Shown here in pieces: positions 1-33,305 of a DNA stretch of 33,305 nt; the stretch's first letter is position 1, and every line of letters starts with the position of its first letter. The notes beneath the pieces are model-generated. The model had not been told where the DNA came from and did not search any database. It worked only from the letters and a program-made list of their open reading frames with translations. A program made the translations under genes and the position numbers. The DNA comes from Pirellulales bacterium (GTDB lineage Bacteria > Planctomycetota > Planctomycetia > Pirellulales > Thermoguttaceae), in NCBI GenBank assembly GCA_016931995.1, contig JAFGDS010000121.1, forward strand, positions 1 through 33,305, in the 5' to 3' direction.

Positions 1-201
1 GCGAATTGGCTCCAGACCGGGGCGGATTGGTGGAAGGGCGATTTCAACGGCGACGGGACGGTGGACGACCTGGACCTGGCCGTGCTGGCCGCCAACTGGG
101 GCGCCGGCCCCGGCGGTCCCGCCGTGCCCGAGCCGGCCGCCGTCGCGCTGCTGGTCGGCGCGGTTGTTGCCCTGCCGATTCTCCGCCGTCGCGGCCGCTA
201 G
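1..201 (+). CDS. C-terminal fragment of a dockerin-like / PEP-CTERM secreted protein
   Basis: The frame is open from base 1 to a TAG at 199-201, so only the last 66 residues are visible and the gene begins outside the window. A dockerin type I-like calcium-loop segment (GDFNGDGTVDDLDLAVLAAN) is followed by a Gly/Pro linker. Next comes the sorting signal VPEP, a hydrophobic stretch of about 18 residues and a basic tail (RRRGR), which is the classical PEP-CTERM layout. In this family the tail marks exported proteins processed by an exosortase, and planctomycete dockerin/PEP-CTERM proteins are usually large envelope proteins. The catalytic or binding part is missing, so the function is unknown. 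A second PEP-CTERM protein lies at the other end of the window. Confidence 0.85.
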   Translation, partial: ANWLQTGADWWKGDFNGDGTVDDLDLAVLAANWGAGPGGPAVPEPAAVALLVGAVVALPILRRRGR

Positions 202-283
202 CGGAGGCTGGCTTGGGCGGTGGCACGGTCTGAGCGTGGCGAAGACCGTGGGACACTGCGGAAAAACGCGGCCTCCGGCGCGC

Positions 284-343
284 GCCACTGGCTTTGCCCG
301 TGCGTCAACGGACGCTTGCCGCGGCACGGGCAAAGCCAGTGGC
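284..343. repeat. Palindromic repeat of the GTGCCACTGGCTTTGCC family
   Basis: A 20-bp perfect inverted repeat has arms at 284-303 (GCCACTGGCTTTGCCCGTGC) and 324-343, separated by 20 bases. No run of T follows it, so it does not look like an intrinsic terminator. The same core recurs at 14996-15055 and, degenerate, at 16891-16950, so this is a dispersed repeat family. Confidence 0.85.
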
Positions 344-379
344 ACTCAAGCGTTTCTGGTCGCCGACGCGAATTCGTGG

Positions 380-385
380 TATGAT
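380..385 (+). promoter_or_regulatory. Candidate -10 box (TATGAT) for the aminotransferase gene
   Basis: GTGGTATGAT occurs 59 bases before the aminotransferase ATG. The same GGTANNAT wording stands before other starts in the window (11919-11924, 33291-33296). No convincing -35 element is visible. Confidence 0.35.
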
Positions 386-443
386 GCGCGTCCCGGCGGG
401 CGGGGATCGTCCGCCGACGCATTCCTTCGCGAGGTAATCCACC

Positions 444-1562
444 GTGAAACGACCCGCCGACTGGCTCGCCAGACGGACGACGTGTTTCGACGCCTCGGGC
501 ATCCGCAAGGTGTTCGACCTGGGCGCGACCCTGGCCAACCCGATCAACCTGTCGATCGGCCAGCCGGACTTTGACGTGCCCGAGCCGGTCCGCCGCGCCG
601 CGATCGACGCCATCGAAAACAAAAAGAACACGTACGCCCTGACCCAGGGCATCCCGGCCCTGCGCGAGAAACTGCAAGCCCAGATCGACCGCGCGTACGG
701 CCACGCGGATCGCGAGGTGTTCGTCACCAGCGGCACGAGCGGGGCGCTCATGCTGGCCATGCTCGTCGCGGTCGATCCGGGCGACGAGGTGATCGTGTTC
801 GACCCGTATTTCGTGATGTACGACGCCCTGGCCGGCGTGGCCGGAGCGACGGTCGTCTACGTGGACTCCTATCCCGATTTCCGCGTCGACCCGGACCGCG
901 TGGCCCGGGCCGTCACCCCGCGGACCAAAGCCATCCTCTTCAATAGCCCGGCCAATCCGACCGGAGCCGTGGCCGCCGAGGAGGACGTCCGCGGCCTGGC
1001 CGAGCTGGCCGCCCGGCGCGGCATCCTGCTGGTGAGCGATGAGATCTACCGGGCGTTCTGCTACGATGGTCCCTTCGTCTCGCCCGCTCGGTTCAACGCG
1101 GACACGCTCGTGGTCGACGGCTTCAGCAAGAGCGCGGGGATGCCGGGTTGGCGGGTGGGATTCGCCCACGGACCCTCGGCGGTCATCCGCGAGATGACCA
1201 AGCTCCAGCAATACAGCTTCGTCTGCGCCCCGCATCCGTTTCAGTGGGCCGCCGCGACGGCCATGGACGTCGACACCACCGCGCACACCGACGCCTACCG
1301 CCGCAAGCGCGACCGGCTGGTCGCGGGCCTGGGCGATCTCTACGAACTGGTCGCGCCGGGCGGAGCCTTTTACGCCTTCCCCAAGGCCCCCTGGGGTACG
1401 GGGACCGACTTTGTGACCGAGGCGATCCGGCGCCACCAGCTCCTCATCATCCCGGGTGAAGCGTTCAGCCGTCGCGACACGCACTTCCGCGTCTCCTACG
1501 CCGCCCCGGACGACGTCATCGACCGCGGCATCCGCGCCCTGCGAGAAATGGCGCACGGCTGA
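444..1562 (+). CDS. Class I/II PLP-dependent aminotransferase (aspartate aminotransferase-like)
   Basis: This 372-residue protein has the fold-type I aminotransferase signature in the usual order: LSIGQPDFDVP near the N-terminus, TQGIPALREKL, NSPANPTGAV (Asn171), SDEIYRAF (Asp199 and Tyr202 contacting PLP), GFSKSAGMPGWRVGF (Lys229 as the Schiff-base lysine) and FRVSYA (Arg349, substrate carboxylate). Length and motifs match cytosolic aspartate/aromatic/alanine aminotransferases that move an amino group between an amino acid and 2-oxoglutarate. The substrate cannot be read from sequence. The ATG at 444 is preceded by GAGGTAATCC, a usable ribosome site. It stands alone: the neighbours are a PEP-CTERM gene and a convergent MpsC-like gene. 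Confidence 0.93.
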   Translation: MKRPADWLARRTTCFDASGIRKVFDLGATLANPINLSIGQPDFDVPEPVRRAAIDAIENKKNTYALTQGIPALREKLQAQIDRAYGHADREVFVTSGTSGALMLAMLVAVDPGDEVIVFDPYFVMYDALAGVAGATVVYVDSYPDFRVDPDRVARAVTPRTKAILFNSPANPTGAVAAEEDVRGLAELAARRGILLVSDEIYRAFCYDGPFVSPARFNADTLVVDGFSKSAGMPGWRVGFAHGPSAVIREMTKLQQYSFVCAPHPFQWAAATAMDVDTTAHTDAYRRKRDRLVAGLGDLYELVAPGGAFYAFPKAPWGTGTDFVTEAIRRHQLLIIPGEAFSRRDTHFRVSYAAPDDVIDRGIRALREMAHG

Positions 1563-1880
1563 GCTCAACGCGACCCGGCAACCCCCCGATCTTCGCGGCG
1601 ACAAAATGGGACTGCCCCCATCGTCAGGCACGGCCCGACCCACGAAGTCGCTCCTTCCTTTTCGCGATTTTGTACTTTCGTGTTTTCGTGCGACCGTCTG
1701 CTGCAAGCGATCGAGCGGCCCTATTCCCATCGAATCAAGCAACGATTGACGGCGGCCAGGGCCGATCTGCTCCGCCAACGGACCGTCCGTAAGCGACCGG
1801 GCGTGGAAACGAGGACAGTCTCCTTCTGGGCGACCTGGGCCGAGGTGAGAGACGCGGGGTTTGGCAATGGCAAGAAGAGA
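1563..1880. other. Intergenic region with a period-8 repeat remnant
   Basis: This is 318 bases between two convergent genes. At about 1660-1691 it carries a copy of the TTCGTG-rich repeat (TACTTTCGTGTTTTCG) that recurs at 22015-22054, 23764-23800 and 23853-23898. A short GGGACTGCCCC sequence near 1606 resembles the GGGGACTGTCCCC palindrome found inside the O-antigen ligase gene. I see no gene or clear terminator. Confidence 0.5.
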
Positions 1881-2261
1881 CTACTTCTTCTTGGCGTCGC
1901 GGAAACAAGGCGATTCGGCCAGGGTGAAGACAACGACTTCCTCGCCGGTTGTCGTGCTGATGTCGTGGTGCAGGGTGATCACCTTGACGCCGGTGACGTC
2001 CTCGACCATCGCCTCCATGACCGGCCGGGCCGTTTCGATCAGGTGAGTCCGCACCTGCTTGAGCAGGTCCCGCCCTTTCTCGGCGGTGAGCGACTTGACC
2101 AGGTGCTGTTCGGCGGCGGTCAACACCCCCTTAAGGCGGACCACGAGGAGGTCGCCGAGCAGGTGGGCGCGGATGTCCTTGGGCCCCCGGCCCATGTAGT
2201 CCTGCTCGAAGCGGCTGACACCTTCACAGATCGCGGCCTCCATTTCGCCCAGTGTTTTCAC
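1881..2261 (-). CDS. MpsC-like protein (DUF2294 family), copy 1
   Basis: This 126-residue protein (GTG start) follows the DUF2294/MpsC pattern: EAAICEGVSRFEQDYMGRGP, then DLLVVRLKGVLTAAEQHL, an alpha-helical centre, and TGVKVITLHHDISTTTGEE followed by VVVFTLAE. DUF2294 was renamed after MpsC, encoded beside the Staphylococcus membrane-potential and inorganic-carbon genes mpsAB; its biochemical role is not established. The GTG at 2261 is preferred over the far upstream start at 2333 because a G-rich ribosome site lies just before it and family homology begins there. No transmembrane segment is seen. The gene is divergent from a paralogue at 2629. A promoter at 2358-2385 would give a leader of about 90 bases. 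Confidence 0.82.
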   Translation of the reverse strand: MKTLGEMEAAICEGVSRFEQDYMGRGPKDIRAHLLGDLLVVRLKGVLTAAEQHLVKSLTAEKGRDLLKQVRTHLIETARPVMEAMVEDVTGVKVITLHHDISTTTGEEVVVFTLAESPCFRDAKKK

Positions 2262-2357
2262 CGCATCTACCCCCCCGGATGGGATGCAACTCAAGCGGCA
2301 CTCCTCATTTTCTGTTGGTGGAACAGGAAACATCAGGTCCTCGCGAGCGACAGAAAT

Positions 2358-2385
2358 AATATACCCAATTCCGGAGAATGGTCAA
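2358..2385 (-). promoter_or_regulatory. Sigma70-like promoter for MpsC-like copy 1
   Basis: On the minus strand TTGACC (2385-2380) and TATATT (2363-2358) are 16 bases apart; an overlapping TATTAT gives 18. It points toward the GTG at 2261 and lies back to back with a plus-strand promoter at 2393-2421. Confidence 0.6.
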
Positions 2386-2392
2386 AGTCCCC

Positions 2393-2421
2393 TTGTGTTG
2401 GCTGTGCCAAGGGCATATGAT
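2393..2421 (+). promoter_or_regulatory. Sigma70-like promoter of the leader RNA / csrA cluster
   Basis: TTGTGT (2393-2398), a 17-base spacer and TATGAT (2416-2421) form a good promoter on the plus strand. The predicted start near 2428 lies about 200 bases before the first coding start (2629), with a complete terminator hairpin between them. Confidence 0.55.
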
Positions 2422-2427
2422 TGTAGT

Positions 2428-2581
2428 GCTGGAGGGGTCGCGGCGCGGTTTGTCGCGGCATCTCCAACAACATCGTCGGATGACTAGATAGGGAGCAACC
2501 CGGCCGTGCCGGGGGGCTCGTTAACGAGTAAGCCGACGTGGTCGAACGCCTTCGGGTGTTCCGCCACGTCGGCTTTTTTTG
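2428..2581 (+). ncRNA. Candidate structured leader RNA or small RNA, about 150 nt
   Basis: Between the promoter at 2393-2421 and the terminator at 2530-2581 there is no credible reading frame but considerable base-pairing potential. TGGAG near 2431 can pair with CTCCA near 2463 and encloses a GC-rich stem. GAGC/GCTC (2493-2496 with 2516-2519) encloses CCCGGC-CGT-GCCGGG (2499-2513). CTCGTTAACGAG (2517-2528) is a perfect palindrome. The layout fits either a free small RNA or a 5' leader that ends transcription early unless a signal intervenes. I recognise no known riboswitch class. Several GGA triplets in loops would suit CsrA binding, and csrA is two genes downstream; that link is inference. 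Confidence 0.45.
2530..2581 (+). terminator. Very strong intrinsic terminator upstream of MpsC-like copy 2
   Basis: AAGCCGACGTGG (2530-2541) pairs with CCACGTCGGCTT (2564-2575). The interior continues as GAACGCC-TTCG-GGTGTTC (2544-2561) with a UUCG tetraloop, and seven T's follow. It is oriented only for plus-strand transcription, yet no plus-strand gene precedes it for 960 bases. It lies 48 bases before the next ATG, the usual position of an attenuator. Confidence 0.85.
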
Positions 2582-2628
2582 TTCTTGGCCGCCACAGACA
2601 TTCCTAATTATTTCGGGGGGTGTGTCCC

Positions 2629-3048
2629 ATGAAAAACCTCGATCCTGGCGTGGCCCAGCAAATCGCGGAAGCGGCGATCGCGCTGCAGCAGCAACGAACC
2701 GGCCACGAACCCAAATCGGTGGCCGTGGTGCTCAGCGGCGAGACGCTGCTGATCACGCTGCACGGGGCCTTGTCGCCGGCCGAGCAGACCCTGGCCCAAA
2801 GCCCGGAAGGCGCCGCCCGCGTGCAGGAGTTCCACCGGCAGTTGTTTGCCAGCTCCGCGGAGGAGTTGCGTCAGGCAATCAAACGCATCACGGGCGTCGA
2901 GGTGCGCGATGCGACGGCGGAAGTCGAGACAACGAGCGGCACCGTGATGCAGGTCTTCACGACCGGCACGATGGTGCAGGTGTTTCTGCTCGCGCGGGGT
3001 GTGCCCGCGGACAGTTGGAGCGGGAACGGATCGGGCGATCCATCCTGA
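2629..3048 (+). CDS. MpsC-like protein (DUF2294 family), copy 2
   Basis: This 139-residue protein shares the DUF2294 plan with copy 1: RTGHEPKSVAVVLSGETLL, ITLHGALSPAEQTLAQSPEG, a helical segment, then TGVEVRDATAEVETTSGTVM and a terminal VQVFLLARG. The signature positions are more diverged than in copy 1: the YMGRGP motif is replaced by RTGHEPK. The ATG at 2629 follows GGGGGGTGTGTCCC, a strong ribosome site; an upstream in-frame GTG at 2620 overlaps that site and is less likely. csrA starts 16 bases after the stop, so the two are probably co-transcribed. No membrane segment is visible. The family function is unsettled, so no activity is assigned. Confidence 0.78.
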   Translation: MKNLDPGVAQQIAEAAIALQQQRTGHEPKSVAVVLSGETLLITLHGALSPAEQTLAQSPEGAARVQEFHRQLFASSAEELRQAIKRITGVEVRDATAEVETTSGTVMQVFTTGTMVQVFLLARGVPADSWSGNGSGDPS

Positions 3049-3064
3049 AAAGGGAGGTTCACAC

Positions 3065-3316
3065 ATGTTGGTTTTATCACGGAAGAGCCGGGAATCGGTC
3101 GTGATCGGAGGGACCGATGGCTTTCATCGGCTGCTGCGTGTCACGGTGCTCGACGTTCGAGGTTCGATCGTGAAGCTGGGCTTCGAGGCCGATTCGGACG
3201 TTCCGGTGCATCGCGCGGAAGTGTGGGAGCGGATCCGCGCCAGCGGCGGGCCGGACCGCCTGAGCCGGCAGGCCGCTTGCGAAATGCCGGAAATGGAAGG
3301 CCAAATGCATGGTTGA
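3065..3316 (+). CDS. csrA: Carbon storage regulator CsrA
   Basis: This 83-residue protein begins with the canonical MLVLSRKSRESVVIG, continues with VTVLDVRGSIVKLGFEAD and ends the core with VPVHRAEVWERI. These are the RNA-binding strand and the Arg-containing C-terminal part of the CsrA dimer. CsrA binds GGA motifs in mRNA leaders and usually blocks ribosome entry. A short insertion (TDGFHRLLR) between the first two strands and a C-terminal extension make it somewhat longer than the 60-75 residues usual for the family. Its ribosome site GGGAGG itself contains a GGA, so autorepression is possible. Its last bases overlap the next gene (ATGGTTGA), implying translational coupling. Confidence 0.93.
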   Translation: MLVLSRKSRESVVIGGTDGFHRLLRVTVLDVRGSIVKLGFEADSDVPVHRAEVWERIRASGGPDRLSRQAACEMPEMEGQMHG

Positions 3317-3692
3317 ACTGGTCCAGAAAGATCGGCTCATCGACAAGCCCGCCGACGTGGCAAGCGGCATCTCCGCCGAGTTTGGCCAGGGACGCGATCG
3401 TCGTCCGACACCGTCCGCCGACGCGCTTCAGGTCGTCCGTACGGACGCCCATGGCGCGCACGGCGCCCGAACGGCGCTCGTGTTGTCCATTCGCGCGCGA
3501 TTGGAGCGGCATCCGCATTTTCGAGGTCGAAGTTCGCAGTATCACGTTGAACTCGTTGAAGACACGATCGTCCTGTCGGGATGCTTCCCTTCCCACCACC
3601 TGAAGCAGCTTTTGCAGGAGGCCGTTCGGGTAATGCCTGGCGTGCTCGACATTGACAACCAAGTGTCCGTTGCGCGGCCCAATGAAGGGTAG
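3309..3692 (+). CDS. BON-domain protein
   Basis: This 127-residue protein overlaps the end of csrA by 8 bases. The N-terminal 55 residues are polar and look disordered. Residues from about 60 to 122 (LSIRARLERHPHFRG, then VELVEDTIVLSGCFPS, LKQLLQEAVRVMPGV and DIDNQVSVA) follow the alpha/beta pattern of a BON domain. BON domains are found in OsmY-like and other periplasmic or membrane-associated stress proteins and are thought to bind membranes or ligands. No signal peptide or transmembrane helix is seen, so a cytoplasmic location is likely unless secretion is atypical. Coupling to csrA and the SPFH gene downstream suggests a role in the same envelope or stress unit. Confidence 0.7.
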   Translation: MVELVQKDRLIDKPADVASGISAEFGQGRDRRPTPSADALQVVRTDAHGAHGARTALVLSIRARLERHPHFRGRSSQYHVELVEDTIVLSGCFPSHHLKQLLQEAVRVMPGVLDIDNQVSVARPNEG

Positions 3693-3768
3693 ATCGGGCG
3701 GCTCGACCAGACTCGTGCGCGCCCGTGAGATGCAGGTGGCCAACCTTGAGAACGGAAAGGAACGTGCC

Positions 3769-4644
3769 GTGTATCCAACGCTGTTCGCCCTATTGTTTGT
3801 CGTTGCCGTGGCGGTGGTCATCTTCCTCGCGGGCATACGGATAGTTCGTCCCACGCACCGCGGGTTGGTGGAGAGACTCGGCAAGTACCGGCGTTTCGCC
3901 GACCGCGGCTTCAACTGGATCATTCCCCTCGTTGATCGAATGGTGCGGGTGAATATCACGGAGCAGATGGTCGACGCCCAGCCGCAAGAGATCATCACGA
4001 ACGACAATCTCAACGCCAGAGTGGACGCCCAGGTCTACTTCAAGGTGAAAGAGGACGAGTCGAGCGTGAAGAGTTCGCAGTACAAAGTCAACAATTACAG
4101 GCTTCAGATCGTGAACCTGGCTCGTACGACGTTGCGCAATATCATCGGCACGCTCACGCTGAAATCGGCCAACAGCGAAAGAGACAAGATCAACGGCGCC
4201 CTTCTTAACACGTTGAGCAGGGAAACCATGAGTTGGGGAATGGCAATCGTCAGGACGGAGTTGAAGGAGATCGACCCTCCGAAGGACGTCCAGGAGACGA
4301 TGAACAAAGTTGTCAAAGCGGAAAACGAGAAAGTGGCCGCCCTGGACTTCGCCGACGCGGTCGAGAGACAGGCGGATGGGGTGAAGAGGGCGGAGATCAA
4401 GAAGGCCGAGGGGGTAAAGCAGGCCAAGATCCTGGCAGCCCAGGGCGAGGCCGAGGCCATCAGGCTTGTCAACGAGGCGGCGAATACGTACTTCGTTGGA
4501 AACGCGCAACTCCTTCGAAAGCTCGAGGCCCTCGAGAAATCGCTCAGCGGAAACGCCAAAATCGTCATCCCGTCGGGTTCGGAACTCGTCAACGTCATCG
4601 GAGAGATGGCCGGCGTTCTGCCGTTGGCGGAGGGAACGCGATGA
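3769..4644 (+). CDS. SPFH/band-7 membrane protein (stomatin/paraslipin type)
   Basis: The protein has about 291 residues. One N-terminal membrane helix (YPTLFALLFVVAVAVVIFLA) is followed by the band-7 core RPTHRGLVERLGKYRRFADR, GFNWIIPLVDRMVRVNITEQ and NLNARVDAQVYFKV. A long charged helix then runs through AENEKVAALDFADAVERQAD, the KRAEIKKAEGVKQAKILAAQ stretch and GEAEAIRLVNEAA. This is the stomatin/QmcA/paraslipin plan: proteins that oligomerise on membranes and organise microdomains or proteases. I favour the GTG at 3769 because GGAAAGGAA precedes it at proper spacing; an ATG at 3730 would add 13 residues but lacks a ribosome site. The usual partner NfeD is not nearby. Confidence 0.9.
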   Translation: MYPTLFALLFVVAVAVVIFLAGIRIVRPTHRGLVERLGKYRRFADRGFNWIIPLVDRMVRVNITEQMVDAQPQEIITNDNLNARVDAQVYFKVKEDESSVKSSQYKVNNYRLQIVNLARTTLRNIIGTLTLKSANSERDKINGALLNTLSRETMSWGMAIVRTELKEIDPPKDVQETMNKVVKAENEKVAALDFADAVERQADGVKRAEIKKAEGVKQAKILAAQGEAEAIRLVNEAANTYFVGNAQLLRKLEALEKSLSGNAKIVIPSGSELVNVIGEMAGVLPLAEGTR

Positions 4645-4681
4645 CGCCGAGCCGAGGGCCGCAACCGTGGAGGGCATTATC

Positions 4682-5380
4682 ATGCCGGCGGTAGATCAAC
4701 TCGTTGGGCGTCTTGCCGCCGAGGTTGCCGCCGCAACGGAGCGAATCCACTCGCTCCAAACGGAGGCGGCCAAAGTCTTTCTTGGCCAGGAACGGCGATT
4801 CATACGCTTCGTGGCCCTGGCGGAGCGCGTTGGCGCGATTTTACGGCCGCGCATCGAGGCGTTCACGAAGGTGAACGTCTTCAAGGACGTCGCGAAGAAC
4901 GTGAGCCTGGAGTTGCGAGGCCCCGATGGCCAGGGATTTCACGGGAGAACGACAACGCTCTCCGTTCCCCCTTCCGACGCGTGCCCGGCGAAGGTGGAAC
5001 TGTCCTTCCGTCTCGGGCACGACGGCCCCATCGAAAACGCCGTTATGGACTATCACCTGGATATCCTTCCCATTTTCATCAAGTTCGATAGCCACGATCA
5101 ACTGGTCATTCCGATTGACGGTTTCAGCGAGGACGCCATCGCCGCGTGGATCGACGACAAGCTCGTCGGATTCACGCGGACGTACTTCGAGATGTACTTC
5201 ACGAACGAATACCAGAAACAGAGCTTCGAGATCGACCCCGTAATGAGGATCCAATTCCCGAGGGCGTTTGCCGCGGGGAACAAGGAATACCAGGGGCGAA
5301 CCTATCACTTCTACACGAAAGAGTCGTTCCAGGCGTTCGAACGCGCCCCGTCGGAGTACGTCGAGATCGCGAAATCATGA
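4682..5380 (+). CDS. Unknown protein with a C-terminal cysteine-less YHS-like domain
   Basis: This 232-residue soluble protein is not a family I recognise as a whole. Residues 1-50 form an amphipathic helix (LVGRLAAEVAAATERIHSLQ). The middle part is beta-rich, with VELSFRLGHDGPIENAVMDY and IPIDGFSEDAIAAWIDDKL. The last 45 residues (DPVMRI, EYQGRTYHFYTKESFQAFER, APSEYVE) align by eye to a YHS domain, but the metal-binding cysteines of DPVCGM and YFC are replaced by Met and Tyr, so metal binding is not expected. The ATG at 4682 has GGAGGG eight bases upstream. The stop overlaps the start of the radical SAM gene as ATGA, so the two are translationally coupled and may work together. Confidence 0.7.
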   Translation: MPAVDQLVGRLAAEVAAATERIHSLQTEAAKVFLGQERRFIRFVALAERVGAILRPRIEAFTKVNVFKDVAKNVSLELRGPDGQGFHGRTTTLSVPPSDACPAKVELSFRLGHDGPIENAVMDYHLDILPIFIKFDSHDQLVIPIDGFSEDAIAAWIDDKLVGFTRTYFEMYFTNEYQKQSFEIDPVMRIQFPRAFAAGNKEYQGRTYHFYTKESFQAFERAPSEYVEIAKS

Positions 5381-6849
5381 AAGTCCTCTTGGTTTATCCA
5401 CCGACGCCAGACACGTTCTGGAGCTTTAAGCACGTATTGCGTTTCGTCTCGAAACGCGCCGCCTTTCCGCCGCTGGGTCTCTTGACCGTGGCCGGGATGC
5501 TGCCTGCCGAATGGGAACTCAAGCTCGTGGATTTGAACGTGGATCGCCTGACGGACGATGACCTGCGCTGGGCGGACTACGTGATGATCAGCGCCATGAT
5601 CGTGCATAAGGAATCGGTACCAGACATCGTGGACCGTTGTCGCCGCTTCTCGAAACCGGTGATTGCCGGAGGGCCGCTTTTCACGACTGGCCACGCGGCC
5701 TTTCCGGATGTCGATCATTTCGTGTTGGGCGAAGCCGAAGGACTCATGCCGCGGCTCGTCGCGGACATGCGGCGCGGGACTCTTCGCCGCACATACGTCG
5801 CGCCGAGTCGACCCGACGTCGCCCTCGCGCCGGCGCCCCGATGGGATCTGATCGACCTCCGCCACTACGTCACCATGTCAGTGCAGTTTTCGCGAGGCTG
5901 CCCGTTCGACTGCGAGTTCTGCGACATTGTCGTCATGAACGGCCGCGTTCCGCGCACTAAATCCCCGGCTCAATTGATCGCCGAACTCGAACAGTTGCGC
6001 CAGCACGGATGGCAGGACATGGTCTTCGTGGTCGACGACAACTTTATTGGAAATAAGACGCAAGCCAAGGCGTTGCTCCGAGAACTCATCCGTTGGCGGA
6101 CGCGCACGCGTACCAGGATGGGCTTCATGACCGAAGCCTCGGCCAACGTGGCGGACGACCCGGAACTCCGCGACCTCATGGTGCGCGCCGGTTTCAAGAA
6201 GGTCTTCGTCGGTTTCGAGACACCCTCGACCGAGAGCCTGAAAGAATGCCGGAAGATGCAGAACTGCGGCCGGGACCTCGTGGAGACCGTGAAAACCTTG
6301 CAACGGGCGGGCCTGGAAGTCATGGGCGGCTTCATCGTAGGGTTCGACAATGATCCAACCGATATCTTCAAGCGTCAGTTCGAGTTCATTCAACGCTCGG
6401 GCGTGGTCACGGCCATGGTGGGACTTCTGACCGCTCTGCCGGAAACCCGCCTTTACCGTCGGCTGATGGAGGAGGGACGACTCGTCGCGGAAAGCACGGG
6501 AAACAACACCCAGGCTACGCTCAATTTCCGTCCGATATTGGACCGTGAATTCCTCGTCAGTGGTTACCGCGAACTCATGAAGAAACTCTATGAGCCGCGC
6601 AACTACTACCAGCGAATTCGCACGTTCCTGGAACACCACAGGGCGGAAGGCCCTCGCCTCCGGCTCGCGTGGTCCGACTTCCACGCGTTTCTCAAATCGT
6701 TGTGGCTGCTCGGGGTCTGGCACCGCGGACGCCGAGCCTACTGGCGATTCTGCGTAACGACGTTGCTCAGACGGCCTCGCCAGCTCAATCGGGCCATGGC
6801 GCTTACCATCATCGGTCATCACTTTCGTTGCGTCGCGAAGTCGCTGTGA
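5377..6849 (+). CDS. B12-binding-type radical SAM protein with DUF4070-like C-terminus
   Basis: This 490-residue protein has three parts. Residues 1-140 form a Rossmann-like cobalamin-binding domain (MKVLLVYPPTP, AGPLF-type loops, VLGEAEG) without an obvious DxHxxG motif. The radical SAM core follows, with Cys175-x3-Cys179-x2-Cys182 (RGCPFDCEFCD) for the [4Fe-4S] cluster and S-adenosylmethionine. A C-terminal region (FRPILDREFLVSGYRELM, KKLYEPRNYYQRI) resembles DUF4070. Class B radical SAM enzymes of this plan include the hopanoid methylase HpnP and other methyltransferases; the substrate here cannot be read. The ATGA overlap with the preceding gene and the 35-base gap to the DUF502 gene place it inside the envelope cluster, which makes a lipid substrate an attractive but unproven idea. 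Confidence 0.88.
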   Translation: MKVLLVYPPTPDTFWSFKHVLRFVSKRAAFPPLGLLTVAGMLPAEWELKLVDLNVDRLTDDDLRWADYVMISAMIVHKESVPDIVDRCRRFSKPVIAGGPLFTTGHAAFPDVDHFVLGEAEGLMPRLVADMRRGTLRRTYVAPSRPDVALAPAPRWDLIDLRHYVTMSVQFSRGCPFDCEFCDIVVMNGRVPRTKSPAQLIAELEQLRQHGWQDMVFVVDDNFIGNKTQAKALLRELIRWRTRTRTRMGFMTEASANVADDPELRDLMVRAGFKKVFVGFETPSTESLKECRKMQNCGRDLVETVKTLQRAGLEVMGGFIVGFDNDPTDIFKRQFEFIQRSGVVTAMVGLLTALPETRLYRRLMEEGRLVAESTGNNTQATLNFRPILDREFLVSGYRELMKKLYEPRNYYQRIRTFLEHHRAEGPRLRLAWSDFHAFLKSLWLLGVWHRGRRAYWRFCVTTLLRRPRQLNRAMALTIIGHHFRCVAKSL

Positions 6850-6884
6850 ATCACGGATAACTCATTCCTTAAAGGAAGACATCG

Positions 6885-7706
6885 ATGAGGCGCGCTTTCG
6901 GATGGTTCTGGACAACGGGGATATTGTCGGCTTTTCTCGCCGGTTTGTTCGCCGTGCTCCCGATCGCGATCACTGTCGGCATCATGGCCTGGGTTGGAGG
7001 GGCGCTCAAGGCGTGGCTCGGTCCCGAGAGCTTCGTCGGCAAGGGTTTGTCGCAAATGGGCCTTCGATTCGTCACCGATCCGACCGTGGCATCCGTGCTG
7101 GGGTGGATTGGCGTTCTGCTTGCCATCTGGTTCTTGGGCGTCATGCTGAAATCGGTCGGGAAGAAGAGAATCGAAAAAGCGTTCAACGCCGCGGTGGAAC
7201 GGATTCCGCTGGTCAACGTTCTCTACAAACCGGTTGCCCAGATTGTCGATCTGCTGCAACGCAAGCCGGCCGACACCATGCAGGGTATGCGCGTCGTCTA
7301 CTGCGCCTTCGGACGCGGGGAAGGATGCGGATTCCTGGGGCTGCTCGTTTCCGATCGGGTCTACCGCTTCAACGGCCAGATGTGCCAGATCGTCTACGTG
7401 CCGACCTCGCCCGTGCCAATGTCGGGAGCCGTCGTCTTCGCCGCGGCCGACTCGGTTCACCGAGTGGACATGCCCGTCGATGACCTGATGAAGATATGTC
7501 TCTCCATCGGCGTGATGTCCTCGAAGGTGATCCCCGAGCAATATGTTGTTCCGCCCGAGGAGATCCACGCGGATGAGCAACAAGCCAAGGACAAGGTAAG
7601 CGGCCTCGGGCAGGTGGCCAGGGAGAACATGGGCAACGGAGCCGACAACGTCACGGAACCGGAATGCCGACCGCGAGAGGACGTGACGCGTTTGAGGAGA
7701 TACTGA
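6885..7706 (+). CDS. DUF502 membrane protein
   Basis: This 273-residue protein has two predicted membrane helices near the N-terminus ([20 protein letters not shown] at about 12-31 and [18 protein letters not shown] at about 71-88). They are followed by the DUF502 signature [19 protein letters not shown] and a beta-rich domain with [20 protein letters not shown] and the [14 protein letters not shown] region. DUF502 proteins are widespread in Gram-negative bacteria and plants (LIKE COV) and have no firmly known biochemical role. The start ATG at 6885 is preceded by AAAGGAAG. The C-terminal 40 residues are hydrophilic and probably variable. It lies 35 bases after the radical SAM gene and 65 bases before the DUF1328 gene. 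Confidence 0.88.
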
Positions 7707-7771
7707 TCGCGGGCCGCGCTGGCAATTCGCCGACCGAGCCCCACCACCCCTTTATCGAGGAGAGTGTGACC

Positions 7772-7945
7772 ATGTTACAGTTAGCCATCGCTTGCGTCAT
7801 CATCGCTTTGATCGCCGCATTGCTCGGTTTCGGAGGCATTGCAGGCTCCTTCGTGGGAGCGGCGAAGATCCTCTTCGTCGTCTTCCTCGTTCTCGCCGTG
7901 TTGTCTTACCTGGGAGGCACGTACTTCCAAAGGCGCACGCACTGA
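7772..7945 (+). CDS. DUF1328 small membrane protein (YtjA-like)
   Basis: This 57-residue peptide has two hydrophobic segments ([17 protein letters not shown] and [18 protein letters not shown]) joined by [10 protein letters not shown], which is the exact plan of the DUF1328/YtjA family. These small inner-membrane proteins are often stress-induced, but their role is unknown. GAGGAGAG upstream of the ATG at 7772 is a strong ribosome site. It is the last gene of the cluster; no clear terminator follows. Confidence 0.9.
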
Positions 7946-8630
7946 GACAAATGGCTGCCGGCCTGCCGCGCGTAGTCGTGTACGGGCACTTGACGCGAGG
8001 AGGACGCCATTCTCCGGTCCCACGGGGCTTTTGCCGATCGCCTCTCCAGGGCTTAAACGCGGACGACCCGGTCATGCCGATTGCGTCGAAGCGTCTCGAC
8101 GGGCACAATGGCGAGGAGATCCCTGGCCGTGCTTGAGCTGGCGCGGGGATGAACACAGATGAGAAGGAAGATGAAGAAAAGGAACCGCGGATGAACGCGA
8201 ATGAACGCGGATGAGAGGGGTGGGGACGAGGGGCGTCAGCGTGAAGCGGCAGCGGGCTCATTTTCCTTCAGTTGTCTCCGTTCCCATCCCAACTTCATCT
8301 GAGTTCGTTTGCGGTTTCCCGTCCGTTCCCGCCGCCACCTCCATCCGTGTTTATCCGTGTTCATCCGTGGTTCCTTACCTCTCTTTCTCCTCCGTGCCCT
8401 CCGCGGTGAGTCTTTCGTCACGGTATCGGGCACCCCACTAATGTAGTAAATGAAGCCGTCATACTGGGTATAGCCGGAGGTTTCCGGAGTAGTAAGATTA
8501 TTTGTTTCGTCGCTTGCCGCGCGGAGTTCCTTCGGGGACGGCGTCGTCGCGGGCGGGCGCGATGGGTGGGCCGCGGGGCGGCCTGCTTGGTTTGTTGTGT
8601 TCATGGGGAACAGCCAGGGAGACCAACCTT
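7946..8630. other. Long intergenic region with period-10 inverted repeats
   Basis: This is 685 bases without a convincing gene. At 8181-8215 it has a GCGGATGAAC/GCGAATGAAC/GCGGATGAGA array with a 10-base period. At 8342-8374 the inverse (CATCCGTGTTTATCCGTG, ending in GGTTCC) occurs, followed by CTCCGTGCCCTCCGCGGTGA near 8391. The two arms would fold back on each other. The same arrangement recurs at 14396-14573 and 26034-26397. Reading frames here have no family features. Confidence 0.6.
8181..8374. repeat. Period-10 palindromic repeat, copy A
   Basis: The left arm 8181-8215 starts with GGAACCGCGGATGAACGCG. The right arm 8342-8374 is its approximate reverse complement, ending in ATCCGTGGTTCC. 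The two arms are separated by 126 bases. Confidence 0.7.
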
Positions 8631-8804
8631 ATGGCAGCGATTGTGGACAAAGAGAAGTGCACCGGATGTGGCGAGTGCGTCGAGTCGTGCCCGCTCGGCG
8701 CGATTGAGCTTCAGGACGACGTCGCGGTGGTCGATCCCGAGACGTGCGGCGACTGCGGCGCGTGCGTCGACGTCTGCCCGGTGGAAGCCATCTCGATGGA
8801 GTGA
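8631..8804 (+). CDS. 2[4Fe-4S] ferredoxin
   Basis: This 57-residue protein has two complete cluster motifs, CTGCGECVESCP (residues 10-21) and CGDCGACVDVCP (residues 40-51). This is the clostridial-type bacterial ferredoxin plan carrying two [4Fe-4S] clusters for low-potential electron transfer in the cytoplasm. Acidic residues between the motifs fit this class. The ATG at 8631 is preceded by CAGGGAG. An in-frame upstream extension (from 8502) has no family similarity and is rejected. The gene stands alone, with its own terminator at 8846-8884. Possible clients include radical SAM enzymes such as the one at 5377-6849, but nothing in the sequence ties them together. Confidence 0.95.
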   Translation: MAAIVDKEKCTGCGECVESCPLGAIELQDDVAVVDPETCGDCGACVDVCPVEAISME

Positions 8805-8845
8805 CCCGCCTCGGGCGGCTCGCGCGCAATCCTTTGCGATTATTG

Positions 8846-8884
8846 ACGGCAGGTCTCGATAATCAGACGAGACCTGCCGTTTTT
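8846..8884 (+). terminator. Intrinsic terminator after the ferredoxin gene
   Basis: ACGGCAGGTCTCG (8846-8858) and CGAGACCTGCCGT (8868-8880) form a 13-bp perfect stem with a 9-base loop, followed by TTTTC. It lies 42 bases after the ferredoxin stop. Confidence 0.9.
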
Positions 8885-8913
8885 CGCGCGCATACGCTGC
8901 ATTCTTGGGGAGA

Positions 8914-9034
8914 GCGAGGCTCCCGCCGACCCGCAAACTCGCGGCAGACCTCGGCTGCCTTGTCATCCTGAGCGCAGCGAAGGATCTCGTCGGCGCTGAA
9001 GGAGCCGAGATGCTTCGCCGCGCTCAGCATGACG
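8914..9034. repeat. Two dispersed repeats between ferredoxin and DUF1080 genes
   Basis: 8914-8934 (GCGAGGCTCCCGCCGACCCGC) is repeated exactly at 10034-10054. 8962-9034 is an imperfect inverted repeat that starts GTCATCCTGAGCGCAGCGAA and ends CGCTCAGCATGAC. The TCATCCTGAGCG(A/C)AGCGAAGGATC core recurs at 14345-14370. Confidence 0.7.
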
Positions 9035-9060
9035 GCTCGGTTAGCCCACGGAGCAGACGC

Positions 9061-9789
9061 TCACTTCCGCGGCAGCTCCTTGAGAAAAATGTTCCGCCAG
9101 CGGATCTCGCCGCCGTGGGTTTGGAGCTGGATGGGGCCGGTTTCATAGACGGGCTGCGTGCGGTCCCAGAAGTTCTCCAGCGGCGCGTCCTCGACGACGA
9201 CCTTGCCGTTGTAGACCACCGTCACGTTCGGCCCAACCATTTTGATCTTGAGCGAGTTCCATTCGCCGAAGGGCCGATCGAGCTTTTCCGAGGGCCATTT
9301 GCCCTTGCCTTCGTTGTTCCACAGCCCGCCGGAGCCCTTGTCCGCGCCGATGTCCCACTTGCCGCCTTCCTTGGTCGTGTCCCAGATCTGCACCTGCGGC
9401 GTGCCGCGCAGATAGATCCCGCTGTCGGCCTTGGGCACGGTCTTGTACTCGATCCAGAGCTCGAAGTCGCCGTAGTCTTTGTCGGTGGTGGCGTACGGCC
9501 CTTGCCCGTCGTTGACCAGCTCGCCGTTTTCGACGCGCCAGTGCTTCTCGAACTCGGCGCGGTTCTCGGCGTCGAGCTTGGCGCGATCCTCGGGCGAAAG
9601 CTCCTTGTACTTTTTCGGGTCGAAGTGGCCCAGGCCCTTCCAACCGGTCAGGTCCTTGCCGTTGAACAGGGCGACGAAGCCCTCGGGCGGTTTGGCTTCC
9701 TCCCCGCGCGCCGGGCAGGCCCAAGAAATCGCGACGGCCCAAGCCAACAGGACGCATCCCCAGCGATTCCACGCGGTCAGGTTGTTCAT
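9061..9789 (-). CDS. Secreted DUF1080 (3-keto-disaccharide hydrolase-type) protein
   Basis: This 242-residue protein has a signal peptide at residues 1-30 (WGCVLLAWAVAISWACPARG) and then the DUF1080 domain: GFVALFNGKDLTGW, WRVENGELVNDG, YGDFELWIEYKTVPKADSGI, YLRGTPQVQIWD, WNSLKIKMVGPNVTVVYNGK and GPIQLQTHGGEIRWRNIFLK. This LamG-like jelly roll is the commonest carbohydrate-active fold in planctomycetes, and some members hydrolyse 3-keto-glycosides. It is probably periplasmic. An insertion of about 25 charged residues (PKKYKELSPEDRAKLDAENR region) sits between the first two motifs. The start at 9789 is chosen for the signal peptide; the longer frame runs through repeats. Confidence 0.9.
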   Translation of the reverse strand: MNNLTAWNRWGCVLLAWAVAISWACPARGEEAKPPEGFVALFNGKDLTGWKGLGHFDPKKYKELSPEDRAKLDAENRAEFEKHWRVENGELVNDGQGPYATTDKDYGDFELWIEYKTVPKADSGIYLRGTPQVQIWDTTKEGGKWDIGADKGSGGLWNNEGKGKWPSEKLDRPFGEWNSLKIKMVGPNVTVVYNGKVVVEDAPLENFWDRTQPVYETGPIQLQTHGGEIRWRNIFLKELPRK

Positions 9790-9830
9790 CGAAGTCGTTC
9801 TCCGGTTTGCGGGAGGGGTGGGTAATAACT

Positions 9831-9864
9831 CCCCTCTCCCTCCGGGAGAGGGCCAGGGTGAGGG
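9831..9864. repeat. REP-like element (CCCTCTCCCTCCGGGAGAGGG type)
   Basis: CCTCTCCC-TCC-GGGAGAGG (9833-9851) followed by CCAGGGTGAGGG is a well-known dispersed intergenic palindrome of many bacterial genomes. It lies directly upstream of the DUF1080 start. Confidence 0.75.
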
Positions 9865-9898
9865 CGGCTGGAAGAACATGGTCGCTTGCCGATGCCCC

Positions 9899-9960
9899 TG
9901 TGGCACAGCCGCCCTCGGCTGTGCACATTGCCGAACACAGCCGAGGGCGGCTGTGCCACA
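9899..9960. repeat. 25-bp perfect inverted repeat (TGTGGCACAGCCGCCCTCGG)
   Basis: The arms at 9899-9923 and 9936-9960 are exact reverse complements with a 12-base loop. No T-run follows on either strand. It lies in the 324-base gap between the DUF1080 and coiled-coil genes, followed at 10034-10054 by the GCGAGGCTCCCGCCGACCCGC repeat. The gap shows no gene. Confidence 0.85.
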
Positions 9961-10113
9961 GTTATGGGGATCGCTTCCAGGCACGCCAACATACCCCCGC
10001 CAAGCCCTTCCGGCAAGCCGCACTTTGGGAGGGGCGAGGCTCCCGCCGACCCGCGGCGGACTCGATCCACCGCAACCGGCGGCGCGACCCCAAGAAGGTG
10101 AGACGGCAAGACC

Positions 10114-11616
10114 TTACGCCACGGCCACGGCCTCTTCGGAAACCAGACGGAGCCGGCGGACTTCTTGCTCCAGGGCGAGCCGGTCGATCCGCCACCGCTG
10201 CACGCATTCCTTCAACTCGGTTTCCTGGCGGTCGAGTTCCTGCTCCCGGGCGACCAGGCGCGCGGCCTGCTGCTCGATTTCCTGCCCCCGCGCGGCGACC
10301 CAGCTCTCCAGCCGGCGTTTCTCTTGCGCGAGCCGCGCGTGCTGCGCCCGCATCTCTTCCTTGATCGTGGCGAGCTCCCGTTTCTTCTCGGTCAACTCGG
10401 CGGTCGCGGCGCGGTGGTCCTCGGCCAACTGGGCGCGGATGCGGCCCAGCGATTGCGTGAGCGCGGCGGGCGGCGCCGCCCCGGCCAGTTGCGCCCAGAG
10501 TTCTTCCGTGGCCAGGCGCATTTCGAGAGTCGCCCGGTGGATCCGCCCGAGTTCGTCGCGCATCTCGGCTAGGGCCGCGTGGCTTTTGTCGAGCTGCTCG
10601 GCGCGCCGCGCCAGCGCGCCGCGCCGCTCGGCCAGCTCCACTTGCGCCCGGCGCTGCTCCCGCACGAGCTCTTGCCGTTCGCGCCGCACCCGTTCGTCCA
10701 GTTCCTTGCGATCCTCGACGACGCCATGCCGCAGCCGCGCGACCTCGCGCCGCGCCTGATCCAACTCGGCTTCCGCCTGGTCGAGTTCCTCCGCCCGCGC
10801 CGCCAGAGTCGCTGCGGTCGCGTCGAGCTGCCGCTGACGCTCGTCGAGTTGTTCTTGGCGCTGGGCCAGATCGCGTTCGCGACGCGGGGATGGCGGGCGT
10901 TCCGCGGGCGCCGCCACGCGCGCCGCCCGTTGGTCGAGACTTTGGCGATACCGTTCGAGCCCGGCGCGCAACTGACGCACCAGCGCCAAGGACGCCTCGC
11001 GATGCCGGTCGATCTTCTGCCGCTCCCGCGCCAGGGCGTCCTCGGCCTGTTGTCGCTGCTGGGCAAGCGTTTCGTCGGCCTGTTGCCGCGCGTCGGACCG
11101 CGATTGCATCGACTCCGCTTCCGCGGCGACTTCGGCGCGCTGCCGCTGCAACGAGGCGTCGGTGGCCGCGACGCGGGCAAGGCAACTCTTCAATTCCTCT
11201 TGCTGGCCGTCCAGCTCCTCCTGACGCTGGCGGAGCTCGGCCTGACGCTCGTCGAACTCCTCGCGGCGTTGGCTCAGCCAGAGCCGCGCGGAGCGAACGT
11301 CGTTGTCCAGTTGCGCCGCTTGCGCGTTCAGTTGCGCCTCGCGGCGGTCGAGCCGCTCCTGGCGCTGCCGCAGACGCTCAGCCAACTGGGCCGCCTGCGA
11401 CTTGACCTCCGCGGCAACCCGATCGGGACACGCCGACGCCGCGGCGGCGGGCTCTGCTATAAGCTGCTCGCCGACGGTCGGCTCGGCGGGCGGAACTCCC
11501 GTCGCGTGGGCCGGGTCGATTCGCATGGCCGTGGTCGCCACGGCGGATCGCTCCTTGGCGGTGGGGCGTCGCTGGCCGGCGGGTGCCTGCTTCTGTTTCG
11601 TTTTTCGATCGGACAT
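10114..11616 (-). CDS. Long coiled-coil protein of unknown function
   Basis: This 500-residue protein is built almost wholly of Glu, Arg, Gln, Ala and Leu heptads from about residue 66 to 490. Typical stretches are RLRQRQERLDRREAQLNAQA, ELRQRQEELDGQQEELKS and QEQLDERQRQLDATAATLAA. The first 65 residues are basic, Ala/Pro-rich and probably disordered (MSDRKTKQKQAPAG). There is no signal peptide, membrane helix or ATPase motif, so it is not a complete SMC-type protein. Similar long coiled-coil proteins are common in planctomycetes. The start at 11616 has GGGAGGTCC upstream. The third positions are strongly G/C, as in its neighbours. A filament or scaffold role would be a guess. Confidence 0.75.
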   Translation of the reverse strand: MSDRKTKQKQAPAGQRRPTAKERSAVATTAMRIDPAHATGVPPAEPTVGEQLIAEPAAAASACPDRVAAEVKSQAAQLAERLRQRQERLDRREAQLNAQAAQLDNDVRSARLWLSQRREEFDERQAELRQRQEELDGQQEELKSCLARVAATDASLQRQRAEVAAEAESMQSRSDARQQADETLAQQRQQAEDALARERQKIDRHREASLALVRQLRAGLERYRQSLDQRAARVAAPAERPPSPRRERDLAQRQEQLDERQRQLDATAATLAARAEELDQAEAELDQARREVARLRHGVVEDRKELDERVRRERQELVREQRRAQVELAERRGALARRAEQLDKSHAALAEMRDELGRIHRATLEMRLATEELWAQLAGAAPPAALTQSLGRIRAQLAEDHRAATAELTEKKRELATIKEEMRAQHARLAQEKRRLESWVAARGQEIEQQAARLVAREQELDRQETELKECVQRWRIDRLALEQEVRRLRLVSEEAVAVA

Positions 11617-11959
11617 GCGTGTTGGACCTCCCAAAACCGTCGGCCCGGCGGCCAATCCATACACTCCGCGCAACCGGCAAGATTTACCCAGAATGCTTCA
11701 TCGGCAGCCAGCCCAGTCGAATTCACCCCAAATCTGGAGGAGGATTTCCACAAAACCCAACCAGGGCCCGACACCGTCAAACTGCAATATGTGCGGAGTA
11801 TAAGAAGGCTGCGTATTCTTGACGGAAGAGTCATCCCGTGGCCCGGGGAGCCCTGTGTCACGAATTCCGAGATTCACGGACAGCCTTCGCGGAGCTATCG
11901 GTCCCACCCGCGGGGTGGTACAATCAACGTTTTCGCCCCTTTTTGCCTGGATATTCACC
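11617..11959. other. Divergent intergenic region between coiled-coil and FecE-like genes
   Basis: These 343 bases hold the ribosome site of the minus-strand coiled-coil gene and, at 11919-11924, a TACAAT -10-like box on the plus strand preceded by CACCCGCGGGGTGG, a small palindrome. No cobalamin-riboswitch B12 box or Fur-like AT-rich operator was seen. Confidence 0.4.
11919..11924 (+). promoter_or_regulatory. Candidate -10 box (TACAAT) for the ABC importer genes
   Basis: GGTGGTACAATC lies 36 bases before the GTG at 11960. The CACCCGCGGGGTG palindrome just upstream could serve as an operator. No good -35 is present. Confidence 0.35.
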
Positions 11960-12760
11960 GTGGACACGCCCCTGCTGGAAGCCCGCGACCTCTCTTTCGC
12001 CTTCGGCTCGCGCCGCGTGCTGGCGGGGGTGTCGGTCGGGGTGAAGCGGGGCGAGGCGGTGGCGATCGTGGGACCTAATGGGGCGGGAAAGACGACGCTG
12101 TTGCGGTGTCTCGACGGGCTTTTGCGGGCGTCCTCGGGCAGCGTGCGGTTGGAGGGGCGACCCGTCGAAAGCTACCCACGGCGCGAACTTGCCCGGCGGA
12201 TGAGCTACGTGCCGCAGGCGCCGGATCACGCCATTCCGTTCACCGTCGAACAATTTACGTTGATGGGACGGTATCCGTATCTGGCGCCGCTTGCGCCGAT
12301 CGGGCGGGACGATCGCGAGGCCGCGCGACAGGCGATGGAGTGGACGGACACGGCCGCGCTGGCCGACCGCCGGATGGACGCCTTGAGCGGCGGCGAGCGG
12401 CAAAAGGTCTTTCTCGCCGCCGCGGTGGCCCAGGGCGCGCCGGTCATGCTTTTGGACGAGCCGACCACGTTTCTCGATTATCACCACCAGGAGGAGATCG
12501 CGCGGCTGCTGGAACGCATGCGCCGGCAAATGGACCTGACCACCGTGTCGGTCACGCACGACGTGAACCGCGCGGCGCTGGGGTCCGATAGGGTGATCGC
12601 GCTGGTCGAGGGCCGCGTCGTGCTCGACGCCGCGCCGACCGAGTTGATGAAACCCGACGTGCTAGCCGGAATCTTCCGAACGCCCTTCGTGCTGGTCGAA
12701 CATCCCGAGACGGCCATGCCGATGGTCGTGCCGACGACCATGCCGCGAGAGACGCCATGA
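11960..12760 (+). CDS. ABC transporter ATPase, iron-siderophore/cobalamin/heme type (FecE-like)
   Basis: This 266-residue protein has Walker A GPNGAGKT (38-45), Q-loop SYVPQAPDHAIPFTV, ABC signature LSGGERQKV, Walker B VMLLDEPTTFLD and switch histidine VSVTHDVNRA. The spacing and C-terminus match the FecE/BtuD/HmuV group that powers uptake of metal chelates across the inner membrane. The GTG at 11960 is the likely start because homology begins with LLEARDLSFAFG; the ribosome site is weak. Its stop overlaps the permease start as ATGA. No substrate-binding protein gene lies in the window, so the chelate is unknown. Confidence 0.93.
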   Translation: MDTPLLEARDLSFAFGSRRVLAGVSVGVKRGEAVAIVGPNGAGKTTLLRCLDGLLRASSGSVRLEGRPVESYPRRELARRMSYVPQAPDHAIPFTVEQFTLMGRYPYLAPLAPIGRDDREAARQAMEWTDTAALADRRMDALSGGERQKVFLAAAVAQGAPVMLLDEPTTFLDYHHQEEIARLLERMRRQMDLTTVSVTHDVNRAALGSDRVIALVEGRVVLDAAPTELMKPDVLAGIFRTPFVLVEHPETAMPMVVPTTMPRETP

Positions 12761-13788
12761 AACGCGCGTGGATTCTGATCGCGCTTGTCGTGTTGGCCGT
12801 GGCGGTGTTGGCCGCCGCGCCGCTGGTGGGCATCATTCCCATACCGGTTTCAGTGTTGTGGGATCCGGACGCCGACCCGATGGCCGCCGATGTGCTCTGG
12901 AAGCTGCGGCTGCCGCGCGTGGCGATGGCGTTTTTGGCCGGGGCGGGCCTGGCCGCAAGCGGCATGGCCTTTCAGGCGATGTTCCGCAATCCGCTCGCCA
13001 CGCCCTTCACGCTCGGCGTGGCCAGCGGCGCCTCGCTCGGCTCGGCCGTGTCCATCCGGCTGGGGCTCGCGTTCGCGTTGGTGGGCATTCCCGCCGTGAC
13101 GCTGTGCTCCTTTGCCGGGGCGGTGCTGACGATCGCGTTGGTCTACGGATTGACGCGGACGCGGCGCGGCTTTTCCACCGCCACCATGCTGCTGGCCGGC
13201 GTGGCCGTGAGCTTCTTCTTCTCCAGCGTGATCCTCTTCATCCAATACCTGAGCGACTTCACGCAAACGCACCAAATGCTCCGCTGGGTGATGGGGGGAC
13301 TGGATCGCGTGGTTACGTTCGACAACGTGTTGACCACGCTACCGCTGGTGGCTGCGGGCGCGCTGATCGTGTTGTATCTCAGCCACGAGCTGAACCTGCT
13401 TCTGACCGGCGAGCCGATCGCGGCCAGCCGCGGCGTCGAGGTGGACCGGACGAAGAAAATCCTGTTCTTCGCCGCGTCGCTCATGGTCGGGGCGGTCGTG
13501 TCGGTATGTGGACCGATCGGGTTCGTCGGACTGATGGTGCCGCACATCGGGCGGCTGCTGATCGGCGCGGACCACCGTTTTCTGGCTCCGGCCGTGTGCC
13601 TGCTGGGGGGGACGTTTTTGACGCTGTGCGACGTGGTGGGCCGGTGCGCCCTGGTCTGGTGCGACCAACTCACCGGCACGGCCCTTTCGCCCGGCGAGCT
13701 GCCAGTAGGGATTATTACGGCTTTGCTGGGGGGGCCGTTCTTCCTGTGGCTCCTGCTGGGCCGATCCGATCTGGATGGGTTGCCATGA
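12757..13788 (+). CDS. FecCD-family ABC transporter permease
   Basis: This 343-residue protein has about ten hydrophobic segments and the FecCD/BtuC signature: LWKLRLPRVAMAFLAGAGLA, ASGMAFQAMFRNPLATPFTL, GVASGASLGS, the LMVGAVVSVCGPIGFVGLMV stretch, PHIGRLLIGADHRFLAPAV and a final GELPVGIITALLGGPFFLWL. It forms the channel for iron-siderophore, heme or cobalamin import with the ATPase encoded just upstream (ATGA overlap, translational coupling). The length is normal for the family. The periplasmic binding protein and TonB receptor must be elsewhere. Iron or B12 control cannot be seen from the leader. Confidence 0.93.
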   Translation: MKRAWILIALVVLAVAVLAAAPLVGIIPIPVSVLWDPDADPMAADVLWKLRLPRVAMAFLAGAGLAASGMAFQAMFRNPLATPFTLGVASGASLGSAVSIRLGLAFALVGIPAVTLCSFAGAVLTIALVYGLTRTRRGFSTATMLLAGVAVSFFFSSVILFIQYLSDFTQTHQMLRWVMGGLDRVVTFDNVLTTLPLVAAGALIVLYLSHELNLLLTGEPIAASRGVEVDRTKKILFFAASLMVGAVVSVCGPIGFVGLMVPHIGRLLIGADHRFLAPAVCLLGGTFLTLCDVVGRCALVWCDQLTGTALSPGELPVGIITALLGGPFFLWLLLGRSDLDGLP

Positions 13789-13944
13789 GCGGGGCGCGAC
13801 GTAAAATTCCCTTGGTGTTTGACGCCGGCCAAGGGCGTCACCACCCTGTTGAAGGAGATGGCCAGCGGGGCTCCGAGGGGCCGCGCTCGTGGCGGAGGCC
13901 GGCCAAATAGGTTCCGAAATCCCAGTGAGAAGGGGGTCGCGTCG

Positions 13945-14259
13945 ATGAAGAGCTTCCTTGCGTTACTTGCGGTGGGCGTTGTCTTGATGGCGGCGTCGAC
14001 GGCCACGGCGGGCTGGGCCTATGCGGCGGCGGGTCCGGCGGTCTATGGCTACTATCCGATCGCGCCGGTCTACACCTATCCCGCCTACCCCGGTCCCGTG
14101 CCGATGGTGGTTGCCCGGCCGGTGGTCCCGGTCGTGGCGCCGGCCCCGTTCGTCTACGGGCCCGCCCCCGTGGTCTACGGCTATCCGTACGTGGTGCGGA
14201 GCCGGGTGTACGTTCCGGGCCAACCGGTCCGCAACACGCTTCGGGCGGTGTTCCCGTAA
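13945..14259 (+). CDS. Small secreted Tyr/Pro/Val-rich protein
   Basis: This 104-residue protein has a clear signal peptide (MKSFLALLAVGVVLMAASTA, cleavage near ATAGW) and then a low-complexity mature part of about 80 residues rich in Tyr, Pro, Val and Ala, with repeated VYGYYPIAPVYTYPAYPGP- and VYGYPYVV-like segments. Such short secreted proteins are common in planctomycetes, and no function is known. AAGGGGG lies upstream of the ATG at 13945. A strong terminator 28 bases after the stop shows that it is an independent transcript. Because of the composition, homology searches will be poorly informative. Confidence 0.75.
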   Translation: MKSFLALLAVGVVLMAASTATAGWAYAAAGPAVYGYYPIAPVYTYPAYPGPVPMVVARPVVPVVAPAPFVYGPAPVVYGYPYVVRSRVYVPGQPVRNTLRAVFP

Positions 14260-14287
14260 GACCTCGATACAATTGGAAAAGCCACCC

Positions 14288-14322
14288 AAGGCCCACGACG
14301 GACGGCGTCGTGGGCCTTTTTG
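14288..14322 (+). terminator. Intrinsic terminator after the Tyr/Pro-rich gene
   Basis: AAGGCCCACGACG (14288-14300) pairs with CGTCGTGGGCCTT (14306-14318), a 13-bp perfect stem with a 5-base loop. A TTTTTGTTTT tract follows. Confidence 0.92.
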
Positions 14323-14395
14323 TTTTGCTGCCGGTCCCTTTTGCGTCATCCTGAGCGAAGCGAAGGATCCCGTTGGCATTGCGCCGGTTAGGGGA

Positions 14396-14573
14396 GGAAC
14401 CGCGGATGAACGCGGATGGACGCAGATGAGGTTGGGGGCGAGGGATTGGGGATTGGCCGGCGGGCGGTTGCGTTGCCTGTCCCGAATCCCGATCCAGGTT
14501 GACCCGCGGCGTCTTTTCCCCTCGTCCCCCGCCCCCAACCTATTCGCGCCGATTCGCGTCCATTCGCGGTTCC
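14396..14573. repeat. Period-10 palindromic repeat, copy B
   Basis: The left arm 14396-14430 begins GGAACCGCGGATGAACGCGG and continues with the same 10-base period. The right arm 14541-14573 is the approximate inverse, ending in CCATTCGCGGTTCC. Confidence 0.7.
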
Positions 14574-14839
14574 CTCCCCGTCGTCCCGAACCATTCGTTT
14601 GCGTTGAGAACCTCTTCCCACGGCGCTTGGCGGAGAGTATAATCGAGGCGTGGTTGGGAGCGGCGCGGGCCCGTTGTCGTGACGGGCGCGGCTGGCGCGG
14701 TCTTGCGGTACAATCCGACGTGCCGCTTGGGACGAACTTCTCTTGAGTTGCTCCTCGGACGCTGTTGGTGTGGGTTGGTCTATCCTTGGGGCGCCCCGGC
14801 GGGCTTGCCCAGCGGTTAAAAGCATTTCCGATGAGATAC

Positions 14840-14866
14840 ACTGCTGGACAAGCCAGCAGTGGCACA
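14840..14866. repeat. CACTGCTGG...CCAGCAGTG palindrome
   Basis: CACTGCTGG-ACAAG-CCAGCAGTG followed by GCAC. The same unit occurs inside the O-antigen ligase gene (18550-18575 and three times in 19433-19530). Confidence 0.75.
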
Positions 14867-14995
14867 CGCCTTGACGAGACAGGTACCGTAGCGCTTACCA
14901 CGCTACACGGGGTCGGGAGCCCGCCGCGGCCGGAAGGTCGTCGGCGGTTCCTGGCCCCCATTCCTTTCCGCACCCGTCCTCGCGCGGCACGTGTC

Positions 14996-15055
14996 GAGTG
15001 CCACTGGCTTTGCCAGTGCGATCGTGAGTGCCACTGGCTTTGCCAGTGCGATCGT
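14996..15055. repeat. 30-base tandem duplication containing the CACTGGCTTTGCCAGTG palindrome
   Basis: Two identical 30-base units (14996-15025 and 15026-15055), each carrying CACTGGC-TTT-GCCAGTG. They lie directly behind the stop of the minus-strand permease-prefix gene (15080). Confidence 0.9.
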
Positions 15056-15079
15056 ATTGCGCGCTTCGCTGATGGCCGG

Positions 15080-15757
15080 CTACGCCCACTCCGTTTGGTA
15101 ACGCCACTGTCTGATCGTCTGGAGCGACATGAGGATCAACAGCAACGCCGCTCCGGCGACCAAAGGCACCACCAGACACGGCAGGAGAAGGACGCACAAC
15201 AGCGCCAGCAGGATGCGCCCCCAACGCTTCGAGCACAGGACAGGACCGATCCTGTCCAGCAACGAAGCTGAGCCAAGAGACAGGAAGACATTCACGAGCG
15301 CCACGGTGGGTATCCCCAAAAGAAACGCTCGGGCGAGCAGGCTCTGGGTCTCCAACGGTCCGAAGCCGGGCAGTCTGCCGACGGCCAGCATCGCCGCAAG
15401 GGGCAACATGGGAAGGGAATAGATCGTCAGCATCACCAAGAAATGCCTGGCCGCCAGATGCCACGCGGACTCGCCTTCCCGGCAATTCATGTTCTCAAGG
15501 ACCGAGCGGCGTCTGTCCCATCGAGGCACGGCCTCTTGAAGCTGCCCGGTCAGCTCTCGCGGATCGCCGAATCGCCGCTTCGCCTGTTCGAGGGCAACCT
15601 GCCCGTCGCCGCGTTTCTCGATCTCTTGCTCGAAGATCGCCACAAGATGGGCCAGCAACTCCTCCCGCATTCGGCGTTTGCGGGTCATGGTGGCGCGGAC
15701 CGGTCGCACCGCGCGCTCGACGACGATCTTCAGTTCTTTCAGGATCAGTTCGTTCAT
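15080..15757 (-). CDS. Membrane protein with permease-prefix (HAAS-like) domain, PadR partner
   Basis: This 225-residue protein has a cytoplasmic helical N-terminus (EELLAHLVAIFEQEIEKRGD, ALEQAKRRFGDPRELTGQLQ), the permease-prefix/HAAS pattern. It is followed by three or four hydrophobic segments (LVMLTIYSLPMLPLAAMLAV, LLGIPTVALVNVFLSLGSAS, the LLALLCVLLLPCLVVPLVAG region). Such proteins are regularly encoded right behind padR genes and are thought to be partners or targets of the regulator; the biochemical activity is unknown. The start codon overlaps the padR stop (ATGA), and GGGAGCG precedes it. A 30-base tandem repeat follows the stop. Confidence 0.8.
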   Translation of the reverse strand: MNELILKELKIVVERAVRPVRATMTRKRRMREELLAHLVAIFEQEIEKRGDGQVALEQAKRRFGDPRELTGQLQEAVPRWDRRRSVLENMNCREGESAWHLAARHFLVMLTIYSLPMLPLAAMLAVGRLPGFGPLETQSLLARAFLLGIPTVALVNVFLSLGSASLLDRIGPVLCSKRWGRILLALLCVLLLPCLVVPLVAGAALLLILMSLQTIRQWRYQTEWA

Positions 15758-16098
15758 GCTGGCGCTCCCACGATTCCGCCAATGATCTGGACAAAACGCG
15801 CCCAATCCGCGCGTCCCTTCGCCAACTCGCGCTTTCCTTTCGACGTCAACCCGTAGATGCGGCGCCGCGCGCCGCGGCGCCCGCGCGGTTCTTCCTCCCA
15901 GACCGCTTGGATCTTCCCCGCCTCCTCCAAACGATACAGGGCCGGGTAAAGAGACCCCTCTTTCAAATGCAGCAGTCCGCACCCGGCTTGGTCCAATCGG
16001 CGGAGGATCTCGAGCCCGTGCGCCTCGCCCCGTTCCAGCACGGATAGAATCAACGTCTCGAGATGCCCGCGGAGTTGGTCGCCTTGAATCGTCTTCAT
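15754..16098 (-). CDS. PadR-family transcriptional regulator, apparently leaderless
   Basis: This 114-residue protein has the PadR winged-helix plan: QLRGHLETLILSVLERGEAH, GLEILRRLDQAG, LKEGSLYPALYRLEEAGKIQ, then RRIYGLTSKGKRELA. PadR proteins are homodimeric DNA-binding repressors released by small molecules. It is co-transcribed with the membrane protein behind it. A perfect consensus promoter ends only six bases before the ATG, so the mRNA should start at or next to the start codon. Homology begins within the first ten residues, so a start further downstream is unlikely. The promoter contains dyads suitable for autoregulation. Confidence 0.92.
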   Translation of the reverse strand: MKTIQGDQLRGHLETLILSVLERGEAHGLEILRRLDQAGCGLLHLKEGSLYPALYRLEEAGKIQAVWEEEPRGRRGARRRIYGLTSKGKRELAKGRADWARFVQIIGGIVGAPA

Positions 16099-16104
16099 GT
16101 CTTT

Positions 16105-16133
16105 ATTATAGACAGTCTAGACATTGGTGTCAA
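16105..16133 (-). promoter_or_regulatory. Perfect consensus promoter with dyad operator for padR
   Basis: On the minus strand TTGACA (16133-16128), a 17-base spacer and TATAAT (16110-16105) match the sigma70 consensus at all 12 positions. The spacer contains GTCTAGAC, a perfect 8-base palindrome, and TGTCT/AGACA half-sites flank the -10. A PadR dimer bound here would block polymerase. Confidence 0.88.
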
Positions 16134-16239
16134 GCGGGCTTTTTGGAGGAAATCCGCCCGGCAGGATTCCCACCAACCAGAGGGATCCCGGGCATCGGGA
16201 GGTTGTAGGGCGGGGCGCGCTTGCCCCACCGTTGCTCGT

Positions 16240-16523
16240 AGAACGTGTTTTGAAATTCGTCTTTTCTCTAGCCCAGGCGTTTACGCCTGGGGATCGAAGG
16301 GCCAGAATCGGATTGGCTTTTTCCTTGCCGTCCCCTTCAGGGGGCGGAAGATCGGCGAGGCCCAAGCGCGAAAGGACGCCCCTGGAAGGGGCTTTGGAAA
16401 AAAACACGTTGGGGGAATCCGTGGTCCCAGGCGTGAACGCCTGGGCTAGAGAAAACGTCTGGACGCCTCAAAGGACGATGTCGCCTGCAAACCCTTCGTG
16501 ATACGCATCTCAAAACACGTTCT
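16240..16523. mobile_element. MITE-like nested palindromic element, 284 bp
   Basis: The outer 14-bp inverted repeats AGAACGTGTTTTGA (16240-16253) and TCAAAACACGTTCT (16510-16523) bound an inner pair of 30-base arms (16262-16291 and 16426-16455) that differ at one position. Each inner arm holds CCCAGGCG-N4-CGCCTGGG plus CTAGAGAAAA. No transposase is encoded and no target duplication is obvious. The right end touches the stop codon of the cinA-like gene (16523-16525). The rest of the padR-cinA gap shows no gene. Confidence 0.6.
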
Positions 16524-17848
16524 CACCGCGCGCCCAGCTCGAGCCGGGCGAAGTCCAAGGCGTGCTTGGCGCAGAACACGGCGAGCGTGGCCAGGTGGCC
16601 GGCGAAGGGAACGCTCTTGGGACGCACGCCCTCGGACGTGGCCAGGGCGAAATGGACCGACGGCGGCTCCGCGGACGCGGGGTCGCGCTCGGGAAATTGG
16701 CTCACCGCCAGGCCGTAGTCCGCGCCAAATCGCCGCCGGCACGCCTGGGCCATCGCCTCGGCCACCGCCGCGCTGGCGGCGCCGTGTTCGGCTACCACGG
16801 CCCAGGGCACGTCCAGCGCCCGCACCAGCGCCTGCTCGTCGCGGACGATGATCCCGCCGGAAAAGGGGTTAAAGGGCGCATTAACGTCGAGTGCCACTGG
16901 CTCCGCCAGTGCTTCCTTCGACGGCGATATCTTCGGCCTACAAGTGGCACGCGCGGCGGCCAAGGCGAGCCATTGGGCCACCAGGCCGGCGGTGCCCCAC
17001 TCGGCCACGGCGAGCGTCCGGTTCCGTCGCGTGAGAAGCCGCACCACGACGTCCTCAAGCTCCTCGTCGTCCTGGCCAAACACGAGATCGCCCAAACACT
17101 CGTGAATGGTCGCCACCGTGGGCGCGATCGCCGCCTCGCACTCGGCCGCGGTCGCCCCCTCGGCGGTGATCCGCAGGATGATCGTCGTGCGGCTGGCCGT
17201 GATGCCCACGCGTGGAACGCGGTCGCGGCGGACGAGGTCCGGCAACATCGCCTCGACGTTGCTCTCGCCGGCGCCGAAGCATTTGATGTTGCGGTGCACG
17301 ACGACCCGTCGCCCCGCGCCCCTATCGACGAGCGCCGCGCGAACCGAGCCGGCCCACATCTCCTTCATCTCGGCCGGAACGCCGGGCAGGGCGAAGACGT
17401 GGCAGGGCCCTCGCCCGGGCCGGGCGATTTCCATGGCGATGCCCGGCGCCGTGCCGTTGGGATTGGCCACCATCCGGCTTCCTTCGGGGAACATCGCCTG
17501 CACTTCGTTTCGCGGGGGCATGTCGCGGCGCCGCCGGGCGTAGATCTCGCGTATGTGGGCCAGCGCCGCGTCGTTGCGCACCAGCCGACGGCCGGTGGCT
17601 TCGGCCAGGACCCCGCGCGTTAGATCGTCCGCAGTCGGGCCCAGCCCACCCGTGGCGATCACGAGGTCCGCCCGGTCGATCGCCTGGCGAAACACGGCCA
17701 CTCCGGCGGCCAGCTCGTCGCCGACCGTGGTATGGTAGAGCACCCGCACGCCCAGCTCGCCCAGCCGCTGGCTAAGCCACTGCGAGTTCGTGTCCAGGAG
17801 CTGCCCACTGGTGATTTCGTCGCCAATGGCGAGGGTTTCCGCGTTCAT
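16523..17848 (-). CDS. cinA: CinA-like protein (MoCF domain plus altered CinA C-terminal domain)
   Basis: This 441-residue protein has residues 1-170 as the MoCF/CinA N-domain: AIGDEITSGQLLDTNSQWLS, TGGLGPTADDLTRG (66-79), NPNGTAPGIAME, ALPGVPAEMKEM. The C-terminal CinA domain (deamidase of nicotinamide mononucleotide in active members) starts near 270, but the usual AESCTGG active-site motif reads AEWGTAGL, so deamidase activity is doubtful. About 20 residues (300-320) are encoded by a 60-base palindromic repeat inserted in frame at 16891-16950. The start at 17848 is set by homology; the ribosome site is weak. The gene lies 63 bases downstream of the O-antigen ligase gene. Confidence 0.85.
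   Translation of the reverse strand: MNAETLAIGDEITSGQLLDTNSQWLSQRLGELGVRVLYHTTVGDELAAGVAVFRQAIDRADLVIATGGLGPTADDLTRGVLAEATGRRLVRNDAALAHIREIYARRRRDMPPRNEVQAMFPEGSRMVANPNGTAPGIAMEIARPGRGPCHVFALPGVPAEMKEMWAGSVRAALVDRGAGRRVVVHRNIKCFGAGESNVEAMLPDLVRRDRVPRVGITASRTTIILRITAEGATAAECEAAIAPTVATIHECLGDLVFGQDDEELEDVVVRLLTRRNRTLAVAEWGTAGLVAQWLALAAARATCRPKISPSKEALAEPVALDVNAPFNPFSGGIIVRDEQALVRALDVPWAVVAEHGAASAAVAEAMAQACRRRFGADYGLAVSQFPERDPASAEPPSVHFALATSEGVRPKSVPFAGHLATLAVFCAKHALDFARLELGAR
16891..16950. repeat. 60-base palindromic repeat inserted in the cinA reading frame
   Basis: The element begins GTGCCACTGGCTCCGCCAGT and ends AAGTGGCAC, so its termini GTGCCACT/AGTGGCAC are inverted. Its length is a multiple of three and it keeps the frame open, adding about 20 residues to the protein. 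Confidence 0.75.
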
Positions 17849-17911
17849 GAAACGTAGTGTCGCCGAGCACTGGCGGGCCGTCAAGAGCCAGAGTTCCGCC
17901 CTTCGCTTCGC

Positions 17912-20341
17912 TCAGAGCGTGTCACCAAGGAGTCTTACCCGCAGCGCGGGCGGGAGCTTCTTGTCGCGATGGGGCGTCACCGCGTCGAGGTCGAGCGCGG
18001 CGGCCTTCTCGCGTTCGAAGCCGTCGCGGTCGCCCTTGGCCCGCAGGGCGATGGCCAGCTTGGCGCGGTAGGTGGCGTTGGTCGGGTAGAGGTCGTTGGC
18101 TTGCCGATAAGCGTGGATCGCGTCGTCGAGCGTCTCGGCCGAGGCGTTGTGCTCGAAGATCTCGAAATACCGATCGCCGGTCACGGCCCATGTGGGGCTC
18201 GCCCGCCGCGCCAGGCGAAGCGACGGGTCCGTGCAGGCTTCGAACTGTTTGAGATCCTCGCTCCGTCGCGACTGCTGCCATCGGGCGAAGGCCGACGACG
18301 CGAGTTGATTCCAGGGCTCGGCCCAAAGTGGATCGGCTTCGGCGGCCGCGCGGAAGTGCGCCTCGGCCTCGGGCGGATAGGCCAGCGCCGCCGCGACGTG
18401 CCCCTGCGCGGCCAGCACCGGCGCGTAGCCCGTCCAGTAGCACAGCACGACCAGCAGGACAAACACGAGTGCCCCACCGACGGCCGAAAGGCTATGCAAA
18501 CGCGTGGTTGTATGGCCGCTGTCGTTGATCGATCCAACCATGTCTCGGGCACTGCTGGACAAGCCAGCAGCGGCGCCCGGAGCCTTGTCGGGCACGGCCT
18601 GACCCGCCAGACCCAAAGCCAAGAGGATCCAGAAGGAGCCGGCGACGCCAGGAAAGGCGATCCCGCCGGCCGCCAGCAGATTCACCAAGAGGACCACCAG
18701 GCCAATGGCCGCCACGCCGGACGAGAACCGGCCCTGCTCGATCCAGCCACGGAGTAGCCAAACCGTGGCGGCCGCCGTCGGCATGCTCAGCCACGCCAAG
18801 GCCGGGTCGGGCCACGTGCCGTCCAACACGCCCAAAGGCCAGGCCGCCAATATCCCCAGCGCCGCCGCGCCCAACACCCACGCGGCCGCGTCACCGCCGG
18901 TGGAGGACGCGTTGCGTTCGTCCGATGCCGCCGACGTTTGTCGCCGCGCAAGCGTCCACGCGAACCCGCCGAGCACGGCCAGAAAGGCCAGCATCGCCGG
19001 CGTGCCCGCCGTGGCCCCGATCTCCAGCAGGAAATTGTGCGGGTCGGCCACCTCCTCGCTGGCCTGGGGCAGCTTGTAGGCGGTGTAGAAATCCTGGAAC
19101 TGACCCGGGCCGCAACCGAGCACGGGATGGTCGCGGATCATCGCCAGCGTCGAGCGCCAGTACTCGACGCGATAGCCGAGCGACTTCGTGGCCTCGCCCA
19201 ATACCGCGGCGTCCAGCCCGCCGACCGCCACGGCGACACCGACCAACACGGCCAACGCGGCCAACGCCGCCGCGGGCAGCTTCCAGCCGAGACGGCGACC
19301 CGACCGCGCGTGCGGAGCGATGAGGACCGCGCCGACGGCCATCGCCGCGTACGCGCTTCGGCTTTTGGTGAGCACCAGACACGCGGCCATCACGGTCGCC
19401 GCCAGGGCCGGGCCGAATGCCCATGCCGGGCGCCACTGCTGGCTTGGCCAGCAGTGCTTGGCATGGCAGGTGGTACTGCTGGCTTGTCCAGCAGTGCTCT
19501 CTACATTGCTGGGCAAGCCAGCAGTGCCACCCGAGGCAACCACGGCCAACAACACGGCCAGCCACGGGGCAAGGAATCCGGCCAACGAGTTGGTCAGAGC
19601 GAACGTGGCCGACGGCTCGACGCTGGCCAAGCGGTTGGCGAACTGCTCGCGCAAGGGCGAGTCGGGCGGATACCAAAGGCCGTTTGCCCGCAACATCGCA
19701 TCCGGATCTCGGGCATACTGGGCGCGGAGTATCGGATTCTCGTAGCCGTATTGCCACAACCCCAACGCCGCCAACGCCACGCCCAGGGCAATCATCGCCG
19801 CAACGATCGCCCGGACCTCGCGGGCGGCGCGGACCAGTTGGCGCAGCAGGAAGTAGCCCGCGCCCAATCCGATCCACTGCCAAAGCACGTTCCATGCCGG
19901 CCGCGCGTACTCGTGCCACACGGCCCACCCGGCCGAGACGCCCAAAAACGCAAGGAACACAAGCACCGCCGCGTCGGTCGCGCCAAAGCGAATCGCCGGG
20001 GATTGCCCCGATCTTCGTGCCGGGGATTGCCCCGATCTTCGCGCAGCGAAAAGGGGACTGTCCCCTTTTGCCTCCCCTCCCAACCGACTCCTTGCCCGAA
20101 CGGCCTCCGCCGCCACTGCCGCCAGCCAGATCGCGGCCAGAACCAGCGCGGCCATTGCCAGCGGCACGCCCTCGCCGGTCTGGGCGACCGCCTCGCTGGG
20201 CAGAAGCGGCCGGGCGACAAAGACCACGACCGTGCCCGCCAACAGCCCGGGGCGGATCCGCGCGGTCAACGGCACGACCGGCCGGCCATCGCCCTCGGCC
20301 GGTGGCGGAGCGGTCTTCGGCTTTCGCGTGGATCGGGACAT
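17912..20341 (-). CDS. O-antigen ligase/polymerase (Wzy_C) with C-terminal TPR-like region
   Basis: This 809-residue protein has ten or more membrane helices in residues 30-630 and the Wzy_C/O-antigen ligase signature near 395-440 (LGYRVEYWRSTLAMIRDHPV, LGCGPGQFQDFY, EVADPHNFLLEIGATAG). A soluble helical tail from about 660 has TPR-like repeats (YPPEAEAHFRAAAEADPLWA, LDDAIHAYRQANDLYPTNAT). Members join or polymerise glycans on the periplasmic side of the inner membrane. Three blocks of repeat DNA lie in frame within loops (residues about 91-116, 271-303 and 589-598), including the duplicated octapeptide RRSGQSPA. The ATG at 20341 is preferred over a GTG at 20350. The gene is divergent from the priming transferase at 20610, fitting a shared polysaccharide pathway. 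Confidence 0.88.
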   Translation of the reverse strand: MSRSTRKPKTAPPPAEGDGRPVVPLTARIRPGLLAGTVVVFVARPLLPSEAVAQTGEGVPLAMAALVLAAIWLAAVAAEAVRARSRLGGEAKGDSPLFAARRSGQSPARRSGQSPAIRFGATDAAVLVFLAFLGVSAGWAVWHEYARPAWNVLWQWIGLGAGYFLLRQLVRAAREVRAIVAAMIALGVALAALGLWQYGYENPILRAQYARDPDAMLRANGLWYPPDSPLREQFANRLASVEPSATFALTNSLAGFLAPWLAVLLAVVASGGTAGLPSNVESTAGQASSTTCHAKHCWPSQQWRPAWAFGPALAATVMAACLVLTKSRSAYAAMAVGAVLIAPHARSGRRLGWKLPAAALAALAVLVGVAVAVGGLDAAVLGEATKSLGYRVEYWRSTLAMIRDHPVLGCGPGQFQDFYTAYKLPQASEEVADPHNFLLEIGATAGTPAMLAFLAVLGGFAWTLARRQTSAASDERNASSTGGDAAAWVLGAAALGILAAWPLGVLDGTWPDPALAWLSMPTAAATVWLLRGWIEQGRFSSGVAAIGLVVLLVNLLAAGGIAFPGVAGSFWILLALGLAGQAVPDKAPGAAAGLSSSARDMVGSINDSGHTTTRLHSLSAVGGALVFVLLVVLCYWTGYAPVLAAQGHVAAALAYPPEAEAHFRAAAEADPLWAEPWNQLASSAFARWQQSRRSEDLKQFEACTDPSLRLARRASPTWAVTGDRYFEIFEHNASAETLDDAIHAYRQANDLYPTNATYRAKLAIALRAKGDRDGFEREKAAALDLDAVTPHRDKKLPPALRVRLLGDTL
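18550..18575. repeat. CACTGCTGG palindrome inside the O-antigen ligase gene
   Basis: CACTGCTGG-ACAAG-CCAGCAG, in frame, in the loop before the C-terminal soluble region. Same family as 14840-14866. Confidence 0.7.
19433..19530. repeat. Triple CTGCTGGC palindrome cluster inside the O-antigen ligase gene
   Basis: Three units within about 98 bases, all in frame: CACTGCTGGCTTGGCCAGCA (from 19434), ACTGCTGGCTTGTCCAGCAG (from 19475) and ATTGCTGGGCAAGCCAGCAG (from 19505). They encode about 33 Ser/Thr/Ala/Cys/Trp-rich residues between two membrane helices. Confidence 0.85.
19996..20069. repeat. Tandem GGGGATTGCCCC units plus AAAAGGGGAC palindrome inside the O-antigen ligase gene
   Basis: Two 22-base copies starting CCGGGGATTGCCCCGATC (19996-20017 and 20020-20041) with period 24 encode the direct repeat RRSGQSPA-RRSGQSPA. 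They are followed by the 21-base palindrome AAAAGGGGAC-T-GTCCCCTTTT (20049-20069). Confidence 0.9.
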
Positions 20342-20609
20342 GGTTGCCACTCTCGGACTATTGCCTACTTACCACACAGGCTTTCATCGGTCCACCGACT
20401 CGTTCGTCCCCAAGTCGTGGGTGGGAATGGGGGCACTCCACGAGACGCCCTCGCGCACGCCGGCGAAGGATATTTCCCATTCCTGCCATTCCGCGCCTCT
20501 TGCCCCATCTCCCTTGACCTCCTGCCGGAGCTGGTGGTACAAGTCCGACGGTTCGAGAACGGCGTTCGCGTCTTGATGGGTCGACGAAGCGATAGGGCAG
20601 GGGTGGTGT

Positions 20610-21998
20610 ATGTACCGGCGGCACGGCGATAAGCTCCGCTGGGTGTTTCTGAGCGGCGATCTGGCAATGACGGCCGGAGCGTGGATCGGAGCGTATTGGC
20701 TTCGTTTCACGCTTTGGCCGTCGCCCGCCGGCGTGCCCGACATGGGCACGGTCCTCGCCGCGGTTCCCTCGGTCCTGGTCCTTGCGGCCGTGGCGTACCA
20801 CCTGGCAGGACTGTACGAAGTGCACCGGCTGCGGCAGTTGCCCCGCGAGTTGGGCGTGGTGTGCAAGGCCGCCGGAGTGCTGTTCGTTCTGGTTATCACC
20901 GTCACGTTCTATCGCCGCGACCTGTACGAGTCGCGTCTGGCCCTGGGGCTCTTCCTCTTCCTGAACGCGGCCGGGCTCACGCTGGCGCGGCGGGCGCTGT
21001 GGCAAGCGCTTCGACGACTGCGCGGACTGGGGCTCAACTACGGTCGGGCCGTGATCGTCGGGGCGGGCCGGCCGGGCCGACTGGTGGCCGAGACGATCCG
21101 CGCCAACGCCTGGACCGGGCTGGAGACGGTCGGCTTCGTCGACGACGCCGCGACAAAAGCCCGCGGCGCCGTCCCCCTGCTGGGCACGATCGACCAGATC
21201 CACGCCGTCGTCGCCCGGCACGACATCGACCACGTCTTCGTCGCGCTGCCGTTCTCCCGCTACGGCGAACTTGCTCGGGTGTACGGGGCCCTCAGCGGCG
21301 TATTGGCCGAGGTGCAGCTTGTGCCGGACTTGCCCATCCTGACCGGGATGAAATTGCACATGCTCGACATCGACAACGTCGGATTCTTGAGCCTGCGGCG
21401 CAATCCGCATTGCGGCTGGGCCCGCGTGGCCAAGCGGGCGACGGACCTCGTGCTGGGCACGGCCGCGCTCGTGCTGGCCGCGCCAATCCTGGCCCTGCTG
21501 GCCGTGGCCGTGCGGCTTTCCGGCCCCGGGCCGATTCTCTATCGCCAAACCCGCACGGGCTTGGGGGGACGACCCTTCGCCATGCTCAAGTTTCGCACGA
21601 TGCGCCACGACGCGGAGCGCGACACCGGGCCGGTCTGGGCGGTCCGCGGCGACCGGCGGTGCACGCCGCTGGGCCAGTTCATGCGCCGCTGGAGCCTGGA
21701 CGAGCTGCCGCAGTTGTTCAACGTCCTGGCCGGCGACATGAGCCTGGTCGGCCCTCGGCCGGAGCGCGACGTCTTCGTCCAGCAGTTCCGCCAGCAACTG
21801 CCCGGCTACGACCAGCGCCATCGCGTGAAGACCGGCATGACCGGCTGGGCCCAGGTCAACGGCTGGCGGGGCAACACCTCGCTGCGTCACCGCCTGGCGT
21901 GCGACCTCTACTACATCGCGAACTGGTCGCTGGGCCTGGATCTCAAGATCCTTCTTCTGACCCTCTGGTGCGGCCTGCGCCATCGCAACGCGTATTGA
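20610..21998 (+). CDS. Exopolysaccharide polyprenyl glycosylphosphotransferase (WcaJ/WbaP-like)
   Basis: This 462-residue protein has an N-terminal block of four or five membrane helices, a Rossmann-like CoA-binding-type domain (YGRAVIVGAGRPGRLVAETI) and another helix. The bacterial sugar-transferase domain then shows GPGPILYRQTRTGLGGRPFA, MLKFRTMRHDAE, SLDELPQLFNVLAGDMSLVG, PRPERDVF and VKTGMTGWAQVNGWRGNT. It transfers a hexose-1-phosphate from a nucleotide sugar to undecaprenyl phosphate, the first step in capsule, exopolysaccharide or O-antigen synthesis. The plan and length match the family. The divergent O-antigen ligase gene 268 bases away would act at the end of the same pathway. The ATG at 20610 follows GGGGTGGTGT. 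Confidence 0.93.
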   Translation: MYRRHGDKLRWVFLSGDLAMTAGAWIGAYWLRFTLWPSPAGVPDMGTVLAAVPSVLVLAAVAYHLAGLYEVHRLRQLPRELGVVCKAAGVLFVLVITVTFYRRDLYESRLALGLFLFLNAAGLTLARRALWQALRRLRGLGLNYGRAVIVGAGRPGRLVAETIRANAWTGLETVGFVDDAATKARGAVPLLGTIDQIHAVVARHDIDHVFVALPFSRYGELARVYGALSGVLAEVQLVPDLPILTGMKLHMLDIDNVGFLSLRRNPHCGWARVAKRATDLVLGTAALVLAAPILALLAVAVRLSGPGPILYRQTRTGLGGRPFAMLKFRTMRHDAERDTGPVWAVRGDRRCTPLGQFMRRWSLDELPQLFNVLAGDMSLVGPRPERDVFVQQFRQQLPGYDQRHRVKTGMTGWAQVNGWRGNTSLRHRLACDLYYIANWSLGLDLKILLLTLWCGLRHRNAY

Positions 21999-22014
21999 TT
22001 GGTGCCCCGCGCCA

Positions 22015-22054
22015 GGGGAATCACGAAAACGCGAAAGGACGAAAATACGAAGAG
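22015..22054. repeat. Period-8 repeat, copy D1
   Basis: ATCACGAAAACGCGAAAGGA followed by CGAAAATACGAAGAG is made of eight-base units (ACGAAAAC, GCGAAAGG, ACGAAAAT, ACGAAGAG). Related copies are D2 (23764-23800, inverted), D3 (23853-23898) and one near 1660. Confidence 0.75.
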
Positions 22055-22081
22055 TGCTTTGGGCAAGGTGCGGCATGCCGT

Positions 22082-22555
22082 TCAATCGGACTTGTCGGCG
22101 AGTCTTCGCGACGGGATGGCGAGACAGACAACCGGAATCACGGCGGAGGTCAGAGCCAGCAGGAATCCGAAACCGGACGTGGCTTTGCCGGACAATAGGA
22201 GGATAACCAAGGCAAGACCGATCCACGCGACGGCGACGACGGCGGTTGCCCATTCCAGGAACCGCGGGATGGCGAACAGGGGGGAATTCCGCATGAGTTG
22301 AAACGCGTTAGCCGCAATGGCAACGCCCACGAGAAACCACAGGGGTGTCTCGACCAGGAACGTCACGTGGCCGTTGATGGCCGTGACGCAGACACCGTTT
22401 AGGCTAATGGTAGTGCTGCCAGACCCGCCAAACGGAGCGCGGATCGGTAGGGCCCTCTGCACCTCCCCGCCAAGGGTGAATCACGTAAGCGGGAGCGACG
22501 CCAGCCCGGCCACGATGGCCAGCACGAGCGCCGTGTTCTTCTGCGGTTGGGTCAT
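22082..22555 (-). pseudogene. Small multi-helix membrane protein interrupted by one in-frame TGA
   Basis: From the ATG at 22555 (ribosome site AAGGAAC) the frame encodes MTQPQKNTALVLAIVAGLAS and LPLT, then TGA (22483-22481). It continues in the same frame to a TAG-free end at 22082 with LGGEVQRALPIRAPFGGSGS, VTAINGHVTFLVETPLWFLV, the LEWATAVVAVAWIGLALVIL helix and SAVIPVVCLAIPSRRL. Ignoring the TGA gives a 157-residue protein with a membrane-anchored start and three further hydrophobic helices. The TGA sits where a Trp (TGG) would fit, as LPLT-W-FTL. Either a nonsense mutation, a sequencing error or, less likely, recoding explains it. I do not recognise the family. Confidence 0.6.
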
Positions 22556-22736
22556 GGGGCGATGTTCCTTGCGAGCGGGTCACGAAAATGAGTGGATCGT
22601 CCATTGTCGGCCGACGTCGCGCGGACATGTGCGGTCGTTTTTGTTCACACGCGCGTCCTACGGTAATCCCTCTGGCGCCTGCGGTACGCCGATGGCGGAG
22701 TTGTCGGTGGCACTCGGTTTGGCCACGGCAGTCTCG

Positions 22737-23756
22737 CTATGAACTCTTCCTTCCCGACTTCTGTTGCGTGAGGAAGTCCTCGAACTTCTCGATAGTGTTG
22801 AAGATATTGGAGGGCTGCAGACCGAGAATACTTGCGATGATGAACTCTGTCATCCGCACAAACATGGCGGCATCGCGTGTTGCGGAATCGGACTTGGGCA
22901 GTCGGCCGAAGTGGATTATGCGATTGCGGATGGCAGCAAGGCCCTGTAGGCGTTTCTTTTCTGTCTCCTGTAGACTCTCGCGCACGGCGAAGTTGACAAG
23001 CAGGAATGCGATCTTCTCTGAGGCGTTCAATGCCTTGATGGACTCCGCGGTCAACCAACTCCTCGTGAGGACAGAGAACAAGTGCTCCCATATCGTCCAA
23101 CAGTGAATGAAGGTGTCCTGCGGTAGCCGCTGTTGAAAGGCGTTAAATGCGAGGAACAGGAAATGCCCCTTGTCAAACCGCGAGAGCCACTCGTCGCTGC
23201 CGATTCTCTGGTAAATCGCGTCGAGCCCTTTTCCAAGTGACACGTCCACCGGCCAATAGCTGTCAATTTGAGGCGGCACCTCCTCGTAGGGGATCGAAGT
23301 TGCGAGGAGACCTCCCCAAGGGAAGACTCGTGACTCGGCGACAATTGCCTTGGATGACAAATCTTCGTCCACGTCCACCGCAAAGACATGGCGGGTCGTG
23401 AAGAGTGAAAGCAGCAGGAGAATGTCGTCCAGGGCAGAGAATGAGTCTGACCCCCATCCAAGAACCGCAGGCTGCTGTCGGTCGAAAACGACGTCCGCCG
23501 TGTGTGCGTGGCCACCGGTGCCAATGGAAACCGGGACCTCACTGTGGCAGTTCACGAGGTGTTGAAGCTGTTGGAGTCGTTCCGGGTATTCGGGAACGCG
23601 TTCGAAATGGTAGCCGCCGATGTCCATTTCTCGGCAGCCACTTCGGAACTCAAGATTGTAGACCCGCTTTTTCACACGACGTCCCTTGCCGTAGGCCCGG
23701 TTGTCTTCACGTTCAACGAAAGCGCCGCCCGACTCCTCACCGACGGGTTGGATCAC
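22737..23756 (-). CDS. HEPN-like protein of unknown function
   Basis: This protein of up to 339 residues is not a family I can name. The C-terminal third is all-helical (ASEKIAFLLVNFAVRESLQE, KKRLQGLAAIRNRIIHFGRL, FVRMTEFIIASILGL) and contains RNRIIH, an R-x4-H motif (Arg277, His282) with the Asn after Arg. This is the catalytic signature of HEPN RNases found in toxin-antitoxin and defence systems. The N-terminal two thirds are mixed alpha/beta without clear motifs. The codon usage is visibly less GC-rich than the neighbours, and the gene is bracketed by period-8 repeats, suggesting acquisition. The start is uncertain: GTG at 23756, or GTG near 23675 before KKRVYNLEF. No antitoxin-like partner is next to it. 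Confidence 0.65.
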   Translation of the reverse strand: MIQPVGEESGGAFVEREDNRAYGKGRRVKKRVYNLEFRSGCREMDIGGYHFERVPEYPERLQQLQHLVNCHSEVPVSIGTGGHAHTADVVFDRQQPAVLGWGSDSFSALDDILLLLSLFTTRHVFAVDVDEDLSSKAIVAESRVFPWGGLLATSIPYEEVPPQIDSYWPVDVSLGKGLDAIYQRIGSDEWLSRFDKGHFLFLAFNAFQQRLPQDTFIHCWTIWEHLFSVLTRSWLTAESIKALNASEKIAFLLVNFAVRESLQETEKKRLQGLAAIRNRIIHFGRLPKSDSATRDAAMFVRMTEFIIASILGLQPSNIFNTIEKFEDFLTQQKSGRKSS

Positions 23757-23763
23757 TCATGCG

Positions 23764-23898
23764 CCTTCGTGCTTTCGTCCTTTCGTGTTTTCGTGATCTC
23801 GTCCAATCGGCTGGATAGCAGATTCCGGGCCGAATTGCGTGGTGAGTCGCGCCAAGGGAATCACGAAAGCGCGAAAGGACGAAAGCACGAAAGAAAGA
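23764..23898. repeat. Period-8 repeats D2 and D3, inverted pair
   Basis: TTCGTGCTTTCGTCCTTTCG (from 23765) and, 90 bases on, AATCACGAAAGCGCGAAAGG (from 23859) are inverted copies that would form a long stem. They lie between the HEPN-like start and the metG stop. Confidence 0.75.
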
Positions 23899-23970
23899 CC
23901 CTCAGTCAGCCGAGCACCTTCGCATTCCATCCGCGGTTCCTGCCCCTTCCACACGCGAAAGACGACCCCC

Positions 23971-26007
23971 TCAATGCACCCGCTGCCCTGGCTTGGCCCC
24001 CGCGTCGGGCGACAACAGGAAGATGTCCTTGCCGCCCGTGCCGGAGGCGACGACCATGCCTTCGCTCGTGCCGAATTTCATCTTGCGGGGGGCGAGGTTG
24101 GCCACGCAGACGACCAGGCGGCCGAGCAGGTCTTCGGGGGCGTAGGCCGATTTGATGCCGGCGAAGACGTTCAGGCGTTTGTCGCCGCCAAGGCTCACGG
24201 TGAGCCGGACCAGCTTGTCGGCCTGGGGCACGGCTTCGGCCTCGACCACGCGGGCAACCCGGAGGTCCACCTTCACGAACTCGTCGAACGAACACGTCTC
24301 GGCCAGCGGCTCGGCGGCCAGGGGCTCGGGACCATCGTCCCAGGCGGACACAGTGGCCTGCGGCTCGTCCGCCGCGCGGCTCTCGTCGATCATCGCTTCA
24401 ATCTCCTTCGGGTCAACCCGCGTTAACATGTGCTCGAATCGCGCCACCGGCGTGCCCACTAGCGGCGTCCGCGATTCATCCCAACGCGCGATGGGTTGGT
24501 GAAGCAAGGCGCCGGTCTGCTCGGCCAGGCGCGGAAGCACGGGGGCGAGGTAGACGGCGAGTTGGCGGAACAGGTTCAGGCCGATCGTGCAGACGTCCTG
24601 CAGCGCGCGGGCCTTGGCCGGGTCCTTGCGGAGGTTCCACGGCTCGGCGTGCTCGATGTATTGGTTCGCCCGATCGGCCACGGCCATCACCAGGCGCATC
24701 GCCCGGTTGTAGTCGCACTGCTCGTACGCCTCGGCGATCGCCTGGCCGTCGCGGGCGGCCTGGTCGAACAGTCCGCCGTCGGCCGGGTAGACCGCCGAAA
24801 GGCCGGTTTTCTCGACGAATTTCGCCGTGCGGCTGGCCAGGTTGACGACCTTACCGACCAGATCGGCGTTCACCCGCGCGACGAACTCGTCCAGGTTCAG
24901 GTCGATATCGTCCACCCGCGGGCCGAGCTTCGAGGCGTAGTAGTATCGCAAATAGGACGGGTTCAAGTGCTTCAAGTACGTCGAAGCGAGAATAAACGTG
25001 CCTTTCGACTTGGACATCTTTTCGCCGCCGACGGTCAAAAAGCCGTGGATGTGGACCTTGGTGGGCAGGCTGAATCCGGACGTCTTGAGCATGGCGGGCC
25101 AGAACAGCGTGTGGAAATACGTGATGTCCTTGCCGATGAAGTGGTGGATCTCCGTCCGGTCGCTCCGCCACCAGTCGTCGAACCGCTCGCCGCGGCGGTC
25201 GCACCACTGGCGCGTCGAGGCCATGTAGCCGATCGGCGCGTCGAACCAGACGTACCAGTAGTTGCCGGGCGAATCGGGAATCTCGAACCCGAAGTACGGC
25301 GCGGGCCGCGATACGTCCCAGTCGTGCAAGGGTTCGTTCAGGAAGTGGCCGGCCAGGTAGTTGGCCACTTCGGTCTGAAGGTGGTCGCCCGATCGGGTCC
25401 ATTCAGTCAGAAAATCGTGCAGCCGCTCGATATTGATGAAAAGATGGTCGGCCGTGCGGACCTCGGGCGTGGTGTCGGAAAGCGTGCTCTTGGGATCGAC
25501 CAGCTCGGTCGGGCTGTAGTGGGCGCCGCAGCGGTCGCAGCTATCGCCGTACTGATTGGGCGCGGCGCACTTCGGGCACGTGCCCTTGACGAACCGGTCG
25601 GCCAGGAACGTGCCCGCCTGGGCGTCGTAGAGCTGTTCGACCTGTTGCGTGCTGACCAGGCCCGCGCGGCGGATGGCCGACCAGATCTCCTGGCACAGGG
25701 CCCGATTCTCCGGGCTGTGGGTGCTGCCGTAGTTGTCGAACTGGATGTCGAACCCCGCGAAATCGCGCCGGTGGGCCTCGTTCATCCGGCCGATCAGCTC
25801 CTCTTCGGTCGTGCCTTCCTGCCGGGCGCGGATCATAATGGCCGTGCCGTGCGTGTCGTCGGCGCACATGTACACGCACCGATGCCCGCGGAGCCTCTGG
25901 AAGCGGACCCAGATGTCCGTTTGCAGATATTCGACCAGGTGCCCGATATGGATATGCCCGTTGGCGTAGGGCAGGGCGCTGGTGACGAGGATGGTACGTT
26001 GGTTCAT
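23971..26007 (-). CDS. metG: Methionine-tRNA ligase
   Basis: This 678-residue class I synthetase charges tRNA-Met with methionine using ATP. It has the HIGH motif (residues 20-23 in NGHIHIGH), the connective peptide with a zinc knuckle (Cys144, Cys147, Cys157, Cys160), KMSKS at 330-334, the helical anticodon-binding domain, and a C-terminal tRNA-binding OB domain ([40 protein letters not shown]). The length agrees with the long dimeric form of MetRS. The ATG at 26007 has GGAGCG upstream; an extension to 26025 adds six unrelated residues. It stands alone on the minus strand behind a large nested palindrome (26034-26397). Confidence 0.97.
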
Positions 26008-26033
26008 ATTCGCGCTCCGACGCATTACAACTG

Positions 26034-26397
26034 TTCACCACGGAGGAACGAGAAGGAACCGCAGATGAACGCGGATAGACGCAGATGGATGGAGGTAAAA
26101 GGACGATAGGGAGGGAACCGCCAATGCACGCGAATGTACGCGAATTGACATAATGGGCAACGAGGCGGGGATTTGCAGGAAGAACACTCTCGGCGTCTCG
26201 TTGCCGCTGGAAGATGGGGAAAGACCAAATGCAACCTCCAGCGTCCCAAGCCTCTAACCCCATTCGCGTTCATTCGCGTGCATTGGCGGTCCCTTTCTTC
26301 CTCCCATTCTCCCGTCTCGTTTCAACCCTGGATATCTGCGTTCATCTGCGGTTCCTTCTCCTTTCCACGTGTACCTCCGCGTCCTCCGTGGTGAATC
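26034..26397. repeat. Nested palindromic repeat, copy C (period-10 units)
   Basis: Three inverted pairs lie one inside another: TTCACCACGGAGGA (26034) with TCCTCCGTGGTGAA (26382); GGAACCGCAGATGAACGCGG (26055) with CTGCGTTCATCTGCGGTTCC (26335); and GGAACCGCCAATGCACGCGA (26114) with CATTCGCGTGCATTGGCGGT (26271). The whole 364-base element fills the gap between the sat stop and the metG start. No other gene is seen in this 403-base gap. Confidence 0.85.
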
Positions 26398-26410
26398 TCC
26401 CGTTTGTTTC

Positions 26411-27670
26411 CTACTTGCCCGCCATCGCTTCGGCGAGGATTTTCGACGTGCTGGGGCGCATGATGCGGGGATCAACTTGCTGGCCGGCCTGGAGGGTGGC
26501 GCGGACTTGCTTGCCGGAGATGAAGACGGGCTTTTCGTCCGGATGGTTCTCCATCAGGTCCACCCGGCCCGCGGATTCGTAGTAGGCGGCAAAACCGACC
26601 TTGAGCGGCTTGATCGCGAGGTGGCCGGGCAGGTTGTCGAAAACGTCCTGGGCGTCGAAATCGCCCCAGATGGGCGAGCCGTCGTGGTAGGGAGCGTCGG
26701 CGTGCTTGCGTCCGATGATGATGTCGGTGAAGCCGAAGTTCTGGCGGTAAATGGCGTGCATCACGGCCTCGGCCGGCCCGCCGTAGAACATCTTGATGTC
26801 GAGGCCCAAGAGGATCACCCGATCGGGCACTTCCTCGCCGCGAGGGCCCCACAGGGTCGGGTCGCTGTCGCCCGAGCCCAACGCGCGGTCCTCGATCAAG
26901 GTTTCGTAGGTGCGCATCCGCACGTCGGCGGGCACGTCGTCGCCCTTGGTCTCGCCGATCAAGGGATTCAGGCACGCCCCGGCGTTGTGGCCCTGACGCA
27001 GGAGCGTCTCCAGGCCATGGACCAGGGCGTATTCGTGAGCGCGGTGCAGGGGGTTGCGGGTTTGGAAGGCGACCACGCGGGTCCAGCCCTTGGTGGCCAA
27101 GAGCCGGCGGACCTGGCGGGGCGTGAGCACGTACTGGCCGAACCGCGGGTTCTTCGGCTGCGGTAAAACGTCCACCTCGCCGCCGACCAGGTGCGTCTTG
27201 TCGGCGTTGGCCAGGAGGACCATGTCGGCGCCGGGATGATCGGCGCGGTCGGTGCGGTAGACCTTCGAAAGATACTTCCGCTTGTCCCAGGGAAAGACGC
27301 TGCCGACCCGCAGAGTGCCGATCACGTTGCCCGCCGGGTTGATCAGGGCAACTTCCTGGCCGGGCCCGATTTGTTTGGCCAGTTCGGCCGCGACGGGAAG
27401 CGCGATGGGGATGGTCCAGGCGAAGAGCTTGCCGTTGTGCTCGATCACCGACTCGTCGAGAACGCGGTCGAACGTGGCGGCGTCCATCGGGCCGACAAGC
27501 GGGCTTAAGCCCCCGTCGCCAAAGCGGTAGACGCTCGACACGTCGGCCTCCGAGACGGGCAATCGCACAAGATCTTTGGCGCGGGCAAGAAGCGCCTCGG
27601 CCACTTCGCCTTCGACCGTTCGAGATACGGGTTCCGTGAGCCCACCATGCACCGGGACGAGATCCGCCAT
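26411..27670 (-). CDS. sat: Sulfate adenylyltransferase (ATP sulfurylase)
   Basis: This 419-residue homooligomeric-type ATP sulfurylase makes adenylyl sulfate and pyrophosphate from ATP and sulfate. Visible signatures are the N-terminal PUA-like domain ([19 protein letters not shown]), the active-site [11 protein letters not shown] (203-213), [20 protein letters not shown], a [20 protein letters not shown] region with GRKHAD, and the C-terminal [15 protein letters not shown]. The start at 27670 has GAGGG upstream; the longer frame from 27778 has no homology. An Rrf2 regulator gene lies upstream in the same direction. No APS reductase, APS kinase or dissimilatory dsr gene is in the window, so assimilation versus dissimilation is undecided. 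Confidence 0.95.
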
Positions 27671-27962
27671 GACGTAGGTTTCCCTCAAAGGATGCCGTGA
27701 AACAAGGGGATCGTCCTCCCCTCTTTTGGACGATCCAGAGAAACCATCCATCGTATCCGGAAGAGGCGGGTTCTTCAATTACCCCCGCAAGCCGGCGCCG
27801 GACAGAGGAGCCTGGGCGCCCTGTCCACGTGTTCGTGGACGCGCGAGCCAATCCGGGAAGGCGTGTCCTCGCGAGTGTGGACACGGCGTCCCGCCTGGCA
27901 CGGATGCAGCCAATGGCACGCCGCGGGCCCAGCGCGGGCGGAGCCCGTGGCACACGCGCGGG
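27671..27962. other. Intergenic region between rrf2 and sat
   Basis: These 292 bases hold the sat leader hairpin and, further up, short inverted repeats: GTCCACGTGTTCGTGGAC near 27820, and AATGGCACGCCGCGGGCCC followed by a GAGCCCGTGGCAC sequence near 27912-27954. No gene and no terminator is evident, so read-through from rrf2 into sat is possible. Confidence 0.4.
27708..27736 (-). promoter_or_regulatory. Hairpin in the sat leader
   Basis: GGATCGTCC and GGACGATCC form a 9-bp perfect stem with an 11-base loop that reads AAAAGAGGGGA on the minus strand. It lies 38 bases before the sat ATG. The loop resembles a ribosome-binding or CsrA-binding GGA site. Confidence 0.4.
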
Positions 27963-28388
27963 CTACTTTGGGCCGAGGCCTTCCGCTCGTTGGGCCAATT
28001 CGGCCAGGGTGGCGCGGCGGAGCACGCCCTGCCGCGCGGCGTTGGCGTCGGACCACGCTTGAAGGAGGACCTTCACCGCCGGAGAGTCGGGCGAGGAGGC
28101 GCAGGGCTGCTCCGGCGCGGATCGCGAGCCGCCTTCGACCGCGTCCATGATCTGGGCGAGCGAGATTTCCTCGGGTGGTTGGCGAAGCTGGTAGCCGCCG
28201 GCCGCGCCGCGGATGCTATCGACCAGACCGGCGCTTTTGAGCTGGAGGAGAATCTGCACGAGAAAACGCGGTGGGACGCCGTGGCGTTCGGCGATCTTGC
28301 GGATGCGAACCGGCTCGCGCGTGTGGCACTGCGCGGCCAGTTCGAGCATGGCAACGCAAGCGTACTCGGTCTTTGCGGAGATTTTCAT
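27963..28388 (-). CDS. Rrf2-family transcriptional regulator
   Basis: This 141-residue protein has the Rrf2 plan: MKISAKTEYACVAMLELAA, the winged helix IRKIAERHGVPPRFLVQILL, LKSAGLVDSIRGAAGGYQL and SLAQIMDAVEG. The C-terminal region that holds three clustered cysteines in IscR/NsrR-type iron-sulfur members has only one here (APEQPCASS), so cluster binding is unlikely and a CymR-like mode is more probable. CymR controls sulfur assimilation together with CysK. The sat gene directly downstream in the same direction supports a sulfur role; this is inference from context. The start at 28388 is set by the conserved N-terminus; no strong ribosome site is visible. Confidence 0.9.
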   Translation of the reverse strand: MKISAKTEYACVAMLELAAQCHTREPVRIRKIAERHGVPPRFLVQILLQLKSAGLVDSIRGAAGGYQLRQPPEEISLAQIMDAVEGGSRSAPEQPCASSPDSPAVKVLLQAWSDANAARQGVLRRATLAELAQRAEGLGPK

Positions 28389-28817
28389 GCGGGGTGCCTG
28401 GTATCGGGCCAGGGCGACGTCGATCGATAAGCCCGACGGATAAGAGAGGGTCGGTCGAAACAGGAGGTGGCGACTCAGCGCATATATCTGAAGCCCCGCC
28501 GTTCCTACCCCGCAGGAGTGACGCGGCACGCGCAGGCTTGGAGGAAGAGGGTTCCTCTGCGTGTGACTCATTCTATTTTGGGGTATTGCCCCTATTGTGG
28601 TCAAGTCGATCTAGGGCCGATCCCTACCCAATCTGGCGTAGTAGGGGCGAAGGGAGCGTTGTCCGCTGCGTCTTTCTCCCCCGTCCGCGGTCAAACACGC
28701 CCACGAGCACTTGACGATGGACGCCGCGCCGGGCACTATTTTATGGGGGAGCTACGTTCCCTCGCTCCAGGTGCTTCGGCGCGCGAGGCGGCAAAAACGT
28801 CGACGAGGGCAACACTT
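28389..28817. other. Divergent intergenic region between rrf2 and rhaB
   Basis: This is 429 bases without a convincing gene. At 28570-28598 it has a promoter-like arrangement with a GGGG-TATTG-CCCC palindrome in the spacer, resembling the site before the PEP-CTERM gene at 33036-33064. CCTACCC and GTAGGGG near 28622-28650 form another inverted pair. Confidence 0.4.
28570..28598 (+). promoter_or_regulatory. Candidate promoter with GGGGTATTGCCCC in the spacer
   Basis: ATTCTA (28570-28575), 17 bases, TATTGT (28593-28598); the palindrome GGGGTATTGCCCC occupies 28580-28592, directly against the -10. It points to rhaB and would give a leader of about 210 bases. Confidence 0.35.
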
Positions 28818-30290
28818 ATGACCAATCGAGCCTACCTGGCGATTGACGTGGGTGCTTCGAGTGGGCGGCACGTGGTCGGCCGCTTTGATGGAGAAAAAAT
28901 CGTACTCGAGGAGGTCTATCGCTTCGACAACGGACCCGTCGAGGTGGCCCAGTCGATCTACTGGGACTTGCTTGCCCAATGGTCGCACATCCGACAGGGG
29001 CTACAGGCCGCCACTGCATTGGGTATACCCATCACGAGCGTCGGGGTAGACACGTGGGGCGTGGATTTCGGTCTCTTGGGCCGCGACGACGCGCTGTTGG
29101 GCAACCCGTGCCATTATCGCGACGCGCGGACGAATGGGATTCTGGAAGAAGCCTTCCGCGTGGTCCCGCGCGAGGAGATTTTCCGGCAAACGGGCTTGCA
29201 GTTCATGCAGTTCAACACGCTCTATCAGCTTTGGGCGATGAAGCGCGCCGGATCGCCGCTGTTGGACGTGGCCCAGACGCTGCTGATGATGCCGGACCTC
29301 TTCCACTGGCTCCTAACCGGCGTGAAGTGCAACGAATTCACCGAGGCCACGACGACGCAGTTCCACAACCCCGTCGCCGGCGACTGGGCCCGCGACCTGC
29401 TCGCGCGATTCGACCTGCCCACGGAGATTCTCGGCCGCCTGACGCCGCCGGGCACGAATCTGGGGCCACTGCGCAAGGGATTGGGATTGTCGGCCGACGT
29501 GGTTTTGCCGGGCTCGCACGACACGGCCAGCGCGGTGATGGCCGTGCCCGCCGCCAGCCGCCCCGGCCAGCGGCCCGATTGGTGCTACGTCAGCCTGGGC
29601 ACGTGGGCCCTGATGGGCATCGAATCGCCGGCGCCGGTGGTGACGGACAAGGTGCTCGCCCTGAACTTCACCAACGAGGGCGGCGTAGGCGGGACCACGC
29701 GGCTATTGAAGAACGTCTGCGGGCTGTGGCTGTTGCAGGAATGCCGCCGCGCGTGGAACCAACAAGGGCGCGACTGGGGTTGGGAAGACCTGAACCGTTT
29801 GGCGTCCGCCGCCCGGCCGCTTGCCGCCCTGATCGACCCGGACGCCCCCGAGTTCCTCGCCCCCGACGACATGCCCGAGGCGATCCGCGCGTTTTGCCGG
29901 CGCACCGGGCAGGCCGTGCCCGAGGACGAGGGCGCCGTGGCGCGGTGCGCCGTCGAGAGCGTCGCGATGAAGCTCCGCCACGTGTTGGCGATGTGCGAGG
30001 AGCTGGCCGGCGGGCGGCTCGAGACGATCCACATTGTCGGCGGCGGCACGAAGAACCGGCAGCTTTGCCAGGCCGCGGCCGACGCCTGCGGCCGGCGCGT
30101 GCTGGCCGGGCCAGTCGAGGCCACGGCCACGGGCAATCTGATGATGCAAGCCGTCGCGGCCGGCGACGTCGGCTCGATCGCCGACGCCCGCGAGGTCGTG
30201 CGCCGCAGCTTCAACGTCGAGACGTTCGAACCCCGCGACACCGCCGCGTGGGACGATGCGTACGGGCGGTATGTAGGCGGTAGGCGGTAG
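28818..30290 (+). CDS. rhaB: Rhamnulokinase
   Basis: This 490-residue FGGY-family sugar kinase phosphorylates L-rhamnulose to L-rhamnulose-1-phosphate with ATP. Visible signatures are AIDVGASSGRHVVGRFDG at the N-terminus (phosphate 1), VGVDTWGVDFGLLG, FMQFNTLYQLWA (typical of RhaB), MPDLFHWLLTG, GSHDTASAVMAVPA, SLGTWALMGIE, and HIVGGGTKNRQLCQAAADA (adenosine and phosphate 2 motifs). The length is right for the family. The ATG at 28818 has GAGGG upstream. No rhaA, rhaD or transporter gene is in the window. The last four codons run into a 7-base tandem repeat (30276-30310), which has set the C-terminus VGGRR. Confidence 0.93.
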   Translation: MTNRAYLAIDVGASSGRHVVGRFDGEKIVLEEVYRFDNGPVEVAQSIYWDLLAQWSHIRQGLQAATALGIPITSVGVDTWGVDFGLLGRDDALLGNPCHYRDARTNGILEEAFRVVPREEIFRQTGLQFMQFNTLYQLWAMKRAGSPLLDVAQTLLMMPDLFHWLLTGVKCNEFTEATTTQFHNPVAGDWARDLLARFDLPTEILGRLTPPGTNLGPLRKGLGLSADVVLPGSHDTASAVMAVPAASRPGQRPDWCYVSLGTWALMGIESPAPVVTDKVLALNFTNEGGVGGTTRLLKNVCGLWLLQECRRAWNQQGRDWGWEDLNRLASAARPLAALIDPDAPEFLAPDDMPEAIRAFCRRTGQAVPEDEGAVARCAVESVAMKLRHVLAMCEELAGGRLETIHIVGGGTKNRQLCQAAADACGRRVLAGPVEATATGNLMMQAVAAGDVGSIADAREVVRRSFNVETFEPRDTAAWDDAYGRYVGGRR

Positions 30291-30310
30291 GCGGTGGGCG
30301 GTGGGCGGTA
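30276..30310. repeat. 7-base tandem repeat GGCGGTA/GGCGGTG, five units
   Basis: Five perfect-length units (GGCGGTA, GGCGGTA, GGCGGTG, GGCGGTG, GGCGGTA) overlap the end of rhaB and its stop codon. Slippage here would change the RhaB C-terminus. Confidence 0.85.
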
Positions 30311-30471
30311 GAGAGCAGGCAGTGTTGGGGTTTGCGGCGAGCTCGGATGACCGCTTCCGGCTTCGCGGCGATTGACGCGGCAGGAATTTGCTCGAAGACG
30401 TGCTGAGGCGTAAGTAGTTCGCAGTGGGCGCTATGCGGTTTGCAATGGAGAGGGGAGGAGCGCTGGGGGGC

Positions 30472-30827
30472 GTGAGTTATCGGGATCTGGTCGTGTGGCA
30501 GAAGGGCGTGGAACTTGTCGAGGCGGTCTATTCCCTTACGGCAGGTTTCCGAGGGAAGAGATCCACACGTTGACCAGTCAGATGCGGCGGTTGGCCATCT
30601 CGGTCCCGTCCAATATCGCGGAGGGTCAGGGCCGTCGTTCCCGCGGCGAGTTTCGACGGTTCCTTTTGATGGCTCACGGGTCGCTGAGAGAATTGGAGAC
30701 ACAAACGATCATGGCCCAACGGCTCAAGTATCTCTCCTCGAATGAGGCGTCAAGACTACATGCGATGACCGCGGAAATCGGCCGCCTGCTCAACGGCCTG
30801 ATCCGCTCCCAGAAGCCCGTCCCCTGA
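30472..30827 (+). pseudogene. Four-helix-bundle (23S rRNA IVS-type) protein with a one-base frameshift
   Basis: GTG at 30472 opens MSYRDLVVWQKGVELVEAVY and SLTAG, the typical start of the four-helix-bundle family. The frame then runs into a stop soon after (TGA near 30571). The family sequence continues at once in another frame as FPREEIHTLTSQMRRLAISV, PSNIAEGQGRRSRGEFRRFL, LRELETQTIMAQRL and ends at 30827. A single missing base in GGTTTCCGAGG (about 30546-30550) explains it. Restored length is about 118 residues, normal for the family. The product has no known enzymatic role. A sequencing or assembly error in the T/C run is possible. Confidence 0.85.
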
Positions 30828-30993
30828 TCCTCGATATCTTACCACTCACTTCGTGGTTGAGGAGATACGTGTCCGTGTTGATCGTTGCGAAGCCGCAAGC
30901 GGCCTTGTGACCGCGCGGAGAGAGTCGAGAAACACATCGCTGCCTACAGCCTACTTCCAACCATCCATCGCCAACTCGTAAGGGACGATCGCC

Positions 30994-32037
30994 ATGCTTA
31001 ACGTCGGAATCACCGGTCTAGGCTTCATGGGCATGATCCACTACCTGGCGTACGAGAAGCTGGGGGGCGCGAGGGTCAAGGCGGTATGCGAGACGGACCC
31101 GGTGCGGCTGGCCGGGGATTGGCGGAGCATCAAGGGCAATTTCGGCCCGCAGGGCAAGGTGATGAAGCTCGAAGGCGTCTCGCGATACGCCGTGTTGGAC
31201 GAGCTTTTGGCCGACCCGAGCATCGACCTGGTGGACGTCTGCCTGCCGCCTGCGCAGCACGCCGATGCGGTAATCGCCGCGCTGAAGGCGGGCAAGCACG
31301 TCTTTTGCGAGAAACCCATCTCGCTCTTCCCCAACGACGCCGAGCGGATGGTCCGCGCGGCCCGGAAGGCGAAGCGGCTCCTTCTGATCGGGCACGTGCT
31401 GCCGTTCTTTCCCGAGTATCGCTTCGCGTACCGCGCGATCACCGGCGGCAAGTACGGCAAACTGATCGGCGGGCATTTCAAGCGGATGATCTCCGATCCG
31501 CTCTGGATGTCGCATTTCTACGATCCGAACGTCTGCGGCGGCCCGATGATCGACCTGCACATCCACGACGCGCACTTCATCCGCTTGGTGTGCGGAATGC
31601 CCAACGCCGTGCATACGGTGGGGCGGATGCGGGGCGAGGTGCTCGATTTGTTCAGCACGCAGTTTCTCTTTGACGAGCCGGGACCGATCGTCACGGCCGC
31701 ATGCGGGGCCCTGCCGCAGCAAGGACGCCCTTTCACGCACGCCTACGAGATCTATCTGGAAGGGGCAACCCTTCTTTTCGACTTCGCCACGATCGGCAAG
31801 GAGCCTCGCCTGGCCATGCCGGTCACGCTGTTGACGAGCAACGGCCGGGTCATGCTGCCCAAGCTGGGCGGGAGCGATCCGGTGGACGCGTTCGCCGACG
31901 AGCTGCGCGAGGTCGTCCGGTCGGTGCATTCCGGCGTGACGTCGCCGCTGTTGGACGGCGAGTTGGCCCGCGATGCGCTCATTCTTGCGCACCGGCAGAC
32001 GCAGTCCGCCGAGCGCGGCCGGGTAGTCAAGGTGTAG
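30994..32037 (+). CDS. Gfo/Idh/MocA-family NAD(P)-dependent oxidoreductase
   Basis: This 347-residue protein has a Rossmann nucleotide site GITGLGFMG (5-13), VDVCLPPAQHADAVIAALKA, the catalytic CEKPIS motif (Lys107), and the C-terminal alpha/beta domain with GGPMIDLHIHDAHFIRLV (Asp and His of the active site). The family oxidises or reduces sugars and inositols with NAD(P); members are very numerous in planctomycetes, where many are exported, but this one has no signal peptide and should be cytoplasmic. The substrate is unknown. AAGGGA lies upstream of the ATG at 30994. The neighbouring rhaB suggests carbohydrate catabolism but is separated by the broken four-helix-bundle gene. Confidence 0.92.
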   Translation: MLNVGITGLGFMGMIHYLAYEKLGGARVKAVCETDPVRLAGDWRSIKGNFGPQGKVMKLEGVSRYAVLDELLADPSIDLVDVCLPPAQHADAVIAALKAGKHVFCEKPISLFPNDAERMVRAARKAKRLLLIGHVLPFFPEYRFAYRAITGGKYGKLIGGHFKRMISDPLWMSHFYDPNVCGGPMIDLHIHDAHFIRLVCGMPNAVHTVGRMRGEVLDLFSTQFLFDEPGPIVTAACGALPQQGRPFTHAYEIYLEGATLLFDFATIGKEPRLAMPVTLLTSNGRVMLPKLGGSDPVDAFADELREVVRSVHSGVTSPLLDGELARDALILAHRQTQSAERGRVVKV

Positions 32038-32067
32038 AGCGTCCGCGTGTGCGACGACATGACGGCG

Positions 32068-32895
32068 CTACCGGCGCCGCCACCGGCGCCAGGTTGCGAC
32101 CAGACCGCCGGCCGCCAGCAACGACCAGACCGCGAGGGACGCCGGCTCGGGCACACCCGCCCAAAAGGCGTTGCCCGCCGCGTCGTACACGGCCACGTCC
32201 CAGACCTGCCGGTAGCCTATGTAGTTCGCCTCGCTGTCGCCCCAGGTCAGGACCAGGCTGTGATCGACGGGTCCTCGAGCTTGGGGAGAGCCGAACTGCA
32301 CTTCGCCGGCCGAGAGCGGACGGGGCAACGTGTCGAGGATGTACCAGTCCTTGATGTCGTCCCAGACCACGTTGGTGCCGTGCGCCCAAGGGGCGTCCAC
32401 GGGCTCGTAGAACCGGAAGCCATAGGCCGCGTTGCCGCCATTGTCGGCGAAATCGAAGGCCCAACGTTTGATCGTGTGGTCCACCGTGCTGAGGTCTTCG
32501 ATTAAGCGTCCGCCCTGCGAGGAGACAATGCCGTAGGCGCCAAGGCCGTTGGTGATGACCACGTTCGAGTAGGGCGCGTTTTTGGCCGTTGGGCCGTCGG
32601 AAAAGGTGAACTCGATCCGGCCGATGTCGGAGAGCGTCCGCCCGTTGAAGAAGTTGGTTCCGTAGTAGGCCTTTTGGCCCGCGGCGGTCGTCTGGATCCT
32701 CATGCCCGTCAGGTCCACGGAGAAACCGGCCGCGGAATAGCTGTATTCCTCGGCCCAGGGCAAGCCGCTCGTTCCATCGTTGGCCGGCCGAAGGCTTACG
32801 GCGTCGAACTCGATCACCGCCACCGCGGCGGCCGCCCACGAGGCGGACAGGGCCACCAGGGCCACAATAAACAAACACGCCAGAGACCGTCGCAT
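32068..32895 (-). CDS. PEP-CTERM-sorted secreted protein of unknown function
   Basis: This 275-residue protein has a signal peptide (MRRSLACLFIVALVALSASW, cleavage near AAAAVA), a beta-rich middle part without recognised domains (GTSGLPWAEEYSYSAAGFSV, NVVITNGLGAYGIVSSQGGR, HSLVLTWGDSEANYIGYRQV), and a C-terminal sorting signal: VPEP, a hydrophobic helix (ASLAVWSLLAAGGLVATW) and RRWRRR. The start at 32895 has GGAGGAG upstream. Such proteins are cut by exosortase and retained in the envelope. No exosortase gene is in the window. It is convergent with the Gfo/Idh gene (30 bases between stops). A promoter with a palindromic spacer lies about 140 bases upstream. Confidence 0.85.
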   Translation of the reverse strand: MRRSLACLFIVALVALSASWAAAAVAVIEFDAVSLRPANDGTSGLPWAEEYSYSAAGFSVDLTGMRIQTTAAGQKAYYGTNFFNGRTLSDIGRIEFTFSDGPTAKNAPYSNVVITNGLGAYGIVSSQGGRLIEDLSTVDHTIKRWAFDFADNGGNAAYGFRFYEPVDAPWAHGTNVVWDDIKDWYILDTLPRPLSAGEVQFGSPQARGPVDHSLVLTWGDSEANYIGYRQVWDVAVYDAAGNAFWAGVPEPASLAVWSLLAAGGLVATWRRWRRR

Positions 32896-33035
32896 CGCAC
32901 TCCTCCAAGCCCAAACTGGTTGCTTCTTCCAACGGATGCCAAAACAGCAGCGGCGGGGGCCGCGTCGGTGTTGCGCGGCTCCCCTCCTATTAGGGTTTGG
33001 CCGCACGGGTAGCCTACATTACACCATCTCCCAAC

Positions 33036-33064
33036 AAAATACCCCATAGGGGTACTTCTAGCAA
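33036..33064 (-). promoter_or_regulatory. Promoter with palindromic operator for the PEP-CTERM gene
   Basis: On the minus strand TTGCTA (33064-33059), a 17-base spacer and TATTTT (33041-33036). The spacer is filled by the palindrome TACCCC-TAT-GGGGTA (33054-33040). A regulator bound there would sit between the -35 and -10 boxes. Confidence 0.5.
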
Positions 33065-33305
33065 GGGGGGGAGGCTAGGCGGCCTCCCGCGCACGAAACG
33101 ACGACCACGTCCCCCTTGGGAAACTTCCGGGCGGGCTGGGTCGTCATAGGGGATGTACACTTGCCGGACGGCGTGGGCCGCCCGAGCGGCTGGTTTCTCC
33201 CTTGCCACGGGACAACGACTTTATTGTCTCAACGATGGGTCTAAAACCCTCGCCGTCAGGCGAATCCTTTAGGTTTTACGGTTAGCGCGGTAGAATGGGC
33301 CGTCA
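33065..33305. other. End of window, no gene seen
   Basis: This is 241 bases with no credible coding region. CGGTAGAATG at 33289-33298 (TAGAAT at 33291-33296) matches the GGTANAAT -10-like motif seen before other genes and may serve a plus-strand gene beyond the window. Confidence 0.3.

Follow-up and report, generated by a model that had tools for sequence, protein, structure and literature searches.

The O-antigen ligase-like gene in the planctomycete DNA analysed here carries three palindromic inserts of two dispersed repeat families, which very probably survive in frame in tolerant loops of the encoded protein and may have been copied into place by transposases. The DNA studied (the window; 33,305 nucleotides) is contig 19 of a 5.43-Mb genome (5,430,075 bases) assembled into 153 contigs. 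Family A is a REP element, usually intergenic and often arranged as outward-tagged inverted pairs, and family C is a composite palindrome whose in-gene copies recur in other genera. Our case rests more on the genome-wide behaviour of C than on the ligase alone; frequent residence in genes was a property of C only, while A was rarely intragenic. Together these observations suggest selfish DNA that has been absorbed into working proteins.

The sequence-only reading of this region had described one continuous 809-codon ligase frame, which our analysis bore out. The uninterrupted minus-strand frame comprised 812 codons from a GTG and 809 from an ATG three codons downstream, and codon scoring placed it first of the six frames in 14 of the 16 segments of 150 nt. 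Its protein matched the Pfam family Wzy_C (PF04932), the O-antigen ligase domain, at residues 317–457 with an E value of 2e-23. The repeats lay where they had been reported (Table 1), with the three copies of the A cluster spanning 19428-19532, and the coding score remained in the same frame on both flanks at each of the three insert sites. An AF2 model built from 28 sequences (mean pLDDT 85.3, pTM 0.88) also agreed with the proposed placement of the inserts in loops between helices, as the three insert stretches were of low confidence (block pLDDT 45–67) and were modelled as coil except for a short helix at 99–105. The C insert, encoding about residues 94–118 (KGDSPLFAARRSGQSPARRSGQSPA; block pLDDT 58–63 and including that short helix), was modelled between helices 62–94 and 124–146. 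The A cluster, encoding about residues 273–308, formed coil 275–306 between helices 253–274 and 307–328, and the single A element, encoding about residues 591–601, fell in coil 583–614 between helices 567–582 and 620–657.

Table 1. Ligase-like gene and palindromic repeat copies located in the window
Feature	Position	Strand	Basis
O-antigen ligase-like gene (Wzy_C)	17912-20350	-	open frame, Pfam, codon score, AF2 model
C composite, 72-nt form (extra 24-nt left unit plus 47/48-nt element)	19998-20069	-	repeat alignment
A cluster, three copies	19428-19456, 19468-19496, 19504-19532	+, +, -	consensus match
Single A element (REP with GGGCG tag)	18550-18578	-	1 mismatch to 29-nt consensus
Family D palindrome, in frame in cinA-like gene (16523-17848)	16886-16912	-	repeat match
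A inverted pair between genes	14797-14859		consensus match
Degenerate C-like copy between genes	1584-1619		repeat match and gene positions

Family C was defined as a 48-nt composite palindrome (consensus GGGGACTGTCCCGATTTTCGCGCCAGCGAAAAGGGGACTGTCCCCTTY) with the left arm GGGGACTGTCCCGATTTTCGCG and the right arm GCGAAAANGGGACTGTCCCC. The motifs GGGGATTGCCCC and AAAAGGGGAC are parts of this one element, because 44 of the 59 sampled units match one composite that measures 47 or 48 nt at full length (the separate 87-row alignment counts near-palindromic copies on both strands). Three insertion sites in the ligase were thus retained from the sequence-only reading, but its three families were reduced to two. 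In the window the left arm of C has the degenerate form GGGGATTGCCCCGATCTTCG, which occurs twice in the ligase because of one additional 24-nt unit. Genome-wide searches returned 80 matches to the palindrome AAAAGGGGAC at up to 2 mismatches against 1 for the backward control, and 51 near-full copies at up to 3 mismatches against 0. Inspection by eye showed paired changes in the stem, such as TTTTTGCGGCAGCAAAAA in L117. Near-full C was found in seven of 119 genomes of one bacterial family, with 51 copies here and 1–5 in the six others, and was absent from every other genome among 392 drawn across the phylum. In this set of genomes C is a lineage-restricted planctomycete element, and it is also frame-biased. 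Its consensus is open in all six frames, a property that is weak evidence alone because 29% of random genomic 48-mers are likewise free of stops.

The family A consensus, GGGYG-CCACTGCTGGCTTGTCCAGCAGTG, includes the CTGCTGGC copies, and alignment of 118 copies showed an abrupt left border at GGGYG, 8 nt ahead of the core. The palindromic core was present 122 times in the genome at up to 1 mismatch against 1 match for the backward pattern, and with up to 2 mismatches allowed the oriented core was present 193 times (94+99), against 5 for its backward control. When up to 3 mismatches were allowed, the first sample contained 142 copies grouped into 88 units, 47 of which were inverted '+-' pairs, and the spacing was 44–50 or 65–68 in 39 of these 47. 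A copy with zero mismatches to the 29-nt consensus was held by 56 of 95 units, and this consensus is also stop-free in all six frames. The second and third copies of the ligase cluster form such an inverted pair, resembling a REPIN. The claim that the same families occur between genes elsewhere in the window was also upheld, by an A pair and a degenerate C-like copy (Table 1). A further palindrome, of family D, lies in the neighbouring cinA-like gene, where alignment of the protein to a PDB chain jumps from 295 to 327 in the query and only from 291 to 298 in the chain at the site of the repeat.

Intragenic copies, which the sequence-only reading had proposed counting beyond the ligase, were surveyed in 101 stretches that included the window and amounted to 1,033,322 of the 5,430,075 bases, 77% of them coding. 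Genes were called with our own codon model, trained on the sampled stretches. The stretches were centred on 100 A places and on the C places among the matches listed, save one on contig 145; the sample also held about 50 kb of contig 83 without a listed copy, and L053 and L106 overlapped by about 500 bases. In this 1.03-Mb sample 24 of 59 C units lay in genes, 23 genes in all, which is rarer than the coding fraction would give, and the full-length copies were divided into 22 in genes and 22 non-genic. Where both flanks were clearly coding on one strand, the frame was the same across C in 15 cases and different in one (L132), an agreement with a P value of 8e-7 against the expectation of 1/3. 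The Rickettsia-like accommodation within proteins first proposed for the ligase therefore extends to the 23 C-bearing genes of the sample.

Co-resident repeats behaved differently from C. Called genes contained eight of 95 A units, and this figure includes two chance matches, leaving 6/95 as plausible; the comparison of C with A gave a Fisher P value of 3e-6 with the two chance matches left in. The comparison with families D, E, F, H and J gave P = 3e-16. Families E, F, H and J had none of 81 units in genes of the 1.03-Mb sample, family D had one of 107, and family G had two of 14, at least one of them by chance. The family G match in an acetyl-CoA synthetase (L049) was rejected as an insertion because the PDB alignment ran ungapped through the site. 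The A units in L052 and L121 were likewise dismissed as chance matches, since they differ from the 29-nt consensus at 8 and 7 positions. The A units in L080 (3 mismatches) and L127 (4 mismatches) were kept as plausible. Of the six plausible in-gene A units, five shared a gene with C, namely the ligase gene (twice) and those for MnmE, UvrD and a secretin. The frame was maintained across A in nine cases and changed in two (L080 at 4372; L087), a weak count, since the nine include two chance matches and three units outside called genes.

The C host proteins were functionally diverse, and a Pfam domain was identified in 17 of the 23. They included MnmE, UvrD (a partial copy of C), NuoA, an aminotransferase and WaaA, in addition to SNF2- and Hsp70-type proteins, an outer-membrane efflux protein, a secretin and ABC/FtsX permeases. 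Alignments to PDB chains broke at C in MnmE (query 48–93, chain 57–71; the N-terminal piece scoring only 8 bits), in NuoA (query 84–130, chain 87–91) and in the aminotransferase (query 208–248, chain 256–257). In WaaA (L114) the alignment began only past C, so the element was not bracketed.

Reading frames of the 22 full-length in-gene C copies were unevenly distributed over the six possible frames (13, 5, 3, 1, 0 and 0), with a P value of 6.5e-5, or 9e-5 when weighted by the openness of non-genic copies in each frame. In the commonest frame, which reads KGDSPLFAGAKIGTVP in the consensus, 13 of the 22 copies read as, or begin as, (K/E)GDSPxFAxAKIGTVP. The resulting loop is about 16 (or 24) residues long. 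The first base of C, in the reading direction, occupied codon position 1 in 18 of the 22. Six other genomes supplied 14 further copies, whose flanks were scored with the codon model of the window's genome. Four of these had coding flanks on one strand and in one frame at a strict threshold, the one used for the window's genome (L153, L158, L143 and L146) and three more at a laxer one (L142, L150 and L145), L151 being weak, and among the 14 copies none with both flanks coding switched frame on one strand. These eight copies read as KGDSP(I/V)F..KIGTVP (4), (G/R)DCP(D/N)FR..NGT(V/I)P (3) or KGTVPF..KSGQSP (1), and seven of their eight host proteins had Pfam domains, including UvrA, a pseudouridine synthase and a D12-class methylase.

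Orthologous ligases were compared in an alignment of 29 loci, drawn from 86 other genomes with a match, that were 27–53% identical to the window's ligase, the nearest at 53%. Orthologues carrying the same residues in unrelated codons had been named in the sequence-only reading as the sign of ancestral protein; the inserts were missing from all of the ligases compared at these 29 loci, and the C peptide was found in loop 1 of none of the 27 loci that cover it. Loop 1 was short in 21 of these, held unrelated short extra sequence in three (L015, L027 and L030) and held another palindrome in three. The latter three (L016, L026 and L029) carry CCCCTCTCCC..GGGAGAGGGG, degenerate in L026, and as they represent three species of one genus they may perhaps reflect one event.

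Several orthologous loops contained palindromes that are themselves dispersed in their own genomes. The loop-1 palindrome CCCTCTCCC..GGGAGAGGG was present in G020 and G021, with a degenerate copy in G019, and an inverted pair of the same family was located in loop 3 of G010; exact-pattern copies numbered 103 in G019, 57 in G020, 109 in G021 and 11 in G010. Loop 2 of G091 held the inverted pair ATGCCCACGC..GCGTGGGCAT (CATGCCCACGC..GCGTGGGCATG; 6 copies in the genome). Loop 3 held GCCCCCGCAC..GTGCGGGGGC in G003 (17 copies in the genome) and GTCACTGGC..GCCAGTG (CACTGGCG..CGCCAGTG) in G090 (6 places in the genome). Backward controls of these palindromes gave 0 matches in G003, G010, G019, G020, G021, G090 and G091. 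Overall, 8 of 30 ligases, the window's included, have in-frame dispersed palindromes in four loops among the loops tested for repeat status.

Seven Y1_Tnp matches were located in the genome and may provide candidates for the mobilizing enzymes. The fetched flanks of the seven loci contained neither an exact A core nor a full-length C, the flanks of two being incomplete because these loci are at contig ends. Family D REPs (GAGTGCCACTGGCTNNGCCAGTGC) lie on both sides of one Y1 gene (L175), and D shares its tag and layout with A; a RAYT is thus the likely mover of D and, by extension, perhaps of A. Other Y1 genes have inverted repeats with GGGACAG (L171), GGGGACAC (L173) or GGGGACGC (L174). The C motif CGAAAANGGGACNG resembles the L171 repeat and was found 40 times against 0 for the backward pattern in the sampled 1.03 Mb, from which the exact CGAAAACGGGACAG of L171 was absent. 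The L171 repeats share a CGAAAACGGGACAG-type motif with C, not the whole element. Additionally, GGGGACAG is located in both arms of the C consensus (on one strand) and fits the motif GGGGWSAS of TIRYT-type genes, and C may accordingly be viewed as a putative non-autonomous relative of such elements.

We propose that Y1 single-strand (HUH) transposases would copy the elements, a RAYT acting on D and A and a TIRYT-like enzyme on C, and that an insertion would survive only where it preserves the reading frame and lies in a tolerant loop. The variable loops of the ligase would be such landing sites, which could explain why unrelated palindromes occupy ligase loops in different lineages. Copy numbers that ranged from 0 to 616 between related genomes, together with many consensus-identical copies, suggest active spread of these repeats.

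Other explanations of the inserts were considered. They could be ancestral low-complexity linkers that are palindromic by accident, and ligase loops, loop 2 above all, do vary in length among orthologues, so that some extra sequence is normal. The match of the insert DNA to dispersed intergenic repeats, the lack of the insert residues in the orthologues compared and the reading of C in four different frames across proteins nevertheless make ancestral linkers very improbable. The presence of several inserts within one gene could also be taken to mean that the ligase has decayed and that its open frame is fortuitous, which we find scarcely credible given 809 open codons, an intact Wzy_C domain, same-frame coding flanks at all three insert sites, the retention of residues invariant in the 28-sequence alignment and a confident model.

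Alternatively, intragenic copies may be kept for a function, either as an mRNA hairpin that tunes expression or as a useful peptide module. The A cluster is predicted by RNA folding to form a very stable hairpin (−73 kcal/mol, z −8), and the strong frame bias of C, with 13 of 22 copies giving one peptide and none in two of the six frames, is in keeping with peptide selection, as is the distribution of eight copies from other genomes over frames as 4, 3 and 1. Against this, full-length copies match the DNA consensus about as well inside genes as outside them (mean scores 38.4 and 36.6), non-genic copies are equally numerous and the host proteins are functionally unrelated, and a retained function is on this evidence improbable. 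The same frame bias could instead result from the target choice of the transposing enzyme, a variant of our main reading that invokes no selection on the peptide. The predominance of codon position 1 at the first base of C would follow from it, as would a weak preference for C before the element and for G before RC after it; but this preference is weak and present both in genes and outside, and a fixed target would impose a codon phase only if the target itself were codon-biased. We consider target choice a possibility worth keeping in mind, though less likely than not. In summary, the reading that we prefer is of two palindrome families copied by transposases and surviving in frame in tolerant loops. 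A stronger form of it, that C is a dedicated gene-dwelling mobile palindrome of one Pirellulales-type family whose 16-codon length, six open frames and codon phase are suited to residence in proteins, is offered tentatively and at somewhat less than an even chance. If so, housekeeping enzymes that are unrelated to one another would gain one peptide (KGDSPxFAxAKIGTVP) from C, while the REPs of this genome stay mostly outside genes, and the Rickettsia phenomenon would have arisen a second time, independently.

These results provide a clear example from beyond Rickettsia in which apparently selfish DNA has turned into protein in housekeeping enzymes. The contrast within one genome between C, which is found in genes, and A, D, E and F, which mostly are not, makes it testable which properties (length, open frames, peptide or target phase) permit survival inside genes. 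It also marks the loops of O-antigen ligases as natural insertion-tolerant sites.

The precedent in Rickettsia is that of the Rickettsia palindromic elements (RPE), reportedly described by Ogata in 2000 and 2002. Passages of two sources describe RPEs as palindromic repeats in frame in unrelated protein genes (PMC10969869, PMC3733652); just under half of those in R. conorii are given as intragenic and the size of RPEs as about 150 bp (PMC10969869), and RPE-4 and RPE-6 are classed as REP-sized CGTC repeats (PMC3733652). C is like RPEs as a repeated palindrome in frame in unrelated protein genes, but differs in that it is a composite of 48 nt, not about 150 bp, and belongs to a planctomycete with a 5.4-Mb genome.

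A resembles REPINs and RAYT-associated REPs as a palindrome of 20–40 nt in many copies, mainly extragenic, that has a conserved tag at its 5' side and forms inverted pairs with a preferred spacing, and differs in that its tag is GGGYG and not the guide tetranucleotide GT(A/G)G. REPs inside genes can also be compared, including those of O. terrae, a verrucomicrobium. The relevant passages of one source name this species as the richest in intragenic GTAG repeats and present intragenic GTAG/CGTC REPs as 'REP-decorated proteins' (UvrD, uvrA, recB and others), with single and dimeric inserts of which more than half encode 20–30 residues, and with recB of two Xanthomonas species carrying different REPs at roughly matching positions (PMC3733652). 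A and C differ from the GTAG/CGTC REPs in the GGGYG tag of A and the composite structure of C, and the present genome differs in that 24 of 59 C units lie in genes while co-resident families mostly do not. TIRYT genes, in the parts of the sources that treat them, have terminal inverted repeats with GGGGWSAS (PMC3733652; as subclass 2.1 TnpA in PMC6006769). Their likeness to C lies in GGGGACAG and their likeness to this genome in the inverted repeats, with GGGACAG or GGGGACAC, that flank Y1 genes here, whereas no full C was located beside the Y1 genes examined and the L171 repeat only resembles C. No description of C, by sequence or by peptide, was found in the literature searched. RPEs and intragenic REPs are the same phenomenon as that seen here and were already known; as far as the literature searched extends, what is new is C itself, its contrast with co-resident repeats, the bias in its reading frame and the repeated use of ligase loops as landing sites.

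Two further repeat types in the window, the GATGAACGCGGATGAACGCGGAT type and the CGTGTTTTCGTG / GGAATCACGAAAACGCG type, were intergenic nearly throughout, relative to the called genes. The cinA-like gene adjoining the ligase gene carried an in-frame palindrome of family D, a REP similar to family A, and PDB alignment of the cinA-like protein showed approximately 25 additional residues at this site.

Coordinates of repeats and of a Y1 transposase match
Feature	Location	Positions
GATGAACGCGGATGAACGCGGAT-type repeat	window	8180-8236, 14395-14451, 26054-26159
CGTGTTTTCGTG / GGAATCACGAAAACGCG-type repeat	window	1648-1690, 21991-22051, 23745-23891
Family D palindrome, cinA-like gene	window	16886-16912
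Y1 match	L175 (contig 134)	4009-4233
Family D copies	L175 (contig 134)	3913, 4569, 4599

Family A (REPs with a GGGYG tag) was in some related genomes as abundant as in the window's genome or more so, with 616 oriented matches in G021, 254 in G020, 200 in G015 and 166 in G018 in comparison to 166 here. Several contigs of the window's genome (C1, C9, C29, C58, C135 and C148) had a palindromic repeat less than about 200 bases from their start, as if palindromic repeats had caused the assembly breaks.

Three Y1 transposase genes of this genome were associated with TIR-like repeats containing GGGACAG (L171), GGGGACAC (L173) or GGGGACGC (L174), and the L173 gene had a TGA in frame. At a further locus, L175, family D REPs were located on both sides of the Y1 transposase gene, and this gene and its flanking REPs together represent a candidate REPtron.
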